Assembly: GCF_003075095.1 (NCBI RefSeq) | Contig: NZ_QCZF01000014.1 | Span: forward strand, 1 to 64,000 | Reading direction: 5' to 3' | DNA length: 64,000 bases | Source of the DNA: Blastococcus litoris | GTDB taxonomy: Bacteria > Actinomycetota > Actinomycetes > Mycobacteriales > Geodermatophilaceae | In this document: piece after piece, positions 1 through 64,000 of the stretch | Position numbering within the stretch: the stretch's first letter is position 1 | Layout: every line of letters begins with the position of its first letter | Notes under the pieces: generated by a model | What the model saw: the letters and a program-made list of their open reading frames with translations, nothing else | Told to the model about the DNA's origin: nothing | The model's database searches: none | Position numbers and translations under genes: made by a program

Positions 1-602
1 TGGTGTGGAAGGTCGCCGCCCCCCTCCACGGCCGGGTCGCCGCGGCCGACGGCCGCAGCCGGTGGATCACCGGCGAGCAGGCGCGCGCCGCGGTCCACCG
101 GCTCCGCGCCGGCTGCGACGCCGTCGTCGTCGGCTCGGGGACGGCCCTGGCCGACGACCCCCAGCTCACCGTCCGCGACGCCGACGGCCGCAACGCCGAT
201 CGCCAGCCGCTGCGCGTCGTCGTCGACCGCCGCGGCCGGGTGCCGCAGACCGCCCGGGTGTTCGACGCGGCCGCGCCCACGTTCGTCAGCCGGGCCGGCT
301 CTCCGGCGGAGCTGCTGGCCGAGCTCCACGTCCGCGACGTGCGCCGGGTGCTGCTCGAGGGCGGCCCGACGCTGGCCGCCGCGTTCCTCCGTGCGGGGGT
401 CGTGGACGAGATCGTGATCCATCTCGCACCCAAGCTGCTCGGTGCGGGACCCTCGCTGGTCAGCGACCTGGGAATTCACGGGATCGGTGACGCGCTGGAC
501 CTGGCGGTCGTCGACGTCACCCGCTTGGGCGGGGACGTGGAGGTCCGGCTGCGCCCGACCCGGCACACTGGGGACGGGCAGTCCGCGGACGGGAGGAGCT
601 GA
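1..602 (+). CDS. ribD: RibD reductase domain, 5' end missing
   Basis: C-terminal (reductase) half of the bifunctional riboflavin enzyme RibD, which reduces 5-amino-6-ribosylamino-uracil phosphate with NADPH after the N-terminal deaminase step. The gene runs in from outside the window; the GTG at position 3 is only an internal codon. Visible family features are the segment SRWITG near the left edge, [17 protein letters not shown] (a typical RibD substrate-loop region), and [14 protein letters not shown] followed by the KLLGAG motif. The tail after residue 185 is short and hydrophilic. Its TGA lies one base before the GTG of ribE, so the two are translationally coupled. The deaminase zinc motif is not visible here. 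Confidence 0.93.
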
Positions 603-603
603 G

Positions 604-1208
604 GTGTTCACCGGGATCGTCGAAGAGGTGGGCACCGTCGTCGTCCGTGAGGAGCAGTCGGACGCGGCAGTGCTCCGCATCCGGGCCACCCGCGTGCTCG
701 AGGACGTCACGCTCGGCGACTCCATCGCCGTCAACGGCGTGTGCCTGACGGTCACCGGCGTGGACGGGGACGTCTGGAGCACCGACGTCATGGCCGAGAC
801 GCTCAGCCGCAGCAGCCTGGGCGCTGCCGGCGCCGGCCAGCCGGTGAACCTCGAGCGCGCCGTCACCCCGCACACCCGCCTGGGCGGCCACATGATGCAG
901 GGCCACGTCGACGGCGTCGGCCGCGTCCTCGCCCGCACTCCGGGGGAGCACTGGGAGGTCGTGCGCGTCGCGCTGCCCTCCGGGCTCGCCCGCTACGTCG
1001 TCGAGAAGGGCTCGATCGCCGTCGACGGCGTCTCGCTCACCGTGAGCGCCGTCAGCGCGGCCGACGTCCACGAGCCCTGGTTCGAGGTCAGCCTCATCCC
1101 CACCACCCTCCGCGAGACCACGCTGGGCACCCGCGCCCCGGGGGAGCCCGTCAACCTGGAGGTCGACGTGATCGCCAAGTACGTGGAGCGACTGCTGGGA
1201 GGCGCGCG

Positions 1209-1212
<4 letters not shown>
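604..1212 (+). CDS. ribE: Riboflavin synthase, alpha chain
   Basis: Converts two 6,7-dimethyl-8-ribityllumazine molecules into riboflavin and a pyrimidine by-product; cytosolic homotrimer. The start is the GTG at 604 because translation then opens with the invariant MFTGIVEE segment; the reading frame is open further upstream but only inside ribD. At 202 residues it has the normal length and the two tandem lumazine-binding barrels: the first ends near PVNLERAV, the second opens with the [11 protein letters not shown] motif and has [13 protein letters not shown]. The stop overlaps the ribAB ATG in an ATGA arrangement, so expression is coupled in the rib operon. Confidence 0.96.
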
Positions 1213-3330
<2,118 letters not shown>

Positions 3331-3360
3331 TCCCGCCCGTCCGCTGAAAGGTCCTCCCTC

Positions 3361-4227
3361 GTGCTGCGCATCGCCGTGCCCAACAAGGGCGTCCTGAGCG
3401 AGCCCGCGGCCGAGATGCTCGCCGAGAGCGGCTACCGCCAGCGGCGCAGCACCAAGGACCTCGCGGTCTACGACCCGGACAACGACACCGAGTTCTTCTA
3501 CCTCCGCCCGCGCGACATCGCCGTCTACGTCGCGGCCGGCACCCTGGACGTGGGCATCACCGGCCGCGACATGCTGCTGGAGACCGCCCCGGCCGACGGC
3601 GAGGGCGCCGCGGCGGTGGAGGTCATGCCCCTGGGCTTCGGCCGGTCCTCCTTCCGCTTCGCCGCCCCGGTGGAGTCCGGCATCGAGGCGATCGACCAGC
3701 TCGCCGGCAAGCGGATCGCCACCGCGTACCCGGTGCTGCTCCAGCGCTACCTGGAGGAGTCGGGGATCAAGGCCGACGTCGTCAAGCTCGACGGCGCGGT
3801 GGAGACCGCCTGCCGCCTCGGTGTGGCCGAGGCCGTCTGCGACGTCGTGGAGACCGGGACGACGCTGCGTGCCGCCGGCCTGCAGATCATCGGCGAGCCG
3901 GTGCTCGCCAGCGAGGCGATCCTCGTCCGCCGCGAGGGCGCCGAGGAGATCCCGGCGGTGGCCCAGCTGCGCCGCCGCCTGCGCGGGGTCCTGGTGGCCC
4001 GGCAGTACGTGATGCTCGACTACGACTGCCCCAACGACATCCTCGAGCGGGCCACCGCCGTCACCCCGGGCATCGAGGGTCCGACGGTCAGCCCGCTGCA
4101 GACGCCCGGCTGGTCGGCGGTCCGGGCGATGGTCGCCAAGGCGGAGACCAACCGGGTCATGGACGAGCTGTGGGAGCTGGGCGCCCGCGCCATCCTGGTC
4201 ACGAGCATCCACGCCTCGCGCATATAG
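3361..4227 (+). CDS. hisG: ATP phosphoribosyltransferase, long form
   Basis: Commits ATP and PRPP to histidine synthesis and is normally feedback-inhibited by histidine. 288 residues, the long HisG form: a two-lobed periplasmic-binding-like catalytic region (about 1-205) with IAVPNKGVLSEPA at the start and the PRPP-loop-like EAVCDVVETGTTLRAAGL, and a C-terminal PII-like regulatory domain (about 210-288) ending GARAILVTSIHASRI. GTG start with GAAAGGTC just upstream as a plausible ribosome site. It probably closes the rib-his transcript. Confidence 0.96.
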   Translation: MLRIAVPNKGVLSEPAAEMLAESGYRQRRSTKDLAVYDPDNDTEFFYLRPRDIAVYVAAGTLDVGITGRDMLLETAPADGEGAAAVEVMPLGFGRSSFRFAAPVESGIEAIDQLAGKRIATAYPVLLQRYLEESGIKADVVKLDGAVETACRLGVAEAVCDVVETGTTLRAAGLQIIGEPVLASEAILVRREGAEEIPAVAQLRRRLRGVLVARQYVMLDYDCPNDILERATAVTPGIEGPTVSPLQTPGWSAVRAMVAKAETNRVMDELWELGARAILVTSIHASRI

Positions 4228-4236
4228 GAGCCCGCC

Positions 4237-4683
4237 GTGCGCAGATCCCTCCTGCTCGCGCTGACCTCCTTCGCCGTGCTGACGGCCTGTGGCACGGGCT
4301 CCGGTGACGTCGCAGCGGGCGGTGACCCGTCCGGCTCCACCGCTCCCGGCGACATCGCGCAGGCCGACGACGACCTGCAGGTGACCCTGGACCCGGGCGA
4401 CGGCTCGCCGGTCCAGCAGTGGACGCTCAGCTGCCGGGAGACCCCCGAGGGCAGCCACCCCGACGCGGGCGCGGCCTGCGAGCACCTGCGCGGCATGCAG
4501 GACCCGTTCGCCCCGCTGGATGCGGACGTGGTCTGCACCGAGCAGTTCGGCGGGCCGGAGACGGCCCGGGTGGTCGGCCGCTGGGAGGGCGAGCCGGTCG
4601 ACCTGGAGCTGTCACGTTCCGACGGCTGCCGGATCGCCCAGTGGGACGCCCTCGGCCCGTTGCTGGCCGTCGACCTCGACTGA
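4237..4683 (+). CDS. SSI-like protease inhibitor lipoprotein
   Basis: 148-residue lipoprotein: basic N-terminus, hydrophobic segment and lipobox LTAC with the lipidated Cys18. After a Gly/Ser/Asp-rich linker, residues about 48-148 match the Streptomyces subtilisin inhibitor (SSI) fold: four cysteines at 66, 81, 100 and 131 have nearly the SSI spacing (15 and about 30 residues within pairs), with GSHPDAGAAC and VVGRWEGEPV in the expected places. Residues after Cys100 read TEQF, so the position equivalent to the reactive P1 residue is Glu102. It would sit on the outer face of the membrane and block secreted serine proteases. It starts 9 bases after hisG and ends 2 bases from the convergent DUF2877 gene. 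Confidence 0.8.
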   Translation: MRRSLLLALTSFAVLTACGTGSGDVAAGGDPSGSTAPGDIAQADDDLQVTLDPGDGSPVQQWTLSCRETPEGSHPDAGAACEHLRGMQDPFAPLDADVVCTEQFGGPETARVVGRWEGEPVDLELSRSDGCRIAQWDALGPLLAVDLD

Positions 4684-4685
4684 GG

Positions 4686-5693
4686 TCAGCGGGGGCGGGC
4701 GGTCCGCTCCACCAGGTCGATGGCCGTCGAGAGCCCCAGGGCCAGCGCGCGGCCGCTGGTGGCACCCGTGGCGAGCAGCCCGGCCACCGCGGGCCCGAGC
4801 GGGCGCTCGCCCACCAGGCCGTAGAGCACCGCCGCGTACTCGGCGCTGACCCGCCCGCACGCGGCGTGCCGCAGCAGGGCCCGGGAGAGCTCGGTCGTCC
4901 GGCCGGCGGCCAGGGCGTAGACGCCGGCGGCGAAGCGCTCTGCCGCCGGGTGGCCCAGGAGCACCAGCCCGGCGATGGTGCCGGCCATGACGTCGTCGCC
5001 GGCCGGGGTGAGGCCGGGGCCGAGGCCGATCAGGCGGGTGGCCGTCCGCAGTGCGGCGTCGAGGTCGGCGCGGCGCACGGCGCCGCGGAGGGCGGCGAGC
5101 GGGCCACCGGGCCCGACGGGCAGGCCGGGGAGGGTGAAGGCGCTGTGCGGCACGCCCTCGCCGTAGAGCGCGTTGCGCAGCTGGCGCACGCCCTCCGGGA
5201 GCAGCGCCGGGCGCAGGCTCGGCAGCTTGGGCCGCGGGTTCCACCAGGCGGCGGCGCTGACGGCGAGGTCGCCGACGACGATCCGGCCGCCCCCGACCTC
5301 GGCCGGAGCACCCGCCGGGAGGGCGACCAGCGGCCGGCCGTTGCTGGGCCGGAACAGGACGCAGCCCAGCGGCAGCCGCGCGGCGTCGCTGGTCATCACG
5401 CCGACGACGTCCCCGCCGCGGTCGTTGGGGACGTGCACGTACACGGCGGCCGGGAGGCTGATGAGGACGCGTGCCGGCCGGACCGGCCCGCGCAGCAGCT
5501 CGGCGATACCGGTGCTCGCCGACGCCGGCACCGCGGTGGCCGCGCGTGCGGGCCGGGCGGTGCGGGCGGTGGCCTGAGCCGACTCGCGGGGGAGGGGGAT
5601 CGTGGGGAATCCGGCGCGCGCCGCGCGGCCGCGCGTCTGCGCGTCCGACTGCGAGTGGCGATCCGGAGCGGTGGTCTCGTCGATCGTGCGCAT
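4686..5693 (-). CDS. DUF2877 (AllH-like) protein
   Basis: 335-residue protein of the DUF2877 family, recognisable by RLIGLGPGLTPAGDDVMAG near residue 245. Family members include AllH, reported as a subunit of oxamate carbamoyltransferase in purine/allantoin breakdown. Start chosen at ATG 5693, preceded by GAAGGGTCC; the frame stays open far upstream only as an antisense shadow of the PucR gene. The first 60 residues are low-complexity Ala/Arg/Thr and probably disordered. It is divergent from a PucR-type regulator, the class that commonly controls purine-catabolism genes, supporting but not proving a role in nitrogen salvage. No other allantoin gene is in the window. Confidence 0.75.
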   Translation of the reverse strand: MRTIDETTAPDRHSQSDAQTRGRAARAGFPTIPLPRESAQATARTARPARAATAVPASASTGIAELLRGPVRPARVLISLPAAVYVHVPNDRGGDVVGVMTSDAARLPLGCVLFRPSNGRPLVALPAGAPAEVGGGRIVVGDLAVSAAAWWNPRPKLPSLRPALLPEGVRQLRNALYGEGVPHSAFTLPGLPVGPGGPLAALRGAVRRADLDAALRTATRLIGLGPGLTPAGDDVMAGTIAGLVLLGHPAAERFAAGVYALAAGRTTELSRALLRHAACGRVSAEYAAVLYGLVGERPLGPAVAGLLATGATSGRALALGLSTAIDLVERTARPR

Positions 5694-5868
5694 GGCGGAC
5701 CCTTCGGCGTGGGGCGACGGGAGGCGCCCAGTACCCCCCGCCCGGCCCGGACCACGTCCGTCCGTCGAGGGAGGGTCGGTGGTCACCGGGATCCGGCGAC
5801 GGCCTACCATCCAGGCGAACGGGGTGGACCGGGTCTCGAACCTATTCGGCGCGTCGCACGCCGTCTTA

Positions 5869-5883
5869 TGGCGGAACTCGCCA
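5869..5883. promoter_or_regulatory. Short palindrome in DUF2877/PucR intergenic
   Basis: TGGCG-GAACT-CGCCA, a perfect 5-bp inverted repeat in the 271-bp divergent region (5694-5964) and within a locally AT-richer patch including TTATGG. Candidate operator for the PucR-type regulator; the arms are short, so this could be chance. Confidence 0.3.
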
Positions 5884-5964
5884 AGAATGGGCCCTGGCGT
5901 CCAGGGACTCCTGACAGGCACGAGCGGTATGGCAACCTGGACCGCGACAAGAGGGGGATGTGTC

Positions 5965-7910
5965 GTGACCCAGGGTGATGCTTCGCTGGTGGCGCCAACG
6001 CACCGTAACGGGTCGATCCCTTTCCGGCGTAACTGGGCCGTCGACGAGTCGCGGGTCGAGGTGACGCGCGACGACCGCACCAGCTGGCAGGAGCGGATGG
6101 GCCTCACCGTCGAGGAGGCGCTGCAGCTCCCTGGCCTGGCCGGCACGTCGGTGGCCGCCGGTGGCGCGGGGCTCGGCCGGGTGGTCCGGCACATGGTCGT
6201 CGACGACCCGGCGGACCCGCTCGCCGCGGCCGGCCCGGACGTGCTCGTCGTCCTCGGTGCCCGGCTGCCTCCTGCCGACCCGGCCAACTGCCGCGCGCTC
6301 GTGGAGCGGCTGGACTCGATGGGCACGGCCGCGCTGGCGTTCCGCAGGACCGAGGGCCCCGCCCCGGTGCCGGGCGAGGTGCTGGCCGAGGCCGAGCGCC
6401 GCGGGCTGCCGGTGCTCGCGCTGCCGGCGACCGTCCGGCTCGACGAGATCGTCTCCGAGGTGCTCGGGGCCGTCGTCACCAAGCAGGGCCAGGCGCTCGC
6501 GCTGTCCTCGCGCATGGACGACGAGTTCATGGAGGTCGCCCTCACCGGGGGCGGACTCGCCGAGGTCACCCAGCGGCTGGCCGTGATGCTCGAGGGCACC
6601 GCCGTCCTCGGCCTGGGACCCGACCGCGAGGTGGTCACCAGCGCCGGCCCCCGCGGCGACGTCGAGGAGATCAGCGACTGGCTGTGGCTGCTCGACGCCG
6701 CCGCCGACGACGCCCTCGCCGAGCTGACGCCGTCCCGGCGGCTCTCCGGCGTCCGCGCCGACCAGACGGTCGTCACCCCGGCGGACGTGCTCGCCGACGC
6801 CGACCTCTCACCGGCCGACGGCATCCTGCTCGTCCCCGGCCACCACGAGCTCCCCGGCGGCGTGGGCGAATACGCCGTCGCGCCGATCATGGCCGGTGAC
6901 CAGCGGCACGGCTGGCTGGTGGCCGTCCACCGCAGCGGCGCGATGATGCTCGGCGCCGGCGGTGTCCTGGAGCGCGCCGCGGTCATCGCCGCCCTGTCGG
7001 TCATCCGGCTGCAGGCGGTCCACTCCGTCGAGCTGCGCTTCCAGGGCGACCTGGTCCGCCGGCTGGTCGGCGGCTCCGTCGGGCACACCGAGCGGACGCT
7101 GGCCTACACGCGCTCGTTCGGCTGGCGGCTCGACGGGCCGGTCGCGGTGCTCGTCACCGCCACCGAGACCGTCGCGGACGCCGCGGCCGACCCGACCAAG
7201 GCGCTCGACGTCCTGGAACGGCTGCCGACGGCTGGCGCGCCGCCCTGGAGCCGGAGGTCGCCGGCGCGGCGGTCGCGGGTCTGGCGACGGAGATCGTCAC
7301 CCTGCTGCCGCTCGACGGCCGGACCATGGAGGAGCTGTCGGGGCTCGTCTCCGCCGTCACCTCGCGGGTGAACGGCCGGCTCCGCCGGGTCGGCCGGGTG
7401 CTCGGCACCGGTATCGGCCGGCCGGCGGACTCGCTGTCGGCCCTGGCGGAGGCCCACCGGCAGGCGCAGCGGGCACTGGGCGTCGGCCAGGAGATCCACG
7501 GCGGCTCGGCGGTGACGCACTTCGACCAGCTCGGGGTGTTCCGGCTGCTGTCGCTGATCCCCGACAGCACCGAGCTGCGGACCTACGTCGACGAGGTGCT
7601 CGGCCCGCTGGCCGACGCGACGGACCCCGATTCGGCCGACCTGCGGGAGACGCTCCGGGTGCTGCTGGAGACCAACCTGAACGTCGCGGAGTCCGCGCGC
7701 CGGCTGCACTTCCACTACAACACGATGCGCTACCGGATCGGGAAGCTGGAGCGGCTCCTCGGCCCGTTCACCACCGATCCGACCCTGCGGCTGAACCTCC
7801 TGCTGGCCCTGCACGCCGCGCGCATGCGCGGGCTGGACCAGCCGCACCGGCCGCCGATCGAGAGCGGGCTCGCCCTGCCGGCCGACGACGGCCTCGACTC
7901 GCTGCTCTGA
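5965..7910 (+). pseudogene. PucR-family regulator, single frameshift
   Basis: Frame 1 from the GTG at 5965 (SD-like GAGGGGG seven bases upstream) encodes a PucR N-terminal domain, starting properly at MGLTVEEALQLPGLAG (ATG 6097 is an alternative start), then a GGDEF-like central region up to about 7228. The protein then changes to frame 3: ADGWRAALEPEV through the CdaR/PucR C-terminal helix-turn-helix with TNLNVAESARRLHFHYNTMRYR, ending at 7910. Joining needs one base more than is present near 7225-7232, i.e. a one-base deletion or sequencing error. If real, the protein made would lose its DNA-binding domain and stop at 7371. No slippery heptamer is evident. Full-length repaired product would be about 648 residues. 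Confidence 0.8.
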
Positions 7911-7941
7911 CGCCGCGACGAACCATCTGGGGACCGCGGCC

Positions 7942-8679
7942 GTGCCAGGGGACGTGGACGCGCTCGTCCTCCGCATGGAGCAGCTGCTGCGATCGCTGGA
8001 GGCCGCCGGCGACCCGGCGCGCTTCTTCCTCGGCACCTACCTGCGCACCACCCGGGCGGTCGGCGCCGCGCTGACGGCCGGGCGGTTCGAGGATCCCGCG
8101 TGGGTCGTGCGGTGGGACGTCGACTTCGCGGGCTTCTACCTCGACGCGCTCGAGCTGCACGGCAAACGCCCGGAGGCGGTCCCGGCGCCGTGGCGCCGCG
8201 CCCTCGGCGCCGACCCCGGGCTGCCCCCGGAGGCGCACGTGCTGCTCGGCATGAACGCGCACATCAACTTCGACCTGCCGCAGTCGCTGATCGCCGTCAT
8301 CCCGCCGGAGGACTTCGCGTCGTCGTCCCTGCTCGACCGCCGCCGGCGCGACCACGAGCGGATCGACGACGTCCTGGCCGCCCGGGTGGGGGAGGAGGAT
8401 CTCGCGCTGCAGCGCGCAGGAGGCCGCCGCACCCCGCTGGACCGGCTCCTCGCGCCGGTCAACCGGCAGGCCAGCCGGCTGTTCCTGCGCGAGGCGCGCC
8501 GGAAGGTCTGGGCGAACACCGCGGCGCTGCACGCCGCGCGGCTGCAGGGCGAGGCGGCCTACGTCGTCCGGCTGTCCGACCTGGAGGCGGTCAGCGCGGA
8601 GCGGGTCGCCGACCTGCTCCGGCCGGGGCCCGTGCTGGTGCGGCTGGCGATGCACGGCTTCGGCGTCACGCTCGACTAG
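7942..8679 (+). CDS. DUF5995 family protein
   Basis: 245-residue cytosolic protein resembling the actinobacterial DUF5995 family, whose function is unknown. Supporting features are AGFYLDALELHG near residue 60, the strongly typical LLGMNAHINFDLPQSL around residue 107, and a helical Arg-rich C-terminal half. No signal peptide or membrane segment. GTG start 31 bases after the PucR gene; no clear SD. Same strand as the regulator but no evidence that it is controlled by it. Confidence 0.65.
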   Translation: MPGDVDALVLRMEQLLRSLEAAGDPARFFLGTYLRTTRAVGAALTAGRFEDPAWVVRWDVDFAGFYLDALELHGKRPEAVPAPWRRALGADPGLPPEAHVLLGMNAHINFDLPQSLIAVIPPEDFASSSLLDRRRRDHERIDDVLAARVGEEDLALQRAGGRRTPLDRLLAPVNRQASRLFLREARRKVWANTAALHAARLQGEAAYVVRLSDLEAVSAERVADLLRPGPVLVRLAMHGFGVTLD

Positions 8680-8770
8680 CAGTACGACCAGCCGGGCGGA
8701 AAGTGCCTGGACCGGACGCGGCAGGGGCTCGTAGCCTGCCGTCGGCCGTCGAACCGAGGAGGTGGGACCC

Positions 8771-10334
<1,564 letters not shown>

Positions 10335-10349
10335 CGGGGCGCGGGCGGA

Positions 10350-11894
10350 TCAGTCGTGGAAGACCTCGATGTGGGCGCCCATCTCCACCAGCCGCTCGTA
10401 GAGGTGCTCGTAGCCCCGGGCGATGATGTCGACGTTCCGCAGCACCGACGTGCCCTTCGCCGCGAGCATGGCCAGCAGGATGACCACCGCGGGGCGCAGC
10501 GCCGGCGGGCAGACGACCTCGGCGCTCGACCAGCGGGTCGGGCCGTTCACCAGGACGCGGTGCGGGTCCATGAGCCGCACGTCGGCACCGAGCCGGGTCA
10601 GGTCCGAGAGGTGGATGGCGCGGTTGTCGTACACCCAGTCGTGGATCAGCGTCGAGCCGCTCGCCTGCGCCGCGATCACGGCGAAGAACGGCAGGTTGTC
10701 GATGTTGAGCCCCGGGAACGGCATCGGGTGGATCTTGTCGATCGGCGCGTGGAGGACCGACGGCCGGATCGTGATGTCGGACAGCCGGGTGTGGCCGTTG
10801 TCGGCCAGGTACTCGGGGGAGAGGTCGTACTGCAGGCCCATCTCGGCCAGGACCGCCAGCTCGATCTCCAGGAAGTCGATCGGCGTCCGCTGGACCGTCA
10901 GCTCCGAGCCGGTGACGATCCCGGCGGTCAGCAGGCTCATCGCCTCGACCGGGTCCTCGCTGATCGTGTAGTCGACGTCGGCGTCGAGCACGGGCTTCCC
11001 GTGGACGACGAGCGTCGTCGTCCCGAGGCCCTCGATGCCGACGCCGAGCAGCTGCAGGTACAGGCACAGGTCCTGGACCATGTAGTTCGAGCTGGCGTTG
11101 CGGATGACCGTGGTGCCGTCGGTGCGCGCCGCGGCCAGCAGCGCGTTCTCGGTGACGGTGTCCCCGCGCTCGGTCAGCACGATCGCCCTCGCGGGGGCGC
11201 CGGAGTGCCGCACCGTCGCGTGGTACTCGCCGGCCCGTGCCTCGACCTCCAGCCCGAAGGGGCGCAGGGCGATCATGTGCGGCTGGACGGTGCGGGTGCC
11301 CAGGTCGCAGCCGCCGGCGTAGGGCAGCTCGAAGGTGTCCGCCCGGTGCAGCAGCGGGCCCAGGAACATGATGATGCTCCGGGTGCGCCGCGCGGCGTCG
11401 GCGTCGATGGCGGCCAGGTCCAGCTCGTCGGGGACGACGAGGGTGAGGTCGTGGCCCGAGGCGTCCCAGACGGCCGAGACGCCGATGGAGCGCAGCACGT
11501 CGAGGATGCGCTCGACCTCGACGATGCGGGCCACGTTGCGCAGCGTCGTCCGGCCGCGGTTGAGCAGGGAGGCGCAGAGCAGGGCGACGGCGGCATTCTT
11601 GGACGACTTCACCGCGACGCTGCCGCGCAGCGGGTGACCGCCGGCGACCCGCAGGTGGGTGGGCCCGGTCGGACCGAGGCTGATCAGCTCGCTCTCCAGC
11701 GCCGCCGACAGCCGACCGAGCAGCTCCAGGGTGAGGTTCTGGTTGCCCTGCTCGATCCGGGCGACCGCGCTCTGGCTCGTGCCCAGGCGCTCGGCGAGCT
11801 GCTGCTGGGTGAGGCCGTGGTGGCGGCGGGCGTCGCGGACCAGCGATCCGATGCGCCGCATGGCGGTGTCGGTCGTGGGATCGGTGAGCGTCAC
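10350..11894 (-). CDS. XRE helix-turn-helix fused to MurA-like enolpyruvyl transferase
   Basis: N-terminal Cro/C1-type HTH (from MRRIGSLVRDARRHHGLTQQQLAERLGTS, continuing QSAVARIEQGN) followed by a full MurA/EPSP-synthase fold of about 420 residues. MurA features kept: SSKNAAVALL (the KN substrate motif) and YAGGCDLGTRTV, aligning the catalytic loop cysteine and the following arginine. Start is uncertain: GTG 11894 or 11900, or ATG 11861 immediately before the HTH; I use 11894. It would transfer enolpyruvate to UDP-GlcNAc, or serve mainly as a metabolite-sensing regulator. A perfect palindrome lies just upstream, between it and the divergent NAD(P)-binding gene. Such HTH-MurA fusions occur in other actinobacteria; a separate housekeeping murA is expected elsewhere. 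Confidence 0.85.
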   Translation of the reverse strand: MTLTDPTTDTAMRRIGSLVRDARRHHGLTQQQLAERLGTSQSAVARIEQGNQNLTLELLGRLSAALESELISLGPTGPTHLRVAGGHPLRGSVAVKSSKNAAVALLCASLLNRGRTTLRNVARIVEVERILDVLRSIGVSAVWDASGHDLTLVVPDELDLAAIDADAARRTRSIIMFLGPLLHRADTFELPYAGGCDLGTRTVQPHMIALRPFGLEVEARAGEYHATVRHSGAPARAIVLTERGDTVTENALLAAARTDGTTVIRNASSNYMVQDLCLYLQLLGVGIEGLGTTTLVVHGKPVLDADVDYTISEDPVEAMSLLTAGIVTGSELTVQRTPIDFLEIELAVLAEMGLQYDLSPEYLADNGHTRLSDITIRPSVLHAPIDKIHPMPFPGLNIDNLPFFAVIAAQASGSTLIHDWVYDNRAIHLSDLTRLGADVRLMDPHRVLVNGPTRWSSAEVVCPPALRPAVVILLAMLAAKGTSVLRNVDIIARGYEHLYERLVEMGAHIEVFHD

Positions 11895-11905
11895 GGTCAC
11901 AGACG

Positions 11906-11925
11906 TTATCTCTTGTGTGAGATAA
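11906..11925. promoter_or_regulatory. Perfect palindrome, candidate operator of HTH-MurA
   Basis: TTATCTCTTGTGTGAGATAA: 7-bp arms TTATCTC and GAGATAA around a 6-base spacer, in the short divergent space between the HTH-MurA gene (minus) and the NAD(P)-binding gene (plus). GATAAC on the minus strand and GATAAG on the plus strand could serve as -10 elements, so a bound dimer would cover both promoters. Best candidate ligand is the XRE domain of the adjacent gene product. Confidence 0.7.
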
Positions 11926-11974
11926 GGCTGGGTCGCGACCCGCCGCGCCACCCGATCGGGCCAGACTGCTCGCC

Positions 11975-12721
11975 ATGGACGTACTGGTGACCGGCGGGAC
12001 GGGACGGCTCGGGCAGCGGCTGGCCGGACCGCTCCAGCAGGCGGGCCACGCGGTGAGGCTGATGTCGCGCCGGGGCACCGGACCGGGCGGGGTCCGCGGT
12101 GACCTCGCCACGGGCCAGGACCTCGACCTGGCGCTGGCCGGGGCCGAGGTCGTCGTGCACGCGGCGAGCGACCCGCAGGGCGACCCCTGGCAGGTCGACG
12201 TCGCCGGCACCCGCCGGCTCGTGCAGGCCGTCGACCGCGACCTGCTCCGGCACCTGGTGTACGTGTCCATCGTGGGCGTGGACCGCATCCCGTACGGCTA
12301 CTACCGCGCGAAGTTCGCCGCCGAGCAGGTGCTCCTGGCCTCCGGGCTGCCCGTCACGCTGCTGCGGGTCACCCAGTTCCACGACTTCGTCGACTTCCTG
12401 CTCGACACCGCCCGTCGCGGCCCCGTGCTGCCCGTGCCCATGGGGTGGCGCGTGCAGCCGGTCGACGTGGGTGAGGTGGCGCAGCACATCGCCGACGTCG
12501 TGGGGCGCCCGCCGTCCGGCGGTGTGGTCGAGTACGGCGGTCCCGAGGACCTCTCCGCCGCCGACCTCGCCCGGGCCTGGGCCGCGGCACGCGCGCCCGG
12601 CGCGCACGTCGTGGCGACCCCGGTGCCCGGGAAGCTGGGGGCGGCGTTCCGCGACGGTGCGGCGGTGCCGAGCGGCGGCGAGCGGGGCACCCGGACCTAC
12701 GGGCAGCACCTGCACGGCTGA
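11975..12721 (+). CDS. NAD(P)-binding NmrA-like protein
   Basis: 248-residue atypical short-chain dehydrogenase of the NmrA/SDR_a5 type. Rossmann motif VTGGTGRLGQRL at residues 5-16, then VVVHAAS, VYVSIVGVDRIPYGYYRAKFAAEQ carrying the YxxxK-like pair, and a C-terminal substrate region. Cytosolic; substrate unknown. Divergent from the HTH-MurA gene and sharing its palindromic intergenic region, so probably co-regulated. CAGACT lies seven bases before the ATG, compatible with a leaderless or very short leader transcript. Confidence 0.8.
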   Translation: MDVLVTGGTGRLGQRLAGPLQQAGHAVRLMSRRGTGPGGVRGDLATGQDLDLALAGAEVVVHAASDPQGDPWQVDVAGTRRLVQAVDRDLLRHLVYVSIVGVDRIPYGYYRAKFAAEQVLLASGLPVTLLRVTQFHDFVDFLLDTARRGPVLPVPMGWRVQPVDVGEVAQHIADVVGRPPSGGVVEYGGPEDLSAADLARAWAAARAPGAHVVATPVPGKLGAAFRDGAAVPSGGERGTRTYGQHLHG

Positions 12722-12816
12722 CGCCGCGACCGCGCCGTCCCTGCCAGTTCGCGCAACGGGACGGACGGGGGCACGCGGCGTCCGAAAACCGCCGGAGAAC
12801 CGTCGTACCCAGGACC

Positions 12817-12822
12817 TACTGT
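12817..12822 (+). promoter_or_regulatory. -10 element, leaderless EamA transcript
   Basis: TACTGT exactly six bases before the GTG at 12829, with no Shine-Dalgarno sequence. The spacing places the transcription start on the start codon. Confidence 0.5.
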
Positions 12823-12828
12823 CCCTCC

Positions 12829-13773
12829 GTGAGCATCCAGAGCCCCGTCCGTGCCGTGCCCGCGGCCACACCCGACGGCCGCACGATCGCCGCGGTCGTC
12901 GTCACCGTGCTGGCGTGGGCCTCGGCCTTCGTCGCGATCCGCGGGGTGGGGGAGGACCTCTCACCCGGAGCGCTCGCGCTCGGCCGTCTGCTGGTCGGCA
13001 CGGCGGTGCTGGGTCTGCTGCTCCTCGGCCGCGGCTGGGTCCGCCCGCAGGGGCGCGAGTGGGTGCTGCTCGCCGTCTGCGGCATCGGCTGGTTCGGCAT
13101 CTACAACGTCGCTCTCAACGCGGCCGAGCAGCACCTCGACGCCGGGACGACCGCGATGCTGGTCAACATCGGCCCGATCCTCATCGCCGTCTTCGCGGGC
13201 CTGCTGCTCGGTGAGGGGTTCCCCCGCTGGCTGGTCGCCGGCATCACGGTCGCCTTCGCCGGGGTGGTGCTCATCGGCCTGGCCACGCGCAGCGCGGAGA
13301 CCGACCTGGTGGGTGTGGTGCTGTGCGTGGTGGCCGCGGTCACCTATGCCGCCGGCGTCGTCGCGCAGAAGCCGCTGCTGCGCCGGCTGCCCGGGCTGCA
13401 GGTGACCTTCATGGCCTGCGCGACCGGTGCCGTCTGCACGCTGCCCTGGGCGGGCGCCCTGGTCGACGACCTCGGGTCGGCGCCGGCCGGCTCCGTCCTC
13501 GGCATGGTCTACCTCGGCGCGGTTCCCACGGCCCTGGCGTTCAGCACGTGGGCCTACGCGCTCCGCCGGATGGACGCCGGGAAGCTCGGCGTCACCACCT
13601 ACCTCGTCCCGCCTCTGGTGATCGTGCTGGGCTGGCTGCTGCTCGACGAGGTGCCGCCGGCGCTCGCGCTGGTCGGCGGAGCGGTCTGCCTCGCCGGCGT
13701 CGCCCTGTCGCGCCGCCGCGACCGGGTCCGCCCGCCGGTGCCGGTGGCCCACGAGGCCGGACCGACCGTCTGA
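12829..13773 (+). CDS. EamA/DMT-family exporter
   Basis: 314-residue inner-membrane protein with about ten transmembrane helices in two EamA repeats (residues about 22-150 and 160-290). Typical sequence: WASAFVAIRGVGEDLSPGALALGRLL at the first repeat and GTTAMLVNIGPILIAVFAGLLLGE at the helix pair; the second repeat has LGVTTYLVPPLVIVLGWLLLDE. Likely exports an amino acid or small metabolite; substrate unknown. GTG start without an SD but with a -10 six bases upstream. Ends one base from the convergent PPOX gene. Confidence 0.85.
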   Translation: MSIQSPVRAVPAATPDGRTIAAVVVTVLAWASAFVAIRGVGEDLSPGALALGRLLVGTAVLGLLLLGRGWVRPQGREWVLLAVCGIGWFGIYNVALNAAEQHLDAGTTAMLVNIGPILIAVFAGLLLGEGFPRWLVAGITVAFAGVVLIGLATRSAETDLVGVVLCVVAAVTYAAGVVAQKPLLRRLPGLQVTFMACATGAVCTLPWAGALVDDLGSAPAGSVLGMVYLGAVPTALAFSTWAYALRRMDAGKLGVTTYLVPPLVIVLGWLLLDEVPPALALVGGAVCLAGVALSRRRDRVRPPVPVAHEAGPTV

Positions 13774-13774
13774 G

Positions 13775-14239
13775 TCAGAGGTAGGCCCGGGGGTCGACGG
13801 CCGGCGGCAGCTCGCCGGGCACGATGCGGCGTCCGGAGACGTCGTGGGCGATCAACCGCAGCCAGCTGCCGTGCTCGCCGGGCGCCCACGGCTGCACCCC
13901 GGTCGCACGGGTGCGCTCGACCAGTTCCGCGCGGTGCTCGTCGCCGACCTCCTCGGCCTGCCCCCGCACGAGCACGCTCCAGCCACTGCGTGTCTCGCGG
14001 TCGATCTCGTCCACCTCGAACGTGACGTTGGCATGCGTGGCGGCGCGCAGGATCGTGCCCGGCCGCGTCCGGATGACCAGGGTCGTGCCGTCGACGGCGT
14101 AGTTGACCGGCAGGATCAGCGGATAGTGCTCGGCGTTGACGCCGATCCGCCCGATCTCGTGCGTGGCCAGGAGCCGGTAGCACTCGTCGGTCGGGATGGA
14201 CTGCATCGTCGCGCCGGGCTGCCCGGGAGAGCTGCTCAT
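13775..14239 (-). CDS. PPOX-class flavin/F420 split-barrel protein
   Basis: 154-residue pyridoxamine-5'-phosphate-oxidase-like protein. The order LLATHEIGRIGVNAEHYPLILPVNYAVDGTTLVIRT is characteristic of the PPOX subgroup found in actinobacteria, binding FMN or F420 as a dimer. Start ATG 14239 follows CAGGAT by exactly six bases, suggesting a leaderless mRNA; MQSIPTDECYRLL 11 residues later is an alternative start. It is divergent from an Acg-type nitroreductase; in mycobacteria both kinds of gene occur in the hypoxia (DosR) regulon, a hint that this pair is a redox-stress unit here. Confidence 0.8.
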   Translation of the reverse strand: MSSSPGQPGATMQSIPTDECYRLLATHEIGRIGVNAEHYPLILPVNYAVDGTTLVIRTRPGTILRAATHANVTFEVDEIDRETRSGWSVLVRGQAEEVGDEHRAELVERTRATGVQPWAPGEHGSWLRLIAHDVSGRRIVPGELPPAVDPRAYL

Positions 14240-14245
14240 GCCCCC

Positions 14246-14251
14246 ATCCTG
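14246..14251 (-). promoter_or_regulatory. -10 element, leaderless PPOX transcript
   Basis: CAGGAT on the minus strand, six bases before the ATG ending at 14239; fits the NANNNT pattern seen at several genes in this window. Confidence 0.4.
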
Positions 14252-14291
14252 GCCAGGAGCCGCGATGTGCGCAGCGTCTCGGGCGCGGAAC

Positions 14292-14309
14292 GGGACCGCG
14301 GTGCGTCCC
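14292..14309. promoter_or_regulatory. GGGAC-N8-GTCCC inverted repeat
   Basis: GGGAC at 14292 and GTCCC at 14305 flank eight bases in the PPOX/Acg divergent region. It resembles the outer parts of a DosR box but that box has a 4-base centre, so assignment to DosR is doubtful. Position is suitable for a shared operator. Confidence 0.3.
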
Positions 14310-14384
14310 GCACGGCGAGGATGGGGTAGGCAGGGACCACGTTCCGAACCGTGCAACGGGCACGGGCCGAGCCGGGAGGTCAGC

Positions 14385-15395
14385 GTGCAGGAGCAGGACT
14401 GGGCGCAGGTGGTCGCCGCCGCCACGCGGGCGCCGTCGATCCACAACACGCAGCCGTGGCGGTTCGTGGCGACGCCGGACCGGCTGGACGTCTTCCTGGA
14501 CCCCGAGCGCGCCCTGCCGGTGCTCGACCCCACTCGCCGCCAGCAGGTGATCAGCTGCGGGAGCGCGGTCGAGTTCGCGGTCGTGGCGCTGTCGGCAGCC
14601 GGCTACGACGGCGAGGTCGACCTGCTCACCGACGACGCCGACCCCGACCACCTGGCCACCGTCACGGTGACCGGCACCCGCGAGCCGACGGCGGAGGACG
14701 GGGAGCTGGCGGGCGCGATCGAGCGGCGGCACACCGTGCGGGCCGCCTTCGAGCCCCGGGCCGTGCCTCCCGAGCTGGTGGACCGGCTGCAGCAGGAGGC
14801 CGAGTCCTACGACACCTGGGTCAAGCCCATCACCCGCTCCGAGGAGGAGGTGGCCACCGTCTTCCTCATCTCCCGCGCAGAGGAGATGGAGCAGGGGGAC
14901 CCGGCCTACCGCGAGGAGCTGGATCGCTGGCTGCGCACCGACCCCGGGGCGGTCGACGGCGTGCCCGTCGAGGCGGTGCCCAGCGGCGACCCGCACGCGC
15001 GCCCCTCGAACTGGCTCATCCGCGACTTCGTCGTCGGCCAGCGCGAGCAGCACGACTTCCTCGAGCCGGGTGACCCGGACGCGCCGCCGCCGGACGTGGA
15101 GCGGCCCACCGTCGTCCTGCTCGGGACCGGCGGCGACGACCGCTACGCGTGGCTGCAGTCCGGGCGGGCGCTGGGGCGGCTGCTGCTGATCGCGACCGCC
15201 GGCGGCGTGGCGGCCTCCCCGCTGACCCAGGCGCTGGACTGGCCGGCCACCCGGAGGCGGCTGCAGTCCCGGCTCTCCCTGGTCGGGCACCCGCAGATGC
15301 TGCTCCGGATGGGTTTCCCGCCGGAGAGCGCGTCGACGGCGGTCAGCGGCCGCCGCCCGGTGGAGGACGTGCTCCGGTTCGAGCCGGCGGGCTGA
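14385..15395 (+). CDS. Acg-family nitroreductase-like flavoprotein
   Basis: 336-residue protein resembling mycobacterial Acg and related NAD(P)H nitroreductase homologs, two fused nitroreductase-fold halves in one chain. Diagnostic N-terminal segment ATRAPSIHNTQPWRFV at residues 11-26; second-half markers are IERRHTVRAAFEPRAVP, LLGTGGDDRYAWLQSGRALGRLLL and the final HPQMLLRMGFPPE. Acg itself binds FMN but lacks demonstrated nitroreductase activity, so function is open. GTG start with GGGAGG seven bases upstream. Divergent from the PPOX gene. Confidence 0.85.
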   Translation: MQEQDWAQVVAAATRAPSIHNTQPWRFVATPDRLDVFLDPERALPVLDPTRRQQVISCGSAVEFAVVALSAAGYDGEVDLLTDDADPDHLATVTVTGTREPTAEDGELAGAIERRHTVRAAFEPRAVPPELVDRLQQEAESYDTWVKPITRSEEEVATVFLISRAEEMEQGDPAYREELDRWLRTDPGAVDGVPVEAVPSGDPHARPSNWLIRDFVVGQREQHDFLEPGDPDAPPPDVERPTVVLLGTGGDDRYAWLQSGRALGRLLLIATAGGVAASPLTQALDWPATRRRLQSRLSLVGHPQMLLRMGFPPESASTAVSGRRPVEDVLRFEPAG

Positions 15396-15404
15396 GCGGG
15401 CGGG

Positions 15405-16190
15405 TCAGTCCCGACGGCCGTTGCCGGCCCAGGGGTCGTCGAGCTCGTCGTCCTGGGTCGAGGCCTGCCGGCGGGCGGCTGCCTCCAGAGCCGCGTCGCG
15501 CTCGGCGGCGCGCGCCGCCTTGTCGGCCCGGGCCAGCTCGCGCTCCTCGCGGCGGGAGAGCCGCTCCTCCTCGTCTGCGCCTTCGACGGCGCTCGGCGGC
15601 CCCATGCGCCAGAGGAGGGCGCCGGCCAGCGCCAGCCCCAGGGGCAGGGGGTAGGCGGCCACCCGTTCCGTACCGCCCTCGCCGAGGTACTGCGTGACAC
15701 CGGTCGTGAAGAAGATCGTCGCGGCGGTGGCCACCACGCCCAGCAGGGCCAGCACCGTCCCGAGCGCCTCCGAGCGCGGCCGCACGGCGTAGGCCAGCGC
15801 GATCAGCCCTAGGCCGCCGCCGACCAGGTACAGGACGGCACCGATCGCGTGCAGGGTCGAGTCGCCGTCGGTGGGGAAGACGCCGACCAGCAGCACTCCG
15901 GCCGCGGCGGCTCCGAGCAGGGCGGGCGCCACCTGCGCGGCGCCCCGCACCAGTGCCGGTCGGAGCAGCACCGCGCCCGCCAGGACGAGGGCCGCCTGGA
16001 CGACGAACGAGGTGTTCATCAGCGTGCGACCGGCGGAGTCGGCGGCTCCCAGTGCGCTGATGGTGTCGTCGACGCGGCTGTAGGCACCCTCGAAGCGGGC
16101 CTGCGCCAGCGCCTCCAGGACGAAGAACTGCAGGGTCAGCAGCCAGGCGATCGCGCCCCAGCGCAGGCGGTTCCGGTTCACGGCACCCAT
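15405..16190 (-). CDS. DUF998 membrane protein
   Basis: 261 residues with six to seven transmembrane helices (about 11-200) and a charged, coiled-coil-like tail rich in Glu, Arg and Ala ending GNGRRD. The segment YSRVDDTISALGAADSAGR after the first helix and ALVLAGAVLL then FPTDGDSTLHAIGA are typical of DUF998, a family of unknown function. Start ATG 16190 gives MGAVNRNRLRWGAIAWLL. It overlaps the end of the upstream EVE-domain gene by 13 bases, indicating a shared transcript. Convergent with the Acg-like gene. Confidence 0.8.
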   Translation of the reverse strand: MGAVNRNRLRWGAIAWLLTLQFFVLEALAQARFEGAYSRVDDTISALGAADSAGRTLMNTSFVVQAALVLAGAVLLRPALVRGAAQVAPALLGAAAAGVLLVGVFPTDGDSTLHAIGAVLYLVGGGLGLIALAYAVRPRSEALGTVLALLGVVATAATIFFTTGVTQYLGEGGTERVAAYPLPLGLALAGALLWRMGPPSAVEGADEEERLSRREERELARADKAARAAERDAALEAAARRQASTQDDELDDPWAGNGRRD

Positions 16191-16609
16191 CGTCCCAGGC
16201 GCTCCCGACCCGTCCGGTCGAGGACGGCGGCGAACTGGGTCGCCGACAGCCACGAGGGGTTGCTCCCCGCCGGCATCCGCAGCACCTCGGCGTCGCGCAT
16301 GCGGGCGTCGGCGAGCAGCTCCGCCCTCGGGACCGGCTGCGGCAGGAGGGCCAGCCGGACGTGGACGACGGGCCCGTCCGCCCGCTCCTCGACCCCGTCG
16401 GCGATCTCGCCCAGGGCGTGCACGCCGGGCCGGTCGGGGCCGCTGAGCCACAGCAGGCAGGGCTGGCCGGGAGCCACGAGCGTCAGCCGGTACGAACGGC
16501 GGACGCACCGGTCCAGCAGCCGCGCTTCCGGAGCGGCCCAGCCGGGCGCGATCCGCTCCGGCGGGCGGCTGGTCTTGAGCACCCAGCAGGCGACGTCACC
16601 GGCGGTCAG
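16178..16609 (-). CDS. EVE-domain protein, start uncertain
   Basis: About 143 residues with an EVE (PUA-like) domain, a fold that binds modified bases in DNA or RNA. Supporting features: CWVLKTSRPPERI near the N-terminus, PCLLWLSGPDRPGVHALGEI, and the C-terminal EVLRMPAGSNPSWLSATQF, which matches the usual ending of the family. No ATG, GTG or TTG lies at the expected start; a CTG at 16609 gives the natural length, whereas GTG 16582 would begin inside the first strand. The stop of the upstream 66-residue gene lies only 32 bases away. Real product likely, exact start unknown. Confidence 0.6.
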   Translation of the reverse strand: MTAGDVACWVLKTSRPPERIAPGWAAPEARLLDRCVRRSYRLTLVAPGQPCLLWLSGPDRPGVHALGEIADGVEERADGPVVHVRLALLPQPVPRAELLADARMRDAEVLRMPAGSNPSWLSATQFAAVLDRTGRERLGRWVP

Positions 16610-16641
16610 CCGCGCGCCGCGCCTGCTGGGCCGGTCCCGCG

Positions 16642-16842
16642 TCAGTCGGTCGCGGAGTGGAACTCGGCGCCGGCGGGGTCGGCGTCGTCGGAACCGACGG
16701 CCTGCCGCTCCTGCTCGGTGCGGTGCTCGAGCACCTCGTCGCTGGGGTGCGGGTCCTTGGCGTGCTGGGTGCGGTCCCGGGTCACGCTCTCCTCGGGCGT
16801 GATGACGTCGTCGAGGTTCGGGGTGTCGTGCGGGCCGGTCAT
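16642..16842 (-). CDS. Small acidic hypothetical protein
   Basis: 66 residues, highly hydrophilic, rich in Asp, Glu and Thr (PNLDDVITPEESVTRDRTQ, ending EFHSATD); likely disordered. ATG 16842 has GGAG nine bases upstream. Not recognised. Lies in a run of minus-strand small genes before the EVE-domain gene. Confidence 0.55.
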   Translation of the reverse strand: MTGPHDTPNLDDVITPEESVTRDRTQHAKDPHPSDEVLEHRTEQERQAVGSDDADPAGAEFHSATD

Positions 16843-16913
16843 CGGGTCTGCTCCATCCGGGAGGGATCGTCTGCCCCCGACCCATAGCCCCTCCCTGCGG
16901 CGGTTAACCCCGG

Positions 16914-17213
16914 TCAGCGCGGTTCGAGCCGGGCCGCGGGCAGCCAGGTCTCCACCAGAGCGGGGCCGTGCGGGCCGGTGACGGTGTAGGCGACGCGGCC
17001 CTGCCAGCCGCCGCCGCGCTGCCGCCACTCGACCAGCAGCCCCGGCCAGATGCCCGGGGTGTCGGGTGGGTCGTGGACCCAGCAGTGCCGGCCCTCGCCG
17101 CCGTCCCCGGCCGCGGCGTACGAGGCCGACGGCTCGGACGCGGGGGCGTCGGCGCGGACGCCGGAGGCCGCCGCCCGCTCGCCGAGCGAGCGCCCGCCGC
17201 GTCCTGGAGTCAT
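16914..17213 (-). CDS. Small conserved-looking hypothetical, possible SOS gene
   Basis: 99 residues from ATG 17213. The N-terminal 40 are low-complexity; the rest is compact, with [24 protein letters not shown] and WQGRVAYTV then [13 protein letters not shown], which reads like a small beta-rich domain. I recall similar short proteins in actinobacteria but cannot name a family. A perfect LexA-type box lies 34 bases upstream of its start, the usual position for SOS control, so it may be DNA-damage-inducible. No signal peptide. Confidence 0.6.
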
Positions 17214-17246
17214 GCCGCCGGCCACGTCGGAAGTCTCGCACGGACA

Positions 17247-17262
17247 TCGAACGCATGTTCGA
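17247..17262. promoter_or_regulatory. lexA box: LexA-type SOS box
   Basis: TCGAACGCATGTTCGA has perfect arms TCGAAC and GTTCGA separated by four bases, the actinobacterial/Gram-positive LexA consensus. It lies 34 bp upstream of the minus-strand small gene and about 164 bp upstream of the plus-strand secreted nuclease. Distance favours the small gene as the target. Confidence 0.75.
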
Positions 17263-17335
17263 TCACCGGCGTGTCGCCGCATGTCGTCACTGCGTGTCGC
17301 CCGCCATCACGGGCCATCCCAGATCGAGGCTTTTC

Positions 17336-17353
17336 TGTGACGTCCCCGTCACA
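17336..17353. promoter_or_regulatory. TGTGACG-N4-CGTCACA palindrome
   Basis: Perfect 7-bp arms in the upstream region of the secreted nuclease. It looks like a CRP/FNR-type site but its TGTGA and TCACA halves are 8 bases apart rather than 6, so the binder is unknown. TAGCGT at 17385-17390 downstream may be the -10 of the nuclease gene. Confidence 0.45.
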
Positions 17354-17425
17354 TACCGTCGCGCCGTCGTTCATCCGGCGCACCTAGCGTCGCCGCGTCC
17401 TCACTGTCCGTCCGAAAGGACCCCT

Positions 17426-20071
17426 GTGCTCGTACCACTCGGCGGCACGCGCGTTCTCGCGCGCCGCACTGCTCTCGGCACCCTCGCCGCCTCCGTGGCG
17501 GTCGTGGGCCTGCCCGCCCTCGCGCACGCCGACCCGCCGACCGCGCCGTTCATCTCCGAGATCCACTACGACGACGACGGCGCGGATGCCGGCGAGTTCG
17601 TCGAGGTGACGCTGCCGGCCGGGACGAGTTCCGCCGGGCTCTCGGTCGTCCTCTACAACGGGAACGGCGGCGGGACCTACACGCCTCTGGTCACGTTCCC
17701 GACGGTCACGGCTCCGGCCGACGCCCCGGTCGCGGTGTCGGGGACCGCGGTCGGCATGCAGAACGGCGCACCGGACGGGCTGGCGCTGGTCCAGGACGGC
17801 ACGGTCCTGCAGTTCCTCTCCTACGAGGGCACGATCACCGCCACCAGCGGTCCCGCCGCCGGTCGGACCAGTGCCGACATCGGCGTCTCGGAGGCCGGCA
17901 CCGAGCCGGACGGGCTCTCCCTGTCCCTCCGCTTCGACGCAGCCGGCAACGGGGCGTGGTACCCACCGGCACCGAACACCCGCGATCAGGTCAACCCGCT
18001 CTTCGAGGCCCCCGACTCCTGCGACGTCGAGCCGACGCACGAGATCGGCGACGTGCAGGGCAGCGGCTCGTCCACGCCCCTGGAGGGCGAGCAGGTGACC
18101 GTCCGCGGTGTCGTCGTCGGTGACACCCCCGGGTTGTCCGGGTTCTACCTGCAGGACCCGGACGGTGACGGGGATGCCGCGACGTCCGACGGCATCTTCG
18201 TGGAGTCCGGCATCGCCGTGGACCTCGGGGACACCGTCGCGGTCATCGGCGGCGTCCGGGAGAACTTCGGTCAGACGCAGATCACCTCGCGCGAGGACGT
18301 CGCGGTGTGCGAGGACGGTGACGCCGGCGACCTGCCCGAGCCGCTCCTCCTCGACCTCCCCGCCACCGCCGCCGAGCGGGAGCCGTTCGAGGGGATGCTC
18401 GTCACGCCCGACAGCAACCTCGTCGTCAGCGAGGTCTTCACGCTGACCCGGTTCGGCGAGCTGATGCTCGCCGCCGACCGTGTGCTGGTCCAGCCCACCG
18501 AGCTGGCGCGTCCGGGCACCGCTGAGGCGGCCGCGGTCGCGGAGGACAACGCCCTGCGGCAGATCGTCCTGGACGACGCGTCGAACGCCACCCTCTCGGT
18601 CACCAACCGTCCGTACCTGTCGCCGGCCACGCCCGTCCGGGTCGGTGACACCCTGACGTTCACCGAGCCGACGGTGCTGGGATTCGGCTACGGCGACTGG
18701 CGGCTGCAGCCGGCCGACGGCACCGCCGATGGCACCTTCGCGCCGCAGAACACCCGCCCCGAGGTCGCCGAGCCCGACGAGGTCGGGGGCGACGTCCAGC
18801 TCGCTGCCTTCAACGTGCTGAACTACTTCGTCTCGTTCGGCCCGGAGAGCCGGGGCGCGGCGAACCCGGCGGAGCTCGACCAGCAGGCGGCCAAGATCGT
18901 CCCGGCCATCCGGGCGCTGGACGCCGATGTCGTCACGCTCATGGAGATCGAGGACACCGACTCGACCGGTCACTCGCCCGGCGATGCCGACGGTGCGCTG
19001 GCCGACCTCGTGACGCGGCTCAACACCGCGGAGGGCTCGGACGTCTGGAGCTACGTGCCGCTCCCCGACGAGCTGTACGCAGTCGACCGGGACGTGATCC
19101 GCAGCGCGATCATCTACCGCGACGACGCCGTGCAGCCCGTCGGCGAGCCGGTGGGGCTGGCGGACGAGTCCGTCTGGTTCAACGCCCGCGAGCCGCAGGC
19201 GCAGACGTTCGTGAAAGACGGCGACGCCTTCACGGTCGTGGCCAACCACTTCAAGTCGAAGGGCAGCCCGCCGGAGGACGAGAACGGTGACCCGATCGAG
19301 GGTGACCCGAACAACGACTACGGCCAGGGCAACTGGAACGTCGCCCGAATCGCGCAGGCCGAGTCGCTCGCCGCTTTCGCCGACGAACTGCAGGACTCGA
19401 CCGGCGACGACGACGTGGTGCTGATGGGCGACTTCAACGCCTACACGCAGGAGGACCCGATCGTCGAGCTGGCCGAAGCCGGCTACGGCGACCTGGGTGA
19501 AGAGTTCGACCCGGGCCGCTACAGCTACGTCTTCGACGCGCTGTCCGGCTCCCTCGACCACGCGCTCGCCACGCCGGAGCTCGAGGCCAAGGTGACCGGG
19601 CTGGCGCACTGGAACATCAACGCTGTCGAGTCCTCCGCCTACCAGTACGACGGCGACGAGTCGCTCTACGCGCCGGACCCGTACCGGTCCAGCGACCACG
19701 ACCCGCTGGTGCTGGGCCTCGACCTCGACGAGCCGGCCCCGCCGGTGGCCACCTGCGGCGGTCAGGTCGTGACCGTCACCGGCACGCCCGGGAACGACGT
19801 GATCCTCACCGGTCTCGGCCGGGACGTCGTCGCGGCCGGGGACGGCAACGACCTGGTCATCGACCTGTTCGGCAACGACGTCATCTGCGGCAACGGGGGC
19901 AACGACACGCTGTTCGGGGGCCTCGGCGACGACACGCTCTACGGCGGCGCCGGCGACGACGTCCTCTCGGGCGACTTCGGCAAGGACACCCTCATCGGTG
20001 GCACCGGGCGGGACAGGCTCTACCAGGGCTTCGGCCGCGGCACGGAGCAGCAGGAGGGCGCCGACTCGTGA
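17426..20071 (+). CDS. Secreted multidomain nuclease (ExeM/NucH-like)
   Basis: 881 residues exported by an N-terminal signal with ARRTALG (Tat-like twin arginine) and likely cleavage after AHA near residue 35. Order: lamin-tail (LTD) domain about 37-165 ([19 protein letters not shown]), an OB-fold nucleic-acid domain about 215-330, then an endonuclease/exonuclease/phosphatase domain about 450-770 with [33 protein letters not shown] and [11 protein letters not shown], and a C-terminal RTX-like Ca2+-binding repeat block ([17 protein letters not shown]). All catalytic Asp/His/Asn positions are visible. It would degrade extracellular DNA for phosphate and nucleotides. GTG start with GAAAGGA five bases upstream. 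A strong terminator follows. Confidence 0.88.
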
Positions 20072-20092
20072 TCTGAGTCCGCCGTGAACCGC

Positions 20093-20131
20093 ACCGGCGC
20101 GGGCACCTCCTCACGAGGTGCCCGCGCCGGT
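20093..20131. terminator. Bidirectional terminator hairpin
   Basis: A perfect 16-bp stem: ACCGGCGCGGGCACCT at 20093-20108 pairs with 20116-20131 around a 7-base loop, between the convergent nuclease and malQ genes. No U-tract, as is common in GC-rich actinobacteria. Confidence 0.8.
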
Positions 20132-20142
20132 CGCGTTCCGGG

Positions 20143-21975
20143 TCAGCCGCGCCCGGTCACACCCGCGGCGAGGGTGGCGGCGACCTTCTGCAGCAGCGGG
20201 TGACCGGCCAGCTCCTCCACCGGCACCGGCAGTGGCAGCGACCAGTTCGGCCGGTCCGTCGTCCCCGGCATGTTCGGCCGGCGGATCTCACCGAGCGCGT
20301 CGTCGAGGGTGGCCGAGAGCAGGGTCGACGGCGCCCGGGACAGCAGCTCGTGCGCTCGGGTGACGGCGTCCTCGGGTGACGCGCCGTCCGCCAGGCCCGG
20401 CAGGTGCTCCAGCAGCGAGGTCCGGCCCCGCTCCAGCTCCTCGTCGGTGCCCGTGCCGTGCTCGCGCTGCTCCTCGACGTCCTCGCCGGTCCACAGGCCC
20501 GCCACCGTCGGCAGGTCGTGCGTGGTGATCGCGGCCATCGCCTCGGCGGGCCACTCGGCGGGGTCGTCGTCCTCGAACCAGAGCAGCCGGTAGGAGAGGA
20601 CGCCGTGCTCGGCCATGGCCTCCCGGACGCCGTCCTCGACCGTGCCGAGGTCCTCACCCACGACCAGGGCCTGCGCCCGGTGGCTCTCCAGCGCGACGAT
20701 GTCGAGCAGGTCCTCGGCCGGGTAGCGCACGTAGGCGCCGTCGGCCGCGCTGCCGTCCGACGGCACCCACCACAGCCGGAACAGGCCCATCACGTGATCG
20801 ATGCGCAGGCCACCGGCGCCGGCCATCGTCGCCCGGATGGACTGGATGAACGGCTCGTAGTCGGCGTCGCGCAACCGCCACGGGATCAGCGGCGGCGACC
20901 CCCAGTCCTGGCCCTGGCTGTTGAACGCGTCCGGCGGCGCGCCCACGCTGACGCCCTCGGCGAGCGCGTCCTGCCAGACCCACGCGTCGGCGCCGCCGCC
21001 GGCGAACCCGATCGGCAGGTCCTGGATGACGGTCATGTCGCCGGTCGCGGCGGTGAGCTGGAGGTCCAGCGCCCACTGCAGCCAGGCGTGGAAGGCGACG
21101 ACGGCGCCGTGCTGCTGGACGTACTCGGCCAGCTCCGGGCTCTCCGGGCTGCGCAGCTCCTCGGGCCAGGTGTGCCAGTCGCCGCCGTGCTCCTCGACGA
21201 TCGCCGCCCAGGTGGCCCAGTCCTGCAGCGTCCGCCCCTGCTCCTCCCGCCACCGGGCGAACGCCTCGCCGCCGCCGTGGGCGAAGAAGATCCGCATGAG
21301 GACCTCGCGCTTGCGCGCCCAGATCGCGTCGCGGTCGATGAGCGGGCCGTCGGACAGCGCGCGGCCCGCGTCCTCCTCGAGGTCGACGCCGTCGGCGCCC
21401 GGGACCTCGTCGACCCGGAGGTACAGCGGGTTGCGGAAGCGGCGCGTGGCCGGCAGGTAGGGGCTCGCCTCTTGGCCGGGCGTCGGTGCGACGGCGTGCA
21501 GCGGGTTGACCAGCAGGAAGCCGGCGCCCTGCTCGGCCGCCATCCGGCGGAGCGCCCGCAGGTCGGCCAGGTCGCCGATGCCCCAGCTGTCCCGGCTGCG
21601 CGTGGCGTACAGCTGCACCGCCCACCCCCAGCGGCGGTCCGCCGGCACCCAGCAGCGGCCGGGGGAGACGATGAGCCGGCGACGGCGCCCGTCCGGGGCG
21701 TGCAGCCAGTGGTAGCCGAGCGGGAAGTCCTCGGGCAGCTCGCCGTCCACGTGCCGCACCTCGCCGTCCTCGCAGACGACGTCGGCCTCGTCGACCTCCA
21801 GCACGTCGCCGGGCCGGGCGACGATGGGGGCGCGCTCCTCGAGGTCGGCCGGCGGCCGGCCGATGACCTCCCGCAGCCGGTCGATGGTCGCCTGCGCGAC
21901 CTCGTGCTCCTCGTCCAGCGCGTCCAGCCAGCTGGCGTCGATGCCCCACTCGTCGGTGGTCGGTGTCGGTGTCAC
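20143..21975 (-). CDS. malQ: 4-alpha-glucanotransferase (amylomaltase)
   Basis: 610-residue GH77 enzyme transferring alpha-1,4-glucan segments in maltodextrin and glycogen metabolism; cytosolic. Motifs: DSWGIGDLADLR near 140, VNPLHAVAPTPGQEASPYLPATRRFRNPLY, DLPIGFAGGGADAWVWQD, the nucleophile region LRIDHVMGLFRLWWVP, ALVVGEDLGTV with the acid/base, and THDLPTVAGLWTGED with the third acid. An N-terminal ~100-residue beta domain precedes the barrel, as in actinobacterial MalQ. Start GTG 21975 (MTPTPTTDEWGID) chosen by homology; the frame is open further upstream within hrpB. Convergent with the nuclease. Confidence 0.93.
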   Translation of the reverse strand: MTPTPTTDEWGIDASWLDALDEEHEVAQATIDRLREVIGRPPADLEERAPIVARPGDVLEVDEADVVCEDGEVRHVDGELPEDFPLGYHWLHAPDGRRRRLIVSPGRCWVPADRRWGWAVQLYATRSRDSWGIGDLADLRALRRMAAEQGAGFLLVNPLHAVAPTPGQEASPYLPATRRFRNPLYLRVDEVPGADGVDLEEDAGRALSDGPLIDRDAIWARKREVLMRIFFAHGGGEAFARWREEQGRTLQDWATWAAIVEEHGGDWHTWPEELRSPESPELAEYVQQHGAVVAFHAWLQWALDLQLTAATGDMTVIQDLPIGFAGGGADAWVWQDALAEGVSVGAPPDAFNSQGQDWGSPPLIPWRLRDADYEPFIQSIRATMAGAGGLRIDHVMGLFRLWWVPSDGSAADGAYVRYPAEDLLDIVALESHRAQALVVGEDLGTVEDGVREAMAEHGVLSYRLLWFEDDDPAEWPAEAMAAITTHDLPTVAGLWTGEDVEEQREHGTGTDEELERGRTSLLEHLPGLADGASPEDAVTRAHELLSRAPSTLLSATLDDALGEIRRPNMPGTTDRPNWSLPLPVPVEELAGHPLLQKVAATLAAGVTGRG

Positions 21976-22012
21976 TTCGTGATCCTCGCCGGGCCGGGGG
22001 AACGCCGCAGTC

Positions 22013-24490
22013 TCAGGGGCGCGGCCGAGCCCGCTTCGTGGCCGATGCCACTGCCGGGTTCTCGGGCCAGGGATGACGGGGATAGCGGCCACGCATCTCG
22101 CTGCGCACCGCGGGATAGCCGGTGACCCAGAAGCCGGCGAGGTCCGCGGTGGTGGCCACGACCCGCTGGGCGGGGGAGAGGAGCTGGAGTCGGAGCGGCC
22201 GGCCCGCGACCTGCGGCGCCTGCGACCAGCCGAACACCTCCTGCACCCGCACCGAGGCGGTCGGCACGTCCGGGTCGCTGTAGTCGATCCGGATCTGCGA
22301 GCCGGTGGGGACGACGACCCGCTCGGGGACGACGTCGTCGAGCCGGCCGGCGACCTGCCACGGGATCGACGCCCGCAGGGCCGCGACGACGTCCAGGCGG
22401 GTGAGGTCGGCACGGCTGCGGGCGCCGGACACGTCGATCGCGGCGAGCAGCGCCTCGTCGTCCACGGCCGGCCACGGGGCGCCGAACCCGGAGTGCGCGG
22501 CGGCCATCCGGGCGCGCAGCTGCCGTGCCGCAGGCGTCCAGTTCAGCAGCCCGAGCCCTTCCTGGCGCAGACCTTCGGCGACCGCCGCGGCCAGATCCGC
22601 GGGAGCGGGATCGGGCAGCGGGCGCTCTGCCAGCACGATGGCCCCCAGCCGCTCCACGCGGGCGGCGTGCACGTCGCCGTCGCGCCAGGTCACCTCGTCG
22701 CGCTCGGTGTGCAGGGCCGCGCCCGCCTCCAGGGCGGTCGCCTCGTCGATCGGAGCCGCCACCCGCACGCGCGCGTCCCGGCGCCCGGCAGCGCGGTCGG
22801 CGACGGCGATCGCGAGCCAGGGGGCGCCGCTCAACCCGGTCCCCGCGGGCAGCTCGGCACCGGTACCGACGGCCATGAGGTAGGTGCCGGTCGTGCCCTC
22901 CCGGCGCCGGGCGAGCCGTTCGGGGTGCGCCAGGCCGACCACCAGGCCGGCTGCGGTGTCGTCCGGCAGGCGCGGTGGGGCGGCGTCGTCGACGGTGCGC
23001 TCCAGCCGGGCCACCTCGTCGCGCCACCGCGCGGTGGCACCGGGATCGGCGCCGGAGCGCAGGTTCCGCCAGGCGGCCCCGAGGTCGTCGCCGCGGAAGG
23101 AGGTGTCACCGGAGAGGAGCGCGACGACCTCGGCCGCCCGGCGCCGCCCGACCAGCGGCGAGCCGTCGAGCAGGGCGCGGGCGAGGCGGGGATGCACGCC
23201 GACCGCGGTCAGGGCACGGCCCCGGGGGGTGGCGCGCCCCAGGTCGTCCACCGCACCCAGCCCGTGCAGCGTCTGCTCAGCGATGGACAGGGCCGCCGAC
23301 GGGGGAGCGTCGAGGAGAGCGAGGCCACGCCCGCCCGGCGCCCCCCAGCAGGCCAGTTCCAGCGCGAAGGCGGTGAGGTCGGCGGTCGACACCTCTGCCT
23401 CGTCGTGCTGGGGGAGGCGGTCCCCCTCGGCGGCGGTCCAGCAGTGGTAGACCACGCCCGGCCCCTCCCGTCCGGCCCGGCCGGCGCGCTGGGTGACGGC
23501 CGCGCGCGAGGCCCGGACGGTGACCAGGGTGCCCAGACCCCGGGCGAGGTCGGCCCGCGGCACCCGGGAGAGTCCCGCGTCGACGACGATCCGCACACCC
23601 GGCACGGTCAGGCTGCTCTCCGCGAGTGCGGTGGAGAGCACGACCCGGCGGCGGGGGCCGGTCCGCAGTGCGGCGTCCTGCGCGGCGGCCGGCAGCCGGC
23701 CGTGCAGCGGCAGGACGTCGGCGTCGACCCCGCTCAGCTGCCCGGCGACGGCGCCGATCTCGGCGGCACCGGGCAGGAAGACCAGCACGTCGCCCGCCCG
23801 CTCGGCCAGCGCCCGGCGCACCGTCGCGGCGACGTGCGCGAGCAGCCGCGGATCGACCCGGAGGCCGTGCGGTGGGTCCACCGGGACCGGTGGCGGAGCC
23901 CGGACGACGTCGACCTGGTGCAGGGCAGCGGCGGCCTCGACGACCGGGGCCGGCTCCGCGTCCGCCCCCATCAGCGCGGCCAGGCGTTGCGCCTGGGCCG
24001 TGGCCGACATGGCCAGGAGCCGCAGGTCGGGGCGCAGGGCGGCGCGGACGTCGAGGAGGAAGGCCAGCGCCAGGTCGGTGTCGAGGTGCCGTTCGTGGCA
24101 CTCGTCGAGGACGACGACGTCCACGCCGCGCAGCTCCGGGTCGGTCTGCAACCGCCGGACGAGCAGGCCGGTCGTGACCACCTCGATGCGGGTGGCGGCG
24201 CTGCGCCGGCTGTCCCCGCGGACGCTGTAGCCGACCCGGCCGCCGACCTCCTCGCGGAGCAGGGCCGCCATGCGGCGTGCGGCCGCGCGGGCCGCGACCC
24301 GGCGGGGCTCGGCGACGAGGACCCGGCCGGGGACCCCGCCGGACAGGGCGAGCGGGACCAGCGTGGTCTTGCCGGTACCCGGCGGGGCCACCAGCACGGC
24401 GGCGCCCCGGGCCGACAGCGCGGCGGCGAGCTCCTGCAGCGCCGAGCGGACCGGGAGGTCGGTTCCCGGTGTCCCGGTCGGTGGCAGCAC
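22013..24490 (-). CDS. hrpB: ATP-dependent helicase HrpB
   Basis: 825-residue DEAH-type RNA helicase. Walker A VAPPGTGKTT at residues 34-43, motif II VVVLDECHERH near 128, motif III AMSATAQ, and motif VI QRAGRAGREGPG, followed by helicase-associated HA2 and the HrpB-specific C-terminal region. Length equals the family norm. Cellular RNA target is unknown in most bacteria. GTG 24490 is preceded by GAGACT exactly six bases upstream, a leaderless arrangement shared with many genes here. Divergent from the broken LysE gene 49 bases away; malQ lies 37 bases downstream on the same strand. Confidence 0.93.
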   Translation of the reverse strand: MLPPTGTPGTDLPVRSALQELAAALSARGAAVLVAPPGTGKTTLVPLALSGGVPGRVLVAEPRRVAARAAARRMAALLREEVGGRVGYSVRGDSRRSAATRIEVVTTGLLVRRLQTDPELRGVDVVVLDECHERHLDTDLALAFLLDVRAALRPDLRLLAMSATAQAQRLAALMGADAEPAPVVEAAAALHQVDVVRAPPPVPVDPPHGLRVDPRLLAHVAATVRRALAERAGDVLVFLPGAAEIGAVAGQLSGVDADVLPLHGRLPAAAQDAALRTGPRRRVVLSTALAESSLTVPGVRIVVDAGLSRVPRADLARGLGTLVTVRASRAAVTQRAGRAGREGPGVVYHCWTAAEGDRLPQHDEAEVSTADLTAFALELACWGAPGGRGLALLDAPPSAALSIAEQTLHGLGAVDDLGRATPRGRALTAVGVHPRLARALLDGSPLVGRRRAAEVVALLSGDTSFRGDDLGAAWRNLRSGADPGATARWRDEVARLERTVDDAAPPRLPDDTAAGLVVGLAHPERLARRREGTTGTYLMAVGTGAELPAGTGLSGAPWLAIAVADRAAGRRDARVRVAAPIDEATALEAGAALHTERDEVTWRDGDVHAARVERLGAIVLAERPLPDPAPADLAAAVAEGLRQEGLGLLNWTPAARQLRARMAAAHSGFGAPWPAVDDEALLAAIDVSGARSRADLTRLDVVAALRASIPWQVAGRLDDVVPERVVVPTGSQIRIDYSDPDVPTASVRVQEVFGWSQAPQVAGRPLRLQLLSPAQRVVATTADLAGFWVTGYPAVRSEMRGRYPRHPWPENPAVASATKRARPRP

Positions 24491-24496
24491 GCGACC

Positions 24497-24502
24497 AGTC
24501 TC
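24497..24502 (-). promoter_or_regulatory. -10 element, leaderless hrpB transcript
   Basis: GAGACT on the minus strand, six bases before GTG 24490; NANNNT pattern. Confidence 0.4.
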
Positions 24503-24527
24503 CCGGAGGCCGGCCGGCCGCCTGCGC

Positions 24528-24533
24528 CAGAAT
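24528..24533 (+). promoter_or_regulatory. -10 element of the broken LysE gene
   Basis: CAGAAT six bases before GTG 24540. The promoter-like sequence and spacing are intact although the gene downstream is disrupted. Confidence 0.4.
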
Positions 24534-24539
24534 GGCGAA

Positions 24540-25173
24540 GTGACCGTTCCCTCGGCGGTGCTGGGCTTCGCCGTCGTCGCGGGCGGGCTCACCGTGACGC
24601 CCGGGCTCGACACCGCGCTGGTGCTGCGTGCCGCGCTCACCCGCAGCCGGCGCGAGGCAGCCGCCACGGCAGCCGGGATCGTCGCCGGGCTGTTCGTCTG
24701 GGGCGCGGCCGCAGCGGTCGGCGTCTCCGCGCTCCTCACCGACATCCGAGCTCGCCTACGACGTCCTGCGCTGGGCGGGGGCCGCGTACCTGGTCTGGTT
24801 CGGCCTCCGGCTGCTCGCCCGCGCCGCGCGGTCGGTACCGGCCGCGGACGGGCGACCCGCCGGCGATGGCGGATCGACGTGGAGGGCCGTGCGCCTCGGG
24901 CTCACGACGAACCTGCTCAACCCCAAGGTCGGCGTGTTCTACGCGGCGCTGCTGCCGCAGTTCCTCCCGTACGGCAGCGACGCCCTCCTGGTCGGCCTGC
25001 TGCTCGCCACCGTCCACGCGGTGCTGTCGGTGGTCTGATTCGGGGTGCTGATCGGTCTCGCGTCGGCGTCCAGCCGGTGGCTCCGGCGCCGCTGGACGGT
25101 CCGCGCCATCGACGGGATCACCGGGACGGCGCTCGTCGGGTTCGGGCTGGAGCTGGCCGCCTCCGCCCGCTGA
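24540..25173 (+). pseudogene. LysE-family exporter, frameshift plus nonsense codon
   Basis: A LysE/RhtB amino-acid exporter in pieces. Frame 3 from GTG 24540 gives the first two helices (VTPGLDTALVLRAALTRSRREA, GIVAGLFVWGAAAAVGVSALL). Around 24738-24750 the similarity moves to frame 1 (SELAYDVLRWAGAAYLVWFG and LTTNLLNPKVGVFYAALLPQF), a one-base insertion. TGA at 25036-25038 interrupts AVLSVV before FGVLIGLAS, where homologs usually have Trp, so a TGG-to-TGA change is likely; the frame then resumes to the natural stop at 25173. Two independent lesions argue for a real pseudogene, though sequencing errors cannot be excluded. Repaired length about 210 residues. Confidence 0.85.
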
Positions 25174-25304
25174 CGGTCCGGGAGCCGAGGAGGCGGGTGG
25201 TGTCGTCGACACGCGCGGACACGCCGGGGCGGGCTCCCACGAACGCCTTCTCGACGCGGATCCGGCCCTCCGCGGTCCGCGTGGCCCGGAGCTCCCCTCC
25301 CCGG

Positions 25305-25310
25305 TAGGCA
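25305..25310 (+). promoter_or_regulatory. Possible -10 before LLM oxidoreductase
   Basis: TAGGCA exactly six bases before ATG 25317. The last base deviates from the -10 consensus; included because spacing matches neighbouring leaderless-type starts. Confidence 0.3.
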
Positions 25311-25316
25311 TGGCGC

Positions 25317-26360
25317 ATGCCGGTGATCGGATTCCACAACTCCCACGAGCAGGTCCACCCCGCGGCGCTCCTCACGGCCGTCCAGCACGCGGAGGACGTG
25401 GGCTTCACCGCGGCCATGTGCTCCGACCACCTGACGCCGTGGAACCCGCGGCAGGGCGAGTCGGGGTTCGCGTGGTCGTGGCTGGGCGCCGCGATGGCCA
25501 CCACCGGCCTGCCCTTCGGCGCGGTCAACGCCCCGGGCCAGCGCTACCACCCGGTCATCGTCGCCCAGGCGGTCGCCACGCTCGGGGCGATGTTCCCCGG
25601 CCGGTTCTGGGTGGCGCTGGGCAGCGGCGAGGCGATGAACGAGCACGTGACCGGGGACAAGTGGCCGCCCAAGCAGGCCCGCGACGCGCGGCTGCGCGAG
25701 TGCGTCGACGTCATCCGGGCGCTGCTGGCCGGCGAGGAGGTCACCCACGACGGCCTGGTCCGGGTGGAGCGGGCGAAGATCTACACGCTCCCGGAGGTGC
25801 AGCCGGCCTTGATCGCGCCGGCGGTGAGCGTGGCCACCGCCCGCAACGGCGCCGACTGGGCCGACGGGCTGGTCACCATCAACCAGCCGCACGACAAGCT
25901 CCGCGAGATGATCGCCGCCTACCGGGACGCCGGGGGACAGGGCAAGCTCGTGCTGCAGGTGCACGTCTCCTGGGACCCCGACCCCGACCGGGCGCTCGGC
26001 ATCGCGCACGACCAGTGGCGCAGCAACGTCTTCCCGCCGCCGCTGTGCTGGGACCTCGACAGCCCCGAGGCGTTCGAGCAGGCCAGCGCGCACGTCGCCC
26101 CCGAGCACGTGACCGACGCCGTCCGGGTGTCCGCGGACCTCGGGCAGCACACCGCCTGGCTGCAGGAGTACCTGGACCTCGGCTTCGACGAGATCTACCT
26201 GCACCACGTCGGCAAGGAGCAGCGGCCCTTCCTGGACGCGTTCGGCGAGCACGTGCTGCCCCAGCTCGGCGTGACGGCTGCGGCACCGGTCGCGGCGATC
26301 GACCCACCGGGCCCGGCGGAGAATCTCCGGCCCCGCGTCGACCCGGTTCCCGCGCCGTGA
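25317..26360 (+). CDS. LLM-class flavin oxidoreductase (TIGR03885-like)
   Basis: 347-residue bacterial luciferase-like TIM barrel. N-terminal VIGFHNSHEQVHPAALL, AAMCSDHLTPWNPRQGESGFAWSWLGAAMATT, and FWVALGSGEAMNEHVTGDKWP follow the F420/FMN-dependent glucose-6-phosphate-dehydrogenase-like subgroup; the family TIGR03885 is described as probably using FMN rather than F420. Substrate unknown. Ends GTGA-overlapping with the GH13 gene behind it, so the two are translationally coupled; this pairing suggests a shared sugar-related pathway. C-terminal 30 residues are Pro/Ala-rich. Confidence 0.8.
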   Translation: MPVIGFHNSHEQVHPAALLTAVQHAEDVGFTAAMCSDHLTPWNPRQGESGFAWSWLGAAMATTGLPFGAVNAPGQRYHPVIVAQAVATLGAMFPGRFWVALGSGEAMNEHVTGDKWPPKQARDARLRECVDVIRALLAGEEVTHDGLVRVERAKIYTLPEVQPALIAPAVSVATARNGADWADGLVTINQPHDKLREMIAAYRDAGGQGKLVLQVHVSWDPDPDRALGIAHDQWRSNVFPPPLCWDLDSPEAFEQASAHVAPEHVTDAVRVSADLGQHTAWLQEYLDLGFDEIYLHHVGKEQRPFLDAFGEHVLPQLGVTAAAPVAAIDPPGPAENLRPRVDPVPAP

Positions 26361-28027
26361 AGATCACCGACACGGCGGACCTGTGGTGGAAGAACGCCGT
26401 CGTCTACTGCCTCGACGTCGAGACGTTCATGGACTGGAACGGCGACGGGATCGGCGACTTCGCCGGCCTCGCGCAGCGGATCGACCACCTCGCCGACCTC
26501 GGCGTCACCTGCCTGTGGCTGATGCCCTTCTACCCGACCGCCGAGCGCGACGACGGCTACGACATCACCGACTTCTACGGCGTCGACCCGCGGCTGGGCA
26601 CCCACGGCGACCTGGTGGAGGTCATCCGGACGGCGAAGGACCGCGGCATGCGGGTCATCGCCGACCTCGTGGTCAACCACACCTCGCGCAAGCACCCCTG
26701 GTTCCGGTCGGCCGAGCAGTCGAAGGACTCACCGTTCCGCGACTTCTACGTCTGGCGCTCCGACCCGCCCCCGGACACCTCCGACCAGGTCGTCTTCCCC
26801 GACCAGGAGGACAGCATCTGGACGCTGTCGGAGAAGACGGGGGAGTGGTATCTGCACCGCTTCTACAAGGAGCAGCCCGACCTCGACGTCACCAACCCGC
26901 GGGTGCGCGACGAGGTCGCCAAGATCATGGGCTTCTGGCTGCAGCTGGGCCTCGACGGCTTCCGCGTCGACGCCGTCCCGTTCTTCCTCGAGACCGCCGG
27001 CGGCGACGACGGTGCGTTCCCGGAGCCGCACGAGTACCTGCGCGCCCTGCGCTCGCTCGTCGGCCGGCGGTCGGGCAGCGGCGTCCTGCTCGGCGAGGTG
27101 AACCTGCCCTACGAGCAGCAGCTCGAGTTCTTCGGCGGCACCGACGGCGACGAGCTCACGATGCAGTTCGACTTCATCGGCATGCAGGCGCTCTACCTGT
27201 CCCTCGCCCGCGCCGACGCCGGGCCCCTGACGACGGCGCTCGAGGGCCGGCCGGCGCTGGACCCGGACTCGCAGTGGGCGACCTTCGTGCGCAACCACGA
27301 CGAGCTCACGCTGGATAAGCTCGGCGACGAGGAGCGGCAGGAGGTGTTCGCCGCCTTCGGGCCCGAGGAGCGGATGCAGGTCTACGGTCGCGGGCTGCGG
27401 CGGCGGCTGCCACCGATGCTGGACGGCGACCCGCGGCGGGTGCGCATGGTCTACAGCCTGCTGTTCTCGCTGCCGGGCACGCCGGTCCTCTTCTACGGCG
27501 AGGAGATCGGGATGGGGGAGGACCTCGACGCCGAGGGCAGGCTCGCCGTCCGGACGCCGATGCAGTGGACGTCGGGCCGCAACGGTGGCTTCTCGCCCGC
27601 CGAGCCGCGCAGGCTCCCGGGTCCCGTCGTCAGCGGCGGCTTCGCCCCCGAGCACGTGAACGTCGCCGACCAGCGCAACGACCCCGACTCGCTGCTGTCG
27701 TTCATGAAGCTGCTGATCCGCCGCTACCGCGAGTCGCCGGAGCTGGGCTGGGGCGGTTTCCAGGTCCTCGACCAGCCGCACGCCGAGGTGCTGGCCCACC
27801 TGTGCACCTGGGACGACGGCGCGCTGGTGGCCCTGCACAACCTCGGGCCCGAACCGCGGACGGTGCCCATCTCCCTCGAGGGCTGCGACTCCTCGCACCG
27901 GCTGGTCGACCTGCTGGAGACCGCGAGCACCACGGTGTCCGACGCGGGCACCGTGCAGATCCCGCTGGGCGGCTACGGCTACCGGTGGCTGCGCGTCGTC
28001 GCCCAGGACAGCCGCCGCCTCGTCTGA
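26357..28027 (+). CDS. GH13 trehalose-synthase-like alpha-amylase
   Basis: 556-residue GH13 enzyme close to trehalose synthase (maltose glucosyl-mutase) and related amylases. Order: YCLDVETFMDWNGDGIGDFAGL near the start, region I VIADLVVNHTS, region II GFRVDAVPFF with the nucleophile Asp, region III LLGEVNLPYE with the acid/base Glu, region IV FVRNHDELT with the third Asp, then a beta C-terminal domain. All three catalytic residues are present. No maltokinase domain is fused. GTG start overlaps the LLM oxidoreductase stop. Likely converts maltose to trehalose or hydrolyses a short glucan. A 6-bp hairpin follows. Confidence 0.87.
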   Translation: MKITDTADLWWKNAVVYCLDVETFMDWNGDGIGDFAGLAQRIDHLADLGVTCLWLMPFYPTAERDDGYDITDFYGVDPRLGTHGDLVEVIRTAKDRGMRVIADLVVNHTSRKHPWFRSAEQSKDSPFRDFYVWRSDPPPDTSDQVVFPDQEDSIWTLSEKTGEWYLHRFYKEQPDLDVTNPRVRDEVAKIMGFWLQLGLDGFRVDAVPFFLETAGGDDGAFPEPHEYLRALRSLVGRRSGSGVLLGEVNLPYEQQLEFFGGTDGDELTMQFDFIGMQALYLSLARADAGPLTTALEGRPALDPDSQWATFVRNHDELTLDKLGDEERQEVFAAFGPEERMQVYGRGLRRRLPPMLDGDPRRVRMVYSLLFSLPGTPVLFYGEEIGMGEDLDAEGRLAVRTPMQWTSGRNGGFSPAEPRRLPGPVVSGGFAPEHVNVADQRNDPDSLLSFMKLLIRRYRESPELGWGGFQVLDQPHAEVLAHLCTWDDGALVALHNLGPEPRTVPISLEGCDSSHRLVDLLETASTTVSDAGTVQIPLGGYGYRWLRVVAQDSRRLV

Positions 28028-28033
28028 GCGAGC

Positions 28034-28055
28034 GGCCTTCGTGGCCACAAAGGCC
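28034..28055. terminator. Small hairpin after GH13 gene
   Basis: GGCCTT at 28034-28039 and AAGGCC at 28050-28055, loop containing the palindrome GTGGCCAC. Positioned directly behind the GH13 stop; likely a weak terminator or processing hairpin. Confidence 0.45.
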
Positions 28056-28099
28056 CTCCCGGGGGCCTGTCGGAGCGTGGATCCGTCGGTGGTCGCTCG

Positions 28100-28105
28100 T
28101 AGCGT
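28100..28105 (+). promoter_or_regulatory. -10 element, leaderless HNH lipoprotein transcript
   Basis: TAGCGT exactly six bases before GTG 28112; no SD. One of the clearest leaderless-type starts in the window. Confidence 0.5.
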
Positions 28106-28111
28106 CGGGGG

Positions 28112-28822
28112 GTGCGTCGTCCCGTCGTCCCCGTCCTGCTCGCGGTGCTGCTCGCGCTGACCGGGTGCCAGTTCGAGTGGCAGATCGAGTCCGGGCCGCC
28201 CTCGCCCGCGGCGTCCGTGGGCCAGGGCGACGTCCCCGCGGGAACGCTCGACCCGGCCGCCGCGGGGGCGGCGCTGGCCGCCCTCCCGGTCGCGGAGAAG
28301 ACCTCGCTCGACGGCTACGAGCGCGGGTGCGGCGACGGGGAGGGCTGCGTGTTCGGGCCGGCGTGGTCCGACGTCGACCGCAACGGCTGCGACCAGCGCA
28401 ACGACGTGCTGCACCGCGACCTGACCCGGATCGAGGTCCGCGAGGGGACGCAGGAGTGCGTCGTGGTCGCCGGCGTGCTCGACGATCCGTACACCGGTGA
28501 GGTCGTGCAGTTCCAGAAGGCGACAGCGGCCGAGGTGCCGATCGACCACGTCGTCCCGCTCGCCGCCGCCTGGGTTCAGGGTGCGGCCGCGTGGACCGAC
28601 GAGCAGCGCGAGGCCTTCGCCAACGACCTCGCCAACCTGATCGCGACGACGCGCTCGGAGAACTCGTCGAAGGGCGACTCGACCGCCGACGAGTGGGCGC
28701 CCAGCGACCCGGCCTACGGCTGCTCCTACGCGACGGTAGTGGTGACGGTGAAGTCCACGTACGCCCTGTCGGTCACGCCCGCGGAGGCCGACGCGCTGGA
28801 GCAGCTGCTCGCTACCTGCTGA
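28112..28822 (+). CDS. DUF1524 HNH-nuclease lipoprotein
   Basis: 236 residues. Signal peptide with lipobox LTGC (lipid Cys19), a short linker, then a GmrSD C-terminal/DUF1524-type HNH domain, residues about 60-236. Seen: DRNGCDQRNDVLHRDL, the HNH core PIDHVVPLAAAW at 143-154, EAFANDLANLIA with the conserved Asn, and SSKGDSTADEW. All HNH residues are present, so a DNA-cutting activity outside the cytoplasmic membrane is expected, for example to use environmental DNA. Four additional Cys (73, 79, 93, 116) could form disulfides as expected for an exported protein. Convergent with the GNAT gene. Confidence 0.85.
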   Translation: MRRPVVPVLLAVLLALTGCQFEWQIESGPPSPAASVGQGDVPAGTLDPAAAGAALAALPVAEKTSLDGYERGCGDGEGCVFGPAWSDVDRNGCDQRNDVLHRDLTRIEVREGTQECVVVAGVLDDPYTGEVVQFQKATAAEVPIDHVVPLAAAWVQGAAAWTDEQREAFANDLANLIATTRSENSSKGDSTADEWAPSDPAYGCSYATVVVTVKSTYALSVTPAEADALEQLLATC

Positions 28823-29294
28823 GGTCGCGCGCCATGAGGACGTCGTCGACGTAGCGCCCGCCCAGGAAGAACTCCTCGCGCAGCACCCCCTCGACGACGA
28901 AGCCGCAGGAGGCGTACAGCGCCCGCGCCCGCTCGTTCCCGCCGAGGACGCGCAGCCCGAGCTTGCGGGCGCCGCGCCGCCGGGCCTCGGCGACCGCGGC
29001 CTCGACCAGCTTCCTGGCCACTCCCTGGCGGTGGCAGGCGGGGTCGACGGCCAGCCCCTGGACGTGCAGCACGTGCCGGTTGCACTCCAGCGGCGTCGGG
29101 TGCCCGAGCCCGGCGTAGCCGACCGGCCGGCCGTCCCGCTCGGCGACGAGCACGTCGTCGGGGGAGCGGCGCTCGAAGAAGTCGGTGTCCTCCGCCCACC
29201 GCGGCACGACGGCGTTCTCCACCGACCAGGTGGCCCGGTCGAGGGCGACCAGGCGCGGTCCGTCGGCGGGCACTGCGGGCCGGATGCTGATCAC
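28812..29294 (-). CDS. GNAT acetyltransferase (RimI-like)
   Basis: 160-residue acetyl-CoA-dependent N-acetyltransferase. Acetyl-CoA motif VDPACHRQGVARKLVEAAVAEARRRGA near residue 75-100 (motif A, Q/RxxGxA-type), then LRVLGGNERARALYASCGFVVEGV. GTG 29294 gives MISIRPAVPADGPRL; CAGACT lies five bases upstream. Ends by overlapping the last codons of the convergent HNH lipoprotein. Acceptor unknown, possibly a peptide N-terminus or an amine. Confidence 0.85.
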   Translation of the reverse strand: MISIRPAVPADGPRLVALDRATWSVENAVVPRWAEDTDFFERRSPDDVLVAERDGRPVGYAGLGHPTPLECNRHVLHVQGLAVDPACHRQGVARKLVEAAVAEARRRGARKLGLRVLGGNERARALYASCGFVVEGVLREEFFLGGRYVDDVLMARDLSR

Positions 29295-29434
29295 CGGGCC
29301 AGTCTGCCCGGGTCGGTCGGCGGACGGCCCGCGTGGTACCCGGCGTGGCATCACGCAGCGTGCTCGGGCCGCCTGGGCGCCGTCCGGGGCGCGGGCGGTG
29401 GCTGCGCCTAGCGTGGCGGACGAGGTGATCAGCG

Positions 29435-29971
29435 ATGAGTGAACGCAACGCAAGCACGTCCGTCGGGACCGGCACGGCCGAGATCCCGGTCGTCCGGCCG
29501 GCCGCCGAGGTGCCCCCGCCGCCGGCGGCAGAGCCCGGCCCGGCCCCGGAGACGCGTGAGGAGGAGGTCGTCCCGGGCCTGCAGCCGACCGCACCCGTGA
29601 CGGTCCGGCCCCGGCCGCGGATGCCGCGTCGCGGCCCGCTCACGGTGATGGGCCCGTGGGCCCCCGTCGCCGGCGGCCTGCTCGGTCTGCTGCTCGGGGC
29701 GGTCGTCGTCCTGCTGCTCGCCGGGACGGCGGAGAGCTTCGAGGACCGCCTCGCGCTCGCGTTCGTGGTGCTGGGGCTCGGCATGCTGGGCAGCGCCGGT
29801 GTCCTGCTCGCCGACGAGGTGCGGATGATGCGCCAGCGCGCCCGCGACGCCACCGTCCGGCCGCAGTGGGTGGAGGCGACGGCGGGGCTGCTCAACGGGG
29901 CCACCCCCGCCCGGCTGCTGCTGCTCGCCAGCGGGTTCGTGCTCTTCCTGGCGGCCTACGTCACCCGCTGA
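29435..29971 (+). CDS. Three-helix membrane protein, function unknown
   Basis: 178 residues: a disordered Pro/Glu/Ala-rich cytoplasmic stretch (about 1-72) followed by helices at about 74-97, 106-126 and 157-176, the middle loop being basic (RMMRQRARDATVRP). ATG 29435 with GAGG eleven bases upstream and TAGCGT at 29409-29414 as possible -10. Not recognised. Its 3' end overlaps the convergent TSUP transporter gene by 11 bases. Confidence 0.6.
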   Translation: MSERNASTSVGTGTAEIPVVRPAAEVPPPPAAEPGPAPETREEEVVPGLQPTAPVTVRPRPRMPRRGPLTVMGPWAPVAGGLLGLLLGAVVVLLLAGTAESFEDRLALAFVVLGLGMLGSAGVLLADEVRMMRQRARDATVRPQWVEATAGLLNGATPARLLLLASGFVLFLAAYVTR

Positions 29972-30734
29972 ACGCCTGGATCGCCAGGTGCACGGCGAGC
30001 CCCAGGCCGGCGATCGCGATCACCCGTCGCAGGCCGGCCTGGGGCGCCCGCCGCACCACCGCCGGCCCGATGCGGCCGCCCACCAGGCAGCCGATCGCGA
30101 GCGGGATGACCGCCGACCAGGCCACGGACGTGAACAGCACGTAGCCGGCCGCGGCGACGGCGTTGGCCACCCCGAGGATGACGTTCTTCATCGCGTTGCC
30201 GCGGGGGAGACCCTCGCCGGTGGCCAGCAGGTAGAGGGCCAGGAGCAGCACCCCCGCTGCCGCCCCGAAGTAGCCGCCGTAGATGGCCACGACGAACGTC
30301 CCGACCGGGAGCCACCGGGGGTCGTGGGCGCCGGGCCGGTGGTGCTGCGCACCCCGCGCGGCCAGGTCCCGCGGTGGCCGCTGCACGAGGATGGCCGCCG
30401 ACGCCCCGGCGATGAGGAACGGGACGATCCGCTCGAACGCCTCCGACGGCGTGAGCAGCAGCAGGACGGCGCCGGCGATCCCCCCGAGGACGGCGGCGAC
30501 CGCCAGGGGGAGCAGTCGTCGTGCCTGGCCCTTCAGCTCCGGCCGCGAGGCGCTGACCGAACCGACGCTGTTGAGGACGAGCGCCACGGTGTTGGAGACG
30601 TTCGCGGTGACCGGGGGGATACCGGTCGCCAGCAGCGCCGGGTAGCTGATCAGCGAGGCCAGGCCGGCGATGCTGCCGGTGAGGCCCGCGCCGATGCCCG
30701 CGAGGACGAGGAAGCCGAACTCCCAGACGCTCAT
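29961..30734 (-). CDS. TSUP (TauE/SafE) anion exporter, second of pair
   Basis: 257-residue membrane protein, about eight helices, of the sulfite exporter TauE/SafE (TSUP) family. Repeat motifs GAGLTGSIAGLASLISYPALLATGIPPVTANVSNTVAL in the first half and AIYGGYFGAAAGVLLLA in the second, then GNAMKNVILGVANAVAA. Substrates of the family are sulfite, sulfolactate, sulfoacetate or similar anions. ATG start overlaps the stop of the upstream TSUP gene in ATGA form, so the two are co-translated and may act together. Confidence 0.88.
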   Translation of the reverse strand: MSVWEFGFLVLAGIGAGLTGSIAGLASLISYPALLATGIPPVTANVSNTVALVLNSVGSVSASRPELKGQARRLLPLAVAAVLGGIAGAVLLLLTPSEAFERIVPFLIAGASAAILVQRPPRDLAARGAQHHRPGAHDPRWLPVGTFVVAIYGGYFGAAAGVLLLALYLLATGEGLPRGNAMKNVILGVANAVAAAGYVLFTSVAWSAVIPLAIGCLVGGRIGPAVVRRAPQAGLRRVIAIAGLGLAVHLAIQAFSG

Positions 30735-31495
30735 CGGCGCACCAGCACCACGATGGCGACGACGCCCAGGACGACGATCGCTGTCCGGAGGACGCTTGCC
30801 GGCAGGCGGCGGCCGTAGCGGGAGCTGACCGCGCCCCCGGCGAGCGAGCCGGCGGCCAGCAGACCGGCGGCCGCCCAGTCGATCCGGTCGGTGGCGACGA
30901 CGACGTAGGCGCCGGCCGCCACGGTGTTCACGGTGAGGGTCAGCACGTTCTTCAGCGCGTTGAGCCGCTGCAGCGACTCGCGCAGCAGGAAGCCGAAGAT
31001 GCCGATCTGCAGCACTCCCTGGCTGGCGGCGAAGTAGCCGCCGTAGGTGCCCGTCGCGTACGCACCGGCGAAGAGGGCAGCGAGCCGGCCACCGCGCACG
31101 GGGGCGCCGTCCCCCTCGGGAACCCTGCGCTGCAGCACCGGCTGCACGGCGACCAGCACGACGGCGATCCCGATGAGCACCGGCACGACGGCCTCGAAGG
31201 TCGACGCGGGCAGGTGGAGCAGCAGGAAGGCGCCGGTCAGCGCGCCGAGGACCGACGCGGGCACGAGCCGCAGGAGCAGCCCCCGCTGGCCGCGCAGCTC
31301 GCGGCGGTAGCCGATCGAGCCGCTCACGTTGCCGGCGACCAGGCCCAGCGAGTTGCTGATGGTGGCCGGCACGGGGGGCAGGCCGACGGCCAGGAGCACC
31401 GGGAAGCTGACCAGCGTCCCCGAGCCGACGACGGCGTTGATGCCACCGGCTGCCACCCCGGCGGCCGCCACCGCGAGCATCTCCCAGCCGGTCAT
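30731..31495 (-). CDS. TSUP (TauE/SafE) anion exporter, first of pair
   Basis: 254-residue TSUP membrane protein, paralogous to the next gene: AAGGINAVVGSGTLVSFPVLLAVGLPPVPATISNSLGL in repeat one and TGTYGGYFAASQGVLQIGIFG in repeat two. About eight transmembrane helices. Start ATG 31495 gives MTGWEMLAVAAAG. Overlaps its paralog by four bases. The 62-base gap to the upstream membrane-protein gene lets that gene belong to the same transcript. Whether the pair forms a heteromer or exports different anions is unknown. Confidence 0.87.
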   Translation of the reverse strand: MTGWEMLAVAAAGVAAGGINAVVGSGTLVSFPVLLAVGLPPVPATISNSLGLVAGNVSGSIGYRRELRGQRGLLLRLVPASVLGALTGAFLLLHLPASTFEAVVPVLIGIAVVLVAVQPVLQRRVPEGDGAPVRGGRLAALFAGAYATGTYGGYFAASQGVLQIGIFGFLLRESLQRLNALKNVLTLTVNTVAAGAYVVVATDRIDWAAAGLLAAGSLAGGAVSSRYGRRLPASVLRTAIVVLGVVAIVVLVRR

Positions 31496-31557
31496 GCGGA
31501 CATCGCCGTCGAGCCTGTCACGGCGGGCGTGGCAGCCGCCCGCGCTCGGCCGGTCGA

Positions 31558-32211
31558 TCAGCTCACAGTCGCACCACCGGCCACCGTCACGTGCGGTGGC
31601 GTGAGCATGGCCTTGAGCGCCCCGAGCAGGCCGAGCACCGGGACGGCGACGGCACACCACATGCCCGGGCCGAAGCGGTCCGCCCGCCAGCCGGCCTCGG
31701 AGGCCAGGAGCAGCGCCGCCGCGGTCGCGGCGAGCGCGACGGCCAGGGCCAGCACCCCGAGCAGCCGGTGGGCGCGGGCGGGGACGAGCAGCGCGAACCC
31801 GAGCAGGACGAGCAGCCCGCCGCACAGCACGACGGTCAAGGGCTCCCACACGCCCCTGCGGGCGGACTCGGCGAGCCCCGCGTCGAGGGCCGCGCCGCCG
31901 CGCTGGACCAGCGTCAGCCCGGTCGAGCCCGCGCCGCGGGACCACGGGAGCAGGAGGCTGACGTTGGCCGCGACCCCGGCGAGCACCAGCGCCGCGGCGC
32001 CGAACGGCTCCGACCGGCGGACGACGGTGAGGCTCGGGATCCCGACGTCCCTCGGGACGTCCGGCGCGGCCTGGGTCGGTGCGGTGTCGCCTGCGCGCTC
32101 GGCCGGGAAGCCCAGGATCGTCGGCTCGCTGACGGGGGCCTCGACCCGTGGTGCCCGCCTGCGCGGCGCGCGCCGGCCGGAGCCGCTGGGCTGCTGCAGG
32201 CGCTGGGTCAT
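31558..32211 (-). CDS. Four-helix membrane protein, function unknown
   Basis: 217 residues: cytoplasmic N-terminus with a basic patch and Pro-rich stretch (about 1-68), then four hydrophobic segments (about 72-90, 120-140, 148-172, 178-200). ATG 32211 has GGAGG about six bases upstream. Not recognised; reminiscent of small actinobacterial envelope proteins. Divergent from the secreted metalloprotease; the 258-bp space between them (32212-32469) holds no gene that I can see, and a TACGTT at 32414-32419 is a possible -10 for the protease. Confidence 0.6.
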   Translation of the reverse strand: MTQRLQQPSGSGRRAPRRRAPRVEAPVSEPTILGFPAERAGDTAPTQAAPDVPRDVGIPSLTVVRRSEPFGAAALVLAGVAANVSLLLPWSRGAGSTGLTLVQRGGAALDAGLAESARRGVWEPLTVVLCGGLLVLLGFALLVPARAHRLLGVLALAVALAATAAALLLASEAGWRADRFGPGMWCAVAVPVLGLLGALKAMLTPPHVTVAGGATVS

Positions 32212-32469
32212 CGGGTCCTCCGACGGCGCGACGCGGCGCGGGGAGACGGCCGCAGGAGCGAGACTAGAGCCGCCGCACCCCACCCGGTACGACACCGGAC
32301 GCAATCGAGCGCGACACGCCGGACCGGTGTCCCCGCCGCCGCCCGCCGGTCGGGTCCCGGGAACGGGGAGCACCCGTTCGAGTCGAGGTGAGGATTCTCC
32401 GTCACCGGCCGTGTACGTTTCGCGACCGGCGCCACGGGGGCGCCCACTTCCTCGCCCGGGAGCCTGGAC

Positions 32470-34614
32470 ATGCCGTCCGTCCGTCGACCCTTCCGCCGTC
32501 CGGCGGTCGTCGCTCTCGCCGTCCTGGTGACCTCGGTCGCGCTGCTGCCGCGGTCCGCCGTCGCCGACGAGGTCCCCGAGTCGGTCGTCGGGGAGCTGGC
32601 GCGGACGTGGAGCGACCAGGATCCGGCTGGGGGAGGTGACTCCGGCCCGCTGAGCTGGGTGCGCACCGATGACGGCCGGACCGTGCGGATCCCCACGGAG
32701 GACGTCGTACGGCTCGAGGTGGGGTCGCGCGTGCAGGTGACGCTCGGCGGGGAGGTCGCGGACGAGCCGACCGTCTCGCAGGGCGTCGCGCCGGCCCGCG
32801 ACGTCGTGGCGGCGGCGTCCCTGACCGCCCCCGTCGCCGCTGCGGCCACGGCCACCAACGAGGTCACGGTCGTCCGGGTCGTCCCTCGGGGCGGGCGGGC
32901 CGACGGTGCCCAGATCGCCGACGTCGTCGCCCAGGTGAACGGGCCGGTGCACGACTACTGGGCGGAGCAGACCGGCGGCGGGATCGAGCTGTCGGCCACC
33001 GGCTGGCCGGACTGGGTCACGGTCCCCGCGGGCTGCGACGACCCGTACGGGATCCTCGACCAGGCAGCGGCAGCGGTGGGCTTCTCGCCCGGACCAGGCC
33101 GTCACCTGCTGGTCTACCTGCCGTACTACTTCGCCGAGCTGACGAACTGCGGCCAGGGCCTCGGCGAGCAGGGCGAGGGTCCCGGCGCAGGTGGGATGGC
33201 CTACGTCAAGGGCAGCGAGACCGGCCGCATCGCGCACGAGCTCGGCCACAACTTCGGCCTCGGCGACTCGACGATCCTCAAGTGCACGACCTCGCCGTCG
33301 GTGCCCTCGGTCGACGAGGGGAACTGCTTCGCCGCCCGCAACCCGGTGACCGACTTCTACGACGTCATGGGTGGCAACCCCACCGAGGTGGGCTCGCTGG
33401 GTGCGGTTCACGCCCAGCTCCTGGGGTTCGTCGATCCCGACTCGGAGCGGGTCGTGGTCGCCGGGCGCGATCCGCTCGGGACCTACCGCCTCTCACCGCT
33501 CGGCGGTGGGACGGGGGTGCGCACGCTGCAGATCGCCGTGCCCGGCGGTGCGGGCCCCGACGTGTACTGGCTGGAGTACCGGGCGGCGACCGGCCAGGAC
33601 GCCTGGCTCGGCGACGCCAGGAACTACTACGGCCTCGACGCCGGCGTCCTCCTGCGGCACGCGGGGCCGGACCTGGACCACACCTCGGTCCTGCTGGACG
33701 GGACACCTTCGACCGCCGGGGGTGTGGGCGACCTGCAGGTGGCGCTGCCCGTCGGTGCCCCGGTCCACCTGGCGCGGGCCGGGCTCTCGATCACCGTGCA
33801 GTCGCTCACCGCGGGGCAGGCCACCGTCCGGGTCGCCGCGGACCCGCCCGGGTCGCTCCCCCGGGACCGGACCGAGGACCTCGTCGCCGACGTGCTCGCC
33901 GCCGATCCGGCCGGTGGGCTCCAGCTCTACCCCGGTTCCGGGGGCGGCGGGTTCGCCCCACGGCGCACGGTCGGGTCGGGCTGGACCGGCCGCGACCAGC
34001 TGATGACGACGGGGGACTGGAACGGCGACGGCCACGACGACGTGCTGGCCCGGAACCCGGGCAACGGCGACCTGTGGCTCTACACGGGCGACGGCAGGGG
34101 CGGATTCTTCTTCGGGCGGGTCGTCGGGATCGGCTGGGGCGGTTTCGACGCCGTCTTCTCGCCCGGCGACTGGAACGGGGACGGCCCGGTCGACCTCCTG
34201 GCACGCCGGCGCGGCGACGGCGCGCTGCTGCTCTACCCGGGCAACGGGACGGGCGCCTTCGGCAGCCCCTCGGTCGTCGGCACCGGCTGGGGCGGCATGA
34301 CCGACCTGTCCGCCGGGGGTGACTGGAACCGCGACGGCCTGCCCGACCTCGTAGCCCGGGACTGGGCCGGTTACCTGCACCTGTACTCCGGCAACGGGAC
34401 AGGTGGCTTCTCCGGTCAGCGCACCATCGGTGTCGGCTGGCAGGGCTTCGCGCAGATCGTCGGACCCGGCGACTGGGACGGCGACGGGCGATCGGACCTG
34501 CTCGCCCAGGCGGGCAACGGGGCCCTGGTGCTCTACCCGGGCGACGGCGAGGGCGGTTTCCTGGCGAGCAGGCCGATCGGCAGCGGTTGGACGGGTTTCC
34601 GCCTGTTCGACTGA
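32470..34614 (+). CDS. Secreted zinc metalloprotease with FG-GAP repeats
   Basis: 714 residues with an N-terminal signal (basic start, hydrophobic core, AVA cleavage near residue 33). The catalytic region has the metzincin-type zinc motif HELGHNFGLGD at residues 256-266, like gametolysin (M11) and reprolysin-type enzymes, followed by a downstream MGG segment (DVMGGNPTEVG) that may be the Met-turn. Residues about 470-714 hold FG-GAP/VCBS-type repeats, each with a Ca2+-binding DWNGDG-like loop (DWNGDGHDD, DWNGDGPVD, DWNRDGLPD, DWDGDGRSD). It would cut extracellular proteins while the repeats bind a surface or polysaccharide. ATG start with GGGAG eight bases upstream. Confidence 0.85.
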   Translation: MPSVRRPFRRPAVVALAVLVTSVALLPRSAVADEVPESVVGELARTWSDQDPAGGGDSGPLSWVRTDDGRTVRIPTEDVVRLEVGSRVQVTLGGEVADEPTVSQGVAPARDVVAAASLTAPVAAAATATNEVTVVRVVPRGGRADGAQIADVVAQVNGPVHDYWAEQTGGGIELSATGWPDWVTVPAGCDDPYGILDQAAAAVGFSPGPGRHLLVYLPYYFAELTNCGQGLGEQGEGPGAGGMAYVKGSETGRIAHELGHNFGLGDSTILKCTTSPSVPSVDEGNCFAARNPVTDFYDVMGGNPTEVGSLGAVHAQLLGFVDPDSERVVVAGRDPLGTYRLSPLGGGTGVRTLQIAVPGGAGPDVYWLEYRAATGQDAWLGDARNYYGLDAGVLLRHAGPDLDHTSVLLDGTPSTAGGVGDLQVALPVGAPVHLARAGLSITVQSLTAGQATVRVAADPPGSLPRDRTEDLVADVLAADPAGGLQLYPGSGGGGFAPRRTVGSGWTGRDQLMTTGDWNGDGHDDVLARNPGNGDLWLYTGDGRGGFFFGRVVGIGWGGFDAVFSPGDWNGDGPVDLLARRRGDGALLLYPGNGTGAFGSPSVVGTGWGGMTDLSAGGDWNRDGLPDLVARDWAGYLHLYSGNGTGGFSGQRTIGVGWQGFAQIVGPGDWDGDGRSDLLAQAGNGALVLYPGDGEGGFLASRPIGSGWTGFRLFD

Positions 34615-34626
34615 CCGCTCCCGACG

Positions 34627-37173
34627 TCAGTCCTTGCGGCCCGCCTCGACGACGCGGAGCACCGCGGCGCCCTCCTCGTCCGAGGCCTCCAGGTCGACCT
34701 CGACGTCGATGCCCCAGTCGTGGTTGCCCTCGGGGTCGTCGAGGATCTGGCGCACCCGCCAGACGCCCGGCTCGTCCTCGTCGACGATGAGCAGCGCCGG
34801 GCCGCGGGCGTCGGCGCCGGTCAGCAGCTCGTCGTGCTCCTCGAAGTACCCCCGCACGACCTGCTCCCACCGGTCGGCGTCCCAGCCGGAGGAGGAGTCG
34901 AGCTCCCCGAGGTCGTACCAGCGACGGCGGGCGAACAGCTCGACGCGGCGGAACAGCGCATTGCGGACCATCGCGGTGAACGCCCGCCGGTTGCCGGTGA
35001 GCGGGCGGGGCCGCGCCGGGACGGCGACCTCGGCCACCGGCCCGTCGTCCGGATTGGTCAGCGCCTCCCACTCGTCGAGCAGCGAGGAGTCCACCTGGCG
35101 CACCAGCTCGCCGAGCCACTCGACCAGGTCGGTGACCTCCTCGGTCCGGGCGGAGGCAGGCACTCCCGACCGCAGCGCCTTGAAGGCGTCGGAGAGGTAG
35201 CGCAGCACCGCCCCCTCGGACCGCGTCAGCCCGTAGGTGTTCACGAACTCGCGGAAGGTGGACGCCTGCTCCCAGATCTCGCGCACGACCGACTTGGGCG
35301 ACAGCTGCGCGTCGGCGGCCCACGGGTTGGTCTGGCGGTAGACGTCGTAGGCGTGGCCCAGCAGCTCCTCGAGCGGCTTGGGGTAGCTGACCTCCTCGAG
35401 CAGCTCCATCCGCTCCTCGTACTCGATGCCCTCGGCCTTCATCTGCGCGACGGCCTCGCCCTTGGCCTTGTTCAGCTGCGCCGCGAGGATCTGCCGCGGG
35501 TCGTCGAGGGTCGCCTCGATGACGCTCACGACGTCCATGGCGTACGTGTCCGACGCCGGGTCGAGCAGGTCGATGGCGGCCAGCGCGAAGGTCGACAGCG
35601 GCTGGTTGAGCGCGAAGTCCTCGGGCAGGTCGAGGGTCAGGTCGTAGCGGCGGCCGTCCGGCTCCGGCTCCGGCAACCGTTCCAGGACGCCGGCCTGCAG
35701 CAGCGACCGGGCGATGCCGATGGCCTCGCGGATGAGCCGCAGCTGCCGCTTGCGCGGCTCGTGGTTGTCGGTCAGCAGCCGGCGCATGGCCGCGACCGGG
35801 TCGCCCGGCCGGTCGACGACGTCGAGCAGCATCGCCGTCGTCACCCGCATGTGGCTGGTCAGCTTCTCCGGCTCGGACTCGATCAGCCGGTTCATGGTGG
35901 CCTCGCTCCAGGGCACCATGCCCTCGGGCGCCTTCTTGCGGACCAGTTTGCGGCGCTTCTTCGGGTCGTCCTCGACCTTCGCGAACATCTTGAGGTTCTC
36001 GACCTCGTGCTCGGGCGCCTGGACGACGACGGTGCCCGCCGTGTCGTAGCCGGCCCGCCCGGCCCGCCCGGCGATCTGGTGGAACTCGCGCACCTGCAGC
36101 AGCCGCATGCGGGTGCCGTCGTACTTGGACAGGGCCGAGAAGACGACGGTCCGGATGGGCACGTTGATGCCGACGCCGAGGGTGTCGGTGCCGCAGATGA
36201 CCTTGAGCAGGCCGGCCTGGGCCAGCTGCTCCACCAGCCGCCGGTACTTGGGCAGCATCCCGGCGTGGTGGACGCCGATGCCGTGCCGGACCAGCCTGCT
36301 GAGCGTGGTGCCGAACGCCGAGGAGAACCGGAAGCCGCCGATCATCTCGGCGATCGCGGCCTTCTCCTCCTTCGTCGACACGTTGACGCTCATCAGTGCC
36401 TGCGCCCGCTCGAGTGCCGACGCCTGGGTGAAGTGCACGACGTAGACCGGCGCCTGCTTCGTGTCGAGCAGCTCCTGGATCGTCTCGTGCATCGGCGTCG
36501 TCGCGTAGTAGTGGTGCAGCGGCACCGGGCGCTCGGCATTGGCCACCAGCGCGGTGGGCCGGCCGGTGCGCCGGGTGAGGTCCTCGCGCAGGGACGTGAC
36601 GTCGCCGAGCGTGGCGCTCATCAGCAGGAACTGCGCCCTCGGCAGCTCCAGCAGCGGCACCTGCCACGCCCAGCCGCGGTCGGGGTCGCCGTAGAAGTGG
36701 AACTCGTCCATGACGACGAGCCCGATGTCGGCGTCCGCGCCCTCGCGCAGCGCGATGTTGGCCAGCACCTCGGCGGTGCAGGCGATGATCGGGGCGCCGG
36801 GGTTCACGCTCGCGTCGCCGGTCAGCATCCCGACGTTCGCGGCGCCGAAGACCCCGCAGAGGGCGAAGAACTTCTCGCTGACCAGCGCCTTGATCGGCGC
36901 GGTGTAGTAGCTGCGCCGCCCACCCGCGAGTGCCGCGTACTGGGCGCCCGTCGCCACCAGCGACTTGCCCGACCCGGTGGGCGTGGCCAGGACGACGTTC
37001 GCGCCGCTGACCAGCTCGATCAGCGCCTCCTCCTGGGCGGGGTAGAGCACGGTGCCGCCCGCTTCGGCCCACGCGGCGAAGGTGGCGAACAGCTCGTCGG
37101 CGTCGCCGCCCTTCGCTCGGAGGGCGGTCAGGTCGGCGGCGTCGTCGAGCAGGGGAGGGGCGGTGGTCGTCAT
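34627..37173 (-). CDS. DEAD/DEAH helicase with DUF3516
   Basis: 848-residue superfamily 2 helicase. Walker A LATPTGSGKS near residue 60, motif II VVMDEFHFYGD, motif III LLMSATLGD, motif V GTDTLGVGINVPI and motif VI QIAGRAGRAGYD, then a long C-terminal DUF3516 region typical of actinobacterial and alphaproteobacterial members. The DEFH box and Ski2-like layout suggest RNA unwinding, in mRNA turnover or translation. ATG 37173 preferred; GTG 37182 is possible three codons upstream. A PHO-box-like array 113 bp upstream points to phosphate-starvation control. Confidence 0.9.
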   Translation of the reverse strand: MTTTAPPLLDDAADLTALRAKGGDADELFATFAAWAEAGGTVLYPAQEEALIELVSGANVVLATPTGSGKSLVATGAQYAALAGGRRSYYTAPIKALVSEKFFALCGVFGAANVGMLTGDASVNPGAPIIACTAEVLANIALREGADADIGLVVMDEFHFYGDPDRGWAWQVPLLELPRAQFLLMSATLGDVTSLREDLTRRTGRPTALVANAERPVPLHHYYATTPMHETIQELLDTKQAPVYVVHFTQASALERAQALMSVNVSTKEEKAAIAEMIGGFRFSSAFGTTLSRLVRHGIGVHHAGMLPKYRRLVEQLAQAGLLKVICGTDTLGVGINVPIRTVVFSALSKYDGTRMRLLQVREFHQIAGRAGRAGYDTAGTVVVQAPEHEVENLKMFAKVEDDPKKRRKLVRKKAPEGMVPWSEATMNRLIESEPEKLTSHMRVTTAMLLDVVDRPGDPVAAMRRLLTDNHEPRKRQLRLIREAIGIARSLLQAGVLERLPEPEPDGRRYDLTLDLPEDFALNQPLSTFALAAIDLLDPASDTYAMDVVSVIEATLDDPRQILAAQLNKAKGEAVAQMKAEGIEYEERMELLEEVSYPKPLEELLGHAYDVYRQTNPWAADAQLSPKSVVREIWEQASTFREFVNTYGLTRSEGAVLRYLSDAFKALRSGVPASARTEEVTDLVEWLGELVRQVDSSLLDEWEALTNPDDGPVAEVAVPARPRPLTGNRRAFTAMVRNALFRRVELFARRRWYDLGELDSSSGWDADRWEQVVRGYFEEHDELLTGADARGPALLIVDEDEPGVWRVRQILDDPEGNHDWGIDVEVDLEASDEEGAAVLRVVEAGRKD

Positions 37174-37285
37174 CAGGGGCACCAGCGTGCCCGATGCCCC
37201 GGGGCTTCCCGCGCAGCCGCCCGATCGGGGCGGGTTCGGTCACGAAGTGGTAACGGAACCTGAAGAGGGGCGTAGTGGACGCCGA

Positions 37286-37325
37286 AGTGGAGAGAAGGTG
37301 AACAACAGGTGAACGGAAGGTGGAT
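37286..37325 (-). promoter_or_regulatory. PHO box: PHO-box-like direct repeat array
   Basis: Read on the minus strand: ATCCACC, GTTCACC, GTTCACC, CTCCACT, each unit starting exactly 11 bases after the last. GTTCACC at 11-bp period is the Streptomyces PhoP PHO-box consensus, also bound by mycobacterial RegX3-type regulators. It points toward the DUF3516 helicase. The plus-strand complement (GGTGAAC units) ends 5 bases before ATG 37331. Confidence 0.7.
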
Positions 37326-37330
37326 GGACG

Positions 37331-37468
37331 ATGCGTGATCTGGGATGCCCGGAGTGCCGGTGGGTTCCCGTCGTGGACGCCGACGGCAGGCGGCGGCTGG
37401 AGATGCGCTGGCAGCTGTCCGGCCCGGTCACGGCCGTGCGTGCCGCGGAGGTGTCGCGGGCGGCCTGA
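37331..37468 (+). CDS. Possible 45-residue protein
   Basis: ATG 37331 to TGA 37468, MRDLGCPECRWVPVVD at the start, then basic and hydrophobic residues ending VSRAA. A CPEC pair resembles half of a zinc ribbon. GGAAGG lies ten bases upstream but belongs to the PHO-like repeat array, so the ribosome-site evidence is compromised. Possibly a real small regulator; equally it may be a chance frame. Confidence 0.35.
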   Translation: MRDLGCPECRWVPVVDADGRRRLEMRWQLSGPVTAVRAAEVSRAA

Positions 37469-37480
37469 GCCGCCGGCGCA

Positions 37481-37506
37481 GGTTCCCCCTCGTCCTCGTC
37501 GGGTAG
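37481..37506 (+). promoter_or_regulatory. SigB/SigF-type general stress promoter
   Basis: GGTT at 37481-37484, a 16-base spacer, then GGGTAG at 37501-37506: matches the actinobacterial stress-sigma pattern GTTT/GGTT-N15-16-GGGTAT. Sixty-one bases before the ATG of the stress-type SDR. Confidence 0.6.
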
Positions 37507-37567
37507 CGCGCGGGACAGTTCCGGGCCGCAGGGGTCCGGGCACCCGTGCACCCACCGGAGGACGCCC

Positions 37568-38425
37568 ATGTCATCGCCCCGCCCCGAGAGCCAGCCCGCG
37601 CAGAAGCAGGACGTGCCGGGGGTGCTCGGGAAGATGGATCCCCGGCCGGACCACGGCGAGGAGAGCTACCGCGGGTCCGGGAAGCTGAGCGGCAAGGCCG
37701 CGGTGATCACCGGCGGCGACAGCGGCATCGGTCGCGCGGTCGCCATCGCCTTCGCCCGCGAGGGCGCCGACGTCCTGATCTCGTACCTGGACGAGCACGA
37801 GGACGCGCAGGACACCGCGAGGTACGTCGAGGAGGCGGGGCGGAAGTGCGTGCTGGTGCCCGGTGACCTCTCCGACCGCGCGCACTGCAGGACGATCATC
37901 CCGAAGGCGGTCGAGGAGTTCGGCAAGGTCGACATCCTGGTGAACAACGCCGCCTTCCAGATGAGCCACGACACCCTCGACGAGGTGTCGGACGACGAGT
38001 GGGACCACACCGTCGCCACCAACCTCACCGCCATGTTCGTCCTGACCAGGGACGCGATCCCGCACATGCCGGCCGGCGGAGCGATCATCAACTCGTCATC
38101 GGTCAACTCCGACATGCCGAGCCCGAACCTGGCGCCCTACGCGATGACCAAGGCCGGCATCGCCAACTTCACGGCGAGCATGGCGCAGATGTACGCCGAC
38201 AAGGGCATCCGCGCCAACAGCGTCGCCCCGGGCCCGATCTGGACGCCGCTGATCCCGGCCACCATGCCCGAGGAGAAGGTGGAGAGCTTCGGCGAGCAGG
38301 TGCCGATGGGTCGTGCCGGGCAGCCGGCCGAGCTCGCGCCGGTCTACGTCCTGCTCGCCAGCGACGAGGCGTCCTACGTCTCGGGCGCGCGCGTGGCCGT
38401 CACCGGCGGCAACCCGATCCTCTGA
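37568..38425 (+). CDS. Short-chain dehydrogenase, YghA/general-stress type
   Basis: 285-residue SDR with an N-terminal extension of about 40 residues before the Rossmann motif VITGGDSGIGRAVAIAF, the subgroup often called stress protein 39 or YghA. NAG motif NNAAFQM, catalytic SSS in INSSSVNSDMP, YAMTKAG with Tyr-x3-Lys, and NSVAPGPIWTPL are all present. Soluble NAD(P)-dependent oxidoreductase with unknown substrate. ATG 37568 with GGAGG five bases upstream; preceded by a stress-sigma promoter, consistent with expression in stationary phase, desiccation or oxidative stress. Confidence 0.9.
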   Translation: MSSPRPESQPAQKQDVPGVLGKMDPRPDHGEESYRGSGKLSGKAAVITGGDSGIGRAVAIAFAREGADVLISYLDEHEDAQDTARYVEEAGRKCVLVPGDLSDRAHCRTIIPKAVEEFGKVDILVNNAAFQMSHDTLDEVSDDEWDHTVATNLTAMFVLTRDAIPHMPAGGAIINSSSVNSDMPSPNLAPYAMTKAGIANFTASMAQMYADKGIRANSVAPGPIWTPLIPATMPEEKVESFGEQVPMGRAGQPAELAPVYVLLASDEASYVSGARVAVTGGNPIL

Positions 38426-38462
38426 GGGGCTCGAGAGGAGCCATTGTGGCCACGTCGGCCGC

Positions 38463-39365
38463 TCAGGCGCGCAGCGCTGCCGCGATCCGCCCGACGCCGG
38501 CCGGGCGGACGCGGCAGCAGCCGCCGACCAGCCGGGCCCCCGCGGCGGTCCACCCGGGGACGTCCTCCGGCGAGACCCCGGGGGGCCCGGTCCACCGCCG
38601 GCCGGCGGCGTCCCACGTCTCGCCGCTGTTCGGGTAGACGACGACCGGGCGGCCGGCGGTCGTGGCGGCGGCGAGCGCCGGCCCGACGGCCGCCGGCGCC
38701 GTGCAGTTGACCCCCACCGCGACCACGGCATCGACGTCGGCCGCCATCGCGAAGACGTCCGCGGCCCGCTCGCCGCGGCGGGTCCGGGCGACGCCGTCTC
38801 CGTCGACCACGGTGGTCAGCGACAGCCACACCGGGACGCCGAGGGCGTCGGCCTCGGCGAGCAGCGCCTCCGCCTCGGCCGCCGCGGGCACGGTCTCGCA
38901 GGCCAGCACGTCGGCGCCGGCGTCGGCGAGCAGGTGCATCCGCGGGCGGTGGAACGCGCGCAGGCCGGGCACTCCCACCTCGGCGACGTAGCCGCCGGTG
39001 TACTCCGATCCGTCGGCCAGCATCGCGCCGTAGGGCCCCACCGACCCGGCGACCCAGCCGGTTCCGCCCTGCCCCTCGCGGGCCAGCGCCACCGACGACG
39101 CGATCAGCCGCCGGGCCTCGTCCGCGTCCACCCCCGCCGCGCCGAAGCCCTCGACCGTCGCCTGGTAGCTCGCCGTCGTCGCCACCTGGGCGCCGGCAGC
39201 CGCGAACGCGGCGTGCGCGGCCACGACGGCCGCCGGGTCGTCGCGGAGCAGCCGGGCCGACCACAGGGCGGACGAGACGTCGTGCCCGCGTGCATCGAGC
39301 TCCGTGGACAGCCCGCCGTCGAGGACGAGCGGCCCGGTGGCGAGCGCAGCACGCAGCGAAGGCAT
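38463..39365 (-). CDS. mmuM: Homocysteine S-methyltransferase
   Basis: 300-residue MmuM-type enzyme transferring a methyl group, typically from S-methylmethionine, to homocysteine. Zinc-binding cysteines are visible in GVNCTAP (about 216) and LVGGCCRV (about 283). N-terminal LDGGLSTELDARG and ATTASYQATVEGF are typical. Start ATG 39365 gives MPSLRAAL; ATG 39377 four codons upstream is also possible. Convergent with the SDR; a short GGCTC/GAGCC hairpin around 38429 lies between them. Confidence 0.9.
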   Translation of the reverse strand: MPSLRAALATGPLVLDGGLSTELDARGHDVSSALWSARLLRDDPAAVVAAHAAFAAAGAQVATTASYQATVEGFGAAGVDADEARRLIASSVALAREGQGGTGWVAGSVGPYGAMLADGSEYTGGYVAEVGVPGLRAFHRPRMHLLADAGADVLACETVPAAAEAEALLAEADALGVPVWLSLTTVVDGDGVARTRRGERAADVFAMAADVDAVVAVGVNCTAPAAVGPALAAATTAGRPVVVYPNSGETWDAAGRRWTGPPGVSPEDVPGWTAAGARLVGGCCRVRPAGVGRIAAALRA

Positions 39366-39472
39366 GCCCGCGATCATCCCGCGGTACCGCCGCCCCGGCG
39401 CGACCCGCGGTGCCGAGCCCGTACCGGCGGGCGGTCCGCCGGAAACCGCGTGCGCGGGGACCGGTGGCCACC

Positions 39473-39478
39473 TACCGT
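39473..39478 (+). promoter_or_regulatory. -10 element, leaderless phosphotransferase transcript
   Basis: TACCGT exactly six bases before GTG 39485; no SD present. Confidence 0.5.
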
Positions 39479-39484
39479 CTCCCG

Positions 39485-40507
39485 GTGCGCACGGGGCAGG
39501 GAGGGACGACGGGGGCCGCCACCTGGCGCGACCCCGCGTGGCGCGCCGCGGCCCTGGACTGGGCGTCCGCGCACCTGGCCCGGGCGGGGCTCGTGCCGGC
39601 CGGCGAGGTGGAGCAGCCGCACGTGCGCGCCTGGTCGACGGCCTTCCGCCTGCCCGTCCGCGGCGGCGGATCGGTGTGGCTCAAGGCGGTGGGGCCCGGC
39701 TCCGCGCAGGAACCGGTCCTGGCCGAGGCGCTGGGGCGCTGGGTCCCCGACCGGGTGCTGGTGCCGCTGGCCGTCGACCCCGAGCGCCGCCTCGTCCTGC
39801 TGCCCGACGGTGGCCGCACGCTCCGGCAGAGCGGACCCGACCTCTCCTCGTGGGCGCGGATGCTCCAGGCGTACGCCGACCTGCAGGTCCGCCTCGTGCC
39901 GCACGCCGAGGCGATGGTCCACGCAGGGGTCCCCGACTGCCGGGCCGAGCGCCTCCCCGACCTGGTCGACGACCTGCTCGCCGACGACGAGGCGCTGCTC
40001 GCCGGCCGCCCGGACGGGTTGCGGGCCGCCGACCGGGCGGCCGTGCGCGCCTCGTCCGGCCGCTTCGCCGACGACTGCCGCAGGCTGGACGGCGGCGGCG
40101 TCCCGGCCACGCTGCAGCACGACGACCTGCACGACGCGAATGTGTTCGCCGACGGTGGGGCCTACCGCTTCTTCGACTGGGGCGACGCCTCGGTCGCGCA
40201 CCCCTTCCTGAGCCTGCTCGTGACCCTCCGGATGGCCGCCCGGGCCCTGGACCTGCCCGACGGCGACCCCGCGCTGCGCCGGTTGCGCGACGCCTACCTC
40301 GAGCCCTGGTCCTCGTTCGGCACGCCCGCGCAGCTGCTCGAGCAGTGCGGTGCGGCGCTGCGGGTGGCTCCGCTGGCCCGCGCGCTGTCCTGGCGCCGGA
40401 TCCTGCGCGGCGTGCACCCCGGGGAGCGCGCCGAGTGGGCCGCCAGCGTGCCGGGGTGGACGGCGGAGCACCTGCGCCCGGGGCCGCTCTCGGCGGTACC
40501 GGCGTGA
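39485..40507 (+). CDS. Aminoglycoside-phosphotransferase-like kinase
   Basis: 340-residue APH/choline kinase-fold protein. VWLKAVG holds the ATP-lysine strand, LLPDGGRTLR the hinge, and TLQHDDLHDANVF (Brenner motif HxDxxxxN) followed by YRFFDWGDASVAHPFL with the metal-binding Asp are intact. A kinase acting on a small molecule, not necessarily an aminoglycoside. GTG start follows TACCGT by six bases. Ends 20 bases before arfB. Confidence 0.8.
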   Translation: MRTGQGGTTGAATWRDPAWRAAALDWASAHLARAGLVPAGEVEQPHVRAWSTAFRLPVRGGGSVWLKAVGPGSAQEPVLAEALGRWVPDRVLVPLAVDPERRLVLLPDGGRTLRQSGPDLSSWARMLQAYADLQVRLVPHAEAMVHAGVPDCRAERLPDLVDDLLADDEALLAGRPDGLRAADRAAVRASSGRFADDCRRLDGGGVPATLQHDDLHDANVFADGGAYRFFDWGDASVAHPFLSLLVTLRMAARALDLPDGDPALRRLRDAYLEPWSSFGTPAQLLEQCGAALRVAPLARALSWRRILRGVHPGERAEWAASVPGWTAEHLRPGPLSAVPA

Positions 40508-40515
40508 GGGTCGGC

Positions 40516-40521
40516 CACACT
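40516..40521 (+). promoter_or_regulatory. -10 element before arfB
   Basis: CACACT six bases before ATG 40528. Matches only A at position 2 and T at position 6 of the NANNNT pattern. Confidence 0.3.
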
Positions 40522-40527
40522 GTGCGC

Positions 40528-40968
40528 ATGCCGGTCACGGACGACGCCTCGGGGGACCTCCCCGTCACCGGCTCCCTCGTGGTGCCGGCCGGGTCGCTGA
40601 GCTGGCGGTTCTCGCGGTCGTCGGGTCCCGGCGGCCAGGGCGTGAACACCGCCGATTCCCGCGTGGAGCTGTCGGTCGTCCCGCTGGAGCTGCCGGGGCT
40701 GAGCGATCCGCAGCGCGCCCGGCTGGCGTCCCGCCTCGCCGCCCGGCTGGTCGACGGCGTGCTCACCGTCACCGCCAGCGAGCACCGGCAGCAGCTGCGC
40801 AACCGGCAGGCGGCCCGGGACCGGCTGGCCGCGGTGCTGCGTGCCGCGCTCGCGCCACCCCCGCCCAGCCGCCGGCGCACCAAGCCGACCCGGGGCTCGC
40901 AGGAACGTCGCATCGAGGCGAAGAAGCAGCGCGGGCAGCTGAAGAAGCAGCGCCGTTCCTGGGACTAG
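40528..40968 (+). CDS. arfB: Ribosome rescue peptidyl-tRNA hydrolase
   Basis: 146-residue ArfB/YaeJ-type protein. GGQ catalytic motif in SGPGGQGVNTADSRVEL at residues 35-37 and a long Lys/Arg-rich C-terminal tail (KKQRGQLKKQRRSW) that inserts in the mRNA channel of stalled ribosomes. No stop-codon-recognition domain, so it is not a normal release factor. It hydrolyses peptidyl-tRNA on ribosomes lacking a stop codon. Its stop overlaps the last codon of the convergent ECF gene. Confidence 0.92.
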   Translation: MPVTDDASGDLPVTGSLVVPAGSLSWRFSRSSGPGGQGVNTADSRVELSVVPLELPGLSDPQRARLASRLAARLVDGVLTVTASEHRQQLRNRQAARDRLAAVLRAALAPPPPSRRRTKPTRGSQERRIEAKKQRGQLKKQRRSWD

Positions 40969-42176
40969 CCCAGCTCCGCCAGCCGACGGCGCAGGAACCG
41001 GCGCTCCGTCTCGTTCCCGCTCCGCGCGATCGCCGTCGTGTACGCCTCGGCCGCCTCCGGGGACCGCCCGAGCCTGCGGAGCAGGTCGGCGCGCACCGCG
41101 TGGAACACGTCGAGCCGGTCGAGGTCGAGGGCGTCGACCAGCGACAGCGCCGCCGCGGGGCCCCGCACCTCCGCGACGGCCACCGCCCGGTTGAGCGCGA
41201 CCACGGGGCTCGGCGCCACGACCAGCAGCTGGTCGTAGAGCGCGAGGACCTGCCGCCAGTCGGTGGGCCCGGGGTCGCTGTGGACGGCGTTGATGGCGGC
41301 CTGCAGCTGGTACGGGCCGGGACGGTTGCGGCGCAGGCAGGCGCGCACGAGGTCCTGGCCCTCGGCGATCAGGGACCTGTCCCACAGCCCGCGGTCCTGG
41401 TCGGCCAGCAGCACGAGCTCGCCGTCCGGGCCGACGCGCGCGGGGCGCCGGGCGTCGGTGAGCAGCATCAGGGCGAGCAGCCCGGTGACCTCGGGCTCGT
41501 CGGGCATCAGCTCGGTCAGGAGGCGCCCGAGCCGGATGGCCTCGGCGCACAGGTCCTCGCGCACCAGACGGTCCCCGGACGAGGCGCTGTGCCCTTCGGT
41601 GAAGACCAGGTAGACCACGGCGAGCACCGGCGGCAGCCGGTCGGGCAGCTCCGCCTCGCGCGGCACCCGGTAGGGGATGCGGGCGTCGCGGATCTTCGCC
41701 TTCGCCCGGACCAGCCGCTGAGCCATCGTGGCCTCCGGCACGAGGAACGCGGCGGCGATCTCGGCGGTCGTCAGCCCGCCGAGCAGGCGCAGGGTGAGGG
41801 CGACCTGCGCGGGCGTGGACAGCGCCGGGTGGCAGCAGGTGAAGACCATCCGCAGCCGGTCGTCGGGCACGGGACCCTCCTCGTCGGCCGTCGGGGTGTC
41901 GTCGTGCAGCAGCGCCGCCTGGCGGTACCGGTCGGTGCGGGTGCTCTCCCGGCGGAGCCGGTCGACCGCCCGGTTGCGGGCGGTCGTCACGATCCAGCCG
42001 GCCGGGGACGGCGGCACGCCATTGGTGGGCCAGCGCGCGACGGCGGTCAGGAACGCGTCCTGCACCGCCTCCTCGGCGGCGTCGATGTCGCCGAGGAGGC
42101 GGGTGAGGACCGCGACCGCCCTGCCGTAGCTCTCACGGAAGGTCCGCTCGATCCCCGGTGCGTCCGGAGGACCCAC
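40965..42176 (-). CDS. ECF42-type sigma factor
   Basis: 403 residues: sigma-2 region about 5-75 (AEEAVQDAFLTAVARWP), sigma-4 region about 105-160 (STPAQVALTLRLLGGLTTAEIAAAFLVPEATMAQRLVRAKAKI), then a ~240-residue TPR-like C-terminal extension typical of ECF42. This group needs no classical anti-sigma; it is nearly always next to a YCII/DGPF protein, exactly as here. GTG 42176 begins 4 bases after the YCII stop. Targets are probably its own operon. Confidence 0.9.
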   Translation of the reverse strand: MGPPDAPGIERTFRESYGRAVAVLTRLLGDIDAAEEAVQDAFLTAVARWPTNGVPPSPAGWIVTTARNRAVDRLRRESTRTDRYRQAALLHDDTPTADEEGPVPDDRLRMVFTCCHPALSTPAQVALTLRLLGGLTTAEIAAAFLVPEATMAQRLVRAKAKIRDARIPYRVPREAELPDRLPPVLAVVYLVFTEGHSASSGDRLVREDLCAEAIRLGRLLTELMPDEPEVTGLLALMLLTDARRPARVGPDGELVLLADQDRGLWDRSLIAEGQDLVRACLRRNRPGPYQLQAAINAVHSDPGPTDWRQVLALYDQLLVVAPSPVVALNRAVAVAEVRGPAAALSLVDALDLDRLDVFHAVRADLLRRLGRSPEAAEAYTTAIARSGNETERRFLRRRLAELG

Positions 42177-42180
42177 CCGG

Positions 42181-42534
42181 TCAGCTCTCGGAGTCGTAGA
42201 ACGGCCGGACCTCGATGGGGATCGTGGTCGCGGCGACCAGCTTGCGGCCCCATGCGAGCGCGGCGTCCAGGTCCGGCACGTCGATGATCGAGAAGCCCCC
42301 GGCGTGCTCCTTGCCCTCGGCGAACGGTCCGTCGACCACGAGGACGTCGTCGTCGGCGGGGCGGAGGGTGGTGGCGGTGTGCGGCGGGCGCAGCCCACCG
42401 CCGAACACCCAGACGCCGGCCTCGTGCATCTCGTGGTGGAGGGCGTCGACGTCCTTCATGATCTGCTCGAGCTGTCCCGGCTCCAGGCCGGGGCCGGTGC
42501 TCGGCTCGACCACGGTCATCAGGTACTGCGGCAT
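42181..42534 (-). CDS. YCII (DGPF) protein, ECF42 partner
   Basis: 117-residue ferredoxin-like dimeric protein. MPQYLMTVVEPSTG start, VWVFGGGLRP, and VVDGPFAEGKEHAGGFSIID, the DGPF signature, near residue 75. Partner of ECF42 sigma factors in many actinobacteria; possible enzyme or ligand sensor, biochemical role unclear. Strong SD AGGAGG upstream of ATG 42534. The sigma factor follows four bases later, so they are one operon. Confidence 0.9.
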   Translation of the reverse strand: MPQYLMTVVEPSTGPGLEPGQLEQIMKDVDALHHEMHEAGVWVFGGGLRPPHTATTLRPADDDVLVVDGPFAEGKEHAGGFSIIDVPDLDAALAWGRKLVAATTIPIEVRPFYDSES

Positions 42535-42614
42535 GGCGTTCCTCCTCGGGTCGGCGCCGGCGTCCTGCCGTCGCTCACCCCCTGTACGAACGGCCCGGCC
42601 CGATCTCGACAGGG

Positions 42615-43280
42615 TCAGCCGGGAAATCGCCGCTGAGGTTGCCGGACGAGCACCCAGAGCGGAAGTTCGTCGTCCGTGGTCCGCAGCTCGGCGGTGACCT
42701 CGAACCCGAAGCCGCGCAGGAAGCGCACGTTCGCCCAGCCGAACACCGCGGTCGCGGCGAGCGTCCGGTCGGTGTCGCAGCGGACAAGCACCGGGGCGAG
42801 GACCGCCGCAGCCAGGCCGCGCCGGCGCGAGCTGGGGCGCACGCCCAGGTGCAGCAGCCACCAGTGCGGCTGCTCGGGGCGGTGGCTCGCGATGAGCGCC
42901 GCGGTGTCCCGGACGGCGCTGATGCGGTGCGCCGAGAGGTAGGGCAGCTCGCTCGCCAGAGCCGCCCGGACGTCGGCCGGGAGCGGGGTGGTGCCCTCGG
43001 CGCCCGGCGGGGGTTCCCACACGGCGACGGCGTCGACGTCCTCGGTCACCCAGGCGGTCCGCGTGCCGACGCCGCGGTGGCCGGCGTCGAGCTCGTGCAG
43101 CCGGGTCAGCCGCTGCATCCGGCCGTCGTCGGGCAGCGCCCAGCGCGTCCAGCGCGAGTCGGCGAGCGCGACGGTCAGGGTGGCCGCGATGCGCGGGACG
43201 TCGCGCTGCTCGGCGGGCCGGACGTCGGGCCCCTCGTCGTCCGGGGAGTCGATCCGCCGGATGGTGGGCCCCTGGGTCAC
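42615..43280 (-). CDS. GNAT acetyltransferase
   Basis: 221 residues. Central GNAT motif HLGVRPSSRRRGLAAAVLAPVLV near residue 145-170 preceded by a strand (HWWLLH), then AVFGWANVRFLRGFGFEVTAEL. An N-terminal ~20-residue extension precedes VRPAEQRDVPRI. GTG 43280 start. A nested hairpin about 70 bases upstream (43352-43400) may terminate the preceding operon. Acceptor unknown. Confidence 0.8.
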   Translation of the reverse strand: MTQGPTIRRIDSPDDEGPDVRPAEQRDVPRIAATLTVALADSRWTRWALPDDGRMQRLTRLHELDAGHRGVGTRTAWVTEDVDAVAVWEPPPGAEGTTPLPADVRAALASELPYLSAHRISAVRDTAALIASHRPEQPHWWLLHLGVRPSSRRRGLAAAVLAPVLVRCDTDRTLAATAVFGWANVRFLRGFGFEVTAELRTTDDELPLWVLVRQPQRRFPG

Positions 43281-43351
43281 CCCGGCATCCCACCACGTCC
43301 GCGGACGCGGACGGGGACCGCCCCGGGTGGGGCGGCCCCCGTGCGGTCAGG

Positions 43352-43400
43352 CCCCGTTCAGAGGCTCGCTGCGAGCTTGCGAGCGGTGAGGAGAACGGGG
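43352..43400. terminator. Nested hairpin after PRC operon
   Basis: Outer arms CCCCGTTC (43352-43359) and GAACGGGG (43393-43400); inner arms GCTCGC (43364-43369) and GCGAGC (43379-43384). It follows the stop of the membrane gene at 43408 (minus). Likely a terminator. Confidence 0.6.
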
Positions 43401-43407
43401 TCCTTCA

Positions 43408-43989
43408 TCAGGCGTCGAAGCCCGCGCGGTCGACCTTGCGGTGGTACCTGTCGCCCAGCGTGCCGCCGAGGACGGCCCCTAGCAGCGTGACCAGCAGGAC
43501 GGCGACCAGCGCGATGATGCCGCCGGTCGTCGCCGTGCCCTCGTCGATGGGGATGCGCGGCAGGTCGAGCTCCTGCAGCACGTTGTACTGCGAGCCGAAG
43601 ACCAGCCCGAGCACCGCGAGCAGGACGACCACGAGCAGCCCGATGACCCAGACGGCGATGCCCTGCCGGGCGCCGTCGAACCGCGCCATCCGGCCGGCCA
43701 CGTAGCCGCCGGCCAGGTAGGCGAGGAACAGGATCACCAGCAGCACGATGCCGCCGACGATGCTGATCGTGTCCGCCTGCTGGACCGCCTCGTCGGTCGA
43801 GGGCACGCCCTGCGTCAGCCCGATCGCGACGCCCGCCGCGCTGAGCAGCGCGACGAGCAGGACCGCCAGGCCGTTCGCCGACAGCCAGCCGAAGAACGCC
43901 GCGCCCCACGTGATCCCGCCGTAGCGGGACCGCTGGGCGTCGACCGCGTCGCGGGCCGCGCCCTTGGTGGAATGGGCGCCCTCGGACAT
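43408..43989 (-). CDS. Four-helix membrane protein of PRC operon
   Basis: 193 residues: hydrophilic N-terminus (SEGAHSTKGAARDAVDAQR), helices at about 28-50, 66-90, 105-128 and 150-172, then a short basic C-terminus (TLGDRYHRKVDRAGFDA). Similar four-helix proteins with a GGYVAGRMARFDGARQG signature are found in Actinobacteria, function unknown. ATG overlaps the stop of the upstream PRC-barrel gene, so the two are translationally coupled. Downstream is a nested hairpin. Confidence 0.7.
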   Translation of the reverse strand: MSEGAHSTKGAARDAVDAQRSRYGGITWGAAFFGWLSANGLAVLLVALLSAAGVAIGLTQGVPSTDEAVQQADTISIVGGIVLLVILFLAYLAGGYVAGRMARFDGARQGIAVWVIGLLVVVLLAVLGLVFGSQYNVLQELDLPRIPIDEGTATTGGIIALVAVLLVTLLGAVLGGTLGDRYHRKVDRAGFDA

Positions 43990-44750
43990 CAGGACCGCCG
44001 GACGTCGGTGTCGGCGTCGAGCTCGACCTGCTCCTTGCGGACGGTGTCGGTCACCGTCTCCTGCGAGGTCACCGTCTCGGTGTCCAGACGTACGCGCTCG
44101 ACCGGCACGGCCTCCTTGGCCACGACCGGCCGCTCGGCGTGCAGCACCACCTCGTGCTCCTCCTCCGAGATGGCGGGGCCGTCGAGGGCGGCGCCCGCGT
44201 CGGCGTCGGTGATCGGCTCGCGCTCGAGGCGGACCTCCTCGTGCGACACCGGCACCGTCTGCGTCACGTTCTCGGTGACGACGTACTTGCGCAGCCGGGC
44301 ACGGCCGGCCTCCACCCGCCGGGTGCCGACGTTCAGGTGCTCCTCCGAGCGGGTCATCGCGTCGTCGGTGGTGGGGCCGCTGGTGTCGTGCCCGACGGTG
44401 CCCGTGGTGGTCGTCGTGCCGGTGAACTGCTCGCCGGTGCCCGACCCGACGCCGTAGTAGCGGTAGAGCTCGGCCTCCTCGGCGGGGGAGAGGTGGCCGT
44501 CGGTGTCGATCTTCGGCGCGTGCGACACCGTGTCCTTGTCGCAGGGCAGGCGGAGGTCGCTGCCGGACAGGTCGGCGTCGGCCAGCGGCACGAAGGACTC
44601 CTTCGTGCCGAACATGCCGGTGCGGACGGTGGCCCACTCGGGGCGGCCGGTCTCGTCGTCGAGGTAGACCTCGCCGACCGTGCCGAGCTTGCCGTCCGCG
44701 CCGTGGGCGGTGCTGCCGATGACGCTGCTGAGCTGCTGTTCGGTGATCAC
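43989..44750 (-). CDS. PRC-barrel/DUF2382 stress protein
   Basis: 253 residues. N-terminal PRC barrel about 5-80 (IGSTAHGADGKLGTVGEVYLDDETGRPEWATVRTG), a Thr-rich linker, and a C-terminal DUF2382/YsnF domain about 130-253 with LRKYVVTENVTQTVPVSHEEVRLER and EVVLHAERPVVAKE. Proteins of this kind are induced by general stress in many actinobacteria. GTG 44750 with GAGGAG six bases upstream. Coupled to the membrane gene. Candidate stress-sigma promoter at 44830-44854. Confidence 0.85.
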   Translation of the reverse strand: MITEQQLSSVIGSTAHGADGKLGTVGEVYLDDETGRPEWATVRTGMFGTKESFVPLADADLSGSDLRLPCDKDTVSHAPKIDTDGHLSPAEEAELYRYYGVGSGTGEQFTGTTTTTGTVGHDTSGPTTDDAMTRSEEHLNVGTRRVEAGRARLRKYVVTENVTQTVPVSHEEVRLEREPITDADAGAALDGPAISEEEHEVVLHAERPVVAKEAVPVERVRLDTETVTSQETVTDTVRKEQVELDADTDVRRS

Positions 44751-44829
44751 GTGCGCTCCTCGCGGGTTCAGGGCCGGGGTTGCGGTCTCGCCTCGGGGGT
44801 ACGTGCTCCGCCGAGGGCCGGTCCAGGCC

Positions 44830-44854
44830 GTGCCCCTCGATTTACGTTGTAAAC
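44830..44854 (-). promoter_or_regulatory. Stress-sigma-like promoter overlapping small palindrome
   Basis: On the minus strand GTTT (plus 44851-44854), a 15-base spacer, then GGGCAC (plus 44830-44835), one mismatch from the GGGTAC/T type. Overlaps the 13-bp palindrome TTTAC-GTT-GTAAA (44841-44853), which could be a TetR-family operator, since the TetR gene is adjacent. Upstream of the PRC operon. Confidence 0.45.
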
Positions 44855-44878
44855 GAGACGCCCGCGTGTCGCGCCGGA

Positions 44879-45697
44879 TCAGTCCCGCGGATCACCGCGG
44901 CGCGGCGTCCGTCCCTCCCGCAGCACCACCTCGAGGCGCTCGAGCAGGTTCTCGAGCGCCTCCTCGAACTCCGCGGCCGACTCGTCCAGGGAGAGCAGCG
45001 GCTCCAACCGGACGACGGTGGGGTACTCGCTCAGGTCGGTGCTCGCCGCCGCCTCCGGCACGCCGTCGGGCTGGTCCTCCGGGCTGATCTTCACGCCCTT
45101 CTGCGAGACCTCCAGCAGCAGGTGACCGAGCAGGAAGCTGGAGTACGCCCGGTACGCCGCCACCGCCGACTCCTGGGTGAAGCCGCTGCCGATGAGCGCG
45201 TCGAGGAAGGACTCCACCCACCGCAGGCTGCGCAGCGGCGGCCGAACCCACGGAGCAGCGGGCGGGCGGGTGGCGACCAGCGGGAACACCTCGGGGTGGG
45301 CGAGGGCGATTCGCCGCACGCCGTGCGCCAGCCGCTGCAGGTAGTCCTGCCAGCCGTGGGAGGCGGCCAGGTGCACGTCCGGATCGCCGTAGAGCTCGTC
45401 GATCACCGACTCGACCACGCCGTCGAGGAGGTTCTCCCGACCGGGCACGTAGCGGTACAGCGCCATCGCCTCGACCCCGAGGTGGGCGCCGAGGCGACGC
45501 ATCGTCAGCGCGTCGAGGCCCTGCTGGTCGATGAACTCGATCGCCGCACCCAGGACGCGCCGGCGGTCGAGCCCGCCGCGGGCGGTGCCGGGCGAGGCGG
45601 CGGGGATGACCGCGGCAGCGCCGCCGCGGCCCTCGGGGGTGTCGGGATCGGCGCTCTCGTCGGGCAGCGTGCCCGGCGTCGTGTCCGGCCCGGTCAT
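44879..45697 (-). CDS. TetR-family regulator
   Basis: 272 residues. The HTH lies at about 43-90: RRRVLGAAIEFIDQQGLDALTMRRLGAHLGVEAMALYRYV, then a TetR C-terminal ligand-binding domain (TetR_C, tetracycline-repressor-like) about 110-240. N-terminal 40 residues are a disordered Pro/Asp/Gly-rich extension. ATG 45697, with GGGAG about seven bases upstream. Divergent from nasA but with 152 bases between them; the region also holds phased GlnR-like half-sites. Its ligand is unknown; it might regulate the PRC operon located just downstream. Confidence 0.85.
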   Translation of the reverse strand: MTGPDTTPGTLPDESADPDTPEGRGGAAAVIPAASPGTARGGLDRRRVLGAAIEFIDQQGLDALTMRRLGAHLGVEAMALYRYVPGRENLLDGVVESVIDELYGDPDVHLAASHGWQDYLQRLAHGVRRIALAHPEVFPLVATRPPAAPWVRPPLRSLRWVESFLDALIGSGFTQESAVAAYRAYSSFLLGHLLLEVSQKGVKISPEDQPDGVPEAAASTDLSEYPTVVRLEPLLSLDESAAEFEEALENLLERLEVVLREGRTPRRGDPRD

Positions 45698-45788
45698 GAC
45701 CAGCTCCCTCGTCTCGCGTTCGCCCCCTCGGCCCCATCCTGCGCCGGTGCGCAGCGCACACCGCGCCCCGCCCCCGTGTGAGGGAGCC

Positions 45789-45826
45789 GGAACGCAGCGT
45801 TGACGCCGGTGTCCACGGGGGGAAAC
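45789..45826 (+). promoter_or_regulatory. Phased half-sites upstream of nasA, candidate GlnR site
   Basis: GGAAC, TTGAC, GTCCA and GAAAC, each starting 11 bases after the previous. GlnR boxes consist of GTnAC and GAAAC half-sites with 6-base spacers; the last two here fit imperfectly (GTCCA departs from GTnAC). Ends 24 bases before the nasA ATG. Confidence 0.4.
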
Positions 45827-45849
45827 GACGGCCACCCACGCTGGGGTCC

Positions 45850-48438
45850 ATGCCCGCCGCCGCCTCGCCGTTCCCGTCGGCGGCCCGCCCGGGCACCGCG
45901 CGGACGACGCTCACGCACTGCCCGTACTGCTCCCTGCAGTGCGGGATGCAGGTGACCGCGGGCGACCGCCCGGCCACGCTGGTGCCCGCCGACTTCCCGA
46001 CCAACCGGGGCGGTCTCTGCTCGAAGGGCTGGTCGTCCACCGAGCTCCTCGACCACCCCGAGCGGCTGCTCCGGCCGCTCGTCCGCAGCACCCCGGGCGA
46101 CCGCACCAGCCCCCTGGTCGAGAGCACCTGGGACGACGCCCTCGGGCGGCTGGTCGCGGCGATCGAGCGCACGCAGGAGCAGCACGGCCGCGACGCCGTC
46201 GGCTGCTTCGGCGGTGGGTCGCTCACCAACGAGCAGGCCTACCAGTTCGGCAAGTTCGCCCGGGTCGCCCTGCGCACGAGCGCCGTCGACTACAACGGCC
46301 GCTTCTGCATGTCGTCGGCGGCGGGCGCCGCGAACCGGGCCTTCGGCATCGACCGGGGGCTGCCCTTCCCGCTCTCCGACATCGCCGAGGCCGACGTCGT
46401 GGTGCTGGTCGGCAGCAACCCGGCCGACACCATGCCGCCGGCGATGCAGTGGTTCGACGCCGGCCGCGAGCGCGGTGCCGAGCACGTCGTCGTCGACCCC
46501 CGGCGGACGGCGACCGCGCGCAACGCCGCCCTGCACCTCCAGCCGTTGCCCGGCACGGACCTGGCGCTGGCGAACGGGCTGCTGCACATCGCTGTGGCCG
46601 AGGGGCTGGTCGACGAGGAGTACGTCGCTGCGCGCACCACGGGCTTCGACGACGTCAGGGCCGGCGTCGCCGCCTACTGGCCCGACCGGGTGGAGCGGAT
46701 CACCGGCGTGCCGGTCGCCGACCAGCGGCGCACGGTCTTCGCGCTGGCCCGGGCGGAGAAGGCGATCGTGCTGACCGCCCGCGGGGCCGAGCAGCACCGC
46801 AGCGGCACCGACACCGCGCAGGCGTGGATCAACCTCGCGCTCGCCCTCGGGCTGCCGGGCCGACCGGGCAGTGGGTGGGGGACCGTCACCGGCCAGGGGA
46901 ACGGGCAGGGCGGCCGCGAGCACGGGCAGAAGGCCGACCAGCTGCCCGGGTACCGGAGGCTCGACGACCCCGCCGCGCGAGCCCACGTCGCCGCCGTCTG
47001 GGGCGTGGACCCCGACGACCTGCCGGCGCCCGGGCGGAGCGCCTTCGAGCTGCTCGACGCGCTCGGCACCGAGGGGGGAGTGCGCACACTGCTCGTCCTC
47101 GCCTCCAACGTCGCCGTCTCCGCGCCCGATGCGCGCCGGGTGGTGAGCCGGCTCGGCGACCTCGACTTCCTCGCCGTCAGCGACTTCTTCCTCTCCGAGA
47201 CCGCCGAGCTCGCCGACGTCGTCCTGCCCAGCGCCATGTGGGCCGAGGAGGACGGCACGATGACCAACGTCGAGGGGCGGGTCATCCGGCGGCGGAAGTC
47301 GCTCGACCCGCCCGCCGGGGTGCCCGACGACCTCCAGCTGCTGGCCACGCTGGCCGACCGGCTCGGCGCGGGGCGGCACTTCAGCGGCGACCCCGAGACG
47401 GTCTTCGAGGAGCTCCGCCGGGCCAGCGCCGGGGGAGCGGCCGACTACGCCGGCATCAGCTACCGGCGGATCGACGACGAGCAGGGCGTCTTCTGGCCGT
47501 GCCCGTCGGAGACCCACCCGGGCACCCCGCGGCTGTTCACCGAGCGCTTCGCCACCCCGGACGGCCGGGCCCGGTTCGTGCGGGTCGAGCACGTCGACGC
47601 GCACGAGCGGCCGGACGCCGACCATCCCTACGTCCTCACCACCGGACGGGTGCTCGCCCAGTACCAGTCCGGCACGCAGACCCGCCGCACCCGCAGCCTC
47701 CAGCTGGTCGCGCCGACACCCCGCGCGGAGCTGCACCCCGACCTCGCCCGCCGGCTCGGGATCGCGCAGGACGACGTGGTCGAGCTGACCACCCGCCGGG
47801 GCCGGGCCCGCTTCCACGCGCTGGTCACCGACGCCGTGCGCCCCGACGTCGTCTTCGCGCCCTTCCACTGGGGCGGTGGCTCCAGTGCCAACGCCCTGAC
47901 CGACGCCGACGCGCTCGACCCCACGTCGAAGATGCCCGCCTTCAAGGTGTGCGCCGTCGCCGTCGCCCGCGTCGGCGGGCCCGAGGAGCTCATCCCGCCG
48001 CCGCCCGCCGCGACCCAGCCGCAGCCGCAGCCCCATTCCGTCCCGACCGCCCCCCAGCCGCGCCACCCCACCCGGAAGAGGAGCACCCGCGTGAAGAGCA
48101 CCCCACGCTTCCTGCAAGGCGTCTTCCCGATCAGCGGCGAGGGCCTGGCCAAGCCAGGTCCGGTCGACCCCGCCCTGCGCTACACGGTCCCGCAGGGCCG
48201 GTCCGCCCAGGCCCTGTACTTCCGCGGCGGCAACTCCACGGGGGAGCTGGTCTACGTGCTGCTCGTCCGCGACGGCGAGCCGATGCGCTGGTTCCCGGTC
48301 GGCGCCAAGGGCGAGGTGCACGTGCCGCTGCGCGTGGTCGAGGACCTCGTCGGCGGCACCGTCGTCGAGCTGCACGCGGCAGCGCCCGAGGGCGTCACCG
48401 GCGAGCTCGTGGTCGACCTCGGGCTGGTGGAGGTCTGA
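45850..48438 (+). CDS. nasA: Assimilatory nitrate reductase with C-terminal extension
   Basis: 862-residue cytosolic molybdopterin oxidoreductase. The [4Fe-4S] motif CPYCSLQC then GGLCSKGW gives Cys24, 27, 31 and 57. Substrate-domain signatures CFGGGSLTNEQAYQFGKFARVALRT and CMSSAAGAANRAFG, QGNGQGGREHGQKADQLPGYR, and ETAELADVVLPSAMWAEEDGTMTNVEGRV are typical of NasA/NarB. After residue ~720 follows a Pro/Gln/Thr-rich linker and a ~115-residue domain that looks like an independent gene (separate entry). It reduces nitrate to nitrite, likely with NADH or ferredoxin electrons. ATG overlaps nothing; stop overlaps nirB. Confidence 0.9.
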   Translation: MPAAASPFPSAARPGTARTTLTHCPYCSLQCGMQVTAGDRPATLVPADFPTNRGGLCSKGWSSTELLDHPERLLRPLVRSTPGDRTSPLVESTWDDALGRLVAAIERTQEQHGRDAVGCFGGGSLTNEQAYQFGKFARVALRTSAVDYNGRFCMSSAAGAANRAFGIDRGLPFPLSDIAEADVVVLVGSNPADTMPPAMQWFDAGRERGAEHVVVDPRRTATARNAALHLQPLPGTDLALANGLLHIAVAEGLVDEEYVAARTTGFDDVRAGVAAYWPDRVERITGVPVADQRRTVFALARAEKAIVLTARGAEQHRSGTDTAQAWINLALALGLPGRPGSGWGTVTGQGNGQGGREHGQKADQLPGYRRLDDPAARAHVAAVWGVDPDDLPAPGRSAFELLDALGTEGGVRTLLVLASNVAVSAPDARRVVSRLGDLDFLAVSDFFLSETAELADVVLPSAMWAEEDGTMTNVEGRVIRRRKSLDPPAGVPDDLQLLATLADRLGAGRHFSGDPETVFEELRRASAGGAADYAGISYRRIDDEQGVFWPCPSETHPGTPRLFTERFATPDGRARFVRVEHVDAHERPDADHPYVLTTGRVLAQYQSGTQTRRTRSLQLVAPTPRAELHPDLARRLGIAQDDVVELTTRRGRARFHALVTDAVRPDVVFAPFHWGGGSSANALTDADALDPTSKMPAFKVCAVAVARVGGPEELIPPPPAATQPQPQPHSVPTAPQPRHPTRKRSTRVKSTPRFLQGVFPISGEGLAKPGPVDPALRYTVPQGRSAQALYFRGGNSTGELVYVLLVRDGEPMRWFPVGAKGEVHVPLRVVEDLVGGTVVELHAAAPEGVTGELVVDLGLVEV
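48091..48438 (+). CDS. Possible separate cistron inside nasA frame
   Basis: GTG 48091 in the nasA frame is preceded by GGAAGAGGAG with a seven-base gap, a near-perfect SD. It encodes 115 residues from KSTPRFLQGVFPISGEG through GRSAQALYFRGGNSTGELVYVLLV and ending VDLGLVEV, a compact beta-rich domain, and shares the nasA stop. Preceding sequence (PAATQPQPQPHSVPTAPQPRH) reads like untranslated or linker sequence. Either it is made both as a fused tail and as a free protein, or the two genes have lost a stop codon between them. I do not recognise the domain. Confidence 0.6.
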   Translation: MKSTPRFLQGVFPISGEGLAKPGPVDPALRYTVPQGRSAQALYFRGGNSTGELVYVLLVRDGEPMRWFPVGAKGEVHVPLRVVEDLVGGTVVELHAAAPEGVTGELVVDLGLVEV

Positions 48439-50981
48439 TGACCACCGCCCCGACCCGTGGAGTCCTGGGTGGCCGCCCACGAGGCGTGACCGCGCTGCAC
48501 GTGGACGACGAGCTGGACACCCGCGGCCGGCTGGTCGTCGTTGGCAACGGCATGGCCGGCGCCCGCTTCGTCGAGGAGGTGCTCGAGCGCGGCGGTGGCG
48601 ACCAGTTCCGCATCACCGTCTTCGGCGACGAGCCGCACGGCAACTACAACCGGATCATGCTCTCGCCGGTGCTGGCCGGCGAGGAGCACGAGGACGACAT
48701 CGTCCTCAACAGCCACGAGTGGTACGCCGACAACGGCGTCGACCTCCGTGCCGGTGTCCGCGTCACGCGGATCGACACGGCGGCGAAACTGGTGCACGCC
48801 GAGGACGGGTCGAGCACGCCCTACGACCACCTCGTGCTCGCGACGGGCAGCTACTCGTTCGTCCCGCCGATGACCGGCGTGCGCACCGACGCCGGTGACC
48901 TGCTGCCCGGCGTGTACGGCTTCCGCACCATCGACGAGACGCGGGCGCTCCTGGCCGAGGCGGGCAGCTGCCGCCGCGCCGTCGTCATGGGTGGGGGCCT
49001 GCTCGGCCTGGAGGCGGCCCGCGCGCTCCAGGGGCACGGTCTGCAGGTCGACCTCCTGCACGCGATGCCGCACCTGATGAACGCCCAGCTCGACCCCGAG
49101 GCGGGCGCCATCCTGAAGAAGAGCGTCGAGCAGCTCGGGATCACCGTGCACCTCGACGTCCTGGCCGCGGAGGTCGTGGGCACCGACCGGGTCGAGGCCG
49201 TCGTCCTCAAGGACGGCCGGCGCATCGACACCGACCTGCTCGTGGTCGCCGCCGGCGTGCGCCCGCACACCGACGTCGCCGTCCGCTCCGGGCTGGAGGT
49301 GGAGCGGGCGATCGTCGTCGACGACCAGCTGCGCACCGACGACCCCGACGTCTACGCGATCGGGGAGTGCGCCCAGCACCGCGGCGAGGTCTACGGCCTG
49401 GTGGCCCCGGCCTGGGAGCACGCGAAGGTCCTCGCCGACGTGCTCACCGGCACCGACCCGGACGCCGAGTACCACGGCAGCCGGACGGCGACGAAGCTCA
49501 AGGTCGCCGGCGTCGACGTCGCCGTCATGGGGATCAGCACGCCGGAACGGGACGACGACGAGTTCCTGGTGATCTCCGAGCCGAGGCGCGGTGTGCACCT
49601 GTCGGTGGTCATCCGCGACGACACGCTGGTGGGCGCGACCCTGCTCGGCGACACCCGCAAGGTCGCCTTCCTGACCCAGGCGTTCGACCGCGGCGCCCCG
49701 CTGCCGGAGGAGCGCATCCGCCTGCTGGTCGACCTCTCCGACGGCGCGGAGGAGGTAGGCGTCGCCGAGATGCCGGCCGACTCGCAGGTCTGCAACTGCA
49801 ACGGGGTCTCGAAGGGCGACATCTGCGGGGCGGTGTCGGGCGGCTGCTCGAGCGTCGGCGAGGTCATGGACCGCACCCGCGCCGGCAAGGGCTGCGGCTC
49901 CTGCAAGTCGCTGGTCAAGCAGATCGTCGAGTGGGCCGCGGACGGCGACCTGGCGGAGGACCCTGCCGCGTCCTGGTACGTGCCCGGCATCCGGATGGCG
50001 AAGCCGGAGCTCATGGCCGCCATCCGGGAGCAGGACCTGCGCAGCGTCTCCGCCGTGTTCGCCGCCCTGGCGCCCGGCGGCAAGGAGGACGCGAAGTCGA
50101 AGATGGGCCTGACCTCGCTGCTGAAGATGCTCTGGGGGCACGACTTCGTCCCCGAGAAGGACGGCGAGTTCATCAACGACCGCGTGCACGGCAACATCCA
50201 GCGCGACGGCACGTTCTCCGTCGTCCCGCAGATGAAGGGCGGGGTGACCACCCCCGCCCAGCTGCGGAGGATCGCCGACGTCGCCGAGAAGTACGAGGTC
50301 CCGATGGTCAAGGTGACCGGCGGCCAGCGGATCGACCTGCTCGGCGTCCGCAAGGAGGACCTGCCGGCCATGTGGGACGACCTGGGCATGCCGTCCGGGT
50401 ACGCCTACGGCAAGAGCTTCCGCACGGTGAAGACCTGCGTCGGCAGCGACTTCTGCCGGTTCGGCCTGGGCGACTCGACCCAGCTGGGCATCGACCTGGA
50501 GACCCGGTTCCAGGGCATCGAGAGCCCGGCGAAGATGAAGCTCGCCGTCGTCGGCTGCCCGCGCAACTGCGCCGAGGCCTACGTCAAGGACGTCGGCGTG
50601 GTCGCGATCGGCGGCGGGAAGTGGGAGGTCTACGTCGGCGGCGCCGCCGGTGCCTCGGTGCGCAAGGGCGACCTGCTGGCCACCGTCGACTCACCCGAGG
50701 CCGTGATCACCCTGGCCGGCCGGTTCATGCAGTACTACCGCGAGAACGCCAACTGGCTCGAGCGGACCTACGACTTCGTGCCGCGCATCGGTCTGGAGAA
50801 GATCCGGCACGTCCTCCTCGAGGACGGCGAGGGCATCTGCGCCGACCTCGACGCCGGGATCCAGCGGTCGATCGACGCCTACCGCGATCCCTGGGGCCAG
50901 GACGCGAAGGAACCGGCCACACCGGGCCAGTTCCGCTCCTCGCTGCCCCTGATCCCGCTCCCGAAGGTGCCCGTGCGATGA
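48438..50981 (+). CDS. nirB: Nitrite reductase (NADH) large subunit
   Basis: 847 residues. FAD/NAD domain about 30-325 (LVVVGNGMAGARFVEEV, VVMGGGLLGLEAARAL, DVYAIGECAQHRGEVYGLVAPAWE), BFD-like [2Fe-2S] domain about 450-510 (CNCNGVSKGDICGA and GKGCGSCKSL), then the siroheme/[4Fe-4S] region with KTCVGSDFCRFGLGDS and GCPRNCAEAYVKD, giving four cluster cysteines. It reduces nitrite to ammonium with NADH. ATG overlaps the nasA stop; its stop overlaps nirD. Siroheme is supplied elsewhere. Confidence 0.96.
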   Translation: MTTAPTRGVLGGRPRGVTALHVDDELDTRGRLVVVGNGMAGARFVEEVLERGGGDQFRITVFGDEPHGNYNRIMLSPVLAGEEHEDDIVLNSHEWYADNGVDLRAGVRVTRIDTAAKLVHAEDGSSTPYDHLVLATGSYSFVPPMTGVRTDAGDLLPGVYGFRTIDETRALLAEAGSCRRAVVMGGGLLGLEAARALQGHGLQVDLLHAMPHLMNAQLDPEAGAILKKSVEQLGITVHLDVLAAEVVGTDRVEAVVLKDGRRIDTDLLVVAAGVRPHTDVAVRSGLEVERAIVVDDQLRTDDPDVYAIGECAQHRGEVYGLVAPAWEHAKVLADVLTGTDPDAEYHGSRTATKLKVAGVDVAVMGISTPERDDDEFLVISEPRRGVHLSVVIRDDTLVGATLLGDTRKVAFLTQAFDRGAPLPEERIRLLVDLSDGAEEVGVAEMPADSQVCNCNGVSKGDICGAVSGGCSSVGEVMDRTRAGKGCGSCKSLVKQIVEWAADGDLAEDPAASWYVPGIRMAKPELMAAIREQDLRSVSAVFAALAPGGKEDAKSKMGLTSLLKMLWGHDFVPEKDGEFINDRVHGNIQRDGTFSVVPQMKGGVTTPAQLRRIADVAEKYEVPMVKVTGGQRIDLLGVRKEDLPAMWDDLGMPSGYAYGKSFRTVKTCVGSDFCRFGLGDSTQLGIDLETRFQGIESPAKMKLAVVGCPRNCAEAYVKDVGVVAIGGGKWEVYVGGAAGASVRKGDLLATVDSPEAVITLAGRFMQYYRENANWLERTYDFVPRIGLEKIRHVLLEDGEGICADLDAGIQRSIDAYRDPWGQDAKEPATPGQFRSSLPLIPLPKVPVR

Positions 50982-51304
50982 GCCTGACCGACGTCCGCAC
51001 CACCACCGAGCACGTCCTCGGCCCGGTGGCGGAGATCCCGCCGGGGGAGGGGCGGGCCTTCGTCGCCGACGGCGTCCAGATCGCCGTGTTCCGGCTGCGG
51101 GACGGCTCGCTGCACGCGACGCAGGCCGCCTGCCCCCACGCAGGCGGCCCGCTGGCCGACGGGCAGACCGACGTCGACGTGCTGGTCTGCCCGCTGCACC
51201 TCTACGCGTACCGGTGGTCCGACGGCGCCGCGACGTCCGGAGCCCCGCCGATCCGGCTGTTCCCGGTGCGCGAGGTGGACGGGATGGTCGTCGTCGAGCT
51301 GTAG
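50978..51304 (+). CDS. nirD: Nitrite reductase small subunit, Rieske type
   Basis: 108-residue Rieske-fold protein. CPHAGG (Cys52, His54) and CPLHLYAY (Cys71, His74) would bind a [2Fe-2S] cluster, whereas E. coli NirD has lost these ligands, so this one may carry electrons. It follows nirB with an overlapping ATGA and closes the nasA-nirBD operon. Confidence 0.92.
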   Translation: MSLTDVRTTTEHVLGPVAEIPPGEGRAFVADGVQIAVFRLRDGSLHATQAACPHAGGPLADGQTDVDVLVCPLHLYAYRWSDGAATSGAPPIRLFPVREVDGMVVVEL

Positions 51305-51308
51305 CGGC

Positions 51309-51938
51309 TCAGGCGAACTCGTAGGAGACGGCGCCGTCCTCGTCCACCGTCGCCACGACCTCGGCGGTGTCCGAGGCGTCGGCGGCGTTGTCGACGAAGC
51401 AGGGGATCGGCGTGCCGACCGCGTCGACGAGCACCGACCGACCGTCGGTGTCGCAGCTGCTGATGACGACCACGCCGGTCAGCTCACCCAGCTGCTCGTC
51501 CAGGGACGCCTCGACCGTCCCGACGTCGACGAAGGTGTTGTCGCTCTCGATCTGCACGTTGCCCTCGTCGTCGGTCTGCGTGACGGTGAAGGAGATCGGC
51601 TGCCCCTCCAGGGACGCGGTGCAGGTGAACGCGGCTCCCGACTCCGCCTCGACGTCGGCGGGGCAGGCGACGTCCTCGGGCGCGACGCCGGTCTGCTCGG
51701 CGGTCAGGCGCTGCACCTGGGTCTCGACGTCGGCGGTGTCCAGGGTCTTCGCGCCGAACAGGAGCAGCGCGCCGACGACGAGCCCGCCGATGACCACCAC
51801 CGCCCCGACGACCGCGGCGACGACGGCCCCGGTGCGCCGGCGTCGCGGCGTCGGCGCGGGCGCGTAGCCGCCGGGCGGCGGGCCGTACTGCGGCACCGGC
51901 GAGCCGGAGGGCGGGGTGGGGTAGGTCTGCGAAGCCAT
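51309..51938 (-). CDS. DUF4333 membrane-anchored protein
   Basis: 209 residues. Disordered Pro/Tyr/Gly-rich N-terminus, basic patch PRRRR, one transmembrane helix about 37-60, then two DUF4333-like halves outside the cell: TADVETQVQRLTAEQTGVAPEDVACPADV with AAFTCTASLEG (disulfide-like Cys pair), then a second half with ISSCDTDGRSV and PIPCFVDNA. The family is common in actinobacterial envelopes; function unknown. ATG 51938 follows GAGGAG. Convergent with nirD. Confidence 0.8.
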   Translation of the reverse strand: MASQTYPTPPSGSPVPQYGPPPGGYAPAPTPRRRRTGAVVAAVVGAVVVIGGLVVGALLLFGAKTLDTADVETQVQRLTAEQTGVAPEDVACPADVEAESGAAFTCTASLEGQPISFTVTQTDDEGNVQIESDNTFVDVGTVEASLDEQLGELTGVVVISSCDTDGRSVLVDAVGTPIPCFVDNAADASDTAEVVATVDEDGAVSYEFA

Positions 51939-52036
51939 CGGGGTTCTCCTCGTCGGGGGCGGTCGGGGGCGACCATGACGGGAGTCGCTTACGGGCGGCT
52001 TGGATGCACTTGCGCCGCACTTGAGGCGGCAGCGCG

Positions 52037-53806
52037 TCAGCCGGCGAGGTCGGCGTTGACGAACGGGACGGCCTCCACGGTCCCGCCGTCCGCCGTGGTC
52101 ACCGCCACCCGGCCGACGTCCCCGGGCGAGCGGACGACGACCACCCCGTCCGCCAACGGGTGCTCGCCGATCGCGGCCCCGGAGCCGTCGAGCACCTGCA
52201 CCGACGTCGCCGTCCGCGGCGCGACGACGACCAGGAACCGGGAGATCTCCGCCCGCATGGAGAGGTCCCTGAAGTCGCAGCGCAGGACGACGACGCGCTC
52301 CCCCGGCGGCGGCCCGGCGGGCAGCACACCCGTGCCGCACCACGAGGTCACCGCCGGCCCGCCCGGGTCCGCCTCGTAGCCGTAGGGCGCGGTCACCACG
52401 AAGGCGCCGGACGGCTGCGCGACCGCCAGGACGCTCAGCCGGGTGGGGCTGCCCTCGGGCCCGGGCAGGTCCCCGGACCAGAGCTCCGTCACCGGGGTGT
52501 CGTCGGCGGGGAGGCCCAGCTGTCCGAGCACCGAGCGGAGCCGCGACCCCACGGCGACCTCCTGGACGGCAGGCGCCGGGGCCGGCCGCAGCCGGGTCAG
52601 CCGGACGTCGAGGTCGGGCTCGCCGGGGTCGGCGAGGACGGTCGGGGGGAGGAGGGGGAGGGGGCGGCCGTCCCGGACCACCCGGACGCGGACGGCGCCG
52701 ATGCCGGTGCCGGGCAGCGGTGGGAGGCCGACGACGGCCAGGCCCTCCGGCGAGGGGACGCGGCGGTGGTCGCGGGTGACCGCGCCGTCGGCGGTCACCA
52801 CCGGCCGCTCCGACACCTCGACGCGGTCGCCGGGGGCGCCGACCACGACCAGGGCGCCCGTCGCCGGGTCGGACGCCGAGACGGGGAGGGCCGGGTCGGG
52901 AGCCGTCCGGACCGAGCGCAGCACCATCCGGTCCGCAGCGCCACCGGCCGGACCGGTGAACCACGCGACGGCCGCCGGGCGTGACGGGGTACCGCCGGCG
53001 GCCACCAGCGCCCAGCGCCCGGCGGGGACGTCGCCCGCGAACACGACCCCCCGGTCCGGCGGTGCCCCCGGCCAGGACGCCTCCCGCATCCCCTGGAGGA
53101 ATCCGTCGTCGCCGGCCAGCGAGCCGATCGTCGGTCCACCGAAGACCGCCGGCGGTGCGCCGGGCCCCCGGGGCAGCAGCGGCGTCAGCGCGAGGAGCAG
53201 GACGGCGGTGACCACGGCCGCGGCGGCTGCGCGCCGGCGGCGGCGACGGCTGCGCGCGGCGTCGCGGACCGCCGTGGTGATCGTGTCCAGGGCGGTCGGG
53301 GGCAGCGCGCGTCCCGCGGCGAGCCGGGAGAGCCGCTCGCGGAGCTCCGGACGTGGTCCTCCGGGCGACTGCGTCGTCCCCGGAGGTCGGAACGGCGCAG
53401 CAGCGAGGTCGCGTGCGCGCCGGTCGTCGTCGTCACGGCCCACCAGATCGGCACGCAGCAGCGCCACCGCCCGATCGCCCTCGCCGGCCGGCAGCGGGTC
53501 CGCGACCAGGTGCAGGACGGCCATCGCCCGGTCCCGGCCGGGGAGAGCGCGCAGGGCGGACGCCAGGGCGCCGTCCTCGTCGTCCGGCGGCGTGGTCGCC
53601 GACTCGACGACCTGCACCACCCGGCCCGGTGCCCGGGGCCCGGTCCGGACCAGTGCCCGGCGCGCGCTGTCCGGGTCGTCGAGGGCGCCGGGCGTGGCCA
53701 GCGCCGCGGCCAGGAGCGCGACCGCCTCGTCGGGGGAGTCGGTGAGGAGCACCGCGACCGGGACCAGCGGGGGCAGCAGTGCAGCCAGGGCGTCCCGCTG
53801 GTCCAT
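52037..53806 (-). CDS. Large membrane-anchored protein, function unknown
   Basis: 589 residues. An N-terminal ~190-residue soluble part (DSPDEAVALLAAALATPGALDDPDSARRALVRTG, ALPGRDRAMAVLHLVADPL) rich in Ala and Arg and vaguely like a degenerate sigma-70 (SigE-type) fold, then a basic patch and a single helix at about 192-212, and an extracytoplasmic ~375-residue domain of beta-like Gly/Val/Pro-rich sequence. ATG 53806 with GGAGGG about nine bases upstream. Not recognised. The layout suggests a membrane sensor protein. It is downstream of an ~316-bp space in which I see no gene. Confidence 0.6.
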   Translation of the reverse strand: MDQRDALAALLPPLVPVAVLLTDSPDEAVALLAAALATPGALDDPDSARRALVRTGPRAPGRVVQVVESATTPPDDEDGALASALRALPGRDRAMAVLHLVADPLPAGEGDRAVALLRADLVGRDDDDRRARDLAAAPFRPPGTTQSPGGPRPELRERLSRLAAGRALPPTALDTITTAVRDAARSRRRRRRAAAAAVVTAVLLLALTPLLPRGPGAPPAVFGGPTIGSLAGDDGFLQGMREASWPGAPPDRGVVFAGDVPAGRWALVAAGGTPSRPAAVAWFTGPAGGAADRMVLRSVRTAPDPALPVSASDPATGALVVVGAPGDRVEVSERPVVTADGAVTRDHRRVPSPEGLAVVGLPPLPGTGIGAVRVRVVRDGRPLPLLPPTVLADPGEPDLDVRLTRLRPAPAPAVQEVAVGSRLRSVLGQLGLPADDTPVTELWSGDLPGPEGSPTRLSVLAVAQPSGAFVVTAPYGYEADPGGPAVTSWCGTGVLPAGPPPGERVVVLRCDFRDLSMRAEISRFLVVVAPRTATSVQVLDGSGAAIGEHPLADGVVVVRSPGDVGRVAVTTADGGTVEAVPFVNADLAG

Positions 53807-54122
53807 CCGACGCTCCCTCCGCCGCCGCCACTGTCCTCCTGGAACCCCGGGGCAGCACCCGGGGCCCGGTCAGGGTGCTGGACGACGACCGTGGCAGCCT
53901 GCGGGCCCGCATTCTCCGTGCCACCCACCCGTCCGCCCCGAGCACCGTGACCGGCACCGACCCGGGTGGACATGTCGAGCCGAGGCTCTCCGGATCGCCG
54001 TGCCGGGTCCCCTGAAGGCCGCAGGAGATCGGGCAGACGGACCGTGCTCTCCGCCGGGAAGGCGGCGAGCGCCAGGCCGGTGGCCGGCAGGCATCCGCCG
54101 CGGCGGCTCCCATGCGGCCGGT
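53807..54122. other. Non-coding space, nothing recognised
   Basis: Between the 589-residue protein and the small 58-codon frame. Frames here are open but have no protein-like composition or SD. It may hold the promoter of the 589-residue gene (minus). No repeat or hairpin of note. Confidence 0.5.
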
Positions 54123-54299
54123 TCAGCCGGCGGTGGAGTCCGGGCCGGGCCGGGCGGCCGGGAGCGGCGGCACGACCAGCGGACGGCGACGACGGCGCTT
54201 GAGGTCGGACAGCACACGGCGCCGGTGGGCGTCCTCGGCCAGCTGACGCGCGGCGATCACCGATGCGGTGTCCGCGGTGGTGCCGTGGTGCTCGAGCAA
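54123..54299 (-). CDS. Possible 58-residue basic protein
   Basis: TTG 54299 (SD-like GAGGGGAG seven to eight bases upstream) gives MLEHHGTTADTASVIAARQ, AEDAHRRRVLSDLKRRRRR and a Pro-rich tail. It is the only compositionally plausible frame here, helical and very basic; may bind nucleic acid. Weak start, no homolog known to me. Confidence 0.35.
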   Translation of the reverse strand: MLEHHGTTADTASVIAARQLAEDAHRRRVLSDLKRRRRRPLVVPPLPAARPGPDSTAG

Positions 54300-54400
54300 C
54301 GCTGGCTCCCCTCGGTGGCCCCCTGGTACGTAAGACGCTCCGAGGGGGCGGAAAGGATGACACCCGGCGGCAACGAATCGGTAACGATTCGTGCCGCTGC

Positions 54401-55201
54401 TCAGCTGCGGGGGAGACCGAGGTCGGCCAAGGCGGTGGCGACGGCGTCGTCGTGCAGCAGGTCGAGCACCAGCAGCCGGTGCACGAGCACGCCCCGGCGG
54501 GTGAGCCGCAGGTCGGCCGCCCGGAGGCGGGGCAGCGTGGCGACCGGCCGCGCGGTGACGGGCGGCGGGTCGAGCAGTCCGGCCGACTGCAGGCCGGTGA
54601 CGTCCTCGCGGGCGCCCCACGCCGACCATGCGCGCGGCTCGTCCTCGAGGGGGGCCATGGGCAGCGGCACGCGCTCCCGTCGGCCGACCCCGGCCAGCAG
54701 GGCGAGCTGCCGCCAGCTCAGCGACTCCACCAGCCGCAGCGCCCGCCCGGCGAGCGCGAGGTCGACGTCCGCGGACACGGCCACCTCCGCGAGCAGGTAG
54801 CCCAGGTGACGGACCCGGCGCTCGTCGGTCGAGCGGCGGGCCGCGCCGACCACCGCCTCGGCCAGTTCCTGGGCGGGCGGGCGACCGCCAGGGCGCTCGC
54901 CGAACCAGTCGTCTCGCGTCGGCCGGCCGTTGCGGCGCAGCGTCGCGGCGTACTCGACGGCGAAGGCGAGGGCGGCTCCGGCGCGCACCCGCTCCCGGGG
55001 GACCGGCACGCCGGCCGCCTCACCGGCGACGTCCCGCAGGCACGCGGCGAACCGGTCGTCGACCTGCACCACCGCGGCAGCCGGCTCGAAGACCACGGTC
55101 GCCGCGGCCCGGCACATCGACCCCGCCACGGGGCTGCCGGCCTCGATGAGGGCCCGGCCGGTCAGCCCGTCCTCGGCGTGGGTCTGCTCGGATGCGGTCA
55201 C
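54401..55201 (-). CDS. Unrecognised protein, 266 residues
   Basis: Soluble, helix-rich. GSMCRAAATVVFEPAAAVVQ near 30, RRVRHLGYLLAEVAVSADVDLALAGRALRLVESLSWRQLALL around 130-170, and VTGLQSAGLLDPPP then LTRRGVLVHRLLVLDLLHDDAV at the end. Not assigned to a family. GTG 55201 is preceded by GAAGAT exactly six bases upstream, a leaderless-type start. Divergent from narK. No signal peptide. Confidence 0.6.
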   Translation of the reverse strand: MTASEQTHAEDGLTGRALIEAGSPVAGSMCRAAATVVFEPAAAVVQVDDRFAACLRDVAGEAAGVPVPRERVRAGAALAFAVEYAATLRRNGRPTRDDWFGERPGGRPPAQELAEAVVGAARRSTDERRVRHLGYLLAEVAVSADVDLALAGRALRLVESLSWRQLALLAGVGRRERVPLPMAPLEDEPRAWSAWGAREDVTGLQSAGLLDPPPVTARPVATLPRLRAADLRLTRRGVLVHRLLVLDLLHDDAVATALADLGLPRS

Positions 55202-55207
55202 CCGGTG

Positions 55208-55213
55208 ATCTTC
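55208..55213 (-). promoter_or_regulatory. -10 element before 266-residue protein
   Basis: GAAGAT on the minus strand, six bases before GTG 55201; NANNNT pattern. Confidence 0.4.
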
Positions 55214-55253
55214 GTCGGTTCCCCGGCCTGGCTGCACACCGGGAAGGGCGGCC

Positions 55254-55281
55254 CTCACCACAGCGGGTCAGCCGTGGTGAG
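55254..55281. promoter_or_regulatory. Perfect 8-bp inverted repeat upstream of narK
   Basis: CTCACCAC at 55254-55261 and GTGGTGAG at 55274-55281, 12-base centre, in the divergent region before narK. Candidate operator, for instance for NnaR; GTGAG-N6-GGAAC next to it resembles a GlnR half-site pair. Confidence 0.45.
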
Positions 55282-55347
55282 CAGAACGGAACACGGGTTC
55301 AGCCTCGGGGCGACGCCCGGGAAACGCGCCGCTGCGACGGTCCTCGC

Positions 55348-56739
55348 ATGGCCGCTCCCACCCGCCCTGCCCAGCCGACGCAGCACCCGGTCGCCGAGCC
55401 CCGCTCCGGCCGCAGGGGGAACTGGATCGATGACTGGCGGCCGGAGGATCCGCACTTCTGGGAGAGCACCGGGAGGAAGGTCGCCCGCCGCAACCTGTTC
55501 TTCTCCATCTTCTCCGAGCACGTCGGGTTCTCCGTCTGGAGCCTGTGGTCGGTGCTGGTGCTCTTCCTGCCCGAGCCGGTGTTCGGCATCGACCCCGCCG
55601 GCAAGTTCCTGCTCACCACCCTGCCGACTGCGCTGGGCGCCTTCGTGCGGCTGCCCTACACCTTCGCCGTGGCCCGGTTCGGCGGCCGCAACTGGACGAT
55701 CGTGAGCGCGGCCCTCCTGCTGGTCCCGACGATCGCGACCGCGGTGGTGCTGGAGCCCGGCGTCTCGTTCGGCACGCTGCTGGTCGTCTCCTGCCTGGCC
55801 GGGGTGGGCGGCGGCAACTTCGCCAGCTCGATGGCCAACATCAACGCCTTCTACCCCGACCGGCTCAAGGGCTGGGCGCTCGGGCTCAACGCCGGGGGCG
55901 GCAACCTCGGCGTCCCGGTGGTCCAGCTCGTCGGGCTGCTCGTGCTGGCCACTGCCGGGGCAGCGCACCCGCGGCTGATCCTGTGGCTCTACATCCCGTT
56001 GATCGTGATCGCCGCCGTCGGCGCCGCGCTGCTGATGGACAACCTGACGACCGCCCGCAACCAGCCGCGTGCCATGCGGGAGGCGACCCGGGAGCCGCAC
56101 ACCTGGATCATGTCCTTCCTCTACATCGGGACGTTCGGCTCGTTCATCGGCTTCGGGTTCGCCTTCGGCCAGGTCCTCCAGAACCAGTTCGGCGGGTCGT
56201 TCGCGACGCCACTGGCCGCCGCCTCGCTGACCTGGCTCGGGCCGCTGCTGGGCTCGCTCATCCGGCCGGTCGGCGGCTCGCTGGCCGACCGGTTCGGCGG
56301 CGCGTGGATCACCTGCTGGAACTTCGTGGCCATGGCGGTCGGCGCGTCGGTGGTGTGGACGGCGAGCCGGCTGGAGTCGCTGCCGCTGTTCGTCGTCGGC
56401 TTCGTGGTGCTGTTCGTGCTCAGCGGCATCGGCAACGGCTCGACGTACAAGATGATCCCCGCGATCTTCCGCTCGCAGGCGCTCCAGCAGGTGGCCGAGG
56501 GCGGTGACGCCGAAGCCGCGGACCGGCGGGCGCTGCGGATGTCCGGTGCCCTCATCGGCATCGCGGGCGCGATCGGTGCCTTCGGCGGGGTGCTGGTCAA
56601 CCTGGCGTTCCGGCAGTCGTTCATGACCACCGGCACCGGCGACTCCGCCTACCTCGCGTTCATCGGCTTCTACGTCGTCTGCGTCGCCCTGACGTGGGCG
56701 GTCTACCTGCGTCCCGGGACGGCGCTCGGCCGCGTGTGA
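55348..56739 (+). CDS. narK: Nitrate/nitrite transporter, MFS
   Basis: 463 residues, 12 transmembrane helices, NNP family. Seen: SEHVGFSVWSLWSVLVLFLP, LGAFVRLPYTFAVARFGGRNW with the substrate-arginine region, and the nitrate signature CLAGVGGGNFASSMANINAFYPDRLKGWALGLNAGGGNLGV. N-terminal ~45-residue hydrophilic tail. ATG 55348. It imports nitrate and/or exports nitrite and fits the nasA-nirBD cluster; an 8-bp inverted repeat lies upstream. Confidence 0.93.
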   Translation: MAAPTRPAQPTQHPVAEPRSGRRGNWIDDWRPEDPHFWESTGRKVARRNLFFSIFSEHVGFSVWSLWSVLVLFLPEPVFGIDPAGKFLLTTLPTALGAFVRLPYTFAVARFGGRNWTIVSAALLLVPTIATAVVLEPGVSFGTLLVVSCLAGVGGGNFASSMANINAFYPDRLKGWALGLNAGGGNLGVPVVQLVGLLVLATAGAAHPRLILWLYIPLIVIAAVGAALLMDNLTTARNQPRAMREATREPHTWIMSFLYIGTFGSFIGFGFAFGQVLQNQFGGSFATPLAAASLTWLGPLLGSLIRPVGGSLADRFGGAWITCWNFVAMAVGASVVWTASRLESLPLFVVGFVVLFVLSGIGNGSTYKMIPAIFRSQALQQVAEGGDAEAADRRALRMSGALIGIAGAIGAFGGVLVNLAFRQSFMTTGTGDSAYLAFIGFYVVCVALTWAVYLRPGTALGRV

Positions 56740-56770
56740 ACCGTCGGTGGGTGGTGCCACGATGCGGCCC

Positions 56771-57343
56771 ATGGCGATCGAGGTGCGTCCGGCCACCGCG
56801 TTCGACGACCTCGCGGCGGTGGTCGGTCCCCAGCGGCCGGACTCCGACGTCTGCTGGTGCCTGAGCTACCGGCTCCCGTCGAAGGAGAACCTCGCCCTGC
56901 ACCGGCAGGAGCGGGGCGAGCGCGCGCGGCAGCTGGTCGGGGAGGACCCGCCGCCGGGCGTGCTGGCCTACGACGGCGACGAGGTCGTGGGCTGGGCGGC
57001 CGTCCACCCGCGCCGCGACACCGCCTTCGCCACCAACCGCAGGATCCCGCACGTCGACGACCTCGACGTCTGGTCGCTGTGGTGCGTGCGGGTCCGGCCC
57101 GGCCACCGGGGCCAGGGCATCGCCCGCCACCTCGTCGCGGGGGCCGTCGCGTTCGCCCGCGAACGCGGCGCCCCGGCGGTCGAGGGCTATCCGGTCGACA
57201 ACGGCGGGCGGAAGGTCGACCTGACCATGGCCTACGTGGGCACGCGGAAGCTGTTCGAAGGGGCCGGCTTCGCCAAGGCGGCCGACACCGCGTCGGTCAT
57301 CAACGGCTTCCCGCGCGTCCTGATGCGGCTGGACCTGCGCTGA
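56771..57343 (+). CDS. GNAT acetyltransferase
   Basis: 190 residues with VVGWAAVHPRRDTAF, then the acetyl-CoA motif VRPGHRGQGIARHLVAGAVAFARERGA about 120-145, and GAPAVEGYPVDN, TRKLFEGAGFAKAADT. Resembles the GNAT subgroup annotated as N-acetyltransferase with a Cys-rich N-terminus (DVCWCLSYRL). ATG 56771 (MAIEVRPAT) chosen; ATG 56762 three codons earlier is also open. Thirty-one bases after narK, possibly co-transcribed. Substrate unknown. Confidence 0.8.
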   Translation: MAIEVRPATAFDDLAAVVGPQRPDSDVCWCLSYRLPSKENLALHRQERGERARQLVGEDPPPGVLAYDGDEVVGWAAVHPRRDTAFATNRRIPHVDDLDVWSLWCVRVRPGHRGQGIARHLVAGAVAFARERGAPAVEGYPVDNGGRKVDLTMAYVGTRKLFEGAGFAKAADTASVINGFPRVLMRLDLR

Positions 57344-57582
57344 CCGGTCCCCCGGTCGGGCCCGTGCCGGCCGTCAGCTGACGGGCGATCCCGTCGGCCA
57401 GACGTCGATCGCCGGCCGGTCGCGCACGTCGCCCGTGCGACCGCGCCGCATCCGGCAGCCGCCCGGCGCAGCTGGGGCAGGTCGGCGGCGCGCAGGGCGC
57501 CGCGGAGGTAGCGGTGCTTCCGTGCGGGGGCCGCACAGCCCCTCCGGCTCGCCGGCCCGGTCCGCCGACCAGGGTGCGGAGG

Positions 57583-58695
57583 TCAGACCTTCAGGCGGTA
57601 CCCGCGCTTCACCACGGTCTCGACGACGGGCGCGCCGAGCGCCGCGCGCAGCCGGGTCACGGCCATCTCGACGGCGTGGCCGTCCCCGCCGCCCGGCAGC
57701 GACGCGACGAGGTCGGGCCGGGGGACGACGTGGCCGGGACGGCGCGCCAGCTCGCGGAGCACCGCCATGGGGCCCGGCGCGAGCTCCACGAGCCGCCCGT
57801 CGAGGACCGCGCCGTGCCCCCGCACCTGGAGCTCGTGCGGCCCCACCTGGAGCACCGGGTCGCGTTCGGGGAGGCGGGCCACGACCTCGCGGGCCAGCGC
57901 ACCCAGCCGCGCGCGCCCGGGCTGGCGGGACGGGATCCCGGCGGCGTCCAGGGGGGCCGCGGTGACCGGTCCGACCGCGACGGCGAGGACCCGCTCGTTC
58001 ATCGCGGCGACGAGGTCCGTGCGCAGGCCGAGCTCGTCGGCAACGCGGAGCAGGCTGGCCGCCGCCGGGGCGCTGGTGAACGTGACCGCGTCGACCGCGC
58101 CCGCGACGACCGCGCTCACCAGGCGGCGCACCGGCGTGACGTCCTCCGGCAGGACCCAGCGGTACACCGGCACCGTCAGCACGTCCGCACCGGCGTCGCG
58201 CAGGCCTGCCACCAGGTCGGGCAGCGGGTCGCCGTGCAGCTGGACGGCGATCCGGCGTCCCTCGAGCGGGCCCTCCGCGCCGGAGAGCAGGTGGGAGAGC
58301 ACCTCGGCCGACGACTCGGACTCCGGTGACCACGCGTCGACCAGGCCGCCGCCGCGGATGGCACCGCGCGCCTTGGGGCCGCGCGCCAGCACACGGGCCT
58401 CCGCCAGGTGCTCGACCAGCGGCAGGTCCCAGGCCTCGGCGGCCTCCAGCCAGCCGCGGAAGCCGACCCCGGTGGTCGCGATGACGAGGTCGACCGGCCG
58501 GGCCAGCACCTCGCGGGTGGCGGCCACCAGTTCGGTGTCGTCGGCGAGGGGGACGATCCGGATCGCCGGGGCGTGCACCACCCGGGCGCCGCGCCGGTCC
58601 AGCAGTGCCCCGAGCTCCTCCTTGCGGCGGGCGGCCGTCACGGCGACCGTGTACCCCGCCAGGGGCGGGAGGCCGTCCTCGGGTTCTCCGGTCAC
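57583..58695 (-). CDS. nnaR: NnaR, HemD-like nitrate assimilation regulator
   Basis: 370 residues in two domains. Residues 1-265 match uroporphyrinogen-III synthase (HemD): LAGYTVAVTAARRKEELGALLDRRGA, VDLVIATTGVGFRGWLEAA, RIAVQLHGDPLPDLVAGL, AVTFTSAPAAASLL. Residues 280-370 form an OmpR-type winged helix (VVPRPDLVASLPGGGDGHAVEMAVTRLRAAL, ETVVKRGYRL). This fusion is the actinobacterial regulator NnaR (Rv0260c type), which acts with GlnR on nitrate/nitrite genes. It may also sense heme/siroheme precursors. GTG 58695 overlaps the kinase stop. narK and nasA-nirBD lie nearby. Confidence 0.88.
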   Translation of the reverse strand: MTGEPEDGLPPLAGYTVAVTAARRKEELGALLDRRGARVVHAPAIRIVPLADDTELVAATREVLARPVDLVIATTGVGFRGWLEAAEAWDLPLVEHLAEARVLARGPKARGAIRGGGLVDAWSPESESSAEVLSHLLSGAEGPLEGRRIAVQLHGDPLPDLVAGLRDAGADVLTVPVYRWVLPEDVTPVRRLVSAVVAGAVDAVTFTSAPAAASLLRVADELGLRTDLVAAMNERVLAVAVGPVTAAPLDAAGIPSRQPGRARLGALAREVVARLPERDPVLQVGPHELQVRGHGAVLDGRLVELAPGPMAVLRELARRPGHVVPRPDLVASLPGGGDGHAVEMAVTRLRAALGAPVVETVVKRGYRLKV

Positions 58696-59318
58696 GGCTC
58701 CATGGTGTCGCGCCGGTGTTCCGGGGATGTGTCGTGGCGGTGAGACGCGGCGCACGCCGCGCCGTCGACACGGACGTCGGCCCGGGCGCGGGTGTCCTGC
58801 CGGGCGAACTCCGCCGCCTCGGTCACCTGCCAGCGCCGCCACTCCGGTTCGAGCTCGACCCCGTCGCGCGCAAGCCCGCGGGCCAGGCGCAGGTCCGCCG
58901 GCGCCTCGACCCAGATGCGCAGCGTCGTCCACGGGTCCAGCACCCGGGGGCTGGAGCCGCAGCCCTCCACGAGCAGCACCGCGCGCACCGGCACCGGGAC
59001 GACGTCCTCGCCGAACCGCCGCGTGGCCCAGTCGTAGCGGTGGTGCGCCCCGGGCCGGCCCTCGGACAGCGGGCGCAGCACCCCCGCCTGCAGCCGGCCC
59101 ACGGCCCCGGTGGTCGTCCAGCCGGCGTAGAGGTCGTCGAGGTGGACCAGTGCGGCCGCCTCGCCGAGCGCCGTCGCGAGCGCGCCCGCGAGCGTCGTCT
59201 TCCCCGATCCGGCGGGACCGTCGACCGTGACCAGCCGGACGGCCCCGAGCCGGGCCGGGGCCGCGAGGACCCGTGCGGCCAGCTCGTGGGCGGTGCTCAG
59301 CGGACCGCCAGGGTCCAC
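58692..59318 (-). CDS. P-loop small-molecule kinase
   Basis: 208 residues. Walker A VDGPAGSGKTTLAGAL near residue 40 and VHLDDLYAGW, the uridine kinase/AAA-type layout, then VEGCGSS and PADLRLARGLARDG. A small-molecule kinase or nucleoside kinase of unknown substrate. GTG 59318 (VDPGGPLSTAHEL) overlaps the end of the MBL gene; no better canonical start, since the next in-frame candidate is a CTG. Its TGA overlaps the nnaR GTG, coupling the three genes. Confidence 0.75.
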   Translation of the reverse strand: MDPGGPLSTAHELAARVLAAPARLGAVRLVTVDGPAGSGKTTLAGALATALGEAAALVHLDDLYAGWTTTGAVGRLQAGVLRPLSEGRPGAHHRYDWATRRFGEDVVPVPVRAVLLVEGCGSSPRVLDPWTTLRIWVEAPADLRLARGLARDGVELEPEWRRWQVTEAAEFARQDTRARADVRVDGAACAASHRHDTSPEHRRDTMEP

Positions 59319-60346
59319 CGCGGCACCGGCCCGCCGTCGCTGGTGACCAGGCCGCGCGAGGCCAGCTGGCGCAGGTGCGCGTCGGTCTCCGTGACGGCGA
59401 AGATCCGCATCCGGCGCTCGTACTCCTCCCACGGCCGCGACCAGGTGAGGTGGGCCGCGAGCTGCCACGGCGTCGACCCCGGGTGCGCGCGGATGGCGGT
59501 GAGGAGCTCGGTGAGCCGGTGCTCGTGGTGGGCGGTCAGCGCGTCCACCCGGGCGTCGAGGCCGCGGAACCGCCACTCGTGCGCGGGCAGGACCTCGGCC
59601 GGGTCGAGGTCGCGGACGGCGGCCAGCGCCCGCAGGTAGTCCCCGAGCGGATCGGCCGAGCCGGCGAACGTGCTGGAGATGTTCGGGCTGATGCGGGGGA
59701 GGACGTGGTCGCCGGAGAAGAACAGCCGGGTGCCCTCCTCGGCGAAGCAGAGGTGACCGGGGGTGTGGCCCGGCGTGTGGACCGCGCGCATCCGCCAGCC
59801 CGGGAAGTCCGCGTGCTCGCCGTCCTCGAGGTGCCGGTCGGGGACCGCCATCCGCGTGAACGACGCCAGCCGGTCGGGCGGCCCCACGTCGGCGACGGCG
59901 TCCGCCCGGTCGGCACCGAGCCCGACGAGGAACTCCACCTCCGACGCCACGAAGGCGGCCGCACCGGCGGTGGTGATCCGGGCGACGGACGTCGCGTCCG
60001 CCGGGTGCATCGCGATCCAGGCGCCGCTGGCCTCCCGCACCCGCGAGGCCAGCCCCAGGTGGTCGAAGTGCAGGTGGGTGACCAGGGCGCCACGCACGTC
60101 GGCGATGCCCGCGCCGATCTGCGCCAGGCCGTCGACGAGGGCCGCCCAGCTCTCGTCGCTGCCCCAGCCGGTGTCGAGGAGGCCCAGCCCGCCGCCCTCC
60201 AGGGCGAAGGCGTGCACGCTCACGTAGCGCAGGGGGTTGTGGGGGATGGGCACGGGGATCGACCAGAGCCCGTCCCGCACCTGCTCGACCGGGGGGAGCG
60301 AGCGGGACGCCCACGCCTCGTGCTGGGCGGTTCCGGTGATCTCCAC
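59297..60346 (-). CDS. Metallo-beta-lactamase-fold hydrolase
   Basis: 349 residues. Zinc motif THLHFDHLG at about 98-106, HTPGHTPGHLCFAEE near 205, FSGDHVLPRISPNIS and LPAHEWRF, then a C-terminal winged-helix-like domain (TPWQLAAHLTWSRPW). Hydrolyses an ester, thioester or similar; substrate unknown. GTG 60346. First gene of an operon that leads to the kinase and nnaR. Divergent from the PH-domain gene, 60 bases away. Confidence 0.85.
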   Translation of the reverse strand: MEITGTAQHEAWASRSLPPVEQVRDGLWSIPVPIPHNPLRYVSVHAFALEGGGLGLLDTGWGSDESWAALVDGLAQIGAGIADVRGALVTHLHFDHLGLASRVREASGAWIAMHPADATSVARITTAGAAAFVASEVEFLVGLGADRADAVADVGPPDRLASFTRMAVPDRHLEDGEHADFPGWRMRAVHTPGHTPGHLCFAEEGTRLFFSGDHVLPRISPNISSTFAGSADPLGDYLRALAAVRDLDPAEVLPAHEWRFRGLDARVDALTAHHEHRLTELLTAIRAHPGSTPWQLAAHLTWSRPWEEYERRMRIFAVTETDAHLRQLASRGLVTSDGGPVPRWTLAVR

Positions 60347-60394
60347 GTCCGGGCACTCTGCCAGCAGGGCTCCACCGTCCCCCGGGTGTGCTGC

Positions 60395-60400
60395 GACGAT
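60395..60400 (+). promoter_or_regulatory. -10 element before PH-domain gene
   Basis: GACGAT six bases before GTG 60407, NANNNT pattern. Confidence 0.35.
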
Positions 60401-60406
60401 GGGGGC

Positions 60407-60892
60407 GTGACAGCACCTCCTCCCGGCCGGGTCACGGCCGTCCCGCGCCGGCTGCGCCAGCTGCTGGCCGTCGCCGGCGCGGTGGTCGTGGCCGTCATGG
60501 TCGTGGTCGCGCTGGGGCTCAAGGAGACGACGAACACCGTCGTCGAGTACCGGACCTCCGACCAGTTCGCCGTCGTCGGCCTGGGTGTGGTCCTCGCCGC
60601 GGGCCTGGTGTTCCTCGGCCGGTCGCGCGTGGACGCGGACGCCGCCGGGGTGCGCGTCCGCAACGTCGTCGTCGCGCACGAGCTGCCGTGGCAGGCGGTG
60701 AAGGCCGTGCGCTTCGAGCGGAAGTCGGCGTGGGCGTCGCTGCTGCTGGAGAACGGCGACGAGATCTCGCTGCTGGCCGTCCAGGCGGTCGACGCGGAGC
60801 GCGCGGTGCAGGCCGTCGAGGGGCTGCGGGCGCTGCGCGTGGCCGCCCGGGCGAGCGATCCCGTGCCGCCCCCGCTGCTCTACGACGACTGA
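60407..60892 (+). CDS. PH-domain membrane protein
   Basis: 161 residues. Two transmembrane helices (about 19-40 and 53-70) then a PH-like domain (VDADAAGVRVRNVVVAHELPWQAVKAVRFERKSAWASLLLENGDEISLLAVQAVD), a bacterial bPH family form often seen next to ribosomal genes in actinobacteria. GTG 60407 preceded by GACGAT six bases upstream. Function unknown. Confidence 0.8.
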   Translation: MTAPPPGRVTAVPRRLRQLLAVAGAVVVAVMVVVALGLKETTNTVVEYRTSDQFAVVGLGVVLAAGLVFLGRSRVDADAAGVRVRNVVVAHELPWQAVKAVRFERKSAWASLLLENGDEISLLAVQAVDAERAVQAVEGLRALRVAARASDPVPPPLLYDD

Positions 60893-60905
60893 GGTGCACC
60901 CGGGA

Positions 60906-60935
60906 ATGACCTGGGCGGTGCCGACGCTGTAGAGT
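60906..60935 (+). promoter_or_regulatory. Promoter of the infC-rpmI-rplT operon
   Basis: ATGACC (-35) at 60906-60911 and TAGAGT (-10) at 60930-60935, 18-base spacing. Gives a leader of about 270 bases before infC. Confidence 0.55.
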
Positions 60936-60956
60936 GGGCGTGCCTCCCCCCGCTAC

Positions 60957-61211
60957 ATGAGGCGCGCGAACCACCAGCGGCCCCGCCCCGGGCCGCTGAT
61001 CCAAGAGGAGCCCGCTCCCACCTGACGCCGTCCAGGCGACCAGGTCCCGGATCGCGAGAGCCGGCTTCGGCCGGTTGTCGCGTCGGGCATGCGTCCTCCG
61101 ACGTGTGCGCCGCCGGAGAACGGGCCCCGAGAGCTGATGCTCCCGGGGTCTTCGTCTTCCCGGCCCCGGACGGGCCAGCGACTCCTCACAGGCAAGAGCA
61201 GAGGAGAGGCC
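60957..61211 (+). promoter_or_regulatory. infC leader with two strong hairpins and a 22-codon frame
   Basis: The leader carries CAGCGGCCC/GGGCCGCTG (9-bp stem, 60975-60998) and a longer stem at 61053-61082 capped by CCGGC-TTCG-GCCGG. ATG 60957 opens a 22-residue frame (MRRANHQRPRPGPLIQEEPAPT) overlapping the first hairpin. Likely an attenuation region responding to IF3 or L20. A further GC-rich stem is near 61130-61190. Confidence 0.5.
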
Positions 61212-61799
61212 ATCACCGAGCCCCGCATCAACGACCGCATCCGCGTCCCCGAGGTCCGCCTGGTCGGACCCGAGGGCGAGCAGGTCGGCGTCGTGTCCAT
61301 CGGCGAAGCACTGCGCCTGGCACAGGACGCCGAGCTCGACCTGGTCGAGGTCGCGCCCATGGCGCGCCCCCCGGTCGCCAAGCTCATGGACTACGGGAAG
61401 TTCAAGTACGAGTCCGCCCAGAAGGCCCGCGAGGCCCGGCGGAACCAGGCGCTCACCGTCATCAAGGAGATGCGGCTGCGCCTGAAGATCGACCCGCACG
61501 ACTACGAGACCAAGAAGGGCCACGTCGAGCGCTTCCTCAAGGGCGGCGACAAGGTCAAGATCACCGTGATGTTCCGCGGTCGCGAGCAGTCGCGCCCGGA
61601 GATGGGCTACCGCCTGCTGCAGCGGCTGGCCGCCGACGTCAGCGAGCTGGGCGTCGTCGAGTCCAACCCGAAGCAGGACGGCCGCAACATGGTCATGGTG
61701 ATCGCCCCGCACCGGAACCAGGCAGCGACCGACGCCGCCCGCCGGACCGCGAAGGCGGAGAAGGCATCCGCGGCCGAGGAGCAGGCGCCCAGCGCCTGA
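61212..61799 (+). CDS. infC: Translation initiation factor IF-3, ATC start
   Basis: 195 residues. N-terminal [27 protein letters not shown] and the linker, [22 protein letters not shown], then the C-terminal 30S-binding domain [15 protein letters not shown] and [16 protein letters not shown]. No ATG, GTG or TTG sits at the natural start; ATC at 61212, after GAGGAGAGG, encodes the first residue. AUU/AUC starts are a known trait of infC and let IF3 repress its own translation. It precedes rpmI with a hairpin in between. Confidence 0.92.
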
Positions 61800-61828
61800 A
61801 CCGCCGCACACGCACCACCGAGACGGCC

Positions 61829-61866
61829 GGTGCCGTCCGGCAGCACCGCGCTGCCGGACGGGCACC
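61829..61866 (+). terminator. Intercistronic hairpin, infC-rpmI
   Basis: GGTGCCGTCCGGCAG (61829-61843) pairs with 61851-61866 with one bulged G and a 7-base loop. Strong stem in the 91-base gap; likely partial terminator or RNA processing site separating infC from ribosomal genes. Confidence 0.6.
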
Positions 61867-61890
61867 GACAGAGACGAACAGGACGAGGAC

Positions 61891-62085
61891 ATGCCGAAGC
61901 AGAAGACCCACAAGGGCACGGCCAAGCGCGTGCGCGTGACGGGGTCCGGGAAGCTCGTGCGCGAGCACACGAACAACCAGCACAAGTTCGAGCACAAGTC
62001 GTCCTCGCGCAAGCGGCGGATCAAGGGCATCGGCGTGCTGTCGCCGGCCGACACCAGCCGGATGAAGAAGCTGCTCGGTCTCTGA
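61891..62085 (+). CDS. rpmI: 50S ribosomal protein L35
   Basis: 64-residue basic protein, normal length. MPKQKTHKGTAKRVRVTGSGKLVREHTN and HKFEHKSSSRKRRIKG match L35. ATG 61891 with GAGGA about four bases upstream. Second gene of the IF3-L35-L20 operon. Confidence 0.96.
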   Translation: MPKQKTHKGTAKRVRVTGSGKLVREHTNNQHKFEHKSSSRKRRIKGIGVLSPADTSRMKKLLGL

Positions 62086-62123
62086 CCGCCCTTTTCCGCT
62101 AACGAACAGACAGGAGCTCTCAC

Positions 62124-62513
62124 GTGGCACGCGTGAAGCGGGCGGTCAACGCCCAGAAGAAGCGCCGGACGACCCTCGAGGCCGCCAGCGGCTACCGCGG
62201 TCAGCGGTCGCGGCTCTACCGCAAGGCCAAGGAGCAGATCCTCCACTCGGCCACCTACAACTACCGCGACCGGAAGGTCCGCAAGGGCGACTTCCGCAAG
62301 CTGTGGATCACCCGGATCAACGCCGCGGCGCGCCTCAACGACATGACCTACAACCGGTTCATGCAGGGGCTCAAGCTCGCCGGCATCGAGCTGGACCGCC
62401 GCGTCCTCGCCGAGCTGGCCGTGAACGAGCCGGCCGCCTTCGCCGCGCTCGTCGAGTCCTCCCGGGCCGCGCTCGCCGCCAACCCGCAGGCGACCGGTCA
62501 GGCCGCCGCCTGA
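62124..62513 (+). CDS. rplT: 50S ribosomal protein L20
   Basis: 129 residues. [38 protein letters not shown] and [22 protein letters not shown] match L20, including the RNA-binding N-terminal tail. GTG 62124, with AGGAG ten bases upstream. Followed by a strong hairpin. L20 may feed back on the operon leader. Confidence 0.97.
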
Positions 62514-62530
62514 TCCAGGCAGCACCCCCT

Positions 62531-62579
62531 CCGACGCCGTCGGTGACCGGCCCTCGCGGGCCGGCGCCGGCGGCGTCGG
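62531..62579 (+). terminator. Nested terminator after rplT
   Basis: Outer arms CCGACGCCG (62531-62539) and CGGCGTCGG (62571-62579); inner arms CCGGCCC (62547-62553) and GGGCCGG (62558-62564) with loop TCGC. Between rplT and the rRNA methyltransferase; either terminator or attenuator. Confidence 0.65.
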
Positions 62580-62598
62580 CGTCTGTCCGGGAGGACCA

Positions 62599-63387
62599 GT
62601 GACCCAGCCGCTCACCGAGCGCTCCGCCCGCATCGTGGCCGCGCGCAAGCTCACCCGCCGCGCCGGCCGGGACGCCGCCGGGCTCTTCCTCGCCGAGGGG
62701 CGGCAGGCGGTCGTCGAGGCCCTGGCTGACCCGGCCGGTGTCCGCGAGGTGCTGGTCACCGAGGCAGCCGCCGCGGCCCACCGCGACCTGCTGGCCGGCG
62801 CCGGCGTGCCGGTCCGGGTCATCACGGACAAGGCGGCCGCGGGGCTCTCGGAGACGGTCACCCCGCAGGGGCTGCTCGCCGTGTGCGCGCTCCGCGACGT
62901 CGACGCCGCCGCGCTGACCGCGCGCCCGCCCCGGTTGGCCGTGGCGCTGGCCGAGCTCGCGGACCCTGGCAACGCCGGCACCGTGCTGCGGACGGCGGAC
63001 GCCTGCGGCGCGGGCGCCGTCGTCTTCGGCGCCGGTTCGGCCGACCCGTACGGCGGCAAGGCCGTCCGGGCGAGCGCCGGCAGCCTCTTCCACGTCGACG
63101 TCGTCCGCGGCGCGCCGCTGGAGCAGCTGCTGCCGGACCTGCGTGCCGCCGGGGTGACCGTCCTGGCGGCCGACGGCGGGGGAGAGGCGGCGCTCGACGG
63201 GCTCGGCGAGACGCTCTCCGGCCCGGTGCTCTGGTTGTTCGGCAACGAGGCCCGGGGCGTGCCGGACGAGCTGGCCGCCCTGGCCGACCACCGGGTGCGG
63301 ATCCCGATGCGCGGGAGGGCCGAGAGCCTCAACCTCGCCGCGGCCGCCGCCATCTGCCTCTACGCGACCCAGCTCGCCCAGGGCTGA
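62599..63387 (+). CDS. SpoU-family RNA 2'-O-methyltransferase
   Basis: 262 residues. N-terminal substrate-binding domain (about 1-90), then the SPOUT knot: ALAELADPGNAGTVLRTADACGAGAVVFG, GPVLWLFGNEARGVPDE and RVRIPMRGRAESLNLAAAAAICLY, the family's three motifs in order. Methylates a rRNA or tRNA ribose with S-adenosylmethionine. GTG 62599, with GGGAGG nine bases upstream. Common next to rplT in actinobacteria. Confidence 0.9.
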   Translation: MTQPLTERSARIVAARKLTRRAGRDAAGLFLAEGRQAVVEALADPAGVREVLVTEAAAAAHRDLLAGAGVPVRVITDKAAAGLSETVTPQGLLAVCALRDVDAAALTARPPRLAVALAELADPGNAGTVLRTADACGAGAVVFGAGSADPYGGKAVRASAGSLFHVDVVRGAPLEQLLPDLRAAGVTVLAADGGGEAALDGLGETLSGPVLWLFGNEARGVPDELAALADHRVRIPMRGRAESLNLAAAAAICLYATQLAQG

Positions 63388-63396
63388 CCGAGGGCG

Positions 63397-64000
63397 CTAG
63401 ACGAGCTTCGCGCGCTTCCAGAGCAGCTCGGAGGGGCCGCCGACCAGGCCGACGTCCCGGAGGAACGCCACCAGGTTCGCCGACGCGCCCCGGAGCTTGC
63501 CCGCGTAGTGCTCGTTGGCCCGCGCCGCGGCCTTCGCCTCCGTCGGGTCCAGACCGACCGATGCGTACACCTCCGGCTGGACGAGGTTGTCGGCCACGAT
63601 CGCCGCCACCGCGGCCACCGCCGTCCGGTGCGTGCGCAGCTGCCAGTTCGACAGCGCCGGGGTCCGCCGGGCGATCTCCTCGCGGGCGAACCGCATGTGC
63701 CGGGCCTCCTCCACGACGTGGATCTGGCTGGTGGCCCGCGTCAGCGGCTGGACCCGCTCGTCCTTCATCAGGTCGCGCTGGAAGATGTCGAGGATCTCCT
63801 CGGCCACCAGGATCGCGGCGTACGCGGCGGGCCCGTCGGCCTTCGCGGCGAACGCCTTGCCGAGCCGCAGGATCGACGCCGGCGGCTGGTAGGACGGCGC
63901 ACCGAACCTCTCCGCCGTCCGGGCGAACATCACCGAGTGGCGGCACTCGTCGGCGATCTCGGTGAGCGCCCACTGCACGTGCGGCTGCGCCGGGTCCTCG
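63397..64000 (-). CDS. AurF-like diiron oxygenase, 5' end missing
   Basis: About 200 residues of the C-terminal part; the start lies beyond the window. ALTEIADECRHSVMFARTAERFGAP and HVVEEARHMRFAREEIARR hold the Glu/His diiron ligands (ExxH). Members include p-aminobenzoate N-oxygenase AurF, which oxidises aryl-amines to nitro groups. ATG at 63978 is internal. Convergent with the SpoU methyltransferase, 9 bases apart. Substrate unknown. Confidence 0.82.
   Translation of the reverse strand, partial: EDPAQPHVQWALTEIADECRHSVMFARTAERFGAPSYQPPASILRLGKAFAAKADGPAAYAAILVAEEILDIFQRDLMKDERVQPLTRATSQIHVVEEARHMRFAREEIARRTPALSNWQLRTHRTAVAAVAAIVADNLVQPEVYASVGLDPTEAKAAARANEHYAGKLRGASANLVAFLRDVGLVGGPSELLWKRAKLV

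Follow-up and report, generated by a model that had tools for sequence, protein, structure and literature searches.

Which gene does the LexA-type box at positions 17247-17262 of the 64-kb window (the whole stretch of DNA that was analysed) control, and what could its product contribute to the SOS response? An earlier note had claimed a perfect box at this site, and the sequence bears it out: the element, TCGAACGCATGTTCGA, has no strand and is a perfect 6 + 4 + 6 palindrome with both arms free of mismatches. Motif scans detected no other perfect match in the window. When up to two mismatches were allowed, 2 sites were found in the window against 2.12 expected, which is no better than chance, and the weight of the evidence therefore lies at the genome scale. 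A genome-wide motif scan had been suggested as a way to rank the site, and in its own genome (G000, 4.63 Mb in 87 contigs) it ties as one of five perfect boxes. At up to one mismatch, G000 contained 30 sites (5 perfect and 25 with one mismatch), compared to 6 for a reversed control pattern, all being forward-strand counts. Forward counts of perfect sites summed to 206 across 37 genomes, against 4 control sites, with at least one perfect site in 36 of the 37.

We examined 15 stretches of G000, which together contain every perfect site beyond the window and 14 of the 25 one-mismatch sites; genes on these stretches were called by a simple composition script and identified using Pfam. The other four perfect boxes lie before DUF6504/HEPN_SAV_6107 (the dnaE2 locus), before dinB and, in two cases, before lexA. 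One-mismatch boxes were found before recA and ruvC, and a further one lies 267 bp before a radical-SAM gene. The third lexA box is also a one-mismatch site, so that lexA is preceded by two perfect boxes and one imperfect box (L037, 5788-5883), with a LysM gene divergent from them. Six DUF222 genes (L038, L041, L043, L044, L045 and L047), two of them with an HNH domain, have one-mismatch boxes at or before their starts; we take these genes to be 13E12-like. The remaining four of the 14 sites fall within genes or far from any start, and among the 11 other one-mismatch sites, one falls inside dnaE2. Pfam identified both LexA (L037) and RecA (L040) in G000. DUF6504/HEPN_SAV_6107 and their perfect box stand at the end of contig C7 (L035), while a piece of DnaE2 opens contig C9 (L219); the DUF6504-HEPN_SAV_6107-DnaE2 cassette of G000 has apparently been split by the assembly, and the three genes were found together in L220 and L221.

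The gene next to the box encodes a small protein on the minus strand. Of 30 homologous loci examined, one was cut by a contig end, and all 29 usable loci begin with MAGGM, 19-21 bp after the box. Since homologs share this start, we place that of the window gene at the GTG at 17225, giving a protein of 103 aa (16914..17225). The 99 residues and the 34-bp gap to the box given in the earlier note are accordingly replaced by 103 residues and 21 bp. Searches of Pfam and NCBIfam with the window protein returned no match. An extended -10-like element, TGC-GAGACT (17232..17240, minus strand), can be read between the box and the start codon. The position of this element would place the start of the transcript at about the start codon, indicating that the mRNA is probably leaderless.

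Phylogenetic footprinting provided strong support for the proposed LexA control of this gene. A scan of named genomes yielded 85 loci, and 80 were kept, nearly all under titles of Geodermatophilaceae genera (Blastococcus, Geodermatophilus, Modestobacter, Trujillonella and Goekera), with a few under other titles such as 'Frankiales bacterium' and the unverified 'Bacillus sp. AZ43'. Three of the 80 were cut by contig ends, leaving 77 usable loci, which come partly from the same genomes as the 29 loci used to fix the start. The box was kept in 77 of 77, at 19-22 bp ahead of the start (61 perfect and 16 with one mismatch), and a TGN-NANNNT element was present within 25 bases past the box in every one of them. 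Positions in the box arms carried about 1.4-2.0 bits of information, whereas the 60 bp preceding the box averaged 0.26. In the rest of these loci, no perfect and three one-mismatch boxes occurred among 746,722 positions. On this comparative evidence, we consider it very probable that a conserved unnamed protein is under SOS control.

The box also lies 163 bp upstream of a divergent gene on the plus strand, encoding an extracellular endonuclease of the ExeM/NucH family with RTX repeats (17426..20071; NF033681, 558.5 bits), and the earlier note had considered this gene as a second target. Comparison of loci did not uphold this. Gene order is largely common (a DUF998 gene, a 66-aa gene, the small gene and a malQ-like gene), and the box is present at 11 of 11 syntenic loci, whereas the nuclease is present at four; we therefore assign the box to the small gene. 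The constant gap of 19-22 bp to the small gene in 77 of 77 loci, and the separate GTSAC-N6-GTCAC repeats at the four nuclease promoters examined, also argue against control of the nuclease by the box, which we regard as very improbable, and we judge from the locus comparison that the nuclease falls outside the SOS unit. The 66-aa conserved hypothetical gene (16642..16842, minus strand), downstream of the small gene and on the same strand, was present in 10 of 19 loci clustered, and no Pfam family was found for it.

Two further features of the window were observed. Upstream of the nuclease, there is an inverted repeat, TGTGACG-TCCC-CGTCACA, at 17336-17353, and the GTSAC-N6-GTCAC repeat (11-base spacing) occurs upstream of the nuclease in four of four loci (the window, L082, L085 and L086). 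PHO boxes have a similar 11-base repeat spacing, and the nuclease may be phosphate-regulated. At 10350-11900, an XRE-type helix-turn-helix N-terminus appears by eye to be fused to an apparent MurA-type domain.

Homologs of the small protein were present in 32 of 61 genomes in the search of relatives (own genome included). In the order, phylum and class searches, the best 12-19 candidates per genome were scored and the counts are lower bounds: at least 41 of 249 genomes of the order, 39 of these in the window's own family; at least 6 of 296 genomes of the phylum, a count that includes G000 and consists mostly of weak matches; and, with a broader profile, at least 54 of 394 genomes of the class. 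Phylum-level matches in G304, G409, G472 and G480 were discounted, being short with weak E-values (0.003-0.01), and stops interrupt three of them. The N-terminus and the box could be read for 99 genes, from 89 of the 108 genomes with a match in the relatives, order or class searches. A box with at most one mismatch was found at 93 of the 99 genes (52 perfect and 41 with one mismatch), and 72 of these boxes lie 19-22 bp from the start; the six genes without one comprise two in G403 and one each in G815, G847, G620 and G867. At one locus (L208, 5689-6160), two tandem members stand behind a single perfect SOS box.

Divergent members are spread over the class; some adjoin prophage genes and one is carried by a phage. 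Two boxed members (L070 and L074, in G028 and G139) adjoin genes that resemble phage tape-measure genes by eye. Among the mycobacteria-like proteins (a group name that is a guess), only the second half of the profile matched, with E-values of 1.7e-7 to 3e-5, and the box stood 3 bp before the ATG in three of three examined; we are less sure that these proteins belong to the family. The Microcystis phage MinS1 encodes a divergent member with an arm-like N-terminus and without a box (L167, 5884-6174). Its neighbour is annotated as DUF3263, which is actinobacterial, and the true host of MinS1 may therefore be an actinobacterium. When the MinS1 protein was itself used as a query, weak matches to Gordonia minor capsid proteins and to one faecal phage were obtained. 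A phage search with the window protein returned no match, and neither the plasmid search nor scans of viral contigs returned a member. A literature search found no publication naming the family, which is no proof of absence.

The AlphaFold2 model of the small protein, built from 55 aligned sequences, had a mean pLDDT of 72.7. The predicted protein has three parts: an N-terminal arm (residues 1-23), a variable linker and a barrel (residues about 44-103, pLDDT about 90). Residues from about 51 to 103 were modelled at 85-93, with strands at 46-51, 59-70, 73-84 and 87-96 followed by a short helix and 100-102, and we read this predicted fold as SH3-like. The arm was modelled as a short helix (14-20) with low confidence. 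Both arm and barrel are strongly conserved in the alignment, the consensus of the arm being MAGGM..GR.GRSL.ER.

Searches with structures and profiles linked the protein to no named family. Among the PDB matches listed by Foldseek, chromo-barrel and Tudor domains lead and ribosomal proteins are also present, with a best E of 0.065 and none significant (E 0.001); the viral structures likewise gave no match at 0.001 (best 0.023), and no UmuD structure occurred among the 50 best Foldseek matches. In the 29 members searched, Pfam gave three single weak matches, to Cren7 (E 0.03), SCNM1_acidic and DUF2866 (0.39), NCBIfam gave none, PHROG gave six single matches (best phrog_14234, E 0.002), and PADLOC gave one weak match, to Can1 (E 0.029). 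No Pfam match to UmuD (peptidase S24, PF00717), YolD (PF08863, at E up to 0.5) or DUF6504 (PF20114) was present in these members, nor any to CarD or DUF3553, the Tudor-type domains that bind RNA polymerase, to which the likeness is at the level of the fold only. By the profiles tested, the small protein belongs to none of the UmuD, YolD, DUF6504 and Tudor families. The sole match in a PDB sequence search, an antibody at E 0.9, was judged to be due to chance.

The arm of the small protein is found mainly in genomes with one type of DnaE2. DnaE2A and DnaE2B groups have been described, and DnaE2 has been divided into a group with ImuA-ImuB and groups without, some of the latter with a stand-alone ImuB-C, as set out in part of PMC12926913; we take DUF6504 to be this stand-alone ImuB-C. 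Co-occurrence of the small gene and DnaE2 as such carried no information: at E 1e-100, the DnaE2 model picks up 60 of 61 relatives, with replicative DnaE included, and only the type of DnaE2 is informative. We set the type by the NF004225 cut-off, 'below' meaning no match above it and including incomplete genomes. Below the cut-off, an arm motif chosen after the sequences had been seen ([LM].[ED]R, its first residue at position 12-16) was carried by 51 of 54 genomes, and by 15 of 18 outside the window's family; above the cut-off, 1 of 34 had it. A position-free version, likewise chosen post hoc, was present in 51 of 54 and 4 of 34, and three of the four matches above the cut-off (G028, G139 and G683) sat elsewhere in short N-termini. 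G871, which had no DnaE2 result, was left out of these counts.

The naive Fisher value for arm against DnaE2 type is 1e-19, which ignores descent. On a tree of the barrel with 91 rows (eight were left out, namely seven divergent or odd reading frames and G871), the DnaE2 type changes six times and the arm eight times; once descent is taken into account, 4-6 switches underlie the correlation. Four independent pairs on supported branches gave a mean of 2.4 concordant, 0.1 discordant and 1.5 without difference (median p 0.5). Independent switches are few and four pairs cannot reach significance, and the link between arm and DnaE2 type is thus not statistically established.

Individual genera illustrate the pattern. 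In genus g4, the genomes above the cut-off (G018, G028, G139, G152 and G255) have no gene at the malQ locus and an arm-less relative elsewhere, and those below it (G035 and G188) have kept gene and box at the malQ locus. DnaE2 of G018 and G028 is preceded by an ImuB-like gene, with an IMS domain in the G018 copy, and by a putative ImuA gene, identified by position because the G018 copy has no domain recognised by Pfam. A second case is genus g298, where the barrels of G709 (with arm) and G692 (without arm) are close relatives that differ in DnaE2 type as predicted. There are also counter-cases: G686, whose genome is 68% complete, has the arm despite a DnaE2 above the cut-off, and G560, G578 and G608, below it, lack the full motif yet start with MAGG. 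A search with the A5 profile found no member in 28 of 29 genomes, and none in the seven genomes of f18 (guessed to be Streptomyces); the member-less genomes below the cut-off included G023, G032, G045, G058 and six of the seven f18 genomes. Other N-termini, such as MGxNRRYG and MGxNPxRRxxWPxP, are common to members in genomes with DnaE2 above the cut-off (L230, L232, L234-L236, L239, L240, L185, L186 and L189).

We tentatively propose, at somewhat less than an even chance, that the small protein serves the error-prone polymerase complex of the SOS response as an accessory subunit, with a layout like those of UmuD' and YolD/YqjX. The box would act as a LexA operator within the promoter of one small gene. 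LexA would shield the -35 side, immediately before the extended -10, as long as the cell is undamaged; DNA damage would lead to transcription of the gene as a leaderless mRNA. The product would be a two-part adaptor, with a conserved N-terminal arm joined by a variable linker to an SH3-like barrel. The proposed docking partner of the arm is the type of DnaE2 that accompanies the DUF6504 gene, and the barrel would have a function in common with the arm-less relatives found alongside the ImuA-ImuB-DnaE2 type. The earlier note had suggested a function in repair, and a repair-type role fits, since the other perfect boxes of G000 precede genes for translesion synthesis and lexA. No operon link to a polymerase was found at the 11 syntenic loci.

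The locus shares several features with known systems. An operator of the TCGAAC-N4-GTTCGA type near the start is seen in the actinobacterial LexA/SOS regulon, for example that of Streptomyces venezuelae, as described in PMC9380542, and likewise here; the boxes of G000 at lexA, recA, ruvC, dinB and the dnaE2 locus are also shared with that regulon. The small protein differs in matching no named family in our searches. The parts of PMC12926913 consulted describe UmuD' and YqjX as an N-terminal arm plus an SH3 barrel, and an SH3-like core of UmuD' also appears in part of PMC6511836. The small protein resembles UmuD', the small subunit of Pol V, in being small and very probably SOS-controlled and in its predicted layout of an N-terminal arm and an SH3-like core, but differs in having no match to peptidase S24 and no adjoining umuC-type gene at the 11 loci. 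YolD/YqjX (PF08863) is also small and SOS-linked, with an SH3 core (PMC6511836, in part) and a conserved N-terminal arm (PMC12926913, in part), but the 29 members have no PF08863 match and no Y-family polymerase neighbour was seen by eye at the 11 syntenic loci. DUF6504 (PF20114) is likewise small, and its gene has an SOS box in this regulon, but that gene is a separate one in G000 and the members have no PF20114 match; the barrel of ImuB-C is, moreover, unlike the SH3 barrel of UmuD' and YqjX in the account given in part of PMC12926913. The small protein may work like a UmuD' or YolD subunit.

Other roles for the product have to be weighed against that of a polymerase subunit. Stand-alone small SOS genes often encode division inhibitors, and at the 11 syntenic loci the gene lacks an operon partner whose function is known; the protein could act as an SOS checkpoint in the manner of SulA, YneA, ChiZ or SidA, its arm binding a division protein and delaying division. 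We find this rather improbable: no hydrophobic or transmembrane segment was visible in the sequence by eye, no LysM, hydrolase or other Pfam domain was found in the members, and such a role would not account for why the arm depends on DnaE2 type. A LysM gene divergent from lexA is also the arrangement of ChiZ-like inhibitors, and G000 already has such a gene facing lexA and its boxes. The lead of chromo-barrel and Tudor domains among the PDB matches listed, ribosomal proteins among them, and the Cren7 match, in one of 29 members, are consistent with a Tudor-like binder of RNA polymerase or nucleic acid (as CarD, the C-terminus of UvrD and Cren7), adjusting transcription or coating DNA during the SOS response. 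The Tudor domain of DinX resembles the RNA-polymerase-binding domain of UvrD in the part of PMC6511836 concerned, which also speaks for such a binder. SH3-like barrels are, however, too common to indicate one ligand, neither the PDB nor the viral structures gave a match at E 0.001, and CarD and DUF3553 are absent from the Pfam matches, and we regard this role as unlikely.

The gene could also have come from a mobile element, as an anti-defence, anti-repression or phage-induction factor that was domesticated along with its SOS box. The copies of G028 and G139 beside tape-measure-like genes, the member in MinS1 and members near relaxase-like genes (by eye) in L197 and L200 are consistent with this. 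Against it, a single chromosomal locus has been kept in the 11 loci compared within the window's family, arm and barrel are both under strong conservation, PADLOC gave a single weak match and the scans of viral contigs gave no member; such an origin is, in our estimate, improbable. We retain the accessory polymerase subunit as our working proposal.

A broader and more doubtful reading is that the small protein represents a class-wide, unnamed family of SOS-induced docking subunits, in which a conserved SH3-like barrel carries exchangeable arms matched to the mutasome of the genome. Arms of the type MAGGM..SL.ER would go with the DUF6504-linked DnaE2, and genomes with ImuA-ImuB-DnaE2 would have different arms or lack one; a swap of the polymerase complex would be accompanied by loss or exchange of the arm, and phages would carry their own versions. 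The SOS response and mutasomes help to set the bacterial mutation rate under stress, and a conserved LexA-controlled gene present in many Actinomycetia and unrecognised by the family libraries searched would be a missing piece of the SOS response. DnaE2 complexes that lack ImuA have been proposed from genome analysis and modelling, as outlined in part of PMC12926913. If the arm docks on one type of DnaE2 only, it would provide a direct handle on the assembly of these ImuA-less complexes.
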